Origin: Nocardioides sambongensis
GTDB taxonomy: Bacteria; Actinomycetota; Actinomycetes; Propionibacteriales; Nocardioidaceae
DNA length: 64,000 nucleotides
Assembly: GCF_006494815.1 (NCBI RefSeq)
Contig: NZ_CP041091.1
Coordinates: 186,001 to 250,000, forward strand
Reading direction: 5' to 3'
Positions 1-64,000 of the stretch are shown piece after piece. Both the position numbers and the translations under genes were made by a program. The notes beneath the pieces are model-generated. The model was not told where the DNA came from, did no database searches, and worked only from the letters and a program-made list of their open reading frames with translations. The first letter of the stretch is position 1; each line of letters opens with the position of its first letter.

Positions 1-2494
1 AGCCGTGCTCGGAGCCGGCCATCCGGGAGATGGTCTCCTCCATCAGGGTGCCGCCGAGGTCGTTGGCGCCGGAGCGGAGCATCGCCCGGGTGCCGTCGAC
101 GCCGAGCTTGACCCAGGAGGTCTGGATGTTGGGGACCCGGCCGTGGAGCAGAATGCGGGCCATCGCGTGCACGGCCAGGTTGTCCCGCAGGGTCGGGCCG
201 GGGCGGGCGACGCCGGCGAGGTAGATCGGCGCGGAGGTGTGCACGAAGGGGAGCGGCACGAACTCGGTGAAGCCCTGCGCGCCGTTCTCCAGCGCGGTGT
301 CGTGGACCCGCTTGAGCACGTTGAGGTGGCCGACCCAGTGCCGGGGGTTGTCGACGTGGCCGTACATCATCGTCGAGGTGGTCGGCACCCCGACGCGATG
401 GGCGGTGGAGACGATCTCGATCCAGGTCGAGGCGGGCAGCTTGCCCTTGGTCAGCACCCAGCGGACCTCGTCGTCCAGGATCTCCGCCGCGGTGCCGGGC
501 AGCGAGCCGAGGCCGGCCTCGCGGGCCTTGATCAGGAAGTCCTCGATGGACAGACCGGTGCGGGCGGTGCCGTTGACGACCTCCATCGGGGAGAAGGCGT
601 GCACGTGCATGTCCGGGACCCGCTGCTTGACTGCGGCGACCAGGTCGAAGTAGGCGCTGGCCGGCAGCTGCGGGTCGATGCCACCCTGCATGCAGACCTC
701 GGTGGCGCCCAGGTCCCACGCCTCCTGAGCGCGGTCGGCGACCTCGTCGTAGGAGAGCGAGTAGGCGTCGGCGTCGCTGCGGCGCTGGGCGAAGGCGCAG
801 AACCGGCAGCCGACGTAGCAGACGTTGGTGAAGTTGATGTTCCGGTTGACCACATAGGTGACGTCGTCGCCGACCGTCGCGCGACGCAGGTCGTCGGCGA
901 GCCCGGTGACCGCGCGGAGCAGGTCGCCCTCGGCGGTCATCAGGGTCAGGGCGTGCTCGTCGGAGAGGTCGACCCGGCCGGATGCCGCGGCCGCCTCGGC
1001 GGCGGCCAGCGCCTGGCGCCCCTCGGCGTGCAGGAGCGCCGGAGCCTTGGTCGACGGCCGGTCCGCGGGGTCCATCGTCCCGGTACGCCGCGCGGCCTCC
1101 TCGACACTGGCCCAGTCGCCGTAGACCGAGCCGAAGTCGCTGCGCCGGTCCTCCGAGCGACCCTCGCTGTCGACCGCCTCGTGCAGGTCGGTGCGGCCGG
1201 CGGACTCGACACCGCCGTCGGGCTCCTGCCAGGGCAGTCCGACCGGGCGGACACCGGGGAGGGCGAGGCCGTCAGGGCCGGCGAGCGCGGAGACGTGGCC
1301 GATCACGCGGGGGTCGATCCAGGCCTCGCCGCGCTCCAGCGTGCCGCGGACGTACTCGGGATGCACGGTGAGCCGGGCGCGCAGTTCGAAGCCGCTCTCG
1401 GCGGTGATCGCGCGGAGCCGGTCCAGCGAGGGCCACGGCCGTTCGGGGTTCACGTGGTCCGGGGTCAGCGGCGAGACGCCGCCCCAGTCGTCGACGCCGG
1501 CCTCGAGCAGCAGGCGGCACTCGATCGATCCCTCGTCGGAGTCGACCAGGTTCGGCGGTGCCTGGATCCGGGCCTTGGGCCCCAGCACGAGGCGGGTGAC
1601 GGCGATCGCCGCGCGGTACTCCTCCAGGCCCAGGTCATCGGTGTGCCGCATCGCGGTGTCCGGCTTGGCGCGGAAGTTCTGCACGATCACCTCCTGGACC
1701 GCGCCGTAGGCGCGGGAGGTGGCACGCAGCGCGAAGATGGTCTCGGCCCGCTCGGCCAGCGTCTCGCCGATCCCGACCAGCAGGCCGGTGGTGAAGGGGA
1801 TGCCGTGGCGTCCGGCGTCCTCGAGCACCCGGAGCCGGACCGCAGGGTCCTTGTCCGGCGAGCCGTAGTGGGCCTCGCCCTTGGTCTCGTAGAGCCGGCG
1901 GGAGGTGGTCTCCAGCATCATCCCCATGGAGGGGGAGACCGGCTTGAGCCGGTTCAGCTCCTCCCAGCTCATCACGCCGGGGTTGAGGTGCGGCAGCAGA
2001 CCGGTCTCCTCCAGCACCCGGACCGCCATCGCCCGGATGTAGGCGAGCGTGGAGTCGTAGCCCCGCTCATCGAGCCACGCACTCGCCTCGGGCCAGCGGT
2101 CCTCGGGCCGGTCGCCGAGCGTGAACAGCGCCTCCAGGCAACCGAGCTCGGCGCCCTGGCGGGCGATCTCGACGATCTCGTCGGGGGAGAGGAACAGGCT
2201 CTCGCCCTTGCGGCCGAGCTGGCCGGGCGTCTCCACGAACGTGCAGTAGTGACAGCGGTCGCGGCACAGCTTGGTGACCGGGATGAAGACCTTCGGCGAG
2301 TACGTCACCGTGGCGGGCCGCCCGGCAGCCGCCAGTCCGGCGTCGCGGACCTTGCCGGCCGCGGCGGCGAGCCGGTCCAGGTCCTCGCCGGTCGCGGCCA
2401 GCAGCACGGTGGCCTCGGCGACGTCGAGCGCCGCTCCGCGCTCGGCGCGCGCGAGCGCGCGCCGGATCTGCTGGGGCGTGGGCGCGTCGTTCAT
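1..2494 (-). CDS. fbiC: FbiC, 7,8-didemethyl-8-hydroxy-5-deazariboflavin synthase (CofG/CofH fusion), 3' end beyond window
   Basis: Two-domain radical SAM enzyme that makes the deazaflavin chromophore (Fo) of coenzyme F420 from tyrosine and a flavin-pathway pyrimidine. Reading leftward from ATG 2494-2492, the CofG half carries [12 protein letters not shown] (CxxxCxxC) near residue 75 and the CofH half carries [12 protein letters not shown] near residue 570. About 831 residues are visible; the family is about 850, so only the last 20-30 are missing. GAGGAGG precedes the ATG directly, and TAGCCT, a possible -10, lies 7 nt before it. npdG and an F420-dependent oxidoreductase within 5 kb fit an F420-using organism. 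Identification is firm from the two cysteine motifs and overall sequence. Confidence 0.96.
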
Positions 2495-2591
2495 CCTCCT
2501 CAGGCTAGCGCCCGTCCCGCGCTCCCCGAGCGGCGGTCCGCTGTGCGTGCGACCGCGGACCGACCACCGGGTATCCGGGCCCGGGCCGGGG

Positions 2592-3935
2592 TCAGTTCGG
2601 CAGCTTGGCCGTCATCCCGTCGACCACGGCGACGAACTCCTCCGACCAGTCCGGGAGCGCCGACCAGGTGACGATCCCGCCACGACCGGTGTGGGAGCTG
2701 CTGGTGGTGAACGTGCACTGCCCGCTCTGCGAGTCGCAGTCGCCGCCGTTCTGGCGCAGCGTCGCGGAGACGTCGGTGAAGGAGGCGAAGCCCTCGTAAC
2801 GCAGCTCCCACGAGCGGCAGTCGTCGATCCCGTCGGCGTCGCACCGGGGCAGCTCGCGCCAGTAGATCCGCTTCGGCTCGGCCTTGCCGCACTCCTCACC
2901 GCTGGCCTCCGCCGTGGTGCCCCACGCGTACTTCGCGGTCACCCGTGCGGTGACGCAGACCTCGGCCCCGCCCTCCTCGGCGGCCGCGCGGTAGGTGCTT
3001 CCACGCAGGGTCCGCTCCGAGCCGTCCTGCTCGATGGTCACCTTGGCCTGCGCGTTGTCGGCGGTGCTCTCGGCGAAGGTGAACCTCACGCCGCGGTAGA
3101 CCGGCGTCGTGGTGACCTTGCCGAGGGTCGGGTCGGTCACGTAGCACTCGTCGAGGTCGGCGACCGCCGCGTCGGCGGCCTGGGTGGCGGCGTCACCGCT
3201 CACCTCGAGGGCGTCCACCGCCAGGTAGTCGGCGACGGTCGGGGCGCCGACCTCACCGAGGCACTCGGTGTCGGAGAGTGCCCACTGCTCGCCGAGCTGC
3301 TCCTCCCAGTCCTCGGAGCAGTCCAGGATGCTCTCGGTGAAGGCGGAGGCGTCCGCGGCCTCCCACTCGCCGGTGTAGGTCCAGCTGTCACCGTCCTCCT
3401 CGATCAGGCCGGTCTCGGCCAAGTCGCCCGAGCGGCGCTCGCCGATCAGCTCGTCGGCGGCGCACTGCAGCTGGCTCTCCGAGGCCCACGCCGGCCCCGG
3501 CACCTCCGCGGCGATCACGTCCGCCGCCTCCTGGTCGGCCGCGCTGAGCGGGCCGAACCCCAGCCTGCCGGTGGCGAACGCCCACCCGCCGACACCGAGC
3601 ACCAGGACCAGGGCGAGTCCGAGCGCCCCGAGGGTGACCAGCAGACCGGTACGGCGTCGCTTCGGTGGAGGCCCCCACTGGCTACCACCGCCGCCGGGGC
3701 CGTACGGCGGGCCCTGCGGCGGCCACCCGCCTCCGGGCGGTGGGCCCTGAGGTGGACCTTGGGGTGGGCCTTGCGGCGGACCTTGCGGCGGTCCGGACGG
3801 GGTGCCGGGCGACCACGCCGGGGGCTGGTCGGAGGGCGGGCGCACGGTGGGAGCCGACGCCGGCGACGGGCCCGGCGTACCCGGGTCGGGCCAGGAGGGC
3901 CGGGAACCGGGCGGTGGCGGGTACGGGCCGGACAT
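2592..3935 (-). CDS. Proline-rich membrane-anchored protein of unknown function
   Basis: 447 residues from ATG 3935. The cytoplasmic N-terminus (about 1-100) is almost all Pro, Gly and Gln, with a GPPQ unit repeated several times. It is followed by a basic stop (KRRRTG), one transmembrane helix (about residues 110-135), and an extracytoplasmic domain of about 310 residues with several cysteines (AADELIG...[17 protein letters not shown]). I recognise no family. This organisation is common in actinobacterial proteins anchored through DUF4190-like N-termini. An upstream TTG would add 11 residues, but TACGAT sits 6 nt before ATG 3935, which suggests a leaderless transcript starting there. It is transcribed toward fbiC with a gap of about 100 bp. 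Confidence 0.8.
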
Positions 3936-3996
3936 GTCCGCATCGTAGGCGAATCGGGACCGTCCCAAACCTCCGCGAGCGGGCCGGGATGCGGAC

Positions 3997-4025
3997 GGGC
4001 CCCGGACGGCTGTCGTCCGGGGCCC
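3997..4025 (-). terminator. Hairpin terminator after the acyl-CoA dehydrogenase
   Basis: A perfect 11-bp inverted repeat (GGGCCCCGGAC / GTCCGGGGCCC) with a 7-nt loop lies 6 bp beyond the dehydrogenase stop. There is no T tract on the minus-strand side, as is usual for high-GC actinobacterial terminators. It separates the dehydrogenase operon from the leaderless promoter of the next gene. Confidence 0.7.
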
Positions 4026-4031
4026 GGCGCG

Positions 4032-5182
<1,151 letters not shown>

Positions 5183-5183
<1 letters not shown>

Positions 5184-6218
5184 CAGGAGACCCACTCCTT
5201 GATCTGGGTGACGGTGCCGGCAGGATCGTCGCCGACGGGGGTGACGGACAGGTTGGTGACGCCGGCCTCGCGGAAGGCGGCGATCCGCTCCTGGACGTAG
5301 GTGGCGGAGCCGACCAGGTTGCCGGCCTCGAGCCACTCGAGCGGGACGAGCGCCTCCGCCTCCTTCTTCTTGCCCGAGAGGTAGAGGTCCTGGATCTGCT
5401 TCGCCTCCGCCTCGAACCCGTACTCGCAGGCGAGCTGGTTGTAGAAGTTCTTGTCCCGGGCACCCATGCCGCCGACGTAGAGGGCGTACATCGGGCGCAT
5501 GAAGTCCAGCAGCGCCTTGGTCTCGGGGCCCTCGCCGATGGCGACCATCCCGCCGGCACAGATCTCCAGCGGGGCCAGGTCGGCGGAGCGCTTCGCCGCG
5601 CCGCGGGCGAGCGGGTCGCCCCACACCTCGCCGGCCTTCTCCGGGTAGAAGAGGAACGGCAACCACCCGTCGGCGACCTCGGCGGTCATCGCCACGTTCT
5701 TGTCCCCCAGTGCCGCGACCCAGATCGGCACGTCGGCGCGCTCGGGCTTGTTGAGCAGCTTCAGCGGCTTGCCGAGGCCGAGCCCCTCTCCTTCGGCCAG
5801 CGGCACCTGGATGGTCTTGCCGGAGAACTCCAGCGGCTCGCGGCGCAGCCCCATCCGCAGCACCTGGATCAGCTCCCGGGTGCGGGTCAGCGGCCGGTCG
5901 TAGGGGAGTCCGTGGAAGCCCTCGATCACCTGGGGCCGGAGGCGCCGAGGCCGAGCACGGCCCGGCCCCGGAGACGTTGTCCAGGCCCGCGGCGGTCTGC
6001 AGCAGGGCGCCGGGCGTGCGCGAGTAGATGTTGAGGATGCCGGCGGCGATCTCGAGGGTCTCGGTCTTCGCGGCCAGGTAGCCCATCAGGGTCGGCGCGT
6101 CGAAGCCGTACGGCTCGGCCACCCAGATCATGTCGAGGCCCGCCTTCTCCAACGCGACCACCTGGTCGGCAGATTCGCGGGGGTTGCCGGCGTAGACCAG
6201 CGGCATGGACAGCTTCAT
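5183..6218 (-). CDS. F420-dependent LLM-class (luciferase-like) oxidoreductase, two apparent 1-bp deletions
   Basis: TIM-barrel flavin/F420 oxidoreductase of the bacterial luciferase superfamily. From ATG 6218, after AAGGGA, the protein begins MKLSMPLVYAGNPRE. It reads in one frame to AAGLDNVSG, continues as GRAVLGLGASGP in a second, and as VIEGFHGLPYDRPLTRTRE in a third, ending KEWVS. Restoring one base in CCCC 5966-5969 and one in GGGG 5932-5935 gives an uninterrupted 345-residue protein of normal family length. The missing residues match what relatives have at this point, so sequencing error is likelier than decay. It overlaps the dehydrogenase start by 1 nt. F420 supply is supported by fbiC and npdG nearby; the substrate cannot be told. 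Confidence 0.87.
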
Positions 6219-6279
6219 CGAGGTCCCTTCGGTTCGTCTCGTGCCCGCGCCCGGGGCTCGGACGGGGCGGCGCCACAAC

Positions 6280-6300
6280 TGTGACAGCATCACTGTCACG
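6280..6300. promoter_or_regulatory. Palindromic operator-like site upstream of the F420 oxidoreductase operon
   Basis: TGTGACAG, a 5-bp spacer, then CTGTCACG forms an inverted repeat with 7 of 8 positions matched, 62 bp before the oxidoreductase start. On the minus strand a TTGCAA hexamer lies just upstream of it, so a repressor bound here would cover the promoter. The size and symmetry fit a TetR- or GntR-type dimer; no regulator is encoded next to it. Confidence 0.5.
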
Positions 6301-6499
6301 ATTGCAACGGTAGCTGGCAGGTCCACCCGCACCGCGGGCCGGGTCCATCGCGGTCGGCGGGTCGTTGCACCGCGGTGGTGCCCGAGGATCGGGACGGCGG
6401 TACGGCGCCGCGCGGGCCGTCCGGCTACCTTGCCCGGGGAGCGTCCACGCCGTTGCGGTGGCGACTCCCCGTGAACGCGAACCGATGAGTGAGGACGAG

Positions 6500-7171
6500 A
6501 TGACGAACTACCGCATCGCCGTGATCGGCGGCACCGGACCGCAGGGCAAGGGGCTGGGCTACCGCTTCGCGCGCGGCGGCCACGACGTCGTACTGGGCTC
6601 CCGGGCGGCGGAGAAGGCCGAGACCGTCGCCGCCGAGGTCCGCGAGCGACTGGGCGAGGCGGCGGGATCGGTGACCGGTGCGGCGAATGCCGACGCCGTC
6701 GCCGCGTGCGACGTGGTGCTGCTCGCCGTGCCCTACGACGGTCACGACGAGCTGGTCGCGTCCCTGCCGCTGGCGGGCAAGACCGTGATCAGCTGCGTCA
6801 ACCCGTTGGCCTTCGACAAGCGCGGTGCGCACGGCCGGGTGATCAACGCCGGTGAGGGCTCCGCGGCCGAGTCGGCGCAGGAGATCGCCCCCGAGGCGAC
6901 CGTCGTCGGCGCCTTCCACAACGTCTCCGCGGTCGGCCTGTGGGGCGCCGAGGAGTACCTCGACGAGGACGTGATCGTGGTCGGCGACGTGGTCGAGGCC
7001 AAGCAGGTGGCGATGGACCTGGCCGCCTCGGTCACCGGCCGGGTCGGCATCGACGGCGGCAAGCTGCGCCTGGCGCGCCAGCTCGAGCCGTTCACCGCCG
7101 TGCTCATCTCGATCAACCGCAAGTACAAGGTGCACGCCGGCATCCGGGTGACCGGGCTCGACGCCCACTGA
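6500..7171 (+). CDS. npdG: NADPH-dependent F420 reductase (NADPH:F420 oxidoreductase)
   Basis: Transfers hydride between NADP(H) and coenzyme F420. 223 residues from ATG 6500. The N-terminal Rossmann motif (IAVIGGTGPQGKGLGYRFA) is followed by VLGSRAAEKAE for NADPH phosphate recognition. VLLAVPYDGH, VISCVNPLAF, VVGAFHNVSA and a C-terminal LINRKYKVHAGIRVTG-type ending are as in the family. An in-frame ATG at 6485 would add five residues; I prefer 6500 because GAGGACGAG precedes it directly. A possible -10 (TACCTT) lies at about 6423. It stands alone, divergent from the F420 oxidoreductase operon and followed by a strong terminator. Confidence 0.92.
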   Translation: MTNYRIAVIGGTGPQGKGLGYRFARGGHDVVLGSRAAEKAETVAAEVRERLGEAAGSVTGAANADAVAACDVVLLAVPYDGHDELVASLPLAGKTVISCVNPLAFDKRGAHGRVINAGEGSAAESAQEIAPEATVVGAFHNVSAVGLWGAEEYLDEDVIVVGDVVEAKQVAMDLAASVTGRVGIDGGKLRLARQLEPFTAVLISINRKYKVHAGIRVTGLDAH

Positions 7172-7183
7172 CCCAGCGCTCGG

Positions 7184-7219
7184 AAGGGGCCACCGGCGCA
7201 TCCGCGCGGGTGGCCCCTT
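7184..7219 (+). terminator. Rho-independent terminator after npdG
   Basis: An 11-bp perfect stem (AAGGGGCCACC / GGTGGCCCCTT) with a 14-nt loop, followed by TTCTG. It lies 12 bp after the npdG stop and faces the convergent YbaK-like gene, so it may serve both. Confidence 0.85.
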
Positions 7220-7296
7220 TCTGCCGGGGGCGTCCGGCGCGCCGCGACGGCGGGCGGCCGGTGGTCGGCCCGCGGTCGGCCTGTGGCCCGCCGTGG

Positions 7297-7845
7297 TCAG
7301 TCGGCGAGGTCGTCGACGATCTCGGCCCCGGGGAGCGAGGCGATCGCGGAGCCGGGCACCAGCAGCTTCGAGCGGCGCAGACCCGAGCCGAGGACGGCGA
7401 CCTCCATCGACGGCACCCTGGCGTCGACCAGCAGTCGCCACCCGCTGGGCAGGCCGACGGGGGTGATCCCGCCGTACTCCATGCCGGACTCGGCGACCGC
7501 ACGGTCCAGCGGCAGGAACGACGGCTTGCGCACGTCCAGCAGCCGCTTCACGGTCCGGTTCACATCCGCCCGGGTGTCGGCCCGGACCACGCACGCCGCG
7601 ATGCGTTCCTCACCCTCCCTCTTCCCGGCGACCACCACGCAGTTGGCGCCGGCGGCGAGCGGGATCCCGAACGCCTCGCTCATCGTCGCCGTGTCGGCCA
7701 GGTCCGGGTCGATCTCGAACACCGCGACCCGCTGGGCGTCCGGCCACGCGGACAGCGCGTGACCCACCGGCTCCGCGACCAGGTCGGGACGCTCGATCAC
7801 GGGCAGCGAGGTCAGACCGGGCAGTCGCGGCAGGGGAGCAGTCAT
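7297..7845 (-). CDS. YbaK/EbsC-family aminoacyl-tRNA deacylase-like protein
   Basis: 182 residues from ATG 7845. The family hydrolyses misacylated tRNA, classically Cys-tRNA(Pro). Visible features are GANCVVVAGKREGEERIA, a DVNRTVKRLL segment, and LPSGWRLLVDARV near the C-terminus, in the usual order for actinobacterial YbaK-like proteins of about 170-180 residues. The in-frame ORF could extend 29 residues upstream, but CACGAT lies exactly 6 nt before this ATG, which fits a leaderless start. It is convergent with npdG. The substrate tRNA cannot be inferred. Confidence 0.8.
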   Translation of the reverse strand: MTAPLPRLPGLTSLPVIERPDLVAEPVGHALSAWPDAQRVAVFEIDPDLADTATMSEAFGIPLAAGANCVVVAGKREGEERIAACVVRADTRADVNRTVKRLLDVRKPSFLPLDRAVAESGMEYGGITPVGLPSGWRLLVDARVPSMEVAVLGSGLRRSKLLVPGSAIASLPGAEIVDDLAD

Positions 7846-7859
7846 GTCCCGATCGTGCC

Positions 7860-8126
7860 TCAGGGTCGGTGACGCCGTCGTCCCCCGCGGAACACGGTCG
7901 CGACCAGGCCGACGGCACCGGCGGCCAGCCACGGGATCGGGAGCAGCCAGTGCGCGTCGACCGCCTCGACCGTGTCGCAGACGAGCAGCGCCCAGACCAC
8001 GGTCAGGCCGAGGAAGGCGACGCCCATCACCAGGTGGCCGATGTTCACCGGGTGGAATCCCGACCGGGCGGTCGCCTCGTCCTCGCGCGCGGTCTCCGGC
8101 CCGAGGTGCTCGTGCGGGTGGCTCAT
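7860..8126 (-). CDS. Small two-helix membrane protein
   Basis: 88 residues from ATG 8126, with two predicted transmembrane segments (about residues 30-50 and 60-79) between a His/Glu-rich N-terminus (MSHPHEHLGPET) and a basic C-terminus (RGGRRRHRP). Its start overlaps the PspC-protein stop by four bases (ATGA), so it is the distal gene of that operon and probably belongs to the envelope-stress locus. I do not recognise the family. Confidence 0.75.
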   Translation of the reverse strand: MSHPHEHLGPETAREDEATARSGFHPVNIGHLVMGVAFLGLTVVWALLVCDTVEAVDAHWLLPIPWLAAGAVGLVATVFRGGRRRHRP

Positions 8127-9375
8127 CGCTCGGCTCCTGCCGTCTCGAACTCGATCTGGCCGAACAGCATGTCGACCTCCACGGTCAGCTCCGGTACGTC
8201 ATCACCGCCGTCGTGGGTGCGGGTGTCCGACTCGTCGCGGCTGTCGCCGAAGAGACGGGACTCGCCGCCGCCGTCGATCTCGGCGACCGCGGTCACGTCC
8301 AGACCCTCCTCGGGGACGGTGATCAGCACGTGCCCCATCCGGACGTCGACCTCGACCGTGCGTCCGTCGAGCTCGTCGAGGTCCTCGACCTGGCTGAGGT
8401 CGAGCTGCACCTCGCCCATCGAGACGTGGTAGCGGTCCTCCACGTCGGCGGCGGTCAGCGGGGTGTCCTTCACCTGGCCGGCGTCGAGCGACCCGGTCAT
8501 CAGCGTCGCCACCGCGGCCACCGCGGCCACCAGGCCGACCGGGATCAGTCCGCCGCCGCGGCCGTAGAAGGCGCCGACCAGGAGCATCAGGCCGCACACC
8601 GCGACCACCGAGGCCGGGTAGGCCGAGACGGGGATGTCCGCACCGGCGAGCTGGGCGGTGCCCAGAGAGCCGAGCACCAGGACGGCCAGCCCGAACGCGA
8701 AGCCGAACAGGACGGGTCCGCGGCGTCGCGGATCCCGGACCGGCGGCGGCTCGGGCTGGTAGGCGGCGTACCGGGGGGCCTCGTGGGGGCCGGCACCGGG
8801 CGTCTGGCCGAATCCGGCACCGGGCGTCTGGCCGATTCCGGCACCGGGCGCCTGCCCGAACCCGGATCCGGGCCCGCCGCCGGCGCCCGGGGGCGCTCCG
8901 TCCCGGATGCCGGGGTGCTGCCGGCGCTTGCGCAACACCACCAGGGCGATCACGCCGACGATGGCCAGCGGCCACGGGAAGTCCCAACCGCCGAAGGCGT
9001 CGCCGGCGATCGCCAGCGCGGCGAGTCCGCCGGCGATGGCCAGCGCCACCGTGCGGCTGCGGTCGTCGAGCCGGATCGTGGGCTCGGAGCCGTCGTCGCC
9101 GGGCAGCAGCAGCCAGCCGGCGGCGTAGAGGAGGATGCCCCCGCCCCGAAGAACGCCAGCACGACCAGCACCACGCGCACCACCAGCGGGTCCACGTCGA
9201 AGTGCCGGGCGACGCCGGCCGCGATGCCGGCGATCTTCTTCTCCCGGGTGCTGCGACGCATCCGGCCGAGGTCGCGCATCTCGTCGTGGCTGACGCGGGG
9301 ACCGGCGTCGGCGGGTCCGCTGCCCGGGTCGTCGGGACGGCCCGGGGCGTCCGGGGGCGGTGGTGCTGCGTTCAT
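8123..9375 (-). CDS. PspC-domain membrane protein with LiaF-like (toast-rack) C-terminus, one apparent 1-bp deletion
   Basis: 417 residues after repair, from ATG 9375. Order: Pro-rich leader; PspC domain (MRRSTREKKIAGIAAGVA, residues about 40-100); a further transmembrane pair (IAGDAFGGWDFPWPLAIVG); a cytoplasmic Gly-rich linker with repeated GQTPGAG units; another group of helices; and a C-terminal domain of short beta repeats (MGEVQLDLSQ, VDVRMGHVLITVP, VDMLFGQIEFE) like LiaF/DUF4097 toast-rack domains. The frame breaks at CCCCC 9138-9142 between FFGAG and ILLYAAGW, which restoring one C joins. It is divergent from a PspC-containing kinase, so it is probably the LiaF-like modulator of that kinase. 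Confidence 0.85.
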
Positions 9376-9521
9376 GGCCACCAGCCTGCCGTGCCGGGCG
9401 CCCCGGCAACATCGGGGACGACCCTGATCCCTGGGCCGGTCCGGGGGTGGTCGACTCAGGGGTGGGCCAGGGTCGAACCCCCTGCTCCGGGCGGTCCCGC
9501 TGTGTGACGATGGAACACATC

Positions 9522-10951
9522 ATGAGCTCCGCCCCGTCCGCCGCCGGCCCCCCGGGATCGGCGGAGAAGCCCCCGCCTCCCGCGGCGCCGTCGCCCGGCC
9601 CGCCCCCTCGGCCGCCTCCGCGGCCGCCTCGGCGGCAACGGCCGTGGAGCCCGTGCGGCGCGCGCACCGCGACCTCGACGACCACGTCCTCGGCGGCGTC
9701 GCCTCCGGCCTCGCCGCGCACCTCGGGGTCCCGGCGCTGTGGCTGCGGATCGGCTTCGTGGTGACCGCGGCGTTCGGCGGTGCCGGGATCGCCCTCTACG
9801 CCGCGCTCTGGCTGCTGCTGCCGGCCGGCACCACCGGCTTCGATCACGCCCAGCCCGGCCTGGAGAGCGCCTCGCGGGGCGGTCGCCGACCCACCCGGAC
9901 CCGTCACCGCCTCGGAGACGTGGGGCCCGTGGTGGCCCTCGCCGCGTTCGGACTGGGACTGGTCTTCGTGCTGCAGGCGCTGTTCGGCGCCGGCGCGCTG
10001 CTGTGGCCGGTGCTGCTCGGCATCGTCGGCGTCGCGCTGCTGTGGCGCCAGGCGGACGAGGCGCAGCGCGAGCGCTGGGTGGACACCGGAGGGCGGATCG
10101 ACCCGACGCGGATCGTGCTCGGGGACGGCGGCTGGGCTTCGTACGCGCGGATCGCGGTGGGGCTGGGGCTGATCGTCTGCGCCGTGGTGCTGGTGTCGGT
10201 GCAGACCACGTCGCTCTCGGTGGCCCGCGACGTCACGATCGCGGTGCTGCTCGCCGCGATCGGGCTCGGCATCGTGGTCGGGCCGTGGGTCTACCGGCTG
10301 ACCCGGGAGCTCTCCGACGAACGGGCCGAGCGCGTGCGCACCCAGGAGCGCGCGGACGTCGCGGCGCATCTGCACGACTCGGTGCTGCAGACGCTGGCGC
10401 TGATCCAGAAGCACCCGGCCGACGCCGCTCGGCTGGCCCGCGCGCAGGAGCGCGACCTGCGTGCCTGGCTGTTCGCCGGGGAGTCGATGGACGACAGCGC
10501 CGTGGCCAGCGCGCTGCGTGCGGCCGCCGCCGAGATCGAGGACGCCTACGGGGTCACCGTGGACGTGGTGGCCGTGGGCGACGCCGAGCTGTGCGAGGAG
10601 GTCCGGCCGATCGTCCAGGCCGCCCGTGAGGCGATGACCAACGCCGCCAAGCACGCCGGCTCCCCGCAGATCGACGTCTACGCCGAGATCGCCTCCGACC
10701 GTGCGGACGTCTTCGTCCGCGACCGGGGACGGGGCTTCGACCCCGACGTCACCCCCGAGGACCGCTACGGCGTGCGGCACAGCATCATCGACCGCATGGA
10801 GCGTCACGGCGGCCGTGCGGAGATCCGCTCGGCGCCCGGTGAGGGCACCGAGGTGCGACTGCATCTCACGGTGGACGCGCGGCCCGCCGACCACCCACAG
10901 CAGTCCGCGCCGTCGGCGCGGCCGTCCCAGGAGGAGAACCCGGATGGATGA
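9522..10951 (+). CDS. PspC-domain sensor histidine kinase (HisKA_3/NarL type), probable frameshift near N-terminus
   Basis: Membrane kinase. An N-terminal PspC domain (DDHVLGGVASGLAAHLG ... ALWLLLPAG) precedes several further helices, a dimerisation/phosphoacceptor segment with the His in AHLHDSVLQTLALI, and an ATPase domain with REAMTNAAKHAG (N box) and DRGRGFDPD (G box). The kinase frame is open from GTG 9644, but no good start lies there. ATG 9522 (MSSAPSAAG), 10 nt after GACGAT, fits if one base is missing in a C run between 9522 and 9644, giving about 476 residues. Its stop overlaps the response regulator start by eight bases. With the divergent PspC/toast-rack protein it resembles LiaFSR. 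Confidence 0.88.
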
Positions 10952-11626
10952 GACGACCCGGTCGGGGGCGGTGCGGGTGGTGGTCGTGGACGACCACGCC
11001 ATGTTCCGCCGCGGGGTCAGTGCCGAGCTCGACGCCACCGGTGCGGGCCGGGTGACGATCGTCGCCGAGGCCGCCGACGTGGACCAGGCGGTGGCCGCGG
11101 TGGTCGCCGAACGCCCCGACGTGGTGCTGCTCGACGTGCACCTGCCCGGGGCGGAGGGGTCGAGGTGATCCGCCGCGCCGGCCGCGACGGGGTGCACGAC
11201 ACGCGATTCCTCGCCCTGTCGGTGAGCGACGCCGCCGAGGACGTGATCGGCACCATCCGCGGCGGCGCGCGCGGCTACGTCACCAAGACGATCAGCGGCG
11301 AGGAGCTGGTCGACGCGATCGTCCGGGTGGCCGACGGCGACGCGGTCTTCTCGCCGCGGCTGGCCGGGTTCGTGCTCGACGCCTTCGCCTCGGCCGGCAT
11401 CTCCGCCGACCTGGCCAGCGTGGACGAGGACCTCGACCGGTTGACCGAGCGGGAGCGGGAGGTGATGCGCCTGATCGCGCGCGGCTACTCCTACAAGGAG
11501 GTCGCCAAGGAGCTGTTCATCTCGATCAAGACCGTGGAGACCCACATGTCCTCGGTGCTGCGCAAGCTCCAGCTCTCCTCGCGTCACGAGCTGGCCCGCT
11601 GGGCCTCGGACCGGAAGCTGCTGTGA
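10944..11626 (+). CDS. LuxR/NarL-family response regulator, one apparent 1-bp deletion
   Basis: 227 residues after repair. The receiver domain has VVVDDHAMFRRGV, DVVLLDVHLPG with the phosphoacceptor Asp, and GGARGYVTKT with the conserved Lys. The C-terminal HTH has LTEREREVMRLIARGYSYKEVAKELFIS and KTVETHMSSVLRKL. The frame stops just after LLDVHLPG; restoring one G in GGGG 11148-11151 gives LPGGGGVEVIRR and continues to the end. The start (MDETTRSG) overlaps the kinase stop and its own stop overlaps lhgO by four bases (GTGA). It is the cognate partner of the PspC kinase, presumably activating envelope-stress genes. Confidence 0.92.
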
Positions 11627-12837
11627 GCAGCGCCCCGGGTCGCGCGCCGCGGACCGTCGCCGTGGTCGGCGGCGGGATCCTCGGGTTGGCCGTCGCCCGC
11701 GAGGTGGTCCGGCGACGCCCGGGCACCCGGGTCACCGTCGTGGAGAAGGAGGACGGACTGGCCCGGCACCAGACCGGCCACAACTCCGGCGTCGTGCATG
11801 CCGGCATCTACTACCGGCCCGGGAGCCTGAAGGCAGAGCTGTGCACCCGCGGCCGACTCCTCCTGCGCGACTACTGCGCCGAGCACGGCCTCGCCTACGA
11901 GGAGTGCGGCAAGCTGGTGGTCGCGGTGGAGCGCGACGAGCTCGCCCGGCTCGACGCGCTGGAGCGCACCGCGGGTCAGAACGGGGTGCCCGGCCTGCGC
12001 CGCGTGGACTCGGCCGGGATCACCGAGATCGAGCCGTACGGCGTCGGCCTGGCCGCCCTGCACTCTCCGGCGACCGCGATCACCGACTATGTCGCCGTCG
12101 CCCGGTCCTTCGCCGCCGAGGTGAGGGCGGCCGGGGGAGAGGTGCGCACCGGCGTGCAGGTCACCGAGGTGCGGGAGCGGGCGGGCGCCGTGGAGCTGCT
12201 CCTCGCCGGCGGCGAGCGGCTCGGCGCCGATCACGCGGTGCTCTGCGCCGGACTGCACGCCGACCGGCTGGCGCCCGGCGTCGGCGCCGAGGAGGTGCCC
12301 CGGATCATCCCGTTCCGGGGCGAGTACATGCTGGTGCGGGCGGAGAAGGAGGACCGGGTCCGTGGACTGATCTACCCGGTGCCGGACCCCCGCTACCCCT
12401 TCCTCGGGGTGCACTTCACCCGCCGCGTCGACGGCTCGCTGGAGGTCGGTCCGAACGCGGTCCTGGCCACCCGCCGGGAGGGCTACCGGCGCCGCGACGT
12501 CGCGTGGCGGGACCTGCGCGACATCGCCGGCTGGCCGGGGTTCTGGTCGATGGCGCGGCGGCACTGGCGCACCGGTGTCACCGAGATCCGCGGCTCCCTG
12601 TCGAGCTCGACCTACATGCGCGGCGCCTCCCGGTACGTCCCCTCGATCGGCGCTGCGGACGTGGTCCGCGGCGGGGCCGGGGTCCGGGCGCAGGCGGTCG
12701 ACCGGGACGGCTCGCTGGTGGACGACTTCCGGATCTCCCACGGCGACCGGGTGACCGCCGTACGGAACGCGCCGTCGCCGGCCGCGACCTCCAGCCTCGC
12801 CATCGCCGAGCACGTGGTCGACCGGCTGGGATGGTGA
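11623..12837 (+). CDS. lhgO: L-2-hydroxyglutarate oxidase (FAD-dependent, DAO fold)
   Basis: Oxidises L-2-hydroxyglutarate to 2-oxoglutarate, passing electrons from FAD. 404 residues from GTG 11623. VAVVGGGILGLAVAREV (residues about 12-28) is the dinucleotide-binding motif. RHQTGHNSGVVHAGIYY with KAELCTRG is diagnostic of LhgO within the family, and VPRIIPFRGEYMLV and a late TSSLAIAEHVVDRL follow. The start overlaps the response regulator by 4 nt, so it is cotranscribed with a stress two-component system; the reason is not clear from sequence. Confidence 0.9.
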   Translation: MSSAPGRAPRTVAVVGGGILGLAVAREVVRRRPGTRVTVVEKEDGLARHQTGHNSGVVHAGIYYRPGSLKAELCTRGRLLLRDYCAEHGLAYEECGKLVVAVERDELARLDALERTAGQNGVPGLRRVDSAGITEIEPYGVGLAALHSPATAITDYVAVARSFAAEVRAAGGEVRTGVQVTEVRERAGAVELLLAGGERLGADHAVLCAGLHADRLAPGVGAEEVPRIIPFRGEYMLVRAEKEDRVRGLIYPVPDPRYPFLGVHFTRRVDGSLEVGPNAVLATRREGYRRRDVAWRDLRDIAGWPGFWSMARRHWRTGVTEIRGSLSSSTYMRGASRYVPSIGAADVVRGGAGVRAQAVDRDGSLVDDFRISHGDRVTAVRNAPSPAATSSLAIAEHVVDRLGW

Positions 12838-12910
12838 CCTGGGCGACGCCCAGGACCGCGCGGCGGCCGGTCGTGGCGAACCGGCCCGGCGGTACTCCTA
12901 GGATGCCGCC

Positions 12911-13273
12911 ATGGAGACTCTGCGCCTGATCCTGCTGGTCGTTCACATCCTCGGCTACGCCGCCCTGATCGGCGGCCTGCTGGTCCAGGCAGGGACGCCG
13001 GAGAAGAAGGTCAACAGCGCCATGCGCGACGGCGTCGGCACCGCGTTCCTCGCCGGTCTCGCCCTGGTCGGCGTGCTCGAGGCCGACGGCGGCGACGTCA
13101 ACCACGCCAAGGTCGCGGTCAAGTTCACCATCGGCCTGGTGCTGCTGGTGCTGGTGATGGCCAACACCCGCAAGGAGCGGATCCCCAACGGCCTGTGGGC
13201 CGGCCTGCTGGCGCTCTCCGTGATCGAGGTGCTGGTGGCCGTCCTCTGGTCGCCGGTGCACACCTTCGGCTGA
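12911..13273 (+). CDS. Small four-helix integral membrane protein
   Basis: 120 residues from ATG 12911, METLRLILLVVHILGYAAL, with four hydrophobic segments (about 4-26, 44-58, 70-86, 94-112) and short charged loops. I recognise no catalytic motif; similar proteins occur widely in actinobacteria without assigned function. TAGGAT lies six bases before the ATG, so the transcript is probably leaderless. It stands alone between lhgO and pcrA on the same strand. Confidence 0.8.
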   Translation: METLRLILLVVHILGYAALIGGLLVQAGTPEKKVNSAMRDGVGTAFLAGLALVGVLEADGGDVNHAKVAVKFTIGLVLLVLVMANTRKERIPNGLWAGLLALSVIEVLVAVLWSPVHTFG

Positions 13274-13338
13274 TCCCTCCCCAGGCCCGAGGCGGGCGCT
13301 GGGGAGTCGTCGGGGCTTCGCCGTAGGCTGTCGGCAAC

Positions 13339-15882
13339 ATGAGTACGACGCCCCAGCTGCCAGGATTCGAGCACCTCACCGGCCCGGGCGAGGGCGCTGC
13401 GGAGCCGCGTACGACGCGACGCGGACCGACCCGCGAGGAGCTGCTCGAGGGCCTCAACGAGCCCCAGGCCGAGGCGGTGCGTCACGCCGGTCCGCCGCTG
13501 CTCGTGGTCGCCGGCGCCGGCTCGGGCAAGACCCGGGTGCTGACCCGGCGGATCGCCTGGCTGATCTCCGAGCGGGGCGCCCACCCGGGCTCCATCCTGG
13601 CGATCACCTTCACCAACAAGGCGGCCGCCGAGATGAAGGAGCGCGTCGCCGAGCTGGTCGGCCGGCGTGCCCGGATCATGTGGGTCAGCACCTTCCACTC
13701 CGCCTGCGTCCGGATCCTGCGCAAGGAGTCCGAGCACATTGGGATGAAGTCGAACTTCTCGATCTACGACGCCCAGGACCAGAAGCGGCTGATCTCCCTG
13801 GTCTGCTCCGACCTGGACCTCGACCCGCGCCGCTACCAGCCGGGCCCGGTGCTCGGGTGGATCAGCAACCACAAGAACGAGCTGCGCGAGCCGGACGAGG
13901 TCGCCGCGGACGCCCGCAACAGCATCGACCGCGACTACGCCGCGGCGTACCGGCTGTACCAGCGACGTCTGCGCGAGGCGAACGCCCTGGACTTCGACGA
14001 CCTGATCATGGAGACGGTCCGGCTCCTGCAGACCAAGCCCGCGATCCGCGAGACCTACCGGCGCCGTTTCCGGCACCTGCTGGTCGACGAGTACCAGGAC
14101 ACCAACCACGCCCAGTACGCGCTGATCCAGCAGCTGTGCGGTCAGGACTTCGAGGACCCGCTGTCGGAGGCGGCCTACGACGAGAACGAGGCCCTCGACC
14201 CGTCCGAGGTCCGTCCGGAGGACCGGGTGGCGCCGGCCGAGCTGATGGTGGTCGGCGACGCGGACCAGTCGATCTACGCGTTCCGCGGGGCGGACATCCG
14301 CAACATCCTGGACTTCGAGAAGGACTTCCCGGACGCGCGGACGATCCTGCTGGAGCAGAACTACCGGTCCACCCAGACCATCCTGACCGCCGCCAACGCG
14401 GTGATCGAGCGCAACCAGGGACGCAAGCCGAAGAGGTTGTGGTCCGACGCCGGCGACGGTGCGCCGATCGTCGGCTACGTCGCCGACAGCGAGCACGACG
14501 AGGCCCGGTTCGTCTCCGACGAGATCGACAAGCTGGTGGACGGCAAGGCGGAGGGTCAGAAGGCCCTGGTGCGCGCCGGGGACGTGGCGGTCTTCTACCG
14601 CACCAACGCGCAGTCGCGGGTGTTCGAGGAGATCTTCATCCGCACCGGGATGCCGTACAAGGTGGTCGGCGGGGTCCGGTTCTACGAGCGGCGCGAGGTG
14701 CGTGACGCGCTCGCGTACCTGCGGGTCCTGGTCAACCCGGACGACCAGGTCAGCCTGCGCCGGATCCTGAACACCCCACGCCGCGGCATCGGGGACCGCG
14801 CGGTGGAGGCGGTCAACGAGCTCGCCGACCGCGAGCGGATCACCTTCTGGGAGGCGTTGCAGCGTGCCGACGAGGCGCCCGGGCTGGCGTCGCGCTCGCA
14901 GCGGAGCATCGCCGGGTTCGTGGCGAAGGTGACCGAGTGGCAGTCGATGGTCGCTGCCGGGGAGCGTCCCGACGTGGTGCTGGAGACCGTGCTGGACGGC
15001 TCCGGCTACCTGGTGTCGCTGGAGGAGTCCGACGACCCGCAGGACGAGACCCGGGTGGAGAACCTGGGGGAGCTGGTCGCGGTGGCACGTGAGTTCGCCG
15101 AGGACCCGGTGGCCGGCCCCTCCGCGGACCCGGCCGACGTGGACGCCGGCACCGTCGAGCCCGGGCTGGCCGACTTCCTGGAGCGGGTCGCGCTGGTGGC
15201 CGACACCGACCAGATCCCGGATGCGCCCGAGGACGACCCGGACGCGCCCGAGGACACCGGGGTGGTCACCCTGATGACCCTGCACACCGCCAAGGGCCTG
15301 GAGTTCCCGGTGGTCTTCCTCACCGGCATGGAGGACGGCGTCTTCCCGCACTCACGCGCGCTGGGGGACCGGCCCGAGCTGGAGGAGGAGCGGCGGCTGG
15401 CCTACGTGGGCATCACCCGCGCCCGCGAGCGGCTCTACGTCTCCCGTGCCGTGGTCCGCTCGGCCTGGGGCGCCCCCGCGCACAACCCCGCGTCGCGGTT
15501 CCTCGCCGAGCTGCCGGTCGACCTGGTCGACTGGCGCCGCACCGAGGCCGACCAGGCCCACTGGGCACGCCCGACGTTCGCCTCGCGCGGCTACGACAAC
15601 CAGGATCCCGGCGGCTCCACCGGGCGGCTGGGTGCGCCCACGGCCGCGGGGCGGCGCAACTTCTCCTCCGCCGCCGCGCGGGCCGACGCCGCCTCCAAGG
15701 CGAAGACCTCCCGCCCGATCCCGTCGCTGGAGCCCGGTGACCGGGTGACCCACGACAGCTTCGGTCTCGGCACCGTGGTCTCGGTGGAGGGGTTGGCCGA
15801 GAAGTCGGTCGCCTCGATCGACTTCGGGTCCGAGGGCGTCAAGCGCCTGCTGCTCCGCTACGCCCCGGTCGAGAAGCTCTAG
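13339..15882 (+). CDS. pcrA: ATP-dependent DNA helicase PcrA/UvrD
   Basis: Superfamily 1A 3'-5' DNA helicase for repair and replication-fork maintenance. 847 residues, somewhat longer than Bacillus PcrA because of acidic inserts. Seen: Q motif LNEPQAEAV (39-47), Walker A GAGSGKT (59-65), motif Ia TFTNKAAAEMKERV, motif II LLVDEYQDTN (about 246-255), motif III VGDADQSIYAFRGAD, motif IV LEQNYRST, motif V VTLMTLHTAKGLEFPVVF, motif VI YVGITRARE (about 687-695). The last 60 residues form the Tudor-like tail typical of PcrA (PGDRVTHDSFGLGTVVSVEG). TAGGCT sits 9 nt upstream of the ATG, suggesting a leaderless transcript. Confidence 0.97.
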   Translation: MSTTPQLPGFEHLTGPGEGAAEPRTTRRGPTREELLEGLNEPQAEAVRHAGPPLLVVAGAGSGKTRVLTRRIAWLISERGAHPGSILAITFTNKAAAEMKERVAELVGRRARIMWVSTFHSACVRILRKESEHIGMKSNFSIYDAQDQKRLISLVCSDLDLDPRRYQPGPVLGWISNHKNELREPDEVAADARNSIDRDYAAAYRLYQRRLREANALDFDDLIMETVRLLQTKPAIRETYRRRFRHLLVDEYQDTNHAQYALIQQLCGQDFEDPLSEAAYDENEALDPSEVRPEDRVAPAELMVVGDADQSIYAFRGADIRNILDFEKDFPDARTILLEQNYRSTQTILTAANAVIERNQGRKPKRLWSDAGDGAPIVGYVADSEHDEARFVSDEIDKLVDGKAEGQKALVRAGDVAVFYRTNAQSRVFEEIFIRTGMPYKVVGGVRFYERREVRDALAYLRVLVNPDDQVSLRRILNTPRRGIGDRAVEAVNELADRERITFWEALQRADEAPGLASRSQRSIAGFVAKVTEWQSMVAAGERPDVVLETVLDGSGYLVSLEESDDPQDETRVENLGELVAVAREFAEDPVAGPSADPADVDAGTVEPGLADFLERVALVADTDQIPDAPEDDPDAPEDTGVVTLMTLHTAKGLEFPVVFLTGMEDGVFPHSRALGDRPELEEERRLAYVGITRARERLYVSRAVVRSAWGAPAHNPASRFLAELPVDLVDWRRTEADQAHWARPTFASRGYDNQDPGGSTGRLGAPTAAGRRNFSSAAARADAASKAKTSRPIPSLEPGDRVTHDSFGLGTVVSVEGLAEKSVASIDFGSEGVKRLLLRYAPVEKL

Positions 15883-15887
15883 CCGGT

Positions 15888-16320
15888 CGCGCGTGCCGCC
15901 CGGGTGAGACGCCCGGCGGCGGTCACCGACGGTGGCCTCGACCGCGAGCGCGGCAGGGCGGCGGAGCGGAGACGGGGGCGGCGCTATCGCGGGGAACGCG
16001 AGCGGGTGAGTGGAGTGAGCGAGGGACGAGCGATCGGAGCGAGGTCGGGAGCTTCCGCGCGTGCCGCCCGGGTGAGACGCCAGGCGGCGGTCACCGACGG
16101 TGGCCTCGACCGCGAGCGCGGCAGGGCGGCGGAGCGGTGCGGTGATGGGGGCGGCGCTATCGCGGGGAACGCGAGCGGGTGAGTGGAGTGAGCGAGGGAC
16201 GAGCGATCGGAGCGAGGTCGGGAGCTTCCGCGCGTGCCGCCCGGGTGAGACGCCTCGCGGCGGTCACCGACGGTGGCCTCGACCGCGAGCGCGGCAGGGC
16301 GGCGGAGCGGAGCGGAGACG
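15888..16320. repeat. Long intergenic tandem repeat, about 2.5 copies of a 168-173 bp unit
   Basis: The 450 bp between pcrA and the M23 gene holds no gene. It is filled by a direct repeat whose copies begin GTGCCGCCCGGGTGAGACGCC at 15893, 16061 and 16234 (units of 168 and 173 bp, third copy about 85 bp). Copies one and two differ by a few substitutions and a 5-bp insertion. Each full unit ends in a self-similar stretch built on GAGCGAG/GGAGTGAGCG words. The third copy stops just before the M23 stop codon. ORFs across it are by-products of the repeat. Function unknown. Confidence 0.92.
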
Positions 16321-16332
16321 ACCTCGCGCAGA

Positions 16333-17463
16333 TCAGGGCGTGATGCCCTGCGCCACGAGTGCTGCGTAGGGGTCGACCGGGTCACCGCCACCGGGGCGGA
16401 CCTCGAGGTGGAGGTGGGGGCCGGTGGTGTTGCCGGTGGAGCCGACGGTGCCGACCGCGTCACCGGCGTTGACGGTGTCGCCGACCGAGACGCTGATGCT
16501 GGTCTGGTGGCAGTACCACAGCTCGGTGCCGTCCTCGAGCGTGATCACGGTCTTGTTGCCGTAGGCGCCGTCGTCGCCGGTGAAGGTGATCGTGCCGTTG
16601 GCCATCGCGTAGAGCTGGGTGCCGCTGGGGGCGGCGAAGTCGAGGCCGGTGTGCACGCTGGACCAGTAGGCGCCCGAGTCGCCGAAGGTGGAGGTGATCC
16701 GGTAGACGCCGGCGTCCATCGGGAGGATCCAGCGGTTGAGGGCGATCTCCGCCGCTTCCTTCTCGGCGTCCTTGGCCAGCTCGCCGAGGGCCTCGTCACG
16801 CTTGACGGCGATCTTCTCCGCCTCGTCGACGAGCTCGCCGTCGGTGGCCTGGCCCAGGGTGCTGCGGTCGGAGTCGCGGCTGACGTTGCCGACGCGCAGC
16901 GCGTCGTAGGTGCCGACGCCGAAGGAGCCGCTCGAGGCGTTGGCGGCCGAGATCTGGGTGGTGTCGTTGACGAGCACCGGGTCGGCGGAGACGACGGCAC
17001 CGCTGACCGCGACGGCGAGGGTGGCCAGGCCGGCTGCGACGGGGATGCTCGGGAGCCCGCGCAGGCCCCGGCCACGGGAGCCGGCGGCCTTGGCGGCGCG
17101 ACGGCGCCCCGAGCCCTCGGGCTTGGGCTGCTCGACCAGGGCGGGGTGCCCGGCGAGTTCGGCGAGGGTGGGCAGCTCCACGGTGGGAGCGGCGAAGAGC
17201 GGCTGGTGGGCCAGCGTCGGCTCGGCGGGGGCGGCGTCGTCGAGGGTGGCGATCGCGGGCTCGGTGACGAGCTCGGGCGCGATCTCCGCGGACAGTGCCG
17301 GGGTGACCTCCTCGGCGGCGAGGTCGGCGGCGAGCAGGGTCTCGGTGGTGTCGTCGATGCGTCCGGCGACGCGGCGACCGACGTACTTCTCACGCTTGGC
17401 GGTCCGAGCCACAGGCAAGGAGCGTCGCGGCGCAGCGCGTCGCTGCCCTCGGTGGCTACCCAT
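16333..17463 (-). CDS. M23-family peptidoglycan endopeptidase, membrane-anchored
   Basis: Zinc metallopeptidase that cuts peptidoglycan cross-bridges. 376 residues from ATG 17463. A basic cytoplasmic N-terminus of about 140 residues, rich in Ala/Pro/Glu, precedes one transmembrane segment (IPVAAGLATLAVAVSGAVV), a charged coiled-coil stretch (ELVDEAEKIAVKRDEALGE), then the LytM domain with HTGLDFAAP (H and D ligands), ELWYCHQT and HLHLEVRPGG (HxH). All zinc ligands are present, so it should be active. It is divergent from sucC across a 381-bp region containing structured leader elements. Confidence 0.92.
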   Translation of the reverse strand: MGSHRGQRRAAPRRSLPVARTAKREKYVGRRVAGRIDDTTETLLAADLAAEEVTPALSAEIAPELVTEPAIATLDDAAPAEPTLAHQPLFAAPTVELPTLAELAGHPALVEQPKPEGSGRRRAAKAAGSRGRGLRGLPSIPVAAGLATLAVAVSGAVVSADPVLVNDTTQISAANASSGSFGVGTYDALRVGNVSRDSDRSTLGQATDGELVDEAEKIAVKRDEALGELAKDAEKEAAEIALNRWILPMDAGVYRITSTFGDSGAYWSSVHTGLDFAAPSGTQLYAMANGTITFTGDDGAYGNKTVITLEDGTELWYCHQTSISVSVGDTVNAGDAVGTVGSTGNTTGPHLHLEVRPGGGDPVDPYAALVAQGITP

Positions 17464-17481
17464 CTACCTGACTGCTCCCTT

Positions 17482-17527
17482 GGTCGTCCCCGTCGGTGCG
17501 ATCGGGGACCGACCGCGTTACCCGATC
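17482..17527 (-). promoter_or_regulatory. Alternative leader hairpins in the M23 peptidase 5' UTR
   Basis: Read on the minus strand, GATCGGG (17527-17521 side) can pair with CCCGATC near 17506-17500. Part of that second arm can instead join an 11-bp hairpin, GGTC-g-GTCCCCG with CGGGGAC-g-ACC (17514-17482), just upstream of AAGGGAGC. The two structures exclude each other, as in attenuators or translational switches. M23 and Rpf genes in actinobacteria often carry a c-di-AMP (ydaO) riboswitch, but I cannot find its conserved core here. Confidence 0.4.
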
Positions 17528-17585
17528 CCGCCGAGTTCGGGCCCGGGTGCCTGACGACCAACGGGTGGCCGCCAGGTGAATTTTC

Positions 17586-17615
17586 CAGTTGCGACCATAA
17601 CTGAGGTTGCAACTG
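17586..17615. promoter_or_regulatory. 11-bp inverted repeat between divergent M23 and sucC genes
   Basis: CAGTTGCGACC, an 8-bp loop, then GGTTGCAACTG: 10 of 11 positions pair. On the minus strand TATGGT, a good -10 box for the M23 transcript, falls inside it, so a protein bound here would control that promoter. The remaining stretch to sucC (17616-17724) shows nothing I can name. Confidence 0.45.
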
Positions 17616-17724
17616 CTCCGAAATCGTACGGGCTGGCCATTGTGGAGTTCCAGGGGCGTCTCGAATTGGGTGTTAGGTGGGTCACGGAGCCGCTCCCGGG
17701 CTCGTCGTACTGGCGAGTCGGGAC

Positions 17725-17844
17725 TAGGGTGCGGCGAGGATGTGCCTCCGCTCGCACGGCGGTGCACCTTCCTAACCGGACGGGCGCAGCCCACCGCGAT
17801 CACCCTTCGCCGGTGCGCCCGCACTCGAAGATGAGGACTGATCT
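17725..17844 (+). promoter_or_regulatory. sucC promoter and about 108-nt leader
   Basis: TAGGGT at 17725-17730 is a likely -10 box. The resulting leader contains a perfect 7-bp inverted repeat, GGGCGCA...TGCGCCC, spaced about 30 nt apart, shortly before the ribosome-binding sequence GAGGAC. The stem could be a simple structural element; no known riboswitch core is apparent. Confidence 0.45.
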
Positions 17845-19011
17845 GTGGATCTGATGGAGTACCAGGCGAAGACCCTCTTCGCCAAGCACGGCGTCGCCGT
17901 GACCGAGGGCGTGGTCGTCGAGACGGCCGAGGCTGCCAAGGCCGCCGCCGAGGAGATGGGCGGCGTGACCGTCATCAAGGCGCAGGTCAAGGCGGGTGGC
18001 CGCGGCAAGGCGGGCGGCGTCAAGATCGCGAAGACGCCGGACGAGGCGTTCGAGCACGCGACCAACATCCTCAACCTGACCATCAAGGACCTGCCGGTCA
18101 ACCGGGTGCTGGTCACCCCCGCGACCCCGCCGGAGGAGGAGTACTACTTCTCGTTCCTGCTGGACCGCTCGAACCGCCAGTACCTGTGCATCGCGTCGGT
18201 CGAGGGTGGTGTGGAGATCGAGGAGGTCGCCAAGACCAACCCCGACGCCGTGAAGCAGATCGCGATCGACCCCGGCACGGGTGTCGACGAGGCGAAGGCC
18301 CGTGCGATCGCGACCGAGGCCAAGTTCCCCGAGGCCGTGTTCGAGCAGGCCGTGGCGATGATCCAGGACCTCTACAAGGTCTTCACCGAGGAGGACGCGA
18401 CCCTCGTCGAGGTGAACCCGCTGGCCCGGCTCGCCGGTGACAAGCTGGAGGCGCTGGACGGCAAGGTCTCGCTGGACGAGAACGCCTCGGAGTTCCGGCA
18501 CCCCGAGCACGCGGCGTTCGAGATCCGCGAGGAGGCCGACCCGCTGGAGTCGAAGGCCAAGGACCTCGGGCTCAACTACGTCAAGCTCGACGGTCAGGTC
18601 GGCATCATCGGCAACGGTGCGGGTCTCGTGATGAGCACCCTCGACGTGGTCGCCTACGCCGGGGAGAACCACGGCGGCGTGAAGCCGGCGAACTTCCTCG
18701 ACATCGGTGGCGGCGCGAACGCCCAGGTGATGGCCAACGGTCTCGACGTGATCCTCAACGACCCGCAGGTCAAGAGCGTCTTCGTGAACGTCTTCGGCGG
18801 CATCACCGCCTGCGACGAGGTCGCCAACGGCATCAAGGGCGCCCTGGAGCTCCTCGGCGACAAGGCGACCAAGCCGCTCGTCGTCCGTCTCGACGGCAAC
18901 AACGTGGACGAGGGTCGCGCGATCCTCAACGACCTCGACCACCCGCTGGTGACCCAGGTCGACACCATGGACGGTGCGGCCGACAAGGCCGCCGAGCTGG
19001 CGAACGCCTGA
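17845..19011 (+). CDS. sucC: Succinyl-CoA synthetase (ADP-forming), beta subunit
   Basis: Beta subunit of the TCA-cycle enzyme that converts succinyl-CoA to succinate with substrate-level phosphorylation. 388 residues from GTG 17845 ([17 protein letters not shown]), 8 nt after GAGGAC. The ATP-grasp domain shows [17 protein letters not shown] (residues about 47-60) and EVNPLARL; the CoA-ligase domain shows [10 protein letters not shown] and VFVNVFGGI (about 300-325). sucD follows after 18 bp with its own GGGGAGAAGAG, so the two form an operon. Confidence 0.97.
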
Positions 19012-19029
19012 GGCCGGGGAGAAGAGAAC

Positions 19030-19925
19030 ATGAGCATCTACCTCAACAAGGACAGCAAGATCATCGTCCAGGGCATCACCGGCGGCATGGGTGCCAAGCA
19101 CACCGCCCTGATGCTCGACTCCGGTGCCACCATCGTGGGCGGCGTGAACGCCCGCAAGGCCGGCACCACGGTGTCGCACAAGGACGCTGACGGCAACGAC
19201 GTCGACCTGCCGGTCTTCGGCACCGTCGCCGAGGCGATGAAGGAGACCGGCGCCGACGTGTCGGTCCTCTTCGTGCCGCCGGCCTTCACCAAGGACGCCT
19301 GCATCGAGGCCATCGACGCCGAGATGCCGCTGATCGTGGTGATCACCGAGGGCGTTCCGGTGCAGGACACCGCGGAGGTCTGGTCCTACCTGCAGGGCAA
19401 GTCCACCCGGATGATCGGTCCGAACTGCCCGGGCATCATCACCCCGGGTGAGTCGCTGGCCGGCATCACCCCGCACACCATCACCGGCTCCGGCCCGGTC
19501 GGTCTCGTCTCCAAGTCGGGCACGCTGACCTACCAGATGATGTTCGAGCTGAAGGACTTCGGCTTCTCGACCGCCATCGGCATCGGCGGCGACCCGATCG
19601 TGGGCACCACTCACATCGACGCCCTCCAGGCCTTCGAGGAGGACCCGGAGACCAAGGTGATCGTGATGATCGGCGAGATCGGTGGTGACGCCGAGGAGCG
19701 TGCCGCGGCGTACATCAAGGAGAACATCACCAAGCCGGTCGTCGGCTACGTCGCGGGCTTCACCGCCCCGAGGGCAAGACGATGGGCCACGCGGGCGCGA
19801 TCGTGTCCGGCTCCGCCGGCACCGCGGCCGCCAAGCAGGAGGCCCTCGAGGCCGTCGGCGTGAAGGTCGGCAAGACGCCGTCCGCCACCGCCGCGCTGGC
19901 CCGGGAGATCCTGGAGAGCCTCTGA
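19030..19925 (+). CDS. sucD: Succinyl-CoA synthetase, alpha subunit, one apparent 1-bp deletion
   Basis: CoA-binding subunit that carries the phosphohistidine. From ATG 19030 the frame holds through GYVAGFTAP, then goes wrong. Restoring one C in CCCC 19766-19769 gives [15 protein letters not shown] and an ordinary ending [10 protein letters not shown] with stop 19923-19925, for 298 residues, the family length. The catalytic histidine is the H of GHAGAI, so it lies in the restored part; without repair the protein would be dead. Also visible: [11 protein letters not shown] (CoA binding), [18 protein letters not shown]. As a core TCA gene it is very likely intact in the organism. Confidence 0.95.
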
Positions 19926-19961
19926 TCCGGCTCTTCGTCGCGGCGGCCGAGCCGCGATGAC

Positions 19962-20009
19962 GTACGACGGCCCCGTCCTCCACTGCGGAGGGCGGGGCCG
20001 TCGGCGTAC
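19962..20009. terminator. Bidirectional terminator between sucD and the anti-sigma-like gene
   Basis: A long inverted repeat, GACGGCCCCG-TCCTCC with GGAGGG-CGGGGCCGTC, has a five-base loop and only one mismatch; outer GTAC/GTAC ends extend it. It sits between two convergent genes and can serve both. Confidence 0.85.
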
Positions 20010-20020
20010 CGGGGGCGGCG

Positions 20021-21550
20021 TCAGCCGCTGCCCTCGACGAGGTCCTGCAGTGCGGAGAACGCGGGGTCGGCGTCGGCGAGCATGCCGTCGAGGAGCGCGT
20101 TGCCGGCCTCGAGCGTGCCGCCACCCTCCTCGGTGCCGGTCATCAGGAGGAGCGCGTTGCCGGTGCGGCCGACCCACCACACCTGGGTGGACTCGGTCAC
20201 CGGCACGCCGTCGCCGGTCTCGGTCAACCGGATGATGCGGCGTGAGTCGTCGCCGAGCACGTCGCCGACGACGTCGTAGCGGGTCATCGACTCGGTGGCG
20301 TCGAGCACACAGTCGGAGAAGCCGGCGACGATGTCCTCGAGCGCGTCCTGGGCGTCCTCGTCGGTGGGGAAGAGCTGCGCCTCGCGTGCGTAGCCCTGGG
20401 TGGGCCCGGAGAGCTCGGTGGTGAGCCGGCCGGTCGGTGCCTCCGGGCCCGGCGCGCCACCGCAGCCGGAGTCGAACGCGCCGTCGAGGAGCGAGGGCCC
20501 GTCGTCGCCGGGGGCGGTGAGGTCGTAGGACGCGGCATCGTAGGAGCCCCAGCCCTGGTCGAGCGCGAAGTCCTCAGGGAAGGAGGTCACCGTGGCGGCC
20601 GCTGCGTCGCCGGGCACGGCGTCCGGTCGGGCGGTGTCGCCGGCCTCGCCGATGCCACTCTCGGTGGCGCTGGTGGTGGTGTCGGTCGACCGCTCCTCGC
20701 CGCCCGGCAGCATCAGCTCGGAGGCGACCGGCAGCATCCGCTGCATCGGCGTACCGCCCTGAGCGGGGAGGAAGTTGTAGTCCTGGCCGTAGATCTGGAC
20801 CCGGGCCACCGTCAGCCGGGTGCCGCTGACGGCCAGGCCGGTCTCGGTGATGTAGGCGGAGTCGCCGTACGGGTCGAGCTCGGGCAGCGCGCCCAGCCCG
20901 TAGTTCGCCTGCAGGATCGTCGCCTCACCCTCGGCGGGCTGGTCCACCTCCAACGGGTCGAAGATCCGGTAGTCCTCGGTGTCGGGGGCCTGTCCCCGGC
21001 ACTCGGAGACCCAGGACGCGATGGTGGTGTAGGCGGCCGCTGCCTGCTGCGGGCTCTCGAACTCGGCGACCGCCTGGTGCAGCTGGTTGGTGGGCTCCGG
21101 ATCGGTGTTCACGTCGCCGGGCCGGATGTCGGTCGGTCGCAGCTCGAAGTCGCGCTGCTGGATCGAGGTGGCGCCCAGTGCACCCATCGACTCCTGAGCG
21201 CAGGGGATGAAGGCGGACTGGCCGTCGCCGGGGTAGGTGCCGGTGGTGAACCAGTCGGCGCCGTCGGAGTAGACGGTCTCGGCGTCGCTGAGCAGGTCGG
21301 CGGGCGTCACCGGCGTGGGGTCGGTGGGGTCGGCCGGCGCCACCTTCTTGTCGCTGTCGCCGGTGAGGGCGAGCACCGGGACGGCGACGACCGCCACGGC
21401 GAGCGCGGCACCGCCGGCGGCGAGGGCGCGGCGGCGACGGCGGATCCGATCACCGCGACGGCGGATCTCGGCAGCGGGGACAGGCATGGCGCCTCCCTCG
21501 AACTCGGTGCCGAACCGGCTCAGCTCCTGGAGCGGGTCGTGGTCAGACAT
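20021..21550 (-). CDS. Membrane partner (candidate anti-sigma factor) of the adjacent ECF sigma factor
   Basis: 509 residues from ATG 21550, after GGGAGGAGG. A 45-residue cytoplasmic N-terminus (DPLQELSRFGTEFEGG ... RRRGDRIRRRRR) and one transmembrane helix (about 46-68) lead to an extracytoplasmic region of about 430 residues. That region falls into two similar halves, each with W/F-rich turns and paired cysteines (IPCAQES ... SECRGQ; DSGCGG ... FSDCVLD), reminiscent of PknH-type sensor domains. The start overlaps the sigma-factor stop by eight bases, the usual arrangement for SigE-family sigma factors and their membrane partners. The role is inferred from context and topology; no zinc anti-sigma motif is visible. 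Confidence 0.75.
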   Translation of the reverse strand: MSDHDPLQELSRFGTEFEGGAMPVPAAEIRRRGDRIRRRRRALAAGGAALAVAVVAVPVLALTGDSDKKVAPADPTDPTPVTPADLLSDAETVYSDGADWFTTGTYPGDGQSAFIPCAQESMGALGATSIQQRDFELRPTDIRPGDVNTDPEPTNQLHQAVAEFESPQQAAAAYTTIASWVSECRGQAPDTEDYRIFDPLEVDQPAEGEATILQANYGLGALPELDPYGDSAYITETGLAVSGTRLTVARVQIYGQDYNFLPAQGGTPMQRMLPVASELMLPGGEERSTDTTTSATESGIGEAGDTARPDAVPGDAAAATVTSFPEDFALDQGWGSYDAASYDLTAPGDDGPSLLDGAFDSGCGGAPGPEAPTGRLTTELSGPTQGYAREAQLFPTDEDAQDALEDIVAGFSDCVLDATESMTRYDVVGDVLGDDSRRIIRLTETGDGVPVTESTQVWWVGRTGNALLLMTGTEEGGGTLEAGNALLDGMLADADPAFSALQDLVEGSG

Positions 21551-22055
21551 GGCTGGTACCTCCTCCCGCGAGGCCGCCGGGCTCGTCACTGAGCAGGGAG
21601 GCGAGGGCGGTGCGGCCACGGCTCAGCCGGGCTTTGATGGTTCCTTCGGGCACGCCCACCTCGGCCGCGACCTGGTGCACGGGCAGGTCGGCGATGTGGT
21701 GGAGCACGAGCGCCTGCCGTTGGGCTTCGGGGAGCTGTCGGAGGGCGGCGACGAGTGCGACGTGGGACTCGTCGAGGGCCGGGACCTGGACCGGCGCCCC
21801 GACCGCCCGGTCCGCCGGTCGTGCGGCGACCTTCTTGCGGCGCCAGCGGCTCACGGCCAGGCGGTAGGCGGTGGTGCGGACCCACGCCTCGGGGTGCCCT
21901 GAGCGATCCAGCTTGCGGCGGTGGGCCCAGGCCCTGGCGAACGCCTCCTGGACGCACTCGGTCGCTTCGTCCAGGTCGCCGATCATCGCGTAGACCTGAC
22001 TGGTCACCCGGCGGAACGACGTGGTGTAGAAGTCGTCGAACTCGTCCGCTTCCAT
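21543..22055 (-). CDS. ECF RNA polymerase sigma factor, SigE-like family
   Basis: 170 residues from ATG 22055, preceded by GGAGAGGGGGAC. Region 2 shows DDFYTTSFRRVTSQVYAMIGDLDEA with VQEAFARAWAHR and WVRTTAYRLAVSRWRR; region 4 shows LRQLPEAQRQALVLHHIADLPVHQVAAEVGVPEGTIKARLSRGR. Length and order are normal for the family. It is the first gene of a pair with the downstream membrane protein and sits just downstream, on the same strand, of a sigma-like protein fused to a sensor. Its target promoters are unknown. Confidence 0.92.
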   Translation of the reverse strand: MEADEFDDFYTTSFRRVTSQVYAMIGDLDEATECVQEAFARAWAHRRKLDRSGHPEAWVRTTAYRLAVSRWRRKKVAARPADRAVGAPVQVPALDESHVALVAALRQLPEAQRQALVLHHIADLPVHQVAAEVGVPEGTIKARLSRGRTALASLLSDEPGGLAGGGTSHV

Positions 22056-22108
22056 GCCGTCCCCCTCTCCGCCTCTGTGCCGGTTGTCGTGGGAGATACG
22101 TGCCGGGC

Positions 22109-22129
22109 CGGCGACGGGTTGCGTCGCCG
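22109..22129 (-). terminator. Hairpin downstream of the sigma-sensor fusion gene
   Basis: CGGCGAC, a seven-base loop, then GTCGCCG: a perfect 7-bp stem in the 122-bp gap between the sigma-sensor gene and the ECF sigma gene. It may be a terminator or a processing/attenuation site between the two genes. Confidence 0.4.
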
Positions 22130-22177
22130 AGAGGAATTTCTCGACCGAGGCGCCGAGCCGCGGTGCGGACCCGAGGC

Positions 22178-24093
22178 TCAGCGGTAGCGTGGCATGTCGC
22201 CGAGCCGCTCGGCTGCTCGGCGGGCCAGCGCGACGAAGTCGTCGTCGGTGATCTGCGCGTCGTCCGCGCCGATGTAGATCAGCTCACTGACGGCGGTGCC
22301 GACCCGGACCACGGCGACGTCGTAGTCGACCGACGCGTCGTCGGGCAGCGCGGTCTCCATCCGCCACGCGGTGATGCTGGTCCGCTCGTCGTCCTCACGG
22401 ACCAGCTCGGTCACCTCGGTGCCGGCCGAGGAGTCGGAGTCGGGGCAGGCGGCGACCTGCCGGCGCAGCTGCGCCACGAAGCCCTGCGCCCGCGGGGTGG
22501 GCAGGGAGCCCGCCACCTGGGTAAGCCCGACGGTGGTCGGCAGGTCGCCCTCGACGAAGACGAAGTTGCGGAACACGTTGTGCTTCACCCGCGCGCCGTC
22601 ATAGCTGCGCTGCAGCGTCACCGTGTCGCAGCCCAGCACCCGGGCCTGGCCGCGCGTGGTGGTCACCTGCCGCGCCGCGGTGCCGACCAGGAAGCCGTAC
22701 TCGGCGCCGACCGGCGGCATGTCGATCGTGGAGAGGAGGGCCGAGGACCGGGGCACCGAGTACGGCGGGACGTCCTCGAGCTGCGGCTGCGACGGCGCGC
22801 AGTCGCCGCCGTCGGCGAGGTCGCAGAGGCGGTTCACCGCGGCGCCGAGCAGGTTCGCGACGCCCTGCCGGTCGGCCCGGCCCGCGGGCACGTCGGTGTC
22901 CATCGAGGTGACCGTGACGAAACGGCCGGTCCGGGCGACGCCGACCACGTGCGCGGCGGTGGGCTCGGTGGCCTGGAGCAGGAAGACCGCCGCCTCGTCG
23001 CCCACCTGGGGCGCCTCGGCGGTGCTGATCAGCTGGGTGTGCGCGAGCTCGGTGACGTCGGCCCCGTCCGGGGGAGGCAGGCGCTGAACCAGCCCAGGGC
23101 CCGTTCGTAGGCCCGGTGGGCGGCCCGGCGGTTCGTGGAGGCCTCGGCGGTCTGGGCGAAGCGTCGCTCCGTATCGCTCAGCCGGAAGATCCTGGCCCAG
23201 GCGGCGACACCGCGCGGGTCGGCGTACCGGCTGCTCTGGCAGTGGTGGACCAGGCCGTTCCCGGTCGAGTTGTCGGTGGTGCGGCCCTGGACCCACGGAC
23301 GGCCGGCCAGGGTGCCCTGCACGTCCTCCTGGGTGAGCAGCGCGGTGTCGGGCAGCCGGACCTGGGCCGTCGGTGCCTGCGAGCTCGCCGCCTCCGGGAG
23401 CGGCTCGCGGTCCAGGGTCGGCCGGACCCCGGCGGCGTCGCCGACCGCGATGCCGGCGCCGAGGAAGACGGCCACCGCGGCGGTCACGCCGACCACGGTG
23501 TGGGCGCGGCGCCGGGCGGCCCCGGCCCGGCGGATGATGGTGGGCCGAGGCCAGGTCGCCGACTCGGTGACCCGGGCCAGACCTGCCAGCGCGGTGTGGA
23601 TCGGGACGTCGTCGGGCACGTCGGGCTGGGTGACGAAGCGGGCCGCGCCGGCCTGGAGCTCGCGCTCGGCCTCCTCGACCGGCAGCCCGATCTCGCGCGC
23701 CATGTCCTGCAGGCTCACCGCGGCCAGCTGGGTGAGGATCAGTGCCGAACGCTGGCGGTGGGTCAGCGCCGAGAGCGCGGACAGCGTGGCCTTCGTGGTG
23801 GGGTCGAGGTCCTTGGTCCTCCCCCACGGCTTGGCAGTGGTACGGCGGGTGGCGTTGCGCCACGCCCGCGGCCGCACCTCGGCCTCGGCGAGTTCGTTGC
23901 GGGACAGCTTGCGCCAGTGGTGCCAGGCGACGACGAAGGCGTCGCGCACCGCGCTGCGCGAGGCGTTCAGGTCGCCGGTGAGGGCGAAGGTCTGCAGCAG
24001 CAGTCGGTCCCGGGTCTGCTTGTAGAACGCATCGAAACCGTCGGCGAGGGCCTCACGCGTCGGGGGATCGGTGCGCGGGTCGAGGTCGTTCAT
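22178..24093 (-). CDS. Sigma-70-like domain fused to a transmembrane helix and extracytoplasmic sensor, one apparent 1-bp deletion
   Basis: 638 residues after repair, from ATG 24093. Residues 20-90 resemble sigma region 2 (FDAFYKQTRDRLLLQTFALTGD ... VRDAFVVAWHHWRKL) and about 110-170 resemble region 4 (LTHRQRSALILTQLAAVSLQDMAREIG). One helix (VVGVTAAVAVFLGAGIAVG, about 215-235) follows, then about 400 extracytoplasmic residues in two cysteine-containing lobes. The frame breaks at GGGGG 23070-23074; one restored base joins SACLP to PDGADVTEL. Region 2 is degenerate beside the neighbouring ECF factor, so it may be a regulated sigma factor, a decoy, or a membrane-tethered DNA-binding sensor. TAGGTT lies 9 nt before the ATG. 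Confidence 0.82.
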
Positions 24094-24172
24094 GGCCGCT
24101 CCAACCTACGCCATCGTGGTTGCGGCGTGGCAGCGCCACCGGGCCGGGCTCCCGGCTCATCATGGAGGCACC

Positions 24173-25483
24173 ATGACGTCGCTTCCCTCGTCCCTCACCC
24201 GCGGGTCCGCGGAGGGTCGCTCGCGCAGCGCCGCCGAGGTCCGGCGGGACCTCGCGACGCGCCGCCCGCTGGTCCTCACCGCGACCGTCGGGGGAGCGCT
24301 GGCCGCGCTCGGGCCGCTGATGGTCTGTCTCGCGCTGGGCGTCGTGGGCTGGTTCCTCACCGATGCCGGCGGTCACGGCCAACCCTCCGACGCGCTGCGG
24401 GTCGGTGCCTTCGGTTGGCTACTCGCCCACGGCTCCGGCGTGGTGGTCGACGGGGTCCGGATCACCGCGATCCCCCTCGGCATCACCCTCGGCTGCGCCT
24501 GGGCCACCTGGCGGCTCGGGCACCGGGTCGGTGAGGCGGTCTCCGGGCACGGTCCCGACAACGACCGGATCGCCGACGGCGAGCGGGACTGGACCGTCCC
24601 GGTCGCGGTGGCCCTCTTCGCCGCCGGCTACGTCGTGGTCGGGGTGGGCACGGCGGTCCTGGCCTCGACGATGAGCACCGCGCCCAGCCTGACCCGGGTG
24701 GTCGGCTCGTCGATCGGGATCGCCGCGATCGTCGGCGGCCCGGCGATCGCCCGCGGGGCCGGACGCGCGGCGATCTGGACCCAGCACCTGCCGTCCTCGC
24801 TGCGTGCGGCCTACGGCGTCGCCCGCGGCATCCTGGTGTGGTGGCTGGGCCTGTCCACCCTCGCCTTCCTCGTCGCCCTGGTCCTCGACTTCTCCACCGC
24901 GGCCAACATCACCTCCCAGCTCGACGGCGGCACCGCGGACACCGTGGCGCTGCTGGCACTGTCGCTGGCCCTGCTGCCCAACGCGGCGCTGTTCACCAGC
25001 AGCTATCTGATGGGGCCGGGCTTCGTGATCGGCACCGGCACCCTGGTCTCACCCACCCTCGTCGTGCTCGGCCCGCTGCCGATGGTGCCGATGCTCGCGG
25101 CGCTGCCGGACAGCTCGCCCACGCCGTCCTGGACGCCGTGGCTGATGGTCACTCCGGTGCTGCTCGCCGCCGTCGTCGCCGGGCGCGCGGTGCACCGTCA
25201 CCCGGCCGGCTCCTGGGACCGGGCGGCCGTGCGCGGCTGCGGCGGCGGGATCGTCGCCGGCGTGCTGCTCGGCGCGCTCACCGCGTTCGCCGGCGGTGCG
25301 GTCGGACCGGGCCGGATGCAGGACGTGGGCCCCGTCGCCACCGACGTGCTGCTGCACGCGACCACCGCTCTCGGCATCGGCGGCCTGCTCGGCGCGTTGG
25401 CGGTGACCGGCTGGCAGTCCCGCGGCGGACGACTCCGGGACCGCCTGAGCGGCCTGCGCGCCCGACTGCCGCGACGCGGCTGA
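24173..25483 (+). CDS. DUF6350 polytopic membrane protein (PerM-like)
   Basis: 436 residues from ATG 24173, with GGAGG five bases upstream. About ten hydrophobic segments spread along the protein, with small polar loops (RIADGERDW, PDSSPTPSWTP) and a basic C-terminus. The family lies just upstream of purN-purH in many actinobacteria; a mycobacterial relative, PerM, has been linked to cell division under stress. Function here is inferred only from family and position. The purN promoter lies in the 35-bp gap downstream. Confidence 0.85.
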   Translation: MTSLPSSLTRGSAEGRSRSAAEVRRDLATRRPLVLTATVGGALAALGPLMVCLALGVVGWFLTDAGGHGQPSDALRVGAFGWLLAHGSGVVVDGVRITAIPLGITLGCAWATWRLGHRVGEAVSGHGPDNDRIADGERDWTVPVAVALFAAGYVVVGVGTAVLASTMSTAPSLTRVVGSSIGIAAIVGGPAIARGAGRAAIWTQHLPSSLRAAYGVARGILVWWLGLSTLAFLVALVLDFSTAANITSQLDGGTADTVALLALSLALLPNAALFTSSYLMGPGFVIGTGTLVSPTLVVLGPLPMVPMLAALPDSSPTPSWTPWLMVTPVLLAAVVAGRAVHRHPAGSWDRAAVRGCGGGIVAGVLLGALTAFAGGAVGPGRMQDVGPVATDVLLHATTALGIGGLLGALAVTGWQSRGGRLRDRLSGLRARLPRRG

Positions 25484-25518
25484 CGCCTCCGCGACCCGCC
25501 GCCCCTAGACTCCGCGGC

Positions 25519-26154
25519 GTGACTCGCGCCCGACTGGTCGTCCTCGTCTCCGGTGCCGGCAGCAACCTGCAGGCACTGATCGACGCCACCGCCGATCCCG
25601 CCTACGGCGCCGAGGTCGTGGCGGTCGGTGCCGACCGCGACGGCATCGAGGGACTGGCGCGGGCCGAGCGGTCCGGGATCGCGACCTTCGCGCAGCGCGT
25701 CGGTGACCACGGCTCCCGCGCGGAGTGGGACGCCGCGCTCGCCGAGCGGGTGGCGTCGTACCGGCCCGACCTGGTGGTGCTGGCCGGTTTCATGAAGCTC
25801 GTCGGCGACGACTTCCTCGCCGCCTTCGGCGGACGCACGGTCAACACTCATCCGGCGCTCTCGCCCGCGTTCCCCGGGATGCACGGGCCCCGCGACGCCC
25901 TCGAGTACGGCGTGAAGGTCACCGGCGCGACGCTCTTCGTGGTCGACGCTGGGGTGGACACCGGCGCGATCGTCGCGCAGACCGTGGTGCCGGTCGCCGA
26001 CGACGACACGACCGAGACCCTGCACGAGCGGATCAAGGTCGCCGAGCGCGCGATGCTGGTCGACACGGTCGGGCGGATGGCGCGCGAGGGTTTCCGGGTG
26101 GAGGGCCGCCGGGTCCGGTTCGGCCGGTTCGCCAGCGCGGACGAGTCTCACTAG
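25519..26154 (+). CDS. purN: Phosphoribosylglycinamide formyltransferase
   Basis: Third step of purine synthesis: formylates GAR with 10-formyl-THF. 211 residues from GTG 25519. LVVLVSGAGSNLQALIDA is the phosphate-binding N-terminus. VNTHPALSPAFPGMHG gives the catalytic Asn and His, and GVDTGAIVAQ the catalytic Asp. TAGACT lies seven bases before the GTG with no Shine-Dalgarno, so the transcript is probably leaderless. The stop codon TAG is the first half of the TAGACT box of the next promoter. Confidence 0.96.
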   Translation: MTRARLVVLVSGAGSNLQALIDATADPAYGAEVVAVGADRDGIEGLARAERSGIATFAQRVGDHGSRAEWDAALAERVASYRPDLVVLAGFMKLVGDDFLAAFGGRTVNTHPALSPAFPGMHGPRDALEYGVKVTGATLFVVDAGVDTGAIVAQTVVPVADDDTTETLHERIKVAERAMLVDTVGRMAREGFRVEGRRVRFGRFASADESH

Positions 26155-26279
26155 ACTTCGGGGCACACGACTGGCGCGGGTGGGGGACCACCGGGGAGTG
26201 ACGAGTCGGCATCGACCGCCTGGGTGCCCTCATCGAGAACCGTGAGAACCGTTTCCACCGATGAGGGAGATCTACCCCT
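26152..26279 (+). promoter_or_regulatory. ZTP riboswitch (pfl motif) with translational expression platform, upstream of purH
   Basis: The leader matches the pfl/ZTP consensus: CGACTGGCG (26168-26176), then GACCACCGGGGAGTGACG, and after a short linker GGCATCGACCGCCTGGGTGCC. P1 is GGGCAC (26161-26166) with GTGCCC (26224-26229). The 3' strand of P1 overlaps the left arm of a second hairpin, CCCTCATCG (26227-26235) with CGATGAGGG (26259-26267). The right arm contains the GAGGGAGA ribosome-binding site for GTG 26280. Ligand-stabilised P1 would free that site; without ligand it is masked. TAGACT at 26152-26157 is the likely -10. ZTP/ZMP signals folate shortage, and purH-folD are known targets of this class. 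Confidence 0.88.
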
Positions 26280-27872
26280 GTGACTGACCGGATCCAGATC
26301 AAGCGAGCACTGATCTCCGTCTTCGACAAGACCGGCCTCGACGACCTCGTCCGCGGCCTGCACGAGGCGGGCGTCGAGCTCGTCTCCACCGGCGGGTCCG
26401 CCGCACTGATCGACGGCCTGGGCCTCCCGGTCACCAGGGTCGAGGAGCTGACCGGCTTCCCCGAGTGCCTCGACGGTCGGGTGAAGACGCTGCACCCCCG
26501 GGTCCACGCGGGGATCCTCGCCGACCGCCGGCTGCCCGAGCACGTCGCCCAGCTCGAGGAGCTCGAGGTGGCGCCGTTCGACCTGGTCGTGGTCAACCTC
26601 TACCCGTTCGCCGCCACCGTCGCCTCCGGCGCCGGCGTGCAGGACTGCATCGAGAAGATCGACATCGGCGGCCCGTCCATGGTGCGGGCCGCGGCGAAGA
26701 ACCACGCCTCGGTCGCGATCGTCACCGACGGTGCCGACTACACCGCGGCCCTGCAGGCCGCGCAGGGCGAGGGGTTCACGCTCGCCGAGCGCCAGCAGCT
26801 CGCCGCCAAGGCGTTCGTCCACACCGCGACGTACGACGTCCAGGTCGCCTCGTGGATGGGCAGCGTGCTCACCGACACCTCGGTGGTCGACGGCGAGCCG
26901 ACCGGCTTCCCGGCCTGGATCGGCGCCACCTGGGACAAGGCCGCCTCGCTGCGGTACGGGGAGAACCCGCACCAGCCGGCCGCCCTCTACCGCGCCGGAC
27001 ACGGCCCCGGCGGGCTGGCCGCCGCCGAGCAGCTGCACGGCAAGGAGATGTCCTACAACAACTACGTCGACACCGACGCCGCCCGGCGGGCCGCACACGA
27101 CCACGGCGACCAGCCGACGGTCGCGATCATCAAGCACGCCAACCCGTGCGGCATCGCGGTCGGGGCCGACGTCGCCGAGGCGCACCGCCGGGCACACGAG
27201 TGCGACCCGGTCTCCGCGTTCGGGGGCGTGATCGCCACCAACGTCCCGGTCTCCGTGGCGATGGCCGAGCAGGTCGCCGAGATCTTCACCGAGGTGATCG
27301 TCGCGCCCGGCTACGAGGACGGTGCGGTCGAGGTGCTGCAGGGCAAGAAGAACATCCGGATCCTGGTCGCCGAGCCGGTGGCCCAGGGCGGCGTCGAGAC
27401 CCGTCCGATCAGCGGCGGCCTGCTGGTGCAGCACGCCGACCGGTTCCAGGCCGAGGGCGACGACCCGGCCCACTGGACGCTGGCCACCGGAGAGGCCGCC
27501 GACGAGCAGACCCTGGCCGACCTGGCGTTCGCCTGGCGGTCGGTGCGGGCTGCCAAGTCCAACGCGATCCTGCTCGCCGCGGACGGCGCCGCCGTCGGCA
27601 TCGGCATGGGCCAGGTCAACAGGGTGGACTCCTGCCGCCTCGCCGTCGAGCGCGCCGACACCCTGGTCGAGGGCACGCGCCGGGCCCGGGGTGCGGTCGC
27701 CGCCTCCGACGCCTTCTTCCCGTTCGCCGACGGCCCGCAGATCCTGATCGACGCGGGCGTGCGGGCCATCGTGCAACCGGGCGGCTCGGTCCGCGACGAG
27801 CAGACGATCGAGGCCTGCCGGGCCGCCGGCGTGACCATGTACTTCACCGGCACCCGCCACTTCGCGCACTGA
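26280..27872 (+). CDS. purH: Bifunctional AICAR formyltransferase/IMP cyclohydrolase
   Basis: Last two steps of IMP synthesis. 530 residues from GTG 26280, nine bases after GAGGGAGA. The N-terminal MGS-like cyclohydrolase domain has [19 protein letters not shown] and TGGSAALI, with [12 protein letters not shown]. The C-terminal transformylase domain has [28 protein letters not shown] (catalytic Lys-His) and [10 protein letters not shown]. Translation is probably set by the ZTP riboswitch in its leader. folD follows after 17 bp, so folate-dependent consumption and supply of one-carbon units are coupled. Confidence 0.97.
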
Positions 27873-27889
27873 GTCGGAAGGACACCACG

Positions 27890-28750
27890 ATGAGCGCACA
27901 GAAGCTGGACGGGTCGGCCACCGCCGCCGCGATCAAGGACGAGCTGCGGGTGCGGGTCGCCGCACTGCGCGAGAAGGGCATCACGCCGGGCCTCGGCACG
28001 GTGCTGGTCGGCGACGACCCCGGCTCCCGCTGGTACGTCAACGGCAAGCACAAGGACTGCGCCGAGGTCGGCATCGCCTCGATCCGCGTCGACCTCCCCG
28101 AGGAGGCGACCCAGCAGCAGATCGAGGACGCCGTCGCCACCCTCAACGCCGATCCGGCGTGCACCGGCTACATCGTGCAGCTGCCGTTGCCGCGGGGCCG
28201 CGACGAGAACCGGGTGCTCGGTCTGATCGACCCCGCCAAGGACGCCGACGGCCTGCACCCGACCAACCTCGGCTGGCTGGTGCTCGGCAATCCGGCGCCG
28301 CTGCCGTGCACGCCGTACGGGATCGTGGAGCTGCTGCGGCGCCACGACGTCGCGATCGCCGGTGCCGAGGTCGTCGTGGTCGGTCGCGGCGTCACCGTCG
28401 GCCGGCCGCTGGGGCTGCTGCTGACCCGGCGCAGCGAGAACGCCACCGTGACCCTGTGTCACACCGGGACCGTCGACCTGGCCGCGCACGTGCGCAACGC
28501 GGACATCGTGGTGGCCGCGGCCGGGGTGCCCGGCATCATCACCGGCGACATGGTCAAGCCGGGCGCTGCCGTGCTCGACGTGGGGGTCTCGCGGGTCGAC
28601 GGCAAGATCGCCGGCGACGTCGCCGCGGATGTCTGGGACACCGCCGGATGGGTCTCGCCCAATCCGGGTGGGGTCGGTCCGATGACACGTGCGATGCTGC
28701 TGGCCAACGTCGTGTCGATGGCTGAGCAGGCAGCCGCGACCACCCGCTGA
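27890..28750 (+). CDS. folD: Methylenetetrahydrofolate dehydrogenase/methenyltetrahydrofolate cyclohydrolase
   Basis: Interconverts 5,10-methylene-THF and 10-formyl-THF, the donor used by PurN and PurH. 286 residues from ATG 27890 after GGAAGGAC. Seen: [23 protein letters not shown], with the active-site Tyr-x3-Lys, then [25 protein letters not shown] and [14 protein letters not shown] (NADP-binding loop). It shares the purH transcript, so the riboswitch may also affect it through the messenger. Confidence 0.96.
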
Positions 28751-28761
28751 GGAGCCCCACG

Positions 28762-29094
28762 CTGAACGACGCCGCGCCCGAGCCGCCCGAGCCCGCCGAG
28801 AAGCCCGAGCCGCGCCGTTATCCGTCGACGATCGGGGGAGCCTGCTACATCGTGATCCTGGTGGTCGCGATCGGCTCCATCGGGTACGTCGCCCTCACCG
28901 GGGACTGGCGGGTGGGTCTGCGCTACCTGGCCGGCGCGATGGGTGTCGCCGGTGTCCTGCGCCTGACCTTCCCGGAGAAGGACGCCGGGATGCTGGCGGT
29001 GCGCAACCGCTTCCTCGACACCTCGCTGCTGCTCGTCGTCGGTGCCGCGATCGCCTTCCTCACCGTCACGATCCCGGACCAGCCCGGCGACTGA
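28762..29094 (+). CDS. DUF3017 membrane protein, probable CTG start
   Basis: 110 residues if translation starts at CTG 28762, seven bases after GAGGAG. There is no in-frame ATG, GTG or TTG between the folD stop and GTG 28852, and 28852 would cut away the conserved RRYPSTIGGACYIVI part of the first helix. Three transmembrane segments are visible, and the family signature FPEKDAGMLAVRNRFLDT lies before the third. The family often lies between folD and mdh in actinobacteria; function is unknown. The start codon is the uncertain point, the gene is not. Confidence 0.82.
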   Translation: MNDAAPEPPEPAEKPEPRRYPSTIGGACYIVILVVAIGSIGYVALTGDWRVGLRYLAGAMGVAGVLRLTFPEKDAGMLAVRNRFLDTSLLLVVGAAIAFLTVTIPDQPGD

Positions 29095-29194
29095 CCCGCT
29101 CGCCGGTGTGCGTGGACCGGCGTGATCGCCGGGAAAACGACGGCGAGCGCGTGCCACCCGGAGGTGACACGCGCTCGTCGTACCGGTGTCCGGT

Positions 29195-29261
29195 GGCCCG
29201 AACCCCTCGGTCGAGGGGCCCGAACCCCCGACTCAAGGGGGCCGAACCCCCAACTCGACGG
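29195..29261. repeat. Three tandem copies of a 22-23 bp unit between DUF3017 and mdh
   Basis: Consensus GGCCCGAACCCC-YN-ACTCGAGG, with starts at 29195, 29217 and 29240. The third copy ends at the mdh stop codon. Each unit can form a short CCCC/GGGG hairpin with its neighbour, so the array may act as a terminator for the convergent genes. It shares the core ACCCCTCGG with the array at 47720 read on the opposite strand. Confidence 0.75.
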
Positions 29262-30248
29262 TCAGATCAGGCCGAGCTCGGTGACCGCGGCCTTCTCGTC
29301 GGCCAGCTCGTTGACGGTGGCGTCGATCTTGCCGCGGGAGAAGTCGTCGATCTCCAGGCCCTGGACGATGCTCCAGTCGCCGCCGGCGGTGGTCACCGGG
29401 AACGAGGAGATCAGACCCTCCGGCACGCCGTAGGAGCCGTCGGAGCGCACCGCCATGGAGACCCAGTCGCCCTCGGGGGTGCCGTTGAGCCAGTCGCGGG
29501 CCGCGTCGCAGGTCGCCGAGGCGGCCGAGGCGGCCGAGGAGGCGCCGCGGGCGTCGATGATGGCGGCGCCGCGCTTGGCGACGGTCGGGATGAAGGTGTT
29601 CTCCAGCCAGTCCTGGTCGCCCACGGTCTCGGCGGCGTTCCGGCCGGCGACCTCGGCGTGGAAGAGGTCGGGGTACTGGGTGGCGGAGTGGTTGCCCCAG
29701 ATGGTCATCTTGGTGATGTCGGTGACCTCGGCGCCGGTCTTCGCGGCCAGCTGGGAGATCGCCCGGTTGTGGTCGAGGCGGGTCAGCGCCGAGAAGCGCT
29801 CGTCCGGGATGTCGGGGGCGTTGGTCATCGCGATCAGCGCGTTGGTGTTGGCCGGGTTGCCGGTGACGCCGACGCGGACGTCGGAGGCGGCCACCTTGTT
29901 CAGCGCCTTGCCCTGCGCGGTGAAGATCGCGCCGTTGGCCTCGAGGAGGTCGCCGCGCTCCATGCCGGGGCCTCGGGGGCGGGCACCGACCAGCAGCGCG
30001 AGGTTCACCCCGTCGAAGATCTTCTCCGGGTCGGAGCCGATCTGGACACCGGCGAGGTTGGGGAAGGCGCAGTCGTCGAGCTCCATGACGACGCCTTCGA
30101 GCGCCTTCAGGGCGGGCTCGATCTCGAGCAGCCGCAGCTCGACGGGGCGGTCTCCGGCGATCGCGCCGCTGGCGATGCGGAAGAGCAGGCTGTAGCCGAT
30201 CTGGCCGGCGGCGCCGGTGACGGCGACCTTGAGCGGGGTGGTGCTCAC
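29262..30248 (-). CDS. mdh: Malate dehydrogenase
   Basis: NAD-dependent oxidation of malate to oxaloacetate. 328 residues from GTG 30248, eight bases after [25 protein letters not shown] is the NAD-binding loop. [12 protein letters not shown] carries the mobile-loop Arg residues, [22 protein letters not shown] and [12 protein letters not shown] (catalytic His) follow, and [16 protein letters not shown] lies near the end. Sequence and length are those of the cytosolic-type enzyme of actinobacteria and proteobacteria. The ORF extends 38 codons upstream without a plausible start signal. Confidence 0.97.
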
Positions 30249-30349
30249 GTGGACACTCCTCAGGAGAAAGGCGGGTTCGACCTCCCGCGACGCTAGCAGC
30301 GCCCGGGCCCCGGGCGGGAGCCGGGCGGCGGCTGCGAGACGATGGCCCG

Positions 30350-31026
30350 GTGACCCCACCACGCCGTACGACGCCCCGCGGCGTCGTCGCCGCCGGACTG
30401 CTGACCGTGGCCACGGTGCTCACCGGGTGCGGCTCCGCGGCGGAGCCCAGCCCGCCCACGGGCGTGGACGGATTGACCATCCCGACCCCGGAGCCCGACC
30501 CCGACGACTTCGTCGCCGAGGTCGACAACCGCTGGCTGCCGATGCCGGTCGGTGCGACCTGGACCTACCAGCCCGCGCCGGGCGAGCCCGAGGGGGAGAG
30601 GTCCGGGTGGCCGCCGAGGCGGGAGGCGTCCACGCCGGCGTCACCACCACGGCGCTGGTCCGCACCGTGCTGGACCGCCGGGGACGCGAGCGCGGCAGCG
30701 TCACCGACCGCTACGCCCAGGACACGGCCGGCAACGTGTGGTGGTTCGGCCGCGACGAGACCTGGTTCGAGGAGCCCGGTCTGGCGATGCCGGCCGCGCC
30801 GCGCCGGGGGGACGGCTTCCGGATGGCGCTGGCCGACGGGCTCGACGTGCGGGCCGAGGTGGAGCAGACCGATGCGGAGCTGGAGACGCCGCTCGGTGAG
30901 CTCGATGACGTGGTGGTGCTCGCGGTGACCGAGGCGGAGGGCTCGGCGACCCGGCTCTACGCGCCCGGCATCGGACTGGTCCGGAACGCGACAGCGGGGC
31001 TCGTCGCGTTCGACGAGCCCCGCTGA
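30350..31026 (+). CDS. Secreted lipoprotein of unknown function, one apparent 1-bp deletion
   Basis: 225 residues after repair, from GTG 30350, with GACGAT six bases upstream (leaderless). The signal sequence ends in the lipobox LTGC (Cys about residue 26). The mature part has [38 protein letters not shown] and [11 protein letters not shown]. The frame is lost at GGGGG 30592-30596; one more G gives [13 protein letters not shown] and continues to the stop. Such Trp-rich lipoproteins are common in Nocardioides-like genomes; no function is assigned. It is divergent from mdh. Confidence 0.78.
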
Positions 31027-31065
31027 TTCGGGTCGGACCGGCTCAGGCCGGCGTCCGCCCCGGCG

Positions 31066-32115
31066 TCACTGCGGAGGGCGCACCTGGGTGTGCCCGTCGT
31101 CGCCGCCGGGCGGCGCCCAGCCACCCTGCTGCGGCGCCTGGGGAGCCTGCTGCTGGGCCGGGATCCACTGCTGGGCGACCGGGTCCCACTGCCATCCGTC
31201 CTGGATGATCGGCTGGTCCGGCTGCTGGCCCACCTGCCCGTGCTGCGCGTGCTGCGCGTGCTGGCCAGGCTGACCGGCCTGGCCGGGCTGGCCGGTCTGC
31301 GCCCACTGCTGGGTGAAGCCGGGGTTGGAGGAGCCGCCGCTGCCGGCGCTGAGTCCGGAGCCGGGGATCGGGTCCTTGTCCCGGCCGAAGAGCACCGGCG
31401 CCAGCAGGCCGGCGAGCGCGCCACCGAGCGCGGGAGCCAGGATGAACAACCACAGCTGCAGGATCGCGTCGCCGTTGAAGCTCATGATCGCCGGGCCGAT
31501 CGACCGGGCCGGGTTCACCGAGGTGCCCGTCGCGGAGATTCCGACGAGGTGCACCAGGGTCAGGGTGAGGCCGATGGCCAGCGGTGCCAGCGCGGCGACC
31601 GCACGGTTGCGCTCGTCGGTGACGGCCAGGATCACCATCACGAAGACGAAGGTCATCACGAGCTCGAGCAGGAAGGCGGCCCACCACGCGTACTCGGTGA
31701 AGCCGGACTGCTCGCCGAAGCCGTTGGCGCCGAGGCCGGCGCTGTCGACGTCGTAGCCGTCGAAGCCCATCAGCAGCACACGGAGCACGCCGGCCGCGAC
31801 CAGCGCGGCGACGATCTGGACCGCGGCGTAGATGCCGAAGTCCTTCCACGACAGGCGGCCGCCGAGGGCGGCGCCCAGGGAGACGGCGGGGTTGAAGTGG
31901 CCACCCGAGATCCGGCCGAACGCGTAGGCCGAGACCAACACGGTGAGGCCGAAGGCGAAGGCGGTGGCCAGCGGGTCGAACCCGCCGGCAGCGGCGTTCC
32001 AGGCGGCGACGGAGCCGCAGCCGAAGAACACCAGGACGAAGGTGCCGACCGCCTCGGCGGCGATCTTCTGGGCCATCGTGGGCGGGGCAGTCTCTTCTGT
32101 AACTTCCTCGGTCAT
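31066..32115 (-). CDS. Aquaporin Z-like MIP channel with long Gln/Pro/Gly-rich cytoplasmic tail
   Basis: 349 residues from ATG 32115. Six transmembrane helices and both NPA half-helices are present: GHFNPAVSLG (about residue 72) and TSVNPARSIGPA (about 205). The residues around the second NPA, including the Arg, favour a water-selective channel. After the last helix about 100 residues remain, unusually long: GSGLSAGSGGSSNPG, repeated GQPGQ and QHAQH words, and WQWDPVAQQWIPAQQQ. The tail is presumably cytoplasmic and unstructured. The start was chosen at MTEEVTEE because the upstream 13 codons lack a ribosome-binding site. Confidence 0.92.
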   Translation of the reverse strand: MTEEVTEETAPPTMAQKIAAEAVGTFVLVFFGCGSVAAWNAAAGGFDPLATAFAFGLTVLVSAYAFGRISGGHFNPAVSLGAALGGRLSWKDFGIYAAVQIVAALVAAGVLRVLLMGFDGYDVDSAGLGANGFGEQSGFTEYAWWAAFLLELVMTFVFVMVILAVTDERNRAVAALAPLAIGLTLTLVHLVGISATGTSVNPARSIGPAIMSFNGDAILQLWLFILAPALGGALAGLLAPVLFGRDKDPIPGSGLSAGSGGSSNPGFTQQWAQTGQPGQAGQPGQHAQHAQHGQVGQQPDQPIIQDGWQWDPVAQQWIPAQQQAPQAPQQGGWAPPGGDDGHTQVRPPQ

Positions 32116-32221
32116 GTCCCTCTCGCTCTCCAGCGGCTCCCGGAGCGGCCGCACTCATCCGTCACTCTAGAACCTCCGATGTCCCCTGGTCACGCACCAC
32201 ATCGCCGTTCGGCGCGCCCGT

Positions 32222-32311
32222 TACTAGGGTGGGCGACGATGGGACGCCTTCGGCCCCATCAGATATCTTGATGTCAAGCAATCTCGTGAGATCCAGGAGC
32301 GACGCCGCAAC
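32222..32311 (+). promoter_or_regulatory. icd promoter, 5' hairpin and palindrome
   Basis: TACTAGGGT (32222-32230) supplies a -10 box. Immediately after comes a hairpin, GATGGG-ac-GCC-TTC-GGC-CCCATC (32238-32260), nine pairs with one bulge, near the 5' end of the transcript. A short palindrome, CTTGATGTCAAG (32267-32278), follows, and AGGAG lies 12 bases before ATG 32312. The palindrome could be an operator; I cannot assign the regulator. Confidence 0.5.
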
Positions 32312-34513
<2,202 letters not shown>

Positions 34514-34538
34514 GCGACCAGCGGCGCAGGCGCGACGT

Positions 34539-34572
34539 GAGGGCCCGGGGAGCAGTCGCTCCCCGGGCCCTC
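34539..34572 (+). terminator. Strong hairpin terminator after icd
   Basis: Perfect 15-bp stem GAGGGCCCGGGGAGC / GCTCCCCGGGCCCTC with loop AGTC, 25 bp beyond the icd stop. The rest of the gap up to 34718 shows only a possible -10 (CCTAGGGC near 34672) for the next gene. Confidence 0.9.
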
Positions 34573-34718
34573 GTGCGTCGTCCGGTCCTCGCCCGTCCGG
34601 GTGAAGGTCGCGGACCGGCGCGCCGCCGCGGCGGAATCCCTGGCCGGATCGCCGAGGTTTCGGTACTTTCCTAGGGCGTGTCGTCGGGGCACGTGGTCCT
34701 GACCTCGGGGGCGGCCGG

Positions 34719-37700
34719 ATGGGTGAACGGGTACCGCCACGGCGCGGCGTGCGCGCGCTGCTCGCTGCCGGCCTGCTGGGCACCACGCTGAGCACGGTGC
34801 CGGTGGCCCTCGACGTCGCCAGCCCGCCCCCGGCAGCCGCCGAACCGGGCAACCCCGGCGTCATGGAGCCGGCGGAGTTCTTCTTCGTGGAGAACTTCGA
34901 GAACGTCACCTGGCCCGAGCCCAGCGCCGCCGGTGCGCCCGGCTGGGACGCGGGCGACCACGTCCAGACGCTGACCGAGTATCCGTTCGGGTCCGACCCG
35001 CCCGGCCAGCCCGGGTATCTCAACGAGAACGGGGTGACGACGTACTCGGCGGGGTCGCAGTGGGCGGCGGGCACCCTCTGCAACGGCATCGTCTCGGCCG
35101 CGCACGGGCCGGTCGCGTTCGCGAACACCAGCAACGACGTCCCGCTGCCCACCGCCGGTCCAGCCCAGGGGTGCGCGGAGTCGAACTGGTTCAACGCCCT
35201 GCGGGTCCTCTCCAACGCGATGGGGGCCTACCAGAACACCGGCGGCTACCCGTACGCCGGCCTCGACCTCGGCGTGCCCGCCAACAGCACGCAGAACCAC
35301 ACGGTCTCCTCCCTCACCCTGGGCAATCCCGGCCCGGGCACGATGCTGGAGTTCGACGACGAGATCGCCGTCGACCCGGGCCGCTACTACCAGTTCTCCA
35401 TCGACATCGCCTCGCAGAGCTGCATCGTCACCAACAACGTCGGCGCGATCCCGGAGATCTACATCACCCAGGGGCAAGACCCTCCGATCCCGACCTTCGG
35501 GGGACGTTCAACACCTGCTCGGACACCGATGCGGCGGCGTTCCAGCAGTACGGCCCCGGCAGCAACTCGACCAACCTCGGGCGGCAGCGCACGACGCGGG
35601 TCGGGACCTGGGTCGGCACCACGGCGATCCGCTCGACGAGCGACTCCCTCGGGGTGCGGGTGGACAACCTGCGCGGCTCCGGCACCGGCAACGACACCGC
35701 CTTCGACAACATCGTGGTGCTGGACACCACCCCGAAGATCGACAAGGAGTTCCAGCCCGGGCCGTTGCCGGGCGGCGACTACCCGGTCGGCGGCACGGGC
35801 CAGCTCACCTTCACCGTCACCAACACCCACGTGCCGGGCGATCCGGACACCCCCTCGGGTCCCAAGCAGGACTGGTCGTTCACCGACACCCTCAACGACC
35901 CCGCGCTCGAGGTGGCCACGCCGCTGGACTACACCACCACCTGCGCCGACGGCGAGATGAGCCTGGAGGCCGACGGGTCGCTGTCGGCCTCCGGCGACCT
36001 CGCCGGCGCCACGGTCGAGTCGTGCACGTTCACCGTGGACGTCACCGCGGACACCCCGGGCACCTACACCAACGGCCCCGGTGACATGACCGTCTCCGGG
36101 CTCGACCCGGCGGGGGAGACCGCGATCACCTTCGTCGGCGCTCCGGAGCCGCCGGAGTGCCCGACGCCGCACACGCTGTGGGACCGCCCCGGCAACACCG
36201 CCGGGTCGACCCAGCTCTCCGAGATCGACCTGACCACCAGCGGCCTGACCCCGATCGCCGACCTCGCCCAGGGCATCGACGCGGTCGGTTACAACGAGGT
36301 CGACGGCAACTTCTACGGTCTCCAGGTCCCCGCGAGCGGGGCCCCCAGGTCGTCGCGATCGATCCGGCGACGCAGGCGATCACGCCGCTCGGCGTGCCCG
36401 ACGCTGCCGACTCCGGCGTCGACATGGGCAACTGGGGGATGATGAACACCGGCGACGTCAGCCCGGACGGCGTGCTCTACCTGGCCACCGGCGGCGCCGG
36501 CCAGAACGCGTGGTTCGCGATCGACGTCAACCCCACCCGGGACAGCTTCATGGACGTGGTCGACGGCGGGACCTTCGGCACCGGCGGTGCGCAGCGCTCG
36601 CTCGGCCCGGACTGGTCCTACGACCCCTCGTCCGGAACGCTGCTGAGCATCGGCACCAACGGCGCCTCGACCCCGGCCGACGCCACCCTGGTCTTCCGGT
36701 TCGACCCCGCCACCGGGGCGGTCGCCCCGGTGCACAGTCCCGGCTTCCTGCGGTCGCCGGACGGCTCTGCGGCCCAGCAGGGCAACGGCCCCGGTCGCTA
36801 CTTCTCGGCGACCTGGACCGACGCCGAGGGGTACCTGTACGCCAAGGCGGCGCTCTCCGGAGACATCTGGCGCCTGGAGATGGACGACCCCAGCACGCTG
36901 GCCTTCTTCTCCTACGGCGCCTCGATGGGCAACGACTACGGCAACGACGGGGCCAGCTGCGCGACGCCTGTCGAGGTCGACTTCGGTGACGCGCCCGACG
37001 AGGAGTCGGGGACGGGGTACGGCACCCTGCTCGCCAACGACGGCCCCCGCCACGGGCTCGGCGCCGACTACGACCCGGACGGCAACACCGCGGAGGTGAT
37101 GCTCGGCGCGACCGTGGACCCGGAGGAGGACGGACAGCCGAGCGACGCGGCGGACGGCGACGACCTCGGAGCCCCCGTCGACGACGAGGACGCGCTCAGC
37201 GGGCCGGTGGCGGTCATCGACGGCGAGCCGACGGTGGTCCCGGTGACGGTCACCAACGACTCCGACGGCCCGGCGACGCTGGCCGGGTGGATCGACATCG
37301 ACGGGGACGGGGACTTCGAGCCGGGTGAGCGGACCACCGCCGCGGTGCCGGCCGGGTCGGGGACCACCACGGTCGAGCTGACCTTCGCCGCCGTCGCGGC
37401 GGCGAACGCCGAGTACGCGCGGCTGCGCATCTATCCCGGGCAGGTCGGTGCTCCGCAGCCCACCGGGCCGGTCACCGGCGGTGAGGTCGAGGACTGGCCG
37501 GTGGAGTCCACCGCACTGGACCTCGGCGACGCGCCCGACAGCTACGGCACCCTGCTGGCTTCCGACGGCGCCCGGCACGCCGTGGTCGACCACGACCCGG
37601 TGGAGGAGACCGCGCCGCTGATGCTCGGTGGGGCGAACACCGTCGACGTCGAGGCCGACGCGGCCCCCGGCGCGAGCGCCACCGGCGACGACGAGGCCGG

Positions 37701-40700
37701 GGTGGACGACGAGTCGGCCATCGCCGAGCCGGTGGTCGTGGTGCCCGGTCGCGACGCCACCTTCGCGGTGGTCGCGACCAACGAGACCGACCAGGCCGCC
37801 ACGCTGGCGGTGTGGCTCGACCTGGACCAGAGCGGCACCTTCGGGACGTCGGAGCGGCGCACGCTGGAGGTCCCGGCCGAGAGCGGCACGGACACCTACG
37901 AGATCTCCTTCGCCGGCGCCGGCGCGGCCGGCCTGACCACGGACACGTCGTACCTCCGGGCCCGGCTGTTCGCCGGCACCGTCGCCGACCCGCAACCGAC
38001 CGGACTGTGGGTGGGCGGTGAGGTCGAGGACTACCGGGTGCAGGTCGACGAGCCGGCGTACGCGGTCACCAAGTCCGTCGACGGCGAGGGGCCGCGCGCG
38101 GTGGGGGAGACCGTCAGCTACCGGATCGAGATCGAGAACACCGGAGACGTCGACTTCACCACCGAGGATCCCGCGACGGTCTCCGACGACCTCGCCGAGG
38201 TGCTCGACGACGCGACCTGGGACGGCGACGTCTCGGTCACCTCCGACGCCGGCGGTACGCCGCCCGGCGCGAGCTATGCCGAGCCCACGCTGAGCTGGCA
38301 GGGCCCGCTGGCCGTCGGCGAGACCGTGACGATCACCTACACCGTGACCGTCCAGGGGCCGCCCGGTGGCGACGCCACGTTGACGAACGGGGTGGTCGGC
38401 GGCGACTGTCCGACGCCGCCGGTGACCGATCCCGACGCCGCGGACTTCGACCCGACCTGCGCCACGGTCACGCCCGTCCGGGCGCTGGAGGTGGTCAAGA
38501 CCGGACCGGACCTCGCCGGGGCGCGGGCCGGCGACGAGGTCACCTACTCGTTCCAGGTGACCAACATCGGCGCCGGCGACTACACCGTCGCCGACCCGGC
38601 GGTGGTGGTCGACGACCTCACCGACGTGGTGGACGACGCCACCTATGACGGGGGCGCGGCGATCACCGCGGGCCGCGCCGACGGCACGCTCGACTACACC
38701 GAGCCGCAGCTGACCTGGTCGGGTCCGCTCGAGGCGGGCCAGTCGGTGACCGTGAGCTACACGGTGACCATCACCGCCCAGGGCGATCGCGTGCTGACCA
38801 ATGTGGCGTTCCAGCCGGACGGCGCCTGCGACCCCGGCGCCTGCGAACCACCCGACAACTGCACCGACGGCGTGGACCCCGCCACCGGCCTGCCCTGCGA
38901 CACCGTCACCGGCTCGCTGCCCGCCCTGGAGATCGAGAAGAGCGCATCCGGTCTCGACGGCGCGCGGATCGGCGACACCGTCACCTACCGGATCGAGGTG
39001 ACCAACACCGGCGACGGCGACTACACCGCCGCGGCTCCGGCCACCTTCGTCGACGACCTCAGCCAGGTGCTCGACGACGCGACCTACAACGGCGACGCCG
39101 TCGTCGAGTCCGGGCCGGGCAGCCTCGCCTACGCCGAGCCGACCCTGGTGTGGACCGGACCGCTCGCCGCCGGCGAGAGCGCGGTGATCACCTACACCGT
39201 CACCATCGACGGCGCCGGGGACACCGAGCTGAGCAACACCGCTTTCGCGCCCGCCCAGCCCTGCGAGCCGGGGGAGTGCTCCGCACCGCCGGAGACCTGC
39301 GTGGACGGCGTCGACCCCGAGACGGACCGCCCCTGTGCCACCGTCACCGGCGGAGTACCGCGGCTCGCCGTCGAGAAGAGCTCCGCGGACGTCGCCGACG
39401 CCCAGGTCGGCGACACCGTCCGCTACGAGGTGGTGGTCTCCAACACCGGTGCCGGTGACTTCACCGACGTCGACCCGGCGACGGTGGTCGACGACCTCAG
39501 CGGCGTCCTCGACGACGCCGTCTTCAACGACGACGCGGAGATCGCCGAGGGTCGCGACGACGGGACCCTCACCTATGCCGCCCCACGGCTGGTCTGGTCC
39601 GGCGCGATGGACGCCGGGGAGTCGCTCACGCTGACCTACTCGGTGACCGTGACCGCGGGCGGGGACCTGGCGCTCGCCAACACCGCGTTCCAGCCGCCCG
39701 AGCCGTGCTCCGGACCGGACTGCGCCCCGACCCCGGCCTGCCCCGACGGCGTCGACCCCGCCACCGGGCTGCCCTGTGACACCGTGACCGGCGGCGTCCC
39801 GTTCCTCGACGTGGACAAGGTCAGCCCCGACATCGCCGGAGCCCAGATCGGCGACACCGTCACCTACCGCTTCACCGTCACCAACACCGGCGAGGGCGAC
39901 TACACGGCCGACGCGCCGGCGGTGATGGTCGACGACATGTCCGGTGTGCTCGACGACGCGACCTACGCCGGAGACGCCGTGATCACCGCCGGTCGCACCG
40001 ACGGCACGCTCGAGTACGTCGAGCCCACGCTGGTGTGGAGCGGCCCGCTGGACGCGGGGAGTCGGTGACCATCAGCTACACCCTGGAGATCGTGGCGGGC
40101 GGCGACAGCTCACTGTCCAACGTGGTGTTCGAGCCTGCCGAGCCGTGCGCGGCCGGGGAGTGCCCGGAGCCACCGGAGTGCGTGGACGGAGTGGATCCTG
40201 CCACCGGCCTGCCGTGCGACCGACTGACCGCAGGAGTGCCGGCGCTGTCGATCGACAAGTCGTCGCCGGACCTCGCCGGCGCCCGGATCGGCGACACCGT
40301 CACCTACCGGATCGAGGTGGCCAACACCGGTGCCAGCGACTACACCGTCGCCGACCCGGCGACCGTCGTCGACGACCTGACCGACGTGCTCGACGATGCC
40401 GCCTACGGCGGCGACGCCGCGATCGCCGAGGGACGCACGGACGGGTCGTTCGCCTACGCCGAGCCGAGGCTGGTGTGGACCGGCCCGCTCGCCTCGGGGA
40501 GTCGGTCACGATCACCTACACGGTGACGGTCACCGGCGCCGGCGACCTCACCATGACCAACACGGCCTTCGGTCCCGAGCAGCCGTGCGCCCCGGCGGAG
40601 TGCGCGCCCCCGCCGGAGGAGTGCGTGGACGGCGTCGACCCCGAGACCGGGATCCCCTGCGACACGGTCACCGGCGGCCTCCCCGCCCTCACCATCGACA

Positions 40701-43700
40701 AGTCCTCCCCGAACGTCGCGAACGCCCAGGTCGGTGACGTGGTCGACTACACGATCACGGTGACCAACGCCGGCACCCGGGACTTCACCGTCGCAGCCCC
40801 GGCGACGGTGGTCGACGACCTCGGCGAGGTCGTCGACGACGCCTCCTACAACGACGACGCCGCGGTCGACCCCGCCGGCGGCACGCTCGACTACGACGAG
40901 CCGCGCCTGGTCTGGTCCGGCGCGCTCGGCGCGGGCGAGTCGGTGACGATCAGCTATTCGGTCACCGTCACCGCCGCGGGCGACCGGACGCTGACCAACA
41001 CCGCCTACCAGTCGCCCGGCCCGTGCGCCCCGGAGGAGTGCCCGTCGCCCCCGGAGGAGTGCGTGGACGGCGTGGACCCCAGCACCGGCCTGGCCTGCGA
41101 CACCGTGACCGGGGCCGCGCCGGGGCTGACGATCGACAAGTCCGCGCCGGGTCTCGCGGACGCCCGGATCGGCGACACGGTGACCTACCGCATCGTGGCG
41201 ACCAACGTGGGCCCGGGGACTTCACCGCCGACGCCCCCGCCACCGTGGTGGACGACCTGACCGACGTCCTCGACGACGCGACGTACGGCGGTGACGCCGC
41301 CGTGGTGAGCGGCCCCGCGGGGACCGTCGGCTACGTCGAGCCGACGCTGGTCTGGTCCGGCGCGCTCGCCGCCGGCGCGTCGGTGACGATCGAGTACACG
41401 GTGACGATCACCGGCGACGGCGACCATCGGCTGGAGAACGTCGCGTTCGCCCCGCCCGGGGGCGCCTGCCAGCCCGCCGACTGCCCGAACCGCCCGCGGA
41501 GTGCGTCGACGGTCTCGACCCCGCCACCGGGCTGGCGTGCGACCGGGTGAGCGGCGCCGTCCCCGAGCTGAGCATCGACAAGGTCGCGCCGGACCTCGAC
41601 GGCGTCCAGGTGGGCGACTCCGTCGACTACGCGATCACGGTGACCAACGTGGGCGCGGGCGACTACTCCGCGGACAACCCGGCGGTGATGGTCGACGACC
41701 TCTCCGACGTGCTCGACGACGCGACCTACGGTGGCGACGCCGCCGCCGACCCCGCCGTTGGCTCCCTGCAGTACGCCGACGGCACGCTGGTCTGGTCCGG
41801 TCCGCTGGCGGCCGGGGCGTCGGTGACGGTGTCCTACTCGGTGACGGTCACCGGCGCCGGCGACGACCAGCTCACGAACACGGCCTACCAGCCCCGGGTG
41901 GCGTCTGCGCCCCCGCCGCGTGCCCGGAACCACCGGAGTGCGTCGACGGTGTCGACGCGGACGGCCTGCCCTGCGACACGGTCAGCGGTGGCCTGCCGGC
42001 GCTGACCATCGACAAGGCGGCTCCGGGGATCGGGACCGCCCAGGTCGGTGACACCGTCGAATACCGGATCACCGTCGCCAACGAGGGCAACGGCGACTAC
42101 ACCGATGCTCGGCCGGCGGTGGTGGTCGACGACCTCTCCGCGGTGCTCGACGACGCGACCTTCGGCGGTGACGCGAGCGTCGAGCCCGCCTCGGGCGAGA
42201 TCGGGTTCGTCGACCCGCAGCTGATCTGGGTCGGGCCGCTGGCGGCGGGCTCCTCGGTCACGATCACCTACACGGTGACCCTCACCGCCGACGGTGACGG
42301 CACCGTCGACAACATCGTCTGGCAACGGCCCAACCCGCCCTGCGCCGATCCCGGGGGGTGCGGCCCCGTCGACCCGCCGTCCGGCTGCACGAACGGGGTG
42401 GTGCCCGAGACCGGACTGCCGTGCGACGCGGTCAGCACGACGCTGCCGCGGCTGCGGATCGAGAAGGTCGCCCCCGGGGCCGGCGCGGTGCGGGTCGGCG
42501 ACACCGTCACCTACGCGATCACCGCGACCAACGACGGCCCCGGCGCCTTCGCCGCCGACAGCCCTGCCGTCGTCGCGGACGACCTCTCCGGCGTGCTCGA
42601 CGACGCCACCTTCAACCAGGACGCGGCCGTCACGGCCGGACCCGCCGGTCAGCTCGTGCAGCGGGCCGACCACCTCGCCTGGGCGGGACCGCTGGCGGCG
42701 GGGGAGTCGGTGACCATCACCTACACGGTGACCGTCCACGGCGAGGGCGATCTCTCGCTGACCAACCTCGCCTTCAGCCCGCCCACCGACCCTGCGATCC
42801 CGGTGTGCCGTGCCAGCCGCCGGTCGATCCCCCGAGCCGCCGCAGCGGTGCGTGCAGGGCTACGACCCCGCCAGCGGCCGGCCCTGCGACGGGGTCACCG
42901 TCGGGCTCCCGTCGCTGACGGTCGACAAGACCAGCCCGGACCTGACGCGGGCCGAGGTCGGCGACGTCGTCTCCTACACCGTGTCGGTCACCAACGACGG
43001 GCGGGGCGACTACACGGCCTCCTCGCCGGCGGTCCTCGTGGACGACCTCACCGCGGTGCTCGACGACGCGACCTACAACGACGACGCCGACGCCCGGCCC
43101 GCCGTCGGCAGCGTCTCCTACGCCGCACCGCGCCTGGTCTGGACCGGCCCGCTGCCCGCGGGGGAGACGGTGCGGCTCGGCTACACGGTGACCGTCACCG
43201 GCGGCGGCGACCTGCGGATGCGCAACCTCGCGTTCGTGCCGGACGGCAGGTGCGTCGACGCCGCCGACTGTCCCGCACCACCGGAGCCGGAGTGCCCGGT
43301 GGACATGGCGGACCTGCGCAGCGCCCGCACGGACGTCTCCCCGCTGCACACCGCCCTGCGCCAGTTCGAGCCGGCCGTCAGCTACGGCACGTGCGCCGAG
43401 GTCGACGGCGGCATTCCCCGGCTCGAGCTCGACAAGGCCGCGTCGGCGACGCGCGCGGTGCGGGACGGGGACACCGTCACCTACGAGATCACCGCGACCA
43501 ACACCGGTGCGGGTGCCTACACCGACGCCCGCCCGGCGTCGTTCGTCGACGACCTCTCCGGCGTGCTCGACGACGCGACCTACAACGACGACCACGAGAT
43601 CGTCGAGGGCGGCGGACGCCTCACCTTCTCCGCGCCGCGACTGGTGTGGTCGGGACCGATCGGCGTCGGTGCGGCGGTGACGGTCCGCTACTCGGTGACC

Positions 43701-44003
43701 ATCACCGGTGGCGGCGACCGGACGGCACGCAACATCGTCTTCTCGCCGACCGATCCGTGCGAGGACAGCGACGACTGCGTCCCGCGCCCACCCCGACGCT
43801 GCGTGGACGGCGTCGACCCCCGCGCCGGGCTGCCCTGCGACGGCGTGGACCTGGTGGTGGTACCGGGGCCGGAGCCGGGCGGACCGGAGCTGCCGGAGAC
43901 CGGAGCACCCCGGGGCGTGCGCGGCCTGCTGGTGCTCGCGCTGCTCCTGCTGGCCGCCGGCGCCTACGCGGCGGCACGCGGCCGCCGCGGACCGACGGTG
44001 TGA
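34719..44003 (+). CDS. Giant LPETG-anchored surface protein with GEVED domains and about 13 DUF11-type repeats, nine apparent 1-bp deletions
   Basis: About 3097 residues after repair. Order: signal peptide (cut near AAA-EP, residue 41); N-terminal domain to about 470; a DUF6923-like propeller segment (about 480-750: FYGLQVPASG, VVAIDPATQAITPLG); two GEVED domains, each ending GGEVEDW/YRV; 13 DUF11-like repeats of about 149 residues, each with DTVTYRI and VVDDLxxVLDDATY; then LPETG (43890-43904), a hydrophobic helix and ARGRRGPTV. Linkers carry clustered cysteines (CVDGVDPATGLPC). The frame shifts at 35499-35503, 36338-36346, 40056-40059, 40496-40499, 41215-41218, 41484-41486, 41892-41895, 42799-42801 and 42829-42833. 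Nine restored bases return it exactly to frame. Sortase would anchor it; no sortase gene is in view. An adhesin or stalk role is inferred. Confidence 0.87.
38045..43760 (+). repeat. Coding tandem repeat: 13 DUF11-like units of about 447 bp
   Basis: Units are recognised by the DNA encoding the DDL..VLDDATY motif near 38190, 38610, 39050, 39490, 39930, 40370, 40810, 41250, 41695, 42125, 42580, 43040 and 43550. Most linkers encode four cysteines in a Pro-rich stretch (PC....C.PPPECVDGVDP.TGLPC). The first linker has two, and the last-but-one is longer, with DMADLRSARTDVSP inserted. Copies are alike enough to recombine, so copy number may vary between strains. Confidence 0.88.
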
Positions 44004-44138
44004 GACCCGCGACAGCGCACGGCGCGACATCGGTCCGGTGAGGGTCGACGGTTCGCTGAAGTCCGCCGTCGGGAGGGAGAATCGGCCGGACGATATTCAG
44101 AGGCGGACCGTCGGTCCCACGATCTAGATTCAGAGCCG

Positions 44139-47100
44139 ATGAGCACCACCCTGCCCCCTCCGGTCACCACCGGCACCCCGCCCCGCGCACAGGACCCGGC
44201 GCGACGTGTCGACTGGCGTCGCCTGCGCCGACCCGCGGCCGGCTTCGCGGTCGCGGCGGTCGCGCTGTCGGCGCTCGGGCAGGCGCTGGGCACGGTGGTC
44301 GCCGGACGTCTCGCCGAGGGACCGACCAGCACCCTGGTCGCGCTCTTCGCCGCCTGTGTGGTCGGCGCCGGTCTGGTCGACACCGTCGGCCGGGTGGTGT
44401 GGGCCGGCGTCATCGACCGGGCCGAGGGCCGCCTGCGCGGCGACCTGCTCACCGCCGCGCTGCACCAGCCGCTGGCCCACCTGACCGAGCAGGCCGTCGG
44501 TGAGGTCCTCGACCGCGTCGACGACGACACCCACGAGGTCGGGACGCTGCTGCGGATGCAGATCTGGATGGCGATGCGCACCGCGTTCGCCGCGCTGCCG
44601 ATGTGGGTCGTCGCCGGCGTGACCTGGTGGCCGGCGTTCGTGCTGTTCCCGTTCGTCGGAGCGGTCACGGTGCTGGTGATGCGCCGCCGGCTCGGCGAGA
44701 TCGCCCGCCGCAAGGTGGTCGAGGAGGCCGCCTGGACCGACCACGCCGCGGCGCTGGAGGAGGGCATCGCCGGGCGCGACGACCTGCGTACCAGCCGCGG
44801 CCAGGCCTTCGCCGTACGACGCCTGGCGCGCCTCTCCGCAGACGTGCACGCCAAGTTCCTCCGGGTGCTCCACGTGGAGGCCGAGCTGGCGGTCCGGGTC
44901 GGGTTGCTGCTGCACGGGCTGCTGGCGGCGGTCGCGGTGGTCGGTGTGGCGCTGGTCAGCGGCGACGCGCTGGACGTGGCGGCGCTGGTCACCCTCTTCC
45001 TGGTCACCACGATGTTCGTCGGTCAGATCAACAACCTGGCCCACCAGCTCCCCGACATCCAGGCCGGTCTCGGCGCCGTGCTGCGGCTGCGCTCGCTGCT
45101 CGCGGTGGAGAACGAGCCGACCGGCGGCGACGCGGTCCCGACCGGGGAGCTCGACCTCGAGATCCGGGGCCTGGACTTCTCCTACGTCGAGGGCGGCTTC
45201 GGGCTCCAGCAGGTCGACATCACCGTCGAGGCCGGTCACACGATCGCGCTGGTGGGACGCACCGGGTCGGGCAAGTCGACCCTGGCGTCGCTGCTCTCGC
45301 GCGCCGTGGAGCCGCCGCCGGGCACGATCTTCCTCGGCGGCACCGACATCACCACCCTCGACCTGCACGAACTGCGCAGCCGGGTCGGGGTGGTCACCCA
45401 ACGCACTGAGATCCTCGCCGGCACGCTGGCCGAGAACATCGCGCTCTTCGCCGACGTGCCGCGCACCGAGATCGAGTCCGCTGTCGCCGAGCTCGGCCTG
45501 ACCGGCTGGGTCGAGGGTCTCCCCGAGGGGCTCAACACCCTGCTCGGCCCCGGCGGGACCACGCTCTCGGCGGGTGAGGAGCAGCTCGTCGCCTTCGCCC
45601 GGCTGCTGGTCCGCCACGTCCAGGTGGTGGTGCTCGACGAGGCCACCGCTCGGATGGACCCGGTCACCGAGGTCCGCGTGGTGCGCGCCGCCGACCGGTT
45701 GATCCGCGGCCGCACCGGCGTCCTGGTGGCGCACCGGCTGAGCACCATCGAACGCGCCGAGCTGGTCGCGCTGCTCGACCACGGGCGCGTGGTCCAGCAG
45801 GGTCCCGGGCCGAGCTGGCGCGGGTCGACGGCCCGTTCCGCCGCCTGCTCGTCGCGGCCGAGGCCTCCGACCGCGCACACGCGCAGCCGGTGGAGGAGAC
45901 CTGGGGCCCGGACGGCGGCGACGCCCCGCCGGTCGCACCGCCGCAGGCACCGGCCGCCGAGATGGCGCTGGCCGAGGGCGTCGGCGCCCGGCGCCGCGTC
46001 GGTCCGCCGCCGCCGCTGCGCGAGGTCGGTGACGGGCCCACCCTGACCCGGGGGATCTGGCACGCGCTCTGGATCCGCCCGTGGTGGGGCGCCTGGTCCG
46101 TGGTGCTCTTCCTCGGCGGCAGCGTCTTCGCCCCGCTCGGCGCGATGACCGGCTACCTCTGGGGCCGGCTCGTCGAGGACCTCGCGGCCGGCGAGCCGAC
46201 CACCGTGCTGACGGTGGTGCTGGTGGTGTCGCTGCTGCTCGCGCCGTTCCTGATGGCCGACGCCTTCCGGCGCTATCCGCGCTGGTGGATCGAGGTGATG
46301 CTGCGGGTGCGGATGTCGGTCCTGCTCGGCCAGATCCGGACCCGCCGGCTTCCGCGCACCCCTCCCGGCGAGGCCGTCGCCCGATCGATGGACGCCGACC
46401 GCTACGCGCGGTACGCCGACCGGTGGGTCGACGTGTTCAACGGGCTGCTGATCGCGGTGCTGACCATGATCGTCGGCGGCACCTGGCTCGCCGGCGGCAT
46501 CCTGCTGGTGGTGATGCTGGCCAGCGCGCTGGCATCCTCGGTGGGGCGCCCGATCGCCGGACGCTCGGCGGCCCGCTCCTCGGCGGCCCGGGCCGGCTTC
46601 GGCCGCGCGGTGGTCTCGGCGGTCGAGTCCGCCCGCACCGTCAAGCTGGCCGGACGCACCCCGGAGGTCCGCGCCCACCTGCGCGAGGTCGACGACGGCC
46701 GGGTGGAGGCCGCCGTCTTCGAGCACCGGGTCCAGGCGTGCCTGGACGGAGTGCCGACGGTGATGGTCCAGGTCGGTGCCGTCGCCGCCTGGGCGCTGTA
46801 CCTGAACGGGGTGTGGGGCCTGGCCACCGCGCTGCTCGTGGCGACCGCGGTGAGCGGCTTCGACTGGTTCGGCCGGGTCGCCGGCGCCGTGGTCACCGAG
46901 GCCCCGGGCACCCGCGCCTGGCAGCGGGCGACCTGCCGGCTGGCCGGCGGCCGCGACCTGATGCAGCTGCCCGAGGGCATCGACCTGGTCACCGGCGAGG
47001 CTCCGCCTCCGGCCACCCCCGACCGGACCCCGCTGGAGCGTCTGGAGCTGCGCGGGTTCTCCGCGGTGCACGACGACGGCACGATCGGCGTCGAGGACGT

Positions 47101-47713
47101 CGACCTCAGCGTCGAGCGGGGCGAGCTGGTGCTGCTGGTCGGCCAGGTCGGATCGGGCAAGTCCAGCATGCTCTCGGCGTTGGCCGGCCTGATCGCGCAC
47201 CGGGGCCGGCTGGCCTGGAACGGTGCCGAGGTGACCGACCCGGAGGTCTTCCTCAAGCCCCTCCAGGTCGGCCACATCGCCCAGGTGCCGCGGGTGCTGT
47301 CGGGCACCTTCGCGGACAACGTCCAGCTCGGGTACGACCGGGCGTTCGAGGGCCCGGTCGCCGATGCGCGTCTGGCCGACGACGTGCGCGAGGCGGGCGG
47401 TCCGGACGCCGTCGTCGGCCACCGTGGGGTCCGGCTCTCCGGCGGACAGGTGCAGCGGCTGGCGCTGGCCCGAGCGCTGGCCACCGACGCCGAGCTGCTG
47501 CTCGCCGACGACGTCTCCAGCGCCCTGGACGCGGCCACGGAGGTCGAGCTCTGGTCGGCCCTGCGCGAGCGCCGGGCCACCGTCATCGGCGCCACCGCCA
47601 AGCGGGCCGCACTCAACCAGGCCGACCGGGTGGTCGTGCTGGTGGAGGGTCGGATCGCCGCGGTCGGGCCGTGGCGGGAGCTGTCCCCCAGCTGGGGCCA
47701 CCTCGCAGGCTGA
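44139..47713 (+). CDS. Full-length ABC exporter (TMD-NBD-TMD-NBD) with degenerate second ATPase, one apparent 1-bp deletion
   Basis: 1191 residues after repair at GGG 45807-45809; without it the frame is lost 15 residues past the first ATPase. Half one: helices to about residue 310, Walker A GRTGSGKST, LSAGEEQLVAFA, Walker B VVVLDEATARMD, AHRLSTI. Half two: helices, Walker A GQVGSGKSS, LSGGQVQRLALARAL, Walker B LLLADDVSSALD, and ATAKRAAL where an H-loop His is expected. Thus the second ATPase has Asp for the catalytic Glu and no switch His, giving one canonical and one degenerate site. No stop separates the halves. TAGATT lies eight bases before ATG 44139. Substrate unknown. Confidence 0.88.
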
Positions 47714-47719
47714 TCCCCC

Positions 47720-47840
47720 GCCGAGGGGTCACCCCCGCCCCGCCGAGGGGTCACCCGGGGCCCGCCGAGGGGTCACCCGGGCCCGCCGAGGGGTCACCCG
47801 GGGCCCGCCGAGGGGTCGCCCCCGCCCCGCCGAGAGGTCT
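47720..47840. repeat. Six tandem copies of a 22-bp intergenic unit
   Basis: Unit GCCGAGGGGTCACCCGGGGCCC, with copies starting at 47720, 47742, 47764, 47785, 47807 and 47829. Five spacings are 22, 22, 21, 22 and 22; the 21-bp copy lacks one G in a G run. It begins just after the ABC transporter stop and ends at the P450 promoter, so it may insulate or terminate. Confidence 0.88.
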
Positions 47841-47841
47841 G

Positions 47842-47901
47842 TTGACACCCGCCCCGCCCGGCCCGATGCTGACCGGACGCCACCGCTCACGCGGTGGGTC
47901 C
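47842..47901 (+). promoter_or_regulatory. P450 promoter and 5'-terminal hairpin
   Basis: TTGACA (47842-47847), 17 bp, GATGCT (47865-47870) is a near-consensus housekeeping promoter, with a start expected near 47877. The transcript would begin almost at once with a hairpin, GGAC-g-CCACCGC / GCGGTGG-GTCC (47875-47901, loop TCAC), ending just before the GAGGAG ribosome-binding site. The hairpin could stabilise the messenger or tune translation. Confidence 0.6.
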
Positions 47902-47918
47902 GGCGACGAGGAGTGGTG

Positions 47919-49295
47919 ATGACCGACCGCAACCCGAACGCGGACGAGCCGCAGGCGGCCCGCCCGATCCCCGCACTGCGGCCCGAGGACCGGGGTCTCC
48001 CGGTCTTCGGTCGGCTCTTCGACTACGCCCGCGACCCGGTGGCGCTGATGCGGCACCAGTGGACCCACTACGGCCCGGTGTCGCCGATGAACGCGCTGAA
48101 GTCGGAGGCGGTGATGCTGCTCGGACCCGACGCCTGCGAGGAGGCGCTGCGCAACGGGGACAAGGCGTTCGCCAGCGGTCCGGCCTGGGGCCGGATCGTC
48201 GGACCGTTCTTCCACCGCGGACTGATGCTGCTCGACCTCACCGAGCACCACGACCACCGCCGGATCCTGCAGCAGGCGTTCACCCGCGACCGGCTGGAGG
48301 GGTACGCCGCCCGGCTGCACCCGGCGCTGGACCGGGGGATGGCCGGGTGGAGCGACCAGGCCGACTTCCCGTCGTACCGGCGGCTGAAGCAGCTGACCCT
48401 GGACATCGCCGCCGAGATCTTCATGGGCGGCGTGGGGCAGACCAGCGCCGCGGAGATGGATCGGGTGAACCGGGCGTTCATCGCCTGCGTGCAGGCGGCG
48501 GCCGGCGTGGTCCGCGCCGACGTGCCGTTCACCCGGTGGGGTCGGGCCTACCGCGGGCGCCGGCTGCTCGAGGAGTTCCTGCGCTCCTACCTGCCGGCGA
48601 AGCGGGCCACCCGCACCGACGACCTGTTCTCGGTGCTCTGCCACATCGAGGACGAGGACGGGCAGCGCTTCACCGACCAGGACGTGATCGACCACATGAT
48701 CTTCCTGATGATGGCCGCCCACGACACGGCCACCATCACCACGACCACGATGCTGCAGTACCTCGGACAGCACCCGGAGTGGCAGGAGCGCTGCCGCGCC
48801 GAGGCGCTGGCGATGGGCCCGGAGCCGGGGTTGGCGGAGCTGGAGTCGATGACCGACCTCGACCTGGTGATGCGGGAGTCGCTGCGACTGCGGGCCCCGG
48901 TCCCGCTGCTGGTCCGCAAGACCGTGAAGGACACCGTGGTCCAGGGCCACCGGATCGCCGCCGGGACAGACGTGATGGTGGGCGTCCAGTGGTCGCACCT
49001 GATGGAGGAGTACTGGACCGACCCGCTCACCTTCGACCCCGAGCGGTTCTCGCCCGAGCGGCGCGAGGACAAGTCGCACCGCTACGCGTGGGAGCCCTTC
49101 GGCGGCGGCGTGCACAAGTGCATCGGCCTCTACTTCGGCGGCATGGAGGTCAAGGCGATCTGCCACCGGCTGCTGCGCGGGTACGAGTGGAGCGTGCCGC
49201 GCGACTACGTGCCGCCGATGGACAACCACTCGCTGCCGTTCCCCACCGACGGAGCGCCGATCGCGCTGCGCCGCCGGTCGCCCGCGCACGCGTGA
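47919..49295 (+). CDS. Cytochrome P450
   Basis: 458 residues from ATG 47919 after GAGGAGTGGTG. I-helix oxygen-activation motif MMAAHDTATI (about residue 265), ESLRLR (ExxR), and heme loop FGGGVHKCIG with the axial Cys (about 404). It is a soluble class needing separate redox partners, none of which is encoded nearby. The TetR gene that follows is convergent, and beyond it lies the acyl-CoA operon, which suggests oxidation of a lipid, fatty acid or terpenoid before CoA activation. The subfamily cannot be assigned by eye. Confidence 0.93.
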   Translation: MTDRNPNADEPQAARPIPALRPEDRGLPVFGRLFDYARDPVALMRHQWTHYGPVSPMNALKSEAVMLLGPDACEEALRNGDKAFASGPAWGRIVGPFFHRGLMLLDLTEHHDHRRILQQAFTRDRLEGYAARLHPALDRGMAGWSDQADFPSYRRLKQLTLDIAAEIFMGGVGQTSAAEMDRVNRAFIACVQAAAGVVRADVPFTRWGRAYRGRRLLEEFLRSYLPAKRATRTDDLFSVLCHIEDEDGQRFTDQDVIDHMIFLMMAAHDTATITTTTMLQYLGQHPEWQERCRAEALAMGPEPGLAELESMTDLDLVMRESLRLRAPVPLLVRKTVKDTVVQGHRIAAGTDVMVGVQWSHLMEEYWTDPLTFDPERFSPERREDKSHRYAWEPFGGGVHKCIGLYFGGMEVKAICHRLLRGYEWSVPRDYVPPMDNHSLPFPTDGAPIALRRRSPAHA

Positions 49296-49327
49296 GCGCG
49301 CAGGGGTAGGGCGCCGACACCGCGCCC

Positions 49328-50005
49328 TCACCCCGCCGGGGCGATCCCGTCCAGCCCGACCAGCAGCTGCTCCCGGGCCGGCGGCCAGAGGCGTCGTACG
49401 GCGCGGTCGCTGGCCACCGCCCGCACCATCTGCAGCCCGCGGATGGTGGCCAGGGCGGTCGCCATCACCGACCCGAACTCGGCGCGGTCGGCCAGCCCGG
49501 GGGCGACGCCGTGGGCCGCCTCGGAGAGCGTGCTCATCACCGCCTTGTCGAAGCGCACCAGGTGGCGACGGAGCTCGGGGTCGGTGCGGGCCGCCGTCCA
49601 CAGCTCCAGCTGGGCGAGGGAGACCGGGCCGGAGAAGATCTCCCAGAGCCGCTGCAGGAGCACCCGATACTGCTCGACCGGCGCCTCGGCGGCATCCAGC
49701 GGCTCGGCCACCAGCTGCTCGGCGAGCTGCTCGGTCAGATGGCTCAGCCCCGCCACCACGAGCTCGGCCTTGGTGGCGAAGTAGTGCGCCTGCGCGCCGC
49801 GGGTCACCCCGGCCCGCTCGCAGACCAGCGACGTGGTCAGCCCGGCGTAGCCGTGGTCGACCAGGACCTCGATGGTGGCGTCGAGCAGGCCGCCCCGGGT
49901 GGCCGCGCGCCGCTCGGCCTGGGTACGACGCCGCGGACGCGCGCCATCGTCCCGGCCCGCGGTGCGGGTGCCGTCGGAGGGTGCGCGGTCACCGGTGGCG
50001 CTCAT
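49328..50005 (-). CDS. TetR/AcrR-family transcriptional regulator
   Basis: 225 residues from ATG 50005. A basic N-terminal arm (RPRRRTQAERRAATRGGLLDATIEVL) leads to the HTH (TSLVCERAGVTRGAQAHYFATKAEL, about 60-85), followed by a mostly helical ligand domain. TAGGTT lies nine bases before the ATG, which fits a leaderless transcript. It is divergent from the acyl-CoA dehydrogenase operon and convergent with the P450, so it most likely represses one or both; an AACTT...AAGTT pair in the 167-bp divergent gap is a weak operator candidate. Confidence 0.9.
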   Translation of the reverse strand: MSATGDRAPSDGTRTAGRDDGARPRRRTQAERRAATRGGLLDATIEVLVDHGYAGLTTSLVCERAGVTRGAQAHYFATKAELVVAGLSHLTEQLAEQLVAEPLDAAEAPVEQYRVLLQRLWEIFSGPVSLAQLELWTAARTDPELRRHLVRFDKAVMSTLSEAAHGVAPGLADRAEFGSVMATALATIRGLQMVRAVASDRAVRRLWPPAREQLLVGLDGIAPAG

Positions 50006-50172
50006 CGTGCGCGCAACCTACGCCAACGCTGCGACAACTTCCATGCTTGAGTGCCGATAAGTTCCGTGCCACGCTGGCCCTGCCTGTGGCGACGGTCACA
50101 ACGACCTCGCCGGTGCGCGACCTCTCGGAGCGCACGGGGCGGACCGGCCGGCGTACATCCAGTGAGGGGCAC

Positions 50173-51390
50173 ATGGACTTCGACGACACTCCCGACGAGG
50201 CGGCCTGGCGCGCCGAGGTGCGCGCCTTCCTGGCCGAGCACAAGGACGAGCTCGGGGACCGCAACGGTCGCCGCGAGCTGGACCAGGAGACCTCCCGGCG
50301 CCGCCAGGCGCTGCTCTACGACGCCGGCTACGTGGGGGTCACCTGGCCGGTGGAGGCCGGTGGCCGCGGAGGCACCCCGATGCAGCAGGCGATCATCGAC
50401 CAGGAGATGGCCCGTGCCGGCATCCCCGGCCTGATCAACCTGATCGGCATCGGCATGTGCGGCCCGACCGTCATCGGGCACGGCAGCGACGACCAGAAGG
50501 AGCGCTACCTCCAGCGACTGCTGCGTGCCGACGACGTGTGGTGCCAGCTGTTCAGCGAGCCGGCGTCCGGCAGCGACCTGGCGGCGCTGCGGACCAAGGC
50601 GGTCCAGGACGAGCAGGGCGACTGGCACATCAGCGGGCAGAAGGTGTGGACGACCCTCGCCCACCTCTCCGACTACGGCATCCTGCTCACCCGGACCGAC
50701 CCGGACGTCGCCAAGCACCGCGGTCTGACCATGTTCGTGGTGGACATGAAGGCGCCGGGCGTGACCGTCCGTCCGCTGCGCCAGATGACCGGCGGCGCGG
50801 AGTTCAACGAGGTCTTCTTCGACGACGTGGTGATCCCGGACCGGGAGCGTCTCGGCGAGGTGGGCGACGGCTGGCGGGTCGCGCTGACCACCCTGATGAG
50901 CGAGCGGCTCACCCTCGGTGGCGGGGGCGGCGACATCGGGATGAACGTGGAGCGGGTGGCCGAGCACGTCGCCGCCCGGATCGGCGAGCTCCCGCCCGAG
51001 CGCCAGGCGCTGGTCCGCCAGGACTTCGGCCGGGCCTACGTGGCGACCCTCGGGATGCGCTACACCGGCTATCGACTGCTGACCGCGCTGAGCAAGGGCA
51101 GCCTGCCGGGGCCCGAGGCGTCGGCGGGCAAGCTCGCCGGGACCCGCGCGGCCCTCGACCTCGCCGACCTCGCCGTACGGCTCCTCGGCGACGACGCGGT
51201 GTACGGCGCCGAGCCGGACGGCGCCGGCACCTGGCAGTCGCTGCAGGCCGGCCTGCCGGGCATGGCGATCGCCGGCGGCACCAACGAGGTGCTGCGCAAC
51301 ATCATCGGCGAGCGGGTGCTCGGGCTGCCCCCCGAGCCGCGTGCCGATAAGGACCGGACGTTCCGCGAGCTCGCCGCCGCGGGCGCCTGA
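50173..51390 (+). CDS. Acyl-CoA dehydrogenase, likely catalytic subunit of a heteromeric enzyme
   Basis: 405 residues from ATG 50173 after GAGGGGC. Seen: LFSEPASGSDLAALRT, ISGQKVWTTLAH (FAD loops, about 125-165), LMSERLTLGGGGG, where the Glu fits the isovaleryl-type catalytic base, and AIAGGTNEVLRNIIGERVLG. It is followed after 13 bp by a shorter dehydrogenase. Such tandem large/small pairs in actinobacteria form alpha2beta2 FadE enzymes acting on bulky acyl-CoAs such as sterol side chains. That role is by analogy. Confidence 0.9.
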   Translation: MDFDDTPDEAAWRAEVRAFLAEHKDELGDRNGRRELDQETSRRRQALLYDAGYVGVTWPVEAGGRGGTPMQQAIIDQEMARAGIPGLINLIGIGMCGPTVIGHGSDDQKERYLQRLLRADDVWCQLFSEPASGSDLAALRTKAVQDEQGDWHISGQKVWTTLAHLSDYGILLTRTDPDVAKHRGLTMFVVDMKAPGVTVRPLRQMTGGAEFNEVFFDDVVIPDRERLGEVGDGWRVALTTLMSERLTLGGGGGDIGMNVERVAEHVAARIGELPPERQALVRQDFGRAYVATLGMRYTGYRLLTALSKGSLPGPEASAGKLAGTRAALDLADLAVRLLGDDAVYGAEPDGAGTWQSLQAGLPGMAIAGGTNEVLRNIIGERVLGLPPEPRADKDRTFRELAAAGA

Positions 51391-51403
51391 GAGGAGACGA
51401 CGC

Positions 51404-52402
51404 ATGGACTTCGACCTGAGCGCCGAGCAGCGCGATCTGGCGGCCGCCGCGGCGGACTTCCTCGCGGACGCGGCCGACCTGGCGGCTGCGCGCGCTGCCC
51501 TGGACGAGGCCGGCGCGCCGACGGTCCCGGTGCCGCCGGGACGCAAGGGCCTGGTGCAGAGCGGCTTCGCCGCGATCACCGTGCCGGAGGCGGACGGCGG
51601 GGGTGGCGGCACGCTGCTGGACCTCGCGGTCGTGGCCGAGCAGGCCGGGCGGGTGCTCGCCGGCCCCTCCCTGGTCACCTACGCCCGGGCGGCCGAGCTG
51701 CTCGTCGGCGACCACGAGCGCCTGGGCGGGCTCGTCGACGGCAGCCTGGCCGTCGCGGTGCACGACGGGGGCCCGGTGCTGGACGGCCTGGGCGCCGACC
51801 GGTTCCTGGCCCGTCGTGGCGACGACGTGGTGCTGGCCGCGGGCACGGTGACGCCACGGGAGCCGATCGACGCCACCCGCGGGCTGGCCGAGGTGGCCCT
51901 CGGGGACGCCGAGGTGGTGGCGACCGGTGCGGCGGACCGTTGGGCGCGTGCCGAGCGGATCGGGCGCGTGGTGCTCGCCGCCGAGGGGCTCGGGGCCGCC
52001 GCACGTGCGGTGGAGATCGGCGTCGCCTACACCAAGGAGCGGCATGCCTTCGGGCGGCCGATCGGGTCCTACCAGGCGGTCAAGCACGCGCTGGTCGACG
52101 CCTACGTCGAGGTCGAGCAGCTGCGCTCGCTGGTCTGGTGGGCGGCGTGGACCGCCGACGAGGACCCGGCCGCACTGCCGCTCGCGTCGGCCGCGGTGAA
52201 GGCCGCCGCGGCCTCCGCGCTGGAGCGTGCGGCGGAGACCCTGATCCAGGTCCACGGCGGGATCGGCTTCACCTGGGAGCACGACGCCCATCTCTACTGG
52301 CGCCGGGCCAAGGTCGACCGGCTGCTCCTCGGTGACGAGGTGGCCGCGCTGGACGAGGTCAGCCGGATCGCCCTCGACACCGTCGCGGGAGCGGGCCGAT
52401 GA
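51404..52402 (+). CDS. Acyl-CoA dehydrogenase, likely non-catalytic partner subunit
   Basis: 332 residues from ATG 51404 after GAGGAGACG, shorter than a normal dehydrogenase (about 380). The N-terminal helical domain (MDFDLSAEQRDLAAAAADFLA) is followed by a Gly-rich turn, then a poorly conserved middle lacking the usual EPxxGSD loop. The C-terminal helices are typical (TKERHAFGRPIGSYQAVKHALVD, IQVHGGIGFTWEHDAHLYWRRAK). The missing FAD/substrate loop and tandem position suggest a beta subunit of the upstream enzyme. Its stop overlaps the ligase start by four bases (ATGA). Confidence 0.88.
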   Translation: MDFDLSAEQRDLAAAAADFLADAADLAAARAALDEAGAPTVPVPPGRKGLVQSGFAAITVPEADGGGGGTLLDLAVVAEQAGRVLAGPSLVTYARAAELLVGDHERLGGLVDGSLAVAVHDGGPVLDGLGADRFLARRGDDVVLAAGTVTPREPIDATRGLAEVALGDAEVVATGAADRWARAERIGRVVLAAEGLGAAARAVEIGVAYTKERHAFGRPIGSYQAVKHALVDAYVEVEQLRSLVWWAAWTADEDPAALPLASAAVKAAAASALERAAETLIQVHGGIGFTWEHDAHLYWRRAKVDRLLLGDEVAALDEVSRIALDTVAGAGR

Positions 52403-53918
52403 CCGCCCCGGGCGCCCACAACCTGGCGGTGCTGGCCGAGGAGTCCTACCACCGGCACGGAGACTTCGAGCAGCTCTTCTTCGAGGGCCGCTGGTACACC
52501 TCGACCGAGATCCACGACCGCTCCACCCGGGCCGCCGGGGGGCTGCGGCGGCTCGGCATCGAGCCGGGTGACCGGGTGGTGGTGATCACGATGAACACCC
52601 CCGAGGTGTTCGTCAGCTATCGGGCCATCTGGCGCGCCGGCGCCGTGGTGACCCCGGTGATCTTCCTGCAGACCGAGCCCGAGCTGCGGCACATCCTGGA
52701 GGACTCCGGCGCCCGCGCCGCGATCGTCTCCCCGGAGCTGCTCGGGTTGGTCACCGCCGCGGCCGCCGGGCTGGACCTGACCCTGATCGTGGTGGGCGAC
52801 GTGCCCGACGGCATCGACGCGATCTCCTACGACGCCCTGGAGGACGGCGAGCCGGTGCCGATCGAGCCGCGGGCCGACGGCGACATGGCGGCGCTGCTCT
52901 ACACCGGTGGGACGACCGGGCGGGCCAAGGGCGTGATGCTCAGCCACCTCGGCCTGTGGGCGTCCGGCTCGGGGATGGCCGACCTGGCCCGTGAGATGAC
53001 CGCGACCCGGAGCCTGCTTCCGCTGCCGCTGTCCCATGCCTACGGGCTGATCGTGACCATCGGCGGCCTGCACGCGGACCGCCGGATGATCTCGGTGCTG
53101 CAGCGCTGGTTCGACCCGGCCGGATGGCTCGAGCTGGTCGCCGAGCACCGCCTGGAGTCCAGCCCGGTGGTGCCCTCGATGCTGCAGATGCTGCTGGAGC
53201 AGCCCTACCGCGACTACGACCTCTCCTCGCTGGAGACCTTCGGCTCCGGCGCGGCGCCGCTGCTGCCGGCGGTGCGGGAGAAGGTGGAGCGCGAGTTCGG
53301 CGTCACCATCCTGGAGGGCTACGGCTGCACCGAGGCCAGCGCGGTGATCTCGGCGCCCTCGGTGTCGGAGAACCGTCCCGGCAGCGTCGGCAAGCCGCTG
53401 CCGCAGCACGACGTGGCCATCCTCGACCCGCTGGGCCAGCGGCTCCCGCCCGGTGAGGAGGGGAGATCTGCGTCCGTGGCGACGGGATCATGCTCGGCTA
53501 CTGGAACGACCCGGAGCAGACCGCGCGGACCGTGGTCGACGGGTGGCTGCACACCGGCGACGTGGGCCGGTTCGACGAGGACGGCTACCTCTACGTGGTG
53601 GACCGGATGAAGGACCTGATCATCCGGGGCGGCTTCAACGTCTTCCCGCGCGACGTGGAGGACGCGCTGCTGGAGCACGATGCGGTCGCGGCCGCCGCCG
53701 TGGTCGGCGTACCGGATGAGAAGAGCGGCGAGGAGGTGGTCGCGGTGGTCGCCCTGCACCCGGGCGCGAGCGCCGGGGGCGAGGACCTGGTGGCCTTCGC
53801 CCAGGACCGTCTGGCCCGCTACAAGTACCCGCGCGAGGTGCGGATCGTCGAGGCGATCCCGCTGACCAGCGTCGGCAAGACCGACCGGAAGGCGGTGCGC
53901 GCCCTGGTCCGCGGCTGA
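52399..53918 (+). CDS. Acyl-CoA ligase (AMP-forming), one apparent 1-bp deletion
   Basis: Activates a carboxylic acid as its CoA thioester via an acyl-adenylate. 506 residues after repair. Seen: YTGGTTGRAKGVMLSH (P-loop, about 170), FGSGAAPL, GYGCTEASAVI, HTGDVGRFDEDGYLYVVDR, IIRGGFNVFP and SVGKTDRKAV with the C-terminal catalytic Lys. The frame fails at GGGG 53460-53463; one G restores GEICVRGDGIMLGYWND. It is translationally coupled to the preceding dehydrogenase. Substrate unknown, but with the neighbouring P450 a hydroxylated or branched acid is plausible. Confidence 0.92.
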
Positions 53919-53928
53919 CGAGCGGCCG

Positions 53929-53980
53929 GGATCGGGCCGGATCAGGCCCGGATCGGGCCGGATCAGGCCCGGACCAGGCC
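53929..53980. repeat. Short GGATC(G/A)GGCC repeats overlapping the thioesterase 3' end
   Basis: A 21-bp unit built of two 10-11 bp words (GGATCGGGCC, GGATCAGGCCC) occurs twice (53929-53949, 53950-53970), followed by a diverged half copy. It fills the gap between convergent genes and includes the thioesterase stop codon. The palindromic words could terminate transcription. Confidence 0.7.
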
Positions 53981-54832
53981 CTCCTGGGCGACGCTGGCCA
54001 GCAGCCGTCCGTCGAGGGAGTAGACCTCGGCGCGGCACAGCGTGCGTCCGTGGTCGGCCCAGGGGGAGGTCATCTGCCACAGCGACCACGCCTCGGCGTC
54101 GAACGGGCCGTGGAACCACAGGGCGTGGTCGATCGTGGCCGCGCCGACCTCGCCGTACAGTCCGAGCCCGTGCGGCCGCACCGCGGGGTGCAGGATCCGC
54201 ATGTCGCTGGCGAAGGTGAGGGCAGCGGCGTGCAGGATCGGGTCGTCGGGCACCTCGGCGCCGGCACGCATCCAGACCTGCGTCGCGGTGCCGGGGGCGA
54301 CCCGCTCGGTGAACCAGTCGCGGCCCAGACCCACGGTGCGCAGCTCGAAGGCGTCCAACGTCGTCCCGTACGGCGACATCTCCTCGCCCGCCTCGCCCAG
54401 CCACTCGTGATCGGGGCGGGCGGTCTCGGGAGCGGGTGCGGCGGGAGCCGCGAGCTGGTGCTGCAGCCCGTCCCGCGGCGCGGCGAACGAGCAGGCCATC
54501 TCCATGATCGTCCGCCCGTGCTGCAGCACGGTGACGGTCCGGTGTGAGAACGAGCGGCCGTCCCGGTTGCGCGCGACCTCGATCCGCAGCGGGGCCGCCG
54601 GGTCGCCGGGCCGCAGGAAGTAGGCGTGCAGCGAGTGTGGCGCGCGGCCGATGTCGACGGTGCGGGCGGCGGCCACCAGCGCCTGGGCGGCCACCAGGCC
54701 GCCGAACACGTGGCCGGTGTTGCGGGAGGCCTCCGAGTGCCGGGCCCCGAACGCGTCGGACCCGAGCTCGTCGAGGCGCAGCAGGTCGACCAGCTCGGCC
54801 ATCGGCGTGGTCCACGGCCGGTCGTGGTCCAT
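53963..54832 (-). CDS. Acyl-CoA thioesterase II (TesB-like)
   Basis: Double hot-dog thioesterase that releases free acid from acyl-CoA. 289 residues from ATG 54832, the family length. Seen: NTGHVFGGLVAAQALVAA (first hot-dog helix), LHAYFLRPGDPAAPLRIEV, GRSFSHRTVTVLQHGR, SFAAPRDGLQHQ, and in the second half SDMRILHPAV, TIDHALWFHGPF and a final SLDGRLLASVAQEGLVR. An upstream GTG (54895), after GAGGGTGA, would give 310 residues; MAEL at 54802 is a shorter option. It is convergent with the ligase and probably balances CoA in the same pathway. Confidence 0.92.
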   Translation of the reverse strand: MDHDRPWTTPMAELVDLLRLDELGSDAFGARHSEASRNTGHVFGGLVAAQALVAAARTVDIGRAPHSLHAYFLRPGDPAAPLRIEVARNRDGRSFSHRTVTVLQHGRTIMEMACSFAAPRDGLQHQLAAPAAPAPETARPDHEWLGEAGEEMSPYGTTLDAFELRTVGLGRDWFTERVAPGTATQVWMRAGAEVPDDPILHAAALTFASDMRILHPAVRPHGLGLYGEVGAATIDHALWFHGPFDAEAWSLWQMTSPWADHGRTLCRAEVYSLDGRLLASVAQEGLVRA

Positions 54833-55026
54833 CGCCCCGATGGTCTGGTCGGGGAGGTCGCCGGCGGCGGGGAGCTCGGAGGAGGTGTGCGGCACCCGGT
54901 CACCCTCGCGGTGCCCGCGGTGATCGTCAAAACCGGGTCCCGGCCGGGCCCTGCTCGCGCAGGCCCGCACCCGCCCGCACCCAGCCCCGCATGCCGCGGC
55001 CCGGACCTCGACCGGGCAGCGTTCCG

Positions 55027-55058
55027 CCCCGGCACACCGCAACAGCGGCGTGCCGGGG
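55027..55058 (-). terminator. Terminator downstream of the secreted amidase
   Basis: CCCCGGCAC-a-CCGC, loop AACA, GCGG-c-GTGCCGGGG: 13 paired bases with one mismatch, 22 bp beyond the amidase stop. The remaining gap up to the thioesterase start (55059-55079 and 54833-55026) shows no gene. Confidence 0.8.
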
Positions 55059-55079
55059 CGGACGGCGAGCGGTCCCGCG

Positions 55080-57634
55080 TCAGCGTCGCTTGGCGCGGAC
55101 CTTGGCGGTGTCGCGGCTGGAGGTGACCGCGTTGCTGGGGGAGTAGACCGCCTTCACGGTGGTCACCCCCGGACGCGTCACCCGGGCCCGGACCACCAGC
55201 GCACCGCCGCGCAGCGGCGCCGCGGCGCGCACCGTGCGACCGGCGACCGCGACCCGCACCGTGCCCCGCGGGCTGAGCCCGGCCGCGGTGGAGACCGCGA
55301 CCCGGATCCGGACCTTCGCCCCGACCTTCACGCTGTCCGGGGTGACGCTGACCTTCGTGGTCGAGCGGGCCTTGGCCACCTGGGTGGCGACGGGGACCGC
55401 CTCCGCGGAGGTCGCGACCCCTGCGGAGTCGACCACCTGGAGGTCGCTGACCTCGAAGCCGGTGCGCCCGGTGCTGCGCGCCAGGAAGGTGTAGCTGGCC
55501 AGGGTGGTGGCGCCGGCCGTGGTCGGCGAGGTGCCGAGCTCGGAGTGGGTCAGCGTGACCCGGCCCTCGCCGCGGTCCACCGTGGTGTAGCCCGAGTCCT
55601 CGGTGCCGGTGTCGACCAGCCGGACGGCGTCCGCGTCGTACCCGAGGGTGAGGGCGTAGCCGGCGTTGTCGACGGCGGCCTGCTCGACGGTGACGGTGAA
55701 CCGTTCACCCGCGGTGACCTTCCGGGGGGCGTCGATCACGACCGTGCCGTCGCCGGCCTCGGCGTCCTCGTCGGCACCGGTGCCCGGGAAGGTGTCGCCG
55801 GCCAGCGGGCCGTAGAGCTCCGGCGTGGTGCGGTGGGCGGTGGCCTGCTCGTAGGCGTAGGCCATGCCGAGCAGCTCGCCCTCGGACCAGTCGCGGCCGA
55901 GCATCTCCAGGTTGACGCCGGCACCGGTGATGGTGCCGTCCTCGGCGGTGGCCTGTCCCATCGGCACGGTCACCGAGGGGAGGCCGGTGTTGGGGCTCAG
56001 CCGCAGGTTCGTGCTGTGCGTGCCGTACGGCGTGCCCGAGGGATAGAGCAGCGCGTCGAGGTCGAGGTCGTCGAGGGTGGAGGTGACCAGCTCGCCGCCG
56101 CCGTCCAGCACCGCGGTGTGGCTCTCCATCCAGCTCTCGTAGGTCTCCGGGGTGACGTTGTTGCGCGAGACGTAGGTGTTGCGGCGCGAGGTCACGAAGT
56201 GCCCGGAGGCGAGGATGTCGTCGAGCGACCGGTTCGCGGCGTCCGCGTCGAGGTGGTTGGCGATGTACTCGTCGAGGTCGTGCTTGAACTCGTTGGTGCT
56301 GCCCGAGCTCTCGCCGAGGACCGGCGCGATGCCGTCGATGCTGATCGGCTCGACCGTGGCGCCGGCGGCCCGCAGGTCGGCGACGGCCTGCTCCCACAGG
56401 CGCCGCACCGTCGCGTTGGAGCTGACCATCGACTCCAGGTAGGCGAAGTGCTTGCCCTCGAGTGCGTCGGGGGCCAGGTAGGAGGTGTAGGAGTCGGGGA
56501 CGTGGCTGTCGGCCTCGGCGGTGGCCGCATCGGCCCCGTCGGTGCCGACCACGGCGTCCAGCGCGATCGCGGCGTCGGCCACGGTGCGCGCCATCGGGCC
56601 GCCGGTGTCCTGGCTCAGCGCGAGCGGCACGATCCCGTCGCGGCTGGCCAGACCCACGGTCGGCCGGACCCCGACCAGCTGGTTGTAGCTGGACGGCACC
56701 CGGATCGAGCCGCCGGTGTCGGTGCCGAAGCCGATCGCGCCGAGGTTGGCGGCGATCGCGGCACCGGTGCCGCCGCTGGAGCCGCCGGCGGTGCGTGAGG
56801 TCACGTACGGGCTCGCGACCAGCTTCGACCCGCCCACGGGGGAGCCGGCGCTGAACTCGGAGGCGAACCCGTAGGCGAACTCGTCGAGGCTGGCCTTGCC
56901 GAGGACGACCGCGCCGCCCTCGCGGAGGCCGGCGACCATGGTGGCGTCGTCCTCGGTCTGGTTGTCCTCCCAGCACCCGCAGCCGGCGGTGGTGGGCAGG
57001 TCGGCGGTGTCGTAGTTGTCCTTGAGCAGGATCGGGATGCCGTCGAGCATGCTCCGCGGCGCGCCGTGCTCGGCCCGGTAGGCGTCGCTGGCGGCGGCGG
57101 CGTCCAGGGCGACGTCGCTGGTGGCGATGATCGAGTTCAGCGCGCGGCCGCCGGGGGCGGTGTCCACCACGGTGGCGTCGTAGGCCGCGATCCGGTCCAG
57201 GTAGGCCTGGACCAGCTCCACCGAGGTGACCACGCCGGCGTTCATCGCCGCCTGCATGTCCAGGGCGGAGGCCTCGACCAGGTCGAAGGAGCCGTCGTCG
57301 TAGACGACGCGCTGGGCCATCGCGGTGACATCGGTCAGGGAGATGCTGCCGTCCTCGTCGTAGTCCGCGGCGGAGACGGCGTCCCAGCCCGCGTCCTCAC
57401 TGCCGACCCGAGTGCGGCGACGAGGAGGTCGAGGTCGTCCTCGGTGATCTGGTCGTCACCGGTGAGGTCGCCCTCGGTGTAGTACGGCGTCAGCAGCCCG
57501 GCGCTGCCCGTGGCTGCCGCGTCGGCGGTCGCCGGTGCGGCCTGGGCCGCGGGGAGCGCGCCGAGGCCGGCGCTGGAGAGCCCGAGGCCGAAGACGGCCA
57601 GCAGGGCGAGGGATGACGTGCGGGGTCTGCTCAC
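55080..57634 (-). CDS. Secreted amidase-signature hydrolase with N-terminal dockerin-like and C-terminal cohesin-like and Ig-like domains, one apparent 1-bp deletion
   Basis: 851 residues after repair, from GTG 57634 after AAAGGA. Order: signal peptide (about 1-33); two EF-hand-like dockerin half-repeats (GDLTGDDQITEDDLDLLV and ADYDEDGSISLTDVTAMAQ, about 54-100); amidase-signature domain (about 125-590) with the catalytic Lys in LLKDNYDT, AGGSSGG with the cis-Ser, and TDTGGSIRVP with the Ser nucleophile; a cohesin-like beta domain (about 610-730: GERFTVTVEQ, YALTLGYDADAVRLV, LASYTFLARSTGRTGFEV); and a basic Big-type Ig domain to the end. The break lies between the dockerin halves at CCC 57407-57409. 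Substrate unknown, perhaps a peptide or cell-wall amide. Confidence 0.87.
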
Positions 57635-57756
57635 GTGCGTCCTTTCCGAAGGGGTGAGCCCCGGACGCTAGGGCCGCCGCGTTTCGGGTCGTCCCCGCGG
57701 AGTGAACGGCGTGTAAATCGTTTCAACCCTGTGTTTCGGCTACGAGCACGGGTGAC

Positions 57757-57778
57757 ACGGCTCACCGTCCGGAGCCGT
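57757..57778. promoter_or_regulatory. Inverted repeat in the amidase/MFS divergent region
   Basis: ACGGCTC, eight bases, then GAGCCGT (7-bp arms). It lies between the divergent amidase and transporter genes and could be an operator for either. The rest of the 220-bp gap has an unusual AT-richer stretch (GTAAATCGTTTCAA near 57713) that may be the amidase promoter. Confidence 0.4.
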
Positions 57779-57854
57779 CATCGCGCCGCCGCGACGGAAT
57801 GCCGGTCCGGGGGACGGCGTTGAGCACAGTCGTGACCCGAGCGGACCGCACCCG

Positions 57855-59093
57855 ATGACCGCCACCGCCGAGACCTCCGTGTCGAGGCCGGCGGTCGCCG
57901 CGCGCAACCCCGCGCTGGCGATCGTGGCGCTCGCGATCGGCGGGTTCACCATCGGCACCGCCGAGTTCATGACGATGGGCGTGCTGCCGGAGATCGCCGC
58001 CGGGGTGGACGTCTCGGTCCCCACCGCCGGGCACGTCATCTCCGCCTACGCCCTGGGCGTGGTCGTCGGCGTGCCGATCCTGGCGTTCTTCGGCGCGGGC
58101 CTGCCGCGGCGGGGTCTGCTGGTCGCGCTGATGGTCGCCTACGGCGTCTTCAACCTGCTCAGCGCCGTCGCCCAGAGCTACCACGTGCTCACCCTGGCCC
58201 GCTTCCTGGACGGCCTGCCGCACGGCGCCTACTTCGGGGTGGCCAGCCTGGTCGCGGCCAGCCTGGTCACGCCGGAGCGACGCGGGCGGGCGGTCGCCTC
58301 GGTGATGCTCGGCCTCTCCGTGGCCAACGTCGCCGGCGTCCCGGCCGCCACCTGGCTCGGTCAGCACCTGGGCTGGCGCTCGACGTACCTGACCGCTGCG
58401 GCGCTGGCCGCGGTCACCGTGCTCGCCATCCTCGCGGCGGTGCCCTCGATGCCCGGGGACCCCACCAGCAGCGGGCGCGCCGAGGCCCGCGAGTTCTTCG
58501 GGAGCCTGCAGGTGTGGCTCACCATGGCCGCCGGCGCGGTCGGGTTCGGTGGGCTCTTCGCGGTCTACTCCTACATCGCCCCCACGGTCACCGAGGTCGG
58601 TGGCCTGGACAGCTCCGCGGTGCCGTTCTTCGTCCTGGCGCTGGGGCTGGGCATGGTCGCCGGCACCTGGCTGGCCGGCGAGCTCGCCTCGTTCTCCGTG
58701 TTCCGGAGCCTGCTCGGCGGCGGGATCAGCTGCGGGCTGGTGCTGGTCGCCTACTTCTTCGTCTCCCCGGCCGGCTGGTGGCTGCTGCCCATCGCGTTCC
58801 TGGTCACCGCCACCGGCTCGGTGCTGGTGGTCAACCTGCAGCTGCGGCTGATGGACGTCGCCGGCGGCGCGGTCACCCTCGGCGCCGCGATGAACCACGC
58901 CGCACTCAACGTCGCCAACGCGCTGGGCGCCTGGGCCGGCGGCGTGGTGATCGCGGCCGGCTACGGCTACCGGGCGCCGGCGCTGGTCGGCGCCGGGCTG
59001 GCGGTGCTGGGCGTGCTGATCCTGCTGTGGTCGGCGGCCGTGCACCGTCGTACGGCGGTCGCGGCCGGCCGGCCGGTCGGCGCCACCGACTGA
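57855..59093 (+). CDS. MFS transporter, DHA1/AraJ-like efflux permease
   Basis: 412 residues from ATG 57855 with 12 hydrophobic segments. The N-terminal motif [20 protein letters not shown] is characteristic of the AraJ/YdhP arabinose-efflux-like group. [21 protein letters not shown] and [24 protein letters not shown] are the matching helix-4/5 motifs. The second half has [17 protein letters not shown]. It probably exports a small drug-like or metabolite molecule by proton antiport; the substrate cannot be told. It stands between the amidase and trpS. Confidence 0.9.
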
Positions 59094-59160
59094 GCGGGTC
59101 GCCCGTCGCGCGGTCAAGCCCGTTGCGGAGGACCACCCGCCTCCTGCGACAATCGGTGGC

Positions 59161-60249
59161 ATGTCCGCCACCACCGAGCAGCAGCCTGCGCCGCAGACGG
59201 CGCAGCCGGCCGCTCCCGGGTCGGGTGCGCGTCCGCGCGTCCTCTCCGGGATCCAGCCGACCTCCGAGTCGTTCCACCTGGGCAACTACGTCGGCGCGGT
59301 GCGGCAGTGGGTGGACCTCCAGCGGGAGTACCAGCCGTTCTTCTTCATCGCCGACCAGCACGCGATCACCGTCGAGTGGGACCCCAAGGTGCTGCGCGAG
59401 CGCACCCTGCGCGGTGCCGCGCAGCTGCTCGCCGCCGGCGTCGACCCGAAGCGCTCGGCGATCTTCGTGCAGAGTCACGTGCCCGCCCACGCGCAGCTGG
59501 CCTGGGTGCTCAACGGTCTGACCGGCTTCGGCGAGGCGCGGCGGATGACCCAGTTCAAGGACAAGTCCGCGAAGGGCGGTGAGGGCGCGGCGAGCGTCGG
59601 GCTGTTCGCCTACCCGGTCCTGATGGCCGCCGACATCCTGCTCTACCGGCCGCACTTCGTCCCGGTCGGCGAGGACCAGCGCCAGCACCTCGAGCTCACC
59701 CGGGACCTCGCGCAGCGGTTCAACAGTCGCTTCAAGAAGACCTTCCGCCTGCCCGAGCCCTACATCCTCAAGGAGACGGCGAAGCTCTACGACCTGCAGG
59801 ACCCGACCCGGAAGATGTCGAAGTCCAGCTCGTCGCCCGGCGGCATCATCGAGATGCTGGAGGACCCGAAGCGGACCGCGAAGAAGATCCGCTCCGCGGT
59901 GACCGACTCCGGCGCCGAGATCCGGTTCGACCTCGAGGAGAAGCCGGGGGTGAGCAACCTGCTCACCATCGCCTCGGCACTGACCGGGCAGTCGGTCGCC
60001 CACTTCGAGGAGGCCTACGCCGGTCGGATGTACGGCGACCTCAAGAAGGAGGTCGCCGAGATCGTGGTGGACTTCGTCACCCCGTTCCGGGACCGGACGC
60101 TGGAGTACCTCGACGACCAGGCGTACCTGATGGAGGTGCTCGCCGACGGCGCCGACACCGCGGGCGCCGTCGCCGAGGCGACCCTGCGCGACGTCTACCA
60201 GCAGGTCGGCTTCGTCGCACCGCTGCGCCGGTCGGCCGCGGGCGCCTGA
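59161..60249 (+). CDS. trpS: Tryptophanyl-tRNA synthetase
   Basis: Class I aminoacyl-tRNA synthetase. 362 residues from ATG 59161, with about 25 extra N-terminal residues rich in Gln/Pro/Ala before [25 protein letters not shown]-like SFHLGNY is at 37-43 and KMSKS at 218-222. [26 protein letters not shown] and [15 protein letters not shown] are typical. GACAAT precedes the ATG by seven bases, suggesting a leaderless transcript. Its stop overlaps the next start by one base, beginning a tight four-gene run. Confidence 0.97.
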
Positions 60250-60767
60250 TGCCGACGATCGGCGTCGCGATCGCCGTACCGGAGCCCTGGGCGGCCCAGC
60301 TGGAGGACTACCGGCGTGAGATCGGCGACCCGACGGCGGCCGGGGTGCCGAGCCACATCACCCTGATCCCGCCGACCGAGTGCGACGAGGACCTCACCGC
60401 GATCCAGGAGCACCTGGCCGCGGCCTGTGCCGACGCCGCTCCGTTCGGCGTGCACCTGCGCGGGACCGGCACCTTCCGGCCGATCTCGCCGGTCGTCTTC
60501 GTCAGTCTCGCCGAGGGCATCTCCCAGTGCGAGCAGCTGGCCCACGCGCTGCGTCGCGGGCCGCTCGCGGTCGAGCTCGCCTTCCCCTACCACCCCCACG
60601 TGACCGTGGCGCACCACCTCGGCGACGCCGAGCTGGACCGGGCCTTCGACGATCTCCGGGACTTCGAGTGCAGCTTCGAGGTCGCCGAGTTCCACCTGTA
60701 CGTCCACGAAGGGGAAGCGGGGTGGCAGGCCCGGAGCACGTTCGCGCTCGGAGCCGGCACGGGATGA
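60249..60767 (+). CDS. 2'-5' RNA ligase/2H phosphoesterase-family protein
   Basis: 172 residues from ATG 60249. It carries the two diagnostic HxTx motifs, HITLIPP (about residue 36) and HPHVTVAH (about 117), each in a similar beta-alpha context, so it has the 2H phosphoesterase fold. Members cut or join 2',5' linkages or cyclic phosphates in RNA or nucleotides; the biological substrate is unknown. It overlaps trpS by one base and the YihY gene by four, which ties it to tRNA-related or housekeeping expression. Confidence 0.9.
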   Translation: MPTIGVAIAVPEPWAAQLEDYRREIGDPTAAGVPSHITLIPPTECDEDLTAIQEHLAAACADAAPFGVHLRGTGTFRPISPVVFVSLAEGISQCEQLAHALRRGPLAVELAFPYHPHVTVAHHLGDAELDRAFDDLRDFECSFEVAEFHLYVHEGEAGWQARSTFALGAGTG

Positions 60768-61831
60768 CGACCACGGACAGCACACCCGACAACGCCTCGG
60801 CCAAGAAGCAGTCGAAGCTCCAGCTCCGGCTGCTGCGGGCGCGGCGCGAGCGACCCCTGCTCGACCACGTCCTGGACACCGTCGAGCACTTCAGCGCTGC
60901 CAAGGGCAGCATCCAGGCCGGCGGCATCACCTACTTCGGGTTCATCTCGTTCTTCCCGATCCTGGCCCTGGCCTTCGCGCTGGTCGGCTTCCTGGCGAAG
61001 ATCTACCCCGACGCCGAGGCCGACCTGATCAGTGCGATCAACGCGGTCTTCCCGCGCCTGGTCGGCAACGACGAGGGCCAGATCTCGCTGGACACCATCC
61101 GGGACTCCGCCCCGGGCATCCTCTCCGTCGGTCTGCTGCTGGTCCTCTACTCCGGACTCGGCTGGCTCTCCAGCACCCGGACCGCGCTGCTGGTGATGTT
61201 CGAGATGCCGGAGCGGGAGCAGCCCAACTTCGTCTTCGGAAAGCTGCGGGACCTGGTCGCGCTGGTCACCCTGGGCGTGATCCTGCTGCTCAGCGTCAGC
61301 TTCTCGGGGGTGGTGCGCGGCCTCTCCGAGCAGATCCTCGAGCTGGTCGACCTCGGCGACCAGCTGAGCTGGCTGCTCGCCGTGCTGGCCGTGTTGCTCG
61401 GGCTGGTGGCGAACATGCTGCTGTTCTTCGCGCTGTTCCGGGTGCTGGCGCAGCCGGAGATCCCGGCGAAGGCGCTGTGGTCCGGCGCCCTGGTCGGTGG
61501 CGTCGCCTTCGAGATCCTCAAGCAGATCTCGCAGTGGCTGCTGGCAGCGACGGCCGACTCCCCGGCGTTCCAGGCGTTCGGGATCGCGTTGATCCTGGTG
61601 GTCTGGATCAACTACTTCGCCCGAGTGGTGCTGTACGCCGCCTCCTGGGCCTACACCTCGCCGATCGCGATCGCGGCCCGACCGGCCGCACCCGCGGTGC
61701 TCTACGGCCCGCCGTCCCCACGGTTCCGCCGGCCCGAGAAGTCCGCCGGTGAGCGCTCGTGGGTCACCCCGTTCGCCGCCGGAGGCGCCGCCATGCTCGC
61801 GCTGGTCGCCGTCGTCCGCCGACGGCGCTGA
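60764..61831 (+). CDS. YihY/BrkB-family integral membrane protein
   Basis: 355 residues from ATG 60764. A charged cytoplasmic N-terminus of about 45 residues is followed by the family start FSAAKGSIQAGGITYFGFISFFPILALAFAL, then five to six more hydrophobic segments with VLYSGLGWLSSTRTAL and FRVLAQPEIPAKALWSGALVGG. A Pro/Arg-rich tail and one last short hydrophobic stretch end in VVRRRR. Once called RNase BN by mistake; its function remains uncertain. It overlaps the 2H phosphoesterase gene (ATGA). Confidence 0.92.
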   Translation: MTTTDSTPDNASAKKQSKLQLRLLRARRERPLLDHVLDTVEHFSAAKGSIQAGGITYFGFISFFPILALAFALVGFLAKIYPDAEADLISAINAVFPRLVGNDEGQISLDTIRDSAPGILSVGLLLVLYSGLGWLSSTRTALLVMFEMPEREQPNFVFGKLRDLVALVTLGVILLLSVSFSGVVRGLSEQILELVDLGDQLSWLLAVLAVLLGLVANMLLFFALFRVLAQPEIPAKALWSGALVGGVAFEILKQISQWLLAATADSPAFQAFGIALILVVWINYFARVVLYAASWAYTSPIAIAARPAAPAVLYGPPSPRFRRPEKSAGERSWVTPFAAGGAAMLALVAVVRRRR

Positions 61832-61892
61832 GGGCCGCACCACCGACCCCCGGTGCGCGCACGCCGCCGGGACCCGCACAAGGAAGAGCCTG

Positions 61893-62120
61893 ATGAAGTT
61901 CGAACGCAAGCACGCCGTCCTGCTCCTGCTCGTCGCTGCCTGGAACGTGATCACGTTCGGCAACTTCGCCAAGAACCTCTACTCCGCCTACGAGTCGGGT
62001 GAGGACCGGGCCACCGGCTACTGGGTGGCCCACACGGTGCTGATCGTGGTCAACGTCGCCATCGCCGCGCTGCTCGGGTCGCTGGGCTGGAAGGCGCTGC
62101 GCAGCACCCGCAAGGCCTGA
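61893..62120 (+). CDS. Small two-helix membrane protein (SCO4848-like)
   Basis: 75 residues from ATG 61893, nine bases after AAGGAAG. Two transmembrane helices (about 8-27 and 46-67) flank NFAKNLYSAYESGEDRATGYW, and the end is GWKALRSTRKA. Size, the FxKNL motif and position after trpS/YihY agree with the SCO4848 family of streptomycetes, whose function is unknown. Probably the last gene of the trpS run. Confidence 0.75.
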   Translation: MKFERKHAVLLLLVAAWNVITFGNFAKNLYSAYESGEDRATGYWVAHTVLIVVNVAIAALLGSLGWKALRSTRKA

Positions 62121-62235
62121 CCCCCGGCCGGCACCGGCCGCGCTGGCCGGCACCGGGTCCGGCGCCCCCGAGCCGGTGTGACGACCGTCGCGTCGGCACC
62201 GGCACCGCAGAATCGGCCCGGCGTGGCCCGCCGCC

Positions 62236-62315
62236 TAGAATCGATCCCAGTGGCCCGGCCCCGGGCCGGTCGGCGCCGGACGCCGGCACGTCGCACTTGC
62301 GTGGGAGTCCTGACC
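62236..62315 (+). promoter_or_regulatory. Promoter of the copper/peroxidase gene group
   Basis: TAGAAT (62236-62241) is a close match to the actinobacterial -10 box. It leaves a leader of about 70 nt ending in GTGGGAG, nine bases before ATG 62316. No operator-like symmetry stands out. Confidence 0.55.
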
Positions 62316-62945
62316 ATGAGCGTGTCCGCCACCGCGGCGTCGACACCGCTCGGCGTGCGCAGGGCGCGGGGCCTGATCGCCGGCCTGGTCGCCGCCTTCG
62401 GGGCGCTGGTCGCCCACGTCGCCGCCGGAGGCACCGTCGAGGTGGCGCCCGGCCTCGCCGTCGTCGCAGTCGCGGTGCCGCTCGGCATCGTCCTCACCCG
62501 CGCCGACGCAGTCGCTCCGGGGCGACTGCTCGCGGTCGCCGGTGCCGCCCAGCTGGTCGGCCACCTGTGCCTGCTGATGTCGCCCTCCGGCGGCGGCCAC
62601 AGCCATCACGGCGGTGCCGCGGCCGGCCTGGGTGCCGCAGCACTGCCGTCGGTCCCGATGCTCGCCGGGCACGCCGCCGTCGCGCTGGTCGTGGTCGGGC
62701 TCACCGCGGGCCTGGACCGCGCGGTCCTCGACCTGCTGGCCGGCCTGCTGGTCCGCCTGCTGCCGCGGATCCCGGGTGCGGTGAGGCCACCGGGGACGAC
62801 GCGGACGCTCGCCCTCGCCCGGCCCCGGGTACGACGTACCCGCGGCGTCACCGCGACCCGCAGCGCCCGAGGTCCACCGGCCCGTCCGTTCCACCTCCGC
62901 CCGGCGCCGCTCCGCGGTCCCCGGGTGTCCCACGCGTCCTGCTGA
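62316..62945 (+). CDS. Membrane protein with His-rich loop, upstream of the copper chaperone gene
   Basis: 209 residues from ATG 62316. Four or five hydrophobic segments occupy residues about 15-150, with SPSGGGHSHHGGAAAG, a possible metal-binding loop, between two of them. The last 50 residues are Arg/Pro-rich and cytoplasmic-looking (RPRVRRTRGVTATRSARG). I do not recognise a named family. The histidine loop and the PCuAC lipoprotein 75 bp downstream suggest a copper-related role, which is inference. Confidence 0.75.
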   Translation: MSVSATAASTPLGVRRARGLIAGLVAAFGALVAHVAAGGTVEVAPGLAVVAVAVPLGIVLTRADAVAPGRLLAVAGAAQLVGHLCLLMSPSGGGHSHHGGAAAGLGAAALPSVPMLAGHAAVALVVVGLTAGLDRAVLDLLAGLLVRLLPRIPGAVRPPGTTRTLALARPRVRRTRGVTATRSARGPPARPFHLRPAPLRGPRVSHASC

Positions 62946-63019
62946 CCCGGCCGTCGTCCGGCCCGGAGCACGGCGCTCCCCGGCGCGCACCCGCGCCCCC
63001 GACGAACGGAAACCCTGAC

Positions 63020-63607
63020 ATGACGAAGACCCGAACCAAGCTCGCCGTCCCGGCCGGGCTGCTCGCCCTGGTGCTGGCACCGGCGCTGGCCGCCTGTGGC
63101 AGCGACTCCGGCGAGGAGGCCGCCGCCGAGACCCCGTCCAGCGCGACGTCCGACGAGGCGGCGTCGCTCACCGTCACCGACCCGTGGGTGAAGGCGACGA
63201 AGGACGAGATGAGCGCCGCCTTCGGCACCCTGGTGAACGAGAGCGACGAGGACATCACGGTGGTCGGCGCCACCACCTCGGCCAGCGACACGACGGAGCT
63301 GCACGAGACCGTGCAGAACGACGACGGCTCGATGGCGATGCAGGCCAAGGAGGGCGGCTTCACCATTCCGGCCGGCGGTGAGCACGTGCTCGAGCCGGGT
63401 GGCGACCACGTGATGCTGATGGGCCTGACCGAGCCCGTCGAGGCCGGCACCACGGTCACCGTCACCTTCGCCCTCGACGACGGCACCACGCTGGCCGTCG
63501 AGGCCACCGCGAAGCCCTTCACCGGCGCCGACGAGAACTACCAGGACGGCGAGCACGGCGACATGGGCGACATGGGCGGCGAGAGCTCCGAGGGCGGCGA
63601 CCACTGA
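63020..63607 (+). CDS. PCuAC-type periplasmic copper chaperone, lipoprotein
   Basis: 195 residues from ATG 63020. Lipobox LAAC (Cys about residue 26), then an acidic linker and the PCuAC domain: VTDPWVKAT, LVNESDEDITVVGA, TTELHETVQNDDGSMAM, IPAGGEHVLEPGGDHVMLMGL. The copper site is normally HM-x10-M-x21-HxM; here the first pair is His-Glu, while the later Met and HVM are kept. A Met/His-rich tail (HGDMGDMGGE...GGDH) may supply ligands. Its stop overlaps the peroxidase start by one base (TGATG). Confidence 0.9.
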   Translation: MTKTRTKLAVPAGLLALVLAPALAACGSDSGEEAAAETPSSATSDEAASLTVTDPWVKATKDEMSAAFGTLVNESDEDITVVGATTSASDTTELHETVQNDDGSMAMQAKEGGFTIPAGGEHVLEPGGDHVMLMGLTEPVEAGTTVTVTFALDDGTTLAVEATAKPFTGADENYQDGEHGDMGDMGGESSEGGDH

Positions 63608-64000
63608 TGGGCGGCGGTCCTCGCTGGGACCGCCGCCGGCTGCTCCGCACCGGTGCCGCCGCGGTCGGCGGCGCCGGCGCGGGGTGGAGCGTGTCGGCGG
63701 TGGTCGCCGACCGGGCCGCCGCGGCGGCACCGGACGCGACGCAGACCCTCAGCATCGCCCCGACCGCGGGCACCGAGACGGCCGTGGACGCCGGGCGCCA
63801 CCAGGCCGGTGTCGACACCCCGCCGCAGGCCCACCTGGCGCTGGTCGGATGGAACCTCACCGGTGGTCCCACCCGGTCCGGTCTGAGCCGGATGATGCGG
63901 TTGCTCACCGACGACGCACGGCGTCTGGCGGGGGGAGAGGGAGCCCTGGCCGACACCGAGCCCGAGCTGGCCGCCTACCCGTCCCGGCTCACCGTGACCT
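63607..64000 (+). CDS. Dye-decolorizing peroxidase (DyP/EfeB-like), Tat-exported, 3' part beyond window
   Basis: 131 residues visible from ATG 63607. A twin-arginine signal, DRRRLLRTGAAAVGGAGAG, leads to a mature start with AGRHQAGVDTPPQAHLALVGWNLT, the conserved N-terminal strand of DyP peroxidases, which bind haem. The catalytic GxxDG and haem-ligand His lie beyond the window, so activity cannot be judged. Coupling to a copper chaperone is a recurrent actinobacterial arrangement. Confidence 0.85.
   Translation, partial: MGGGPRWDRRRLLRTGAAAVGGAGAGWSVSAVVADRAAAAAPDATQTLSIAPTAGTETAVDAGRHQAGVDTPPQAHLALVGWNLTGGPTRSGLSRMMRLLTDDARRLAGGEGALADTEPELAAYPSRLTVT

Follow-up and report, generated by a model that had tools for sequence, protein, structure and literature searches.

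Proteins that join an ECF sigma factor to a transmembrane segment have already been described, namely ECF48, ECF52, ECF53 and IutY (PMC8999054). ECF52 carries a zinc finger, a stretch rich in proline and a domain that binds carbohydrate (PMC5826349, PMC8999054), and proteolytic release of its sigma part has been proposed; for IutY (ECF243) of Pseudomonas putida, a sigma factor fused to a membrane anti-sigma part, PMC8999054 reports that such release has been shown. In PhyR of the alphaproteobacteria, a sigma factor domain is described as antagonizing an anti-sigma factor.

The locus considered here lies within a 64,000-nucleotide stretch of Nocardioides sambongensis contig NZ_CP041091.1 (referred to hereafter as the window) and comprises the following features, in window coordinates:

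19030–19913, plus strand: sucD, the conserved neighbor that anchors the locus, in two frames here
20021–21550, minus strand: single-helix membrane partner with two related outer lobes (hhalign), lobe 1 matching PknH_C (Pfam)
21543–22055, minus strand: free SigE-type ECF sigma factor, with TIGR and Pfam matches and contact residues kept
22096–22122, minus strand: ECF-type promoter GCAACC-N16-CGTAT, shared by relatives and lying before the free sigma gene
22178–23074, minus strand: fusion part 2, in the other frame, with the remainder of lobe 1 and lobe 2
23029–24093, minus strand: fusion part 1, with the sigma2/sigma4-like module, juxtamembrane arginine motif, transmembrane helix and start of ectodomain lobe 1
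about 23440–23505, minus strand: transmembrane helix of the fusion
23644–24036 (approximate), minus strand: sigma-like module, sigma2 then sigma4, with the β′-contact Gln replaced by Arg and a recognition helix lacking most basic residues
24071–25483, plus strand: membrane protein, the divergent neighbor on the other side, which we take to be of DUF6350 type

Like ECF52 (SCO4117) and the ECF48 and ECF53 proteins of Actinobacteria, the fusion places an ECF sigma part, a transmembrane helix and an outer domain in one protein; unlike ECF52, it has no conserved cytosolic cysteine, its ectodomain is two-lobed with six cysteines, and key sigma contacts have been lost. IutY likewise joins sigma to a membrane part but, as described, serves iron cell-surface signaling with an active sigma part. 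PhyR differs in being a response-regulator protein, its sequence likeness to the fusion being limited to a weak region 4 match (E 0.0038), and Pfam detected no receiver domain in the window fusion or its relatives. The PknH_C sensor domain resembles lobe 1 of the membrane partner, whereas the proteins of this locus have no kinase, carry tandem lobes, and have a sigma-like module attached or a sigma factor paired with them. A preliminary description of the locus had proposed an undescribed signaling system; fused proteins are already on record, but in the open literature we found no fused ECF–transmembrane protein with this ectodomain or with a conserved loss of sigma contacts. Judged from sequence, the six-cysteine ectodomain and the conserved contact losses set the fusion apart from ECF48, ECF52, ECF53 and IutY.

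The free sigma gene scores 68.5 bits against TIGR02937 (cut-off 42.9), placing its product in the ECF superfamily, and 140.1 bits against TIGR02983, just below the cut-off of 141.55; Pfam region 2 and region 4 models both exceed their cut-offs, so that sigma2 and sigma4 are present. As had been claimed, it overlaps the membrane-protein gene on the minus strand, the ATG of the latter (21550) lying within an 8-base overlap that includes the sigma stop codon. The membrane partner matches PknH_C (PF14032) at 30.3 bits against a cut-off of 27, in a single stretch confined to lobe 1. Pfam detected no anti-sigma domain in its cytosolic tail of ~40 residues, which leaves the partner outside class I anti-sigma factors as so defined, and a PDB sequence search returned no credible match (best E 0.84); we infer that the partner holds the free sigma. 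An autoregulatory-type promoter pattern lies upstream of the free sigma gene in 18 of 23 loci; this pattern was picked after viewing the window's own sequence, and the test is therefore provided by the other 22 loci, 17 of which are positive (shuffles used for this count preserve base composition only, and the start of one locus, L046, was placed too far upstream). The free sigma probably drives its own promoter. A whole-genome scan with the pattern gave three sites, including that of the free sigma itself, against none in the control, which does not allow a regulon to be defined. We read the locus as holding two related devices: an ordinary ECF system, in which a complete SigE-type sigma is made together with a single-helix partner bearing PknH_C-related outer lobes, and a second in which a pair of this kind became fused long ago.

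That sigma2/sigma4-like segments, one helix and an ectodomain are fused in the upstream gene on the same strand, as the preliminary description had it, is borne out by relatives. The frame changes in the window at a C run near 23065–23073, yet both halves form one open frame, with sigma part and helix in a single protein as in ECF52, ECF48 and ECF53, in 35 of 36 congener loci (L040–L074; the exception, L075, is from genome G029) and in Nocardioides immobilis (L039). sucD is also in two frames in this assembly (19036–19782 and 19755–19913), with the same kind of C-run break 3.3 kb from the fusion; because of this, the break in the fusion is likely an assembly indel, and both frame changes are likely assembly errors. 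A codon-phase scan of the window for further breaks flagged none, and missed the known ones too. We consider it quite unlikely that the gene is truly broken, or encodes two proteins, in this strain: the two frames of the assembly would fit, as would splits in L075 and L114 and stops inside G092 and G075, but the intact congener frames and the parallel break in sucD point the other way.

The fused module falls below the ECF cut-offs (TIGR02983, 47.8 versus 141.55; TIGR02937, 16.4 versus 42.9) and below that of Sigma70_r4_2 (19.3 versus 25.7), and Pfam found no Sigma70_r2 match in the window fusion; Sigma70_r4_2 is detected at E ≤ 0.01 in 25 of 32 fusion relatives. A hydrophobic helix exceeds threshold in 35 of 37 fusion loci (exceptions L061, at 1.46, and the frame-broken L075), and an arginine-rich stretch lies before this single helix, which probably puts the sigma part in the cytosol. 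Cysteine is the majority residue in six columns only, all of them in the ectodomain (from residue 281 of L039; 36/36), which argues against a zinc-binding anti-sigma domain like that of ECF52; nor did Pfam match a zinc finger, such as would be expected of an ECF52, ECF48 or ECF53 protein, in the window fusion or its relatives. Searched against PDB sequences, the fusion profile found weak region 4 matches only (best E 0.0048), and AlphaFold2 models built from few alignment rows were poor, with mean pLDDT of 39.5 and 33.5.

Comparison by hhalign relates the fusion to the membrane partner through the first lobes above all: lobe 1 against lobe 1 gives 97.1 (E 5e-11), fusion lobe 1 against partner lobe 2 gives 92.9, fusion lobe 2 against partner lobe 1 gives 85.4, and the two whole ectodomains against each other give 97.0, whereas lobe 2 against lobe 2 reaches only 14.5 and the fusion's own two lobes only 37.7. 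The first lobes therefore clearly match, and the earlier claim of similar two-lobed ectodomains is weaker for lobe 2. The suggested kinship to PknH_C stands for partner lobe 1. The pieces of the window fusion gave no Pfam match to this family; 4 of 32 fusion relatives match at E ≤ 0.01, and hhalign relates the fusion ectodomain to the partner lobes. At sequence level, then, the ectodomains are related and the fusion is one frame in nearly all congeners, neither of the failings that the preliminary description had named for itself (unrelated ectodomains, a fusion splitting in two) having appeared.

To describe the state of the sigma contacts we considered 38 fusions (window, 36 congeners and L039), 19 further family fusions and 11 short tethered proteins. 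Four of the further fusions (L119, L129, L123 and L130) lack a picked start; residue and helix-charge figures cover all 19, whereas the tree used 15, one of which (L128) is from the window's genus. The frame-broken L075 was left out of the fusion alignment. The Gln that contacts β′ is present in all 36 free sigmas of the locus and in 16 of 20 other ECF loci of the window genome (one gapped, three other residues). The same position is Arg in 37 of 38 fusions, the single Gln belonging to L075, and Gln is found in none of the 19 further fusions or the 11 short tethered proteins. The second residue is the equivalent of M. tuberculosis SigH R186, which makes two hydrogen bonds to G-34 (PMC6411747): this −35 Arg is kept in 36/36 free sigmas, and in only 2/38 fusions, 3/19 further fusions (two of them among the four without a picked start) and 1/11 short tethered proteins. 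Pooled, the 57 fusions include 56 without the Gln and 52 without the −35 Arg, so the fused module lacks the conserved pair expected of an ECF sigma; canonical ECFs are not invariant either, since among the other ECFs that align the Gln is absent from 3 of 19 and the Arg from 5 of 18. Recognition-helix charge runs from +3 to +4 in the 36 free sigmas and +1 to +5 in the other ECFs (17 of the 20 were alignable), against −3 to +1 in the 38 fusions, −4 to +3 in the further 19 and +1 to +3 in the 11 short proteins; when the HTH is taken more broadly, over 27 columns, the ranges overlap, other ECFs spanning −2 to +6. Degeneration is thus uneven, with the short proteins at +1 to +3 and L119 at +3 with its −35 Arg kept.

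From the conserved loss of the Gln that would meet the β′ coiled coil and of most of the basic, −35-reading sigma4 helix, we infer that the module is a sigma mimic anchored at the membrane, not a promoter-specific sigma awaiting release, and favor this reading tentatively, at close to an even chance. A signal on the six-cysteine ectodomain would then switch which protein the sigma-shaped part binds, candidates being RNA polymerase, the short tail that a membrane protein resembling an anti-sigma factor extends into the cytosol, or some other regulator. Losses of single contacts may be compatible with polymerase binding via other residues, and the module may alternatively be a sigma that recognizes chiefly a −10 element.

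The fused module is not decaying. In free sigmas sigma4 is more conserved than sigma2 (0.858 versus 0.80), whereas in fusions of the same genomes sigma4 is the less conserved (0.555 versus 0.666); across the fusion, sigma2 is the domain of highest identity (0.634, against 0.398 and 0.431 for the lobes). In each of the 14 closest pairs sigma2 changes mostly at third codon positions (these counts replace dN/dS, which was saturated across all 630 pairs and discarded), and the sigma2/sigma4 shape is kept under purifying selection. The earlier phrase "degenerate region 2" is accordingly half right: the sigma part is degenerate and its core-contact Gln lost, but sigma2 is the best conserved domain and the other clear loss lies in the region 4 helix. 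This conservation makes it very unlikely that the sigma part is a functionless relic beside a membrane sensor that alone matters. Pfam's failure to recognize sigma2 would suit such a relic, as would group f3, in which a locus protein has an ectodomain of the fusion kind and no sigma part (eight loci without a sigma match; three sequences inspected); the codon bias, and retention of the sigma part in the 181 of 198 family genomes that carry the fusion, would not.

The preliminary description had offered, as one of two possibilities, a membrane-held sigma freed by proteolysis. On this account the ectodomain would sense a signal, regulated cleavage would follow, and the freed sigma part would bind RNA polymerase. 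The domain order is that of the fused ECFs as described in PMC8999054 and PMC5826349, the helix follows an arginine-rich stretch that would leave the sigma part in the cytosol, sigma2 is the best conserved domain, and the −35 Arg survives in a small number of the family's fusions (3 of the further 19). This reading is weakened by the lost sigma contacts, by a sigma4 relaxed in comparison with free sigmas, by cysteines confined to the ectodomain, and by the autoregulatory-type promoter pattern, found before the fusion gene in 0 of 38 loci; we regard it as unlikely, though the strongest of the competing accounts. What is new, as read from these alignments, is that the free sigma retains its contacts and promoter while the fused module has lost the β′-contact Gln, mostly the −35 Arg, and the promoter.

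The other proposal had been a decoy that tunes the free sigma; dedicated to the neighboring pair, the fused module would do so by competing with the free sigma for the partner's cytosolic tail. Sigma mimics that titrate anti-sigma factors are known, as described for PhyR; fusion and partner ectodomains are related; and the fusion's juxtamembrane profile matches partner tails in four of seven partner-bearing loci of other groups (L158, L162, L170 and L089; not L085, L115 or L164), although against the partner tails of the genus it reaches only 42.9. Fusion and free pair (scored when the sigma has ≥60% identity) adjoin each other in 21 of the 38 loci, and in 17 the fusion stands without an adjacent pair, with a similarly degenerate module (mean recognition-helix charge −0.94, versus −1.57 with the pair). 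In nine of these 17 genomes the sigma lacks any free relative at E ≤ 1e-25; the other eight carry more distant free relatives elsewhere, which could be targets. Because the fusion so often occurs without the pair, tuning of the free sigma is not general, and as an account of the module we consider it improbable.

Extending the sigma-mimic reading, we think it possible, at somewhat less than an even chance, that the tethered proteins make up a family of pseudo-sigma factors, each an ECF sigma that became fixed to its sensor at the membrane and turned from a transcription factor into a mimic acting via protein binding. Such proteins would be represented in the 181 genomes of the one actinomycete family and, by a shorter relative at the same sucD-linked place, in another. 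If the fused module is a mimic, PhyR would have a membrane-bound counterpart outside its own phylum, and what is regarded as a sigma factor may in some cases not be one. One locus offers a natural series (free sigma with partner, degenerate sigma fused to sensor, sensor without sigma) that lets one ask how a sigma factor turns into something else, and the free pair with its conserved promoter is a ready-made reporter.

Other actinomycetes have free sigma and membrane-partner pairs adjoining sucD, and one large-genome actinomycete family (probably Streptomyces) has the shorter tethered form beside sucD. In a FastTree tree (midpoint-rooted; 7 of 20 other-ECF sequences dropped), tethered modules form one clade with support 0.888, and the branching of the short proteins outside all fusions has support 0.026. 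The helix of the short tethered proteins is weak; this, and the −35 Arg kept in two of the four further fusions without a picked start, weighs slightly against a mimic.

The three minus-strand genes at 20021-24093 of the window are flanked by sucD (19030+) and a divergent membrane-protein gene (24071+), which we take to be of DUF6350 type. Their order, from the upstream end, is the fusion (sigma2/sigma4-like module, one helix, two-lobed ectodomain), the free ECF sigma and its membrane partner:

23029-24093, minus strand: fusion, first frame in the window assembly
22178 to ~23074, minus strand: fusion, second frame (frame change inside a C run)
21543-22055, minus strand: free ECF sigma, above the TIGR02937 cut-off
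start at 21550, minus strand: single-helix membrane partner, overlapping the free sigma stop by 8 bases

Against TIGR02937 the free sigma reaches 68.5 bits (cut-off 42.9) and the fused module 16.4 bits; against TIGR02983 the figures are 140.1 (cut-off 141.55) and 47.8 bits. PknH_C matches lobe 1 of the partner (30.3 bits vs a cut-off of 27); it has no match in the two pieces of the window's fusion and reaches E ≤ 0.01 in 4/32 fusion relatives.

Both halves of the fusion share one open frame in 35 of 36 congener loci and in L039 (Nocardioides immobilis). The window's sucD (19036-19913), 3.3 kb from the fusion, is likewise in two frames that change at a C run, and this pair of C-run breaks suggests indel errors in the window's assembly; the fusion's frame break most likely stems from such an indel, with a true mutation as a possible alternative. 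Split frames also occur in two other genomes: sucD occupies two open frames in a draft genome (L123, 7458-8192), and L114 (single-contig genome G103) carries its sigma-like part in one frame and its helix-plus-ectodomain in another, by true split or error.

The fusion is present in 36/36 congeners searched, and the N. immobilis locus matches at 57% identity. A 32-row fusion profile matches 181/198 genomes of the family at E ≤ 1e-25 (157/166 good genomes; 20/26 genera), with the whole model spanned by most of the family matches listed; among these, G158, G163, G103, G187, G029 and the window are partial and two more carry an internal stop. At E ≤ 1e-8 the class-wide sample yields 110/296 genomes, the listed matches outside the order being mostly to the sigma part alone. 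Searches of open-access papers showed no account of this sigma-ectodomain fusion.

Alignment of 36 fusions (37 loci minus the frame-broken congener locus L075) shows six ectodomain cysteines to be invariant (36/36), as are a cluster of juxtamembrane arginines and many positions of sigma2 in a 32-row alignment. The helix exceeds the hydrophobicity threshold in 35/37 loci, and its arginine-rich side is the basis on which we predict the topology of the fusion. Mean pairwise identity is highest in sigma2 (0.634), followed by sigma4 (0.50), the juxtamembrane part (0.477) and the ectodomain lobes (0.398 and 0.431); in every one of the 14 closest fusion pairs, third codon positions hold most sigma2 changes. 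The fused module is thus under selection rather than decaying.

Much of the canonical sigma contact equipment is nevertheless absent from this conserved module. We compared it with 36 free sigmas of this locus (23 adjoining a fusion, 6 at additional loci and 7 in genome group f4) and with the other ECF loci of the window's genome. The glutamine column of the beta' coiled-coil contact, which aligns with sigma70 Q406, is Q in 36/36 free sigmas and 16/20 other ECFs (1 gapped, 3 other residues); in the 38 fusions (L039, the window and 36 congeners) it is R in 37 and Q only in L075, and Q occurs in 0/19 further family fusions and 0/11 short tethered proteins of group f22. The recognition helix (14 residues) carries a charge of +3 to +4 in free sigmas and +1 to +5 in the 17/20 other ECFs that align there, against -3 to +1 in the 38 fusions, -4 to +3 in the 19 further fusions and +1 to +3 in the 11 short proteins; over a wider 27-column region the charges overlap more (other ECFs -2 to +6, fusions -5 to 0). 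A structural study describes beta' coiled-coil contacts common to primary and ECF sigmas, and bonding of Mycobacterium tuberculosis SigH R186 to G-34 of the -35 element (PMC6411747). The R186 equivalent is R in 36/36 free sigmas and 13/20 other ECFs (2 gapped, 5 other), and in 2/38 fusions, 3/19 further fusions and 1/11 short proteins. Sigma4 is better conserved than sigma2 in free sigmas (0.858 vs 0.80) and less conserved in fusions of the same genomes (0.555 vs 0.666). A midpoint-rooted tree separates the tethered modules from canonical sigmas (support 0.888); the short proteins may or may not branch outside all fusions (support 0.026).

The fused module has probably lost promoter recognition, and any binding partner it has would be conjectural. 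We rank first, at close to an even chance, a membrane-tethered sigma mimic; a sigma factor released by proteolysis, a reading weakened by the missing contacts, ranks lower and seems unlikely.

The free sigma and its partner have the appearance of a functional ECF system. A single-helix protein follows the free sigma in 22/22 copies (20 loci), with the 8-base overlap in 16/22 (an offset of -4 counted from the final sense base). The motif GCAACC-N16-CGTAY, exact or slightly varied, resembles an autoregulated ECF promoter; it lies upstream of the free sigma in 18/23 copies (shuffles 0.14) and a promoter of this type upstream of 0/38 fusions. A slightly looser pattern, applied to 18 further free-sigma loci with approximate sigma starts, is present in all five from the family (L116, L117, L128, L131, L133), takes a CGTC version in L158 and L162, and is absent from 11/18, including 7/7 of f4.

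Fusion and free pair occur together in 21/38 loci, and in this clade the fusion may act as a decoy for its neighbour. In the other 17/38 no adjoining sigma of at least 60% identity is present; at E ≤ 1e-25, 8 of these genomes hold a relative of the free sigma at another place and the remaining 9 hold none. Because recognition-helix degeneration is shared by loci with the pair (mean charge -1.57) and without it (-0.94) and nine genomes lack a relative, a dedicated neighbour decoy is not the general function; this reading, which overlaps with the tethered mimic and ranks below it, is improbable.

The locus has other arrangements as well. Among 20 loci fetched after a sucD search of 60 genomes, a free pair is found in L158, L162, L164 and L170; these were chosen with a sigma match known nearby, and L157 and L159 are truncated by contig ends, so that 4/20 is no frequency. 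The f4 locus has a free sigma in 7/7 fetched, with a one-helix partner in the four read, and G327 has both. The f3 locus encodes an ectodomain protein without a sigma match (8/8), standing alone in the three read (L076, L081, L084), as do f2 genomes G045 and G037 one without the sigma part. In f22, a family with large genomes (one genus), the sucD-adjoining protein comprises a sigma-like module, a hydrophobic stretch and a short tail; sucD adjoins in 11/11 fetched, with a DUF6350 relative detected on the other side in 6/11. The stretch exceeds threshold in 4/11 (best 19-residue means 1.23-2.37) and likely spans the membrane. At E ≤ 1e-20 the profile of the short proteins detects 27 f22 genomes, 21 of them along the whole model (counts, not fractions). 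We infer that at the sucD locus the free pair is ancestral and the fusion derived. A 784-residue relative in G045 (L079, oriented 2079-4430) has a long acidic low-complexity cytosolic stretch in place of sigma.

Ectodomain profiles (36 fusions; the 18/23 partners exceeding 400 residues) score 97.0 over whole ectodomains. Fusion lobe 1 matches partner lobe 1 at 97.1 (E 5e-11) and lobe 2 at 92.9, fusion lobe 2 matches partner lobe 1 at 85.4, and the partner lobes match each other at 97.9; scores are low for the two lobes 2 (14.5), the two fusion lobes (37.7) and the juxtamembrane parts (42.9). Extra partner-like outer-domain sequence lies between free pair and sucD in L041 (1519-2139), L044 (1567-2130), L045 (6915-7550) and L039 (10738-11172, own 250-residue frame). 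Two tandem free sigma and partner pairs adjoin the fusion in L072 (1445-1951 and 3595-4095) and L074 (4580-5086 and 6729-7229), and two lie near sucD in L164, from another family.
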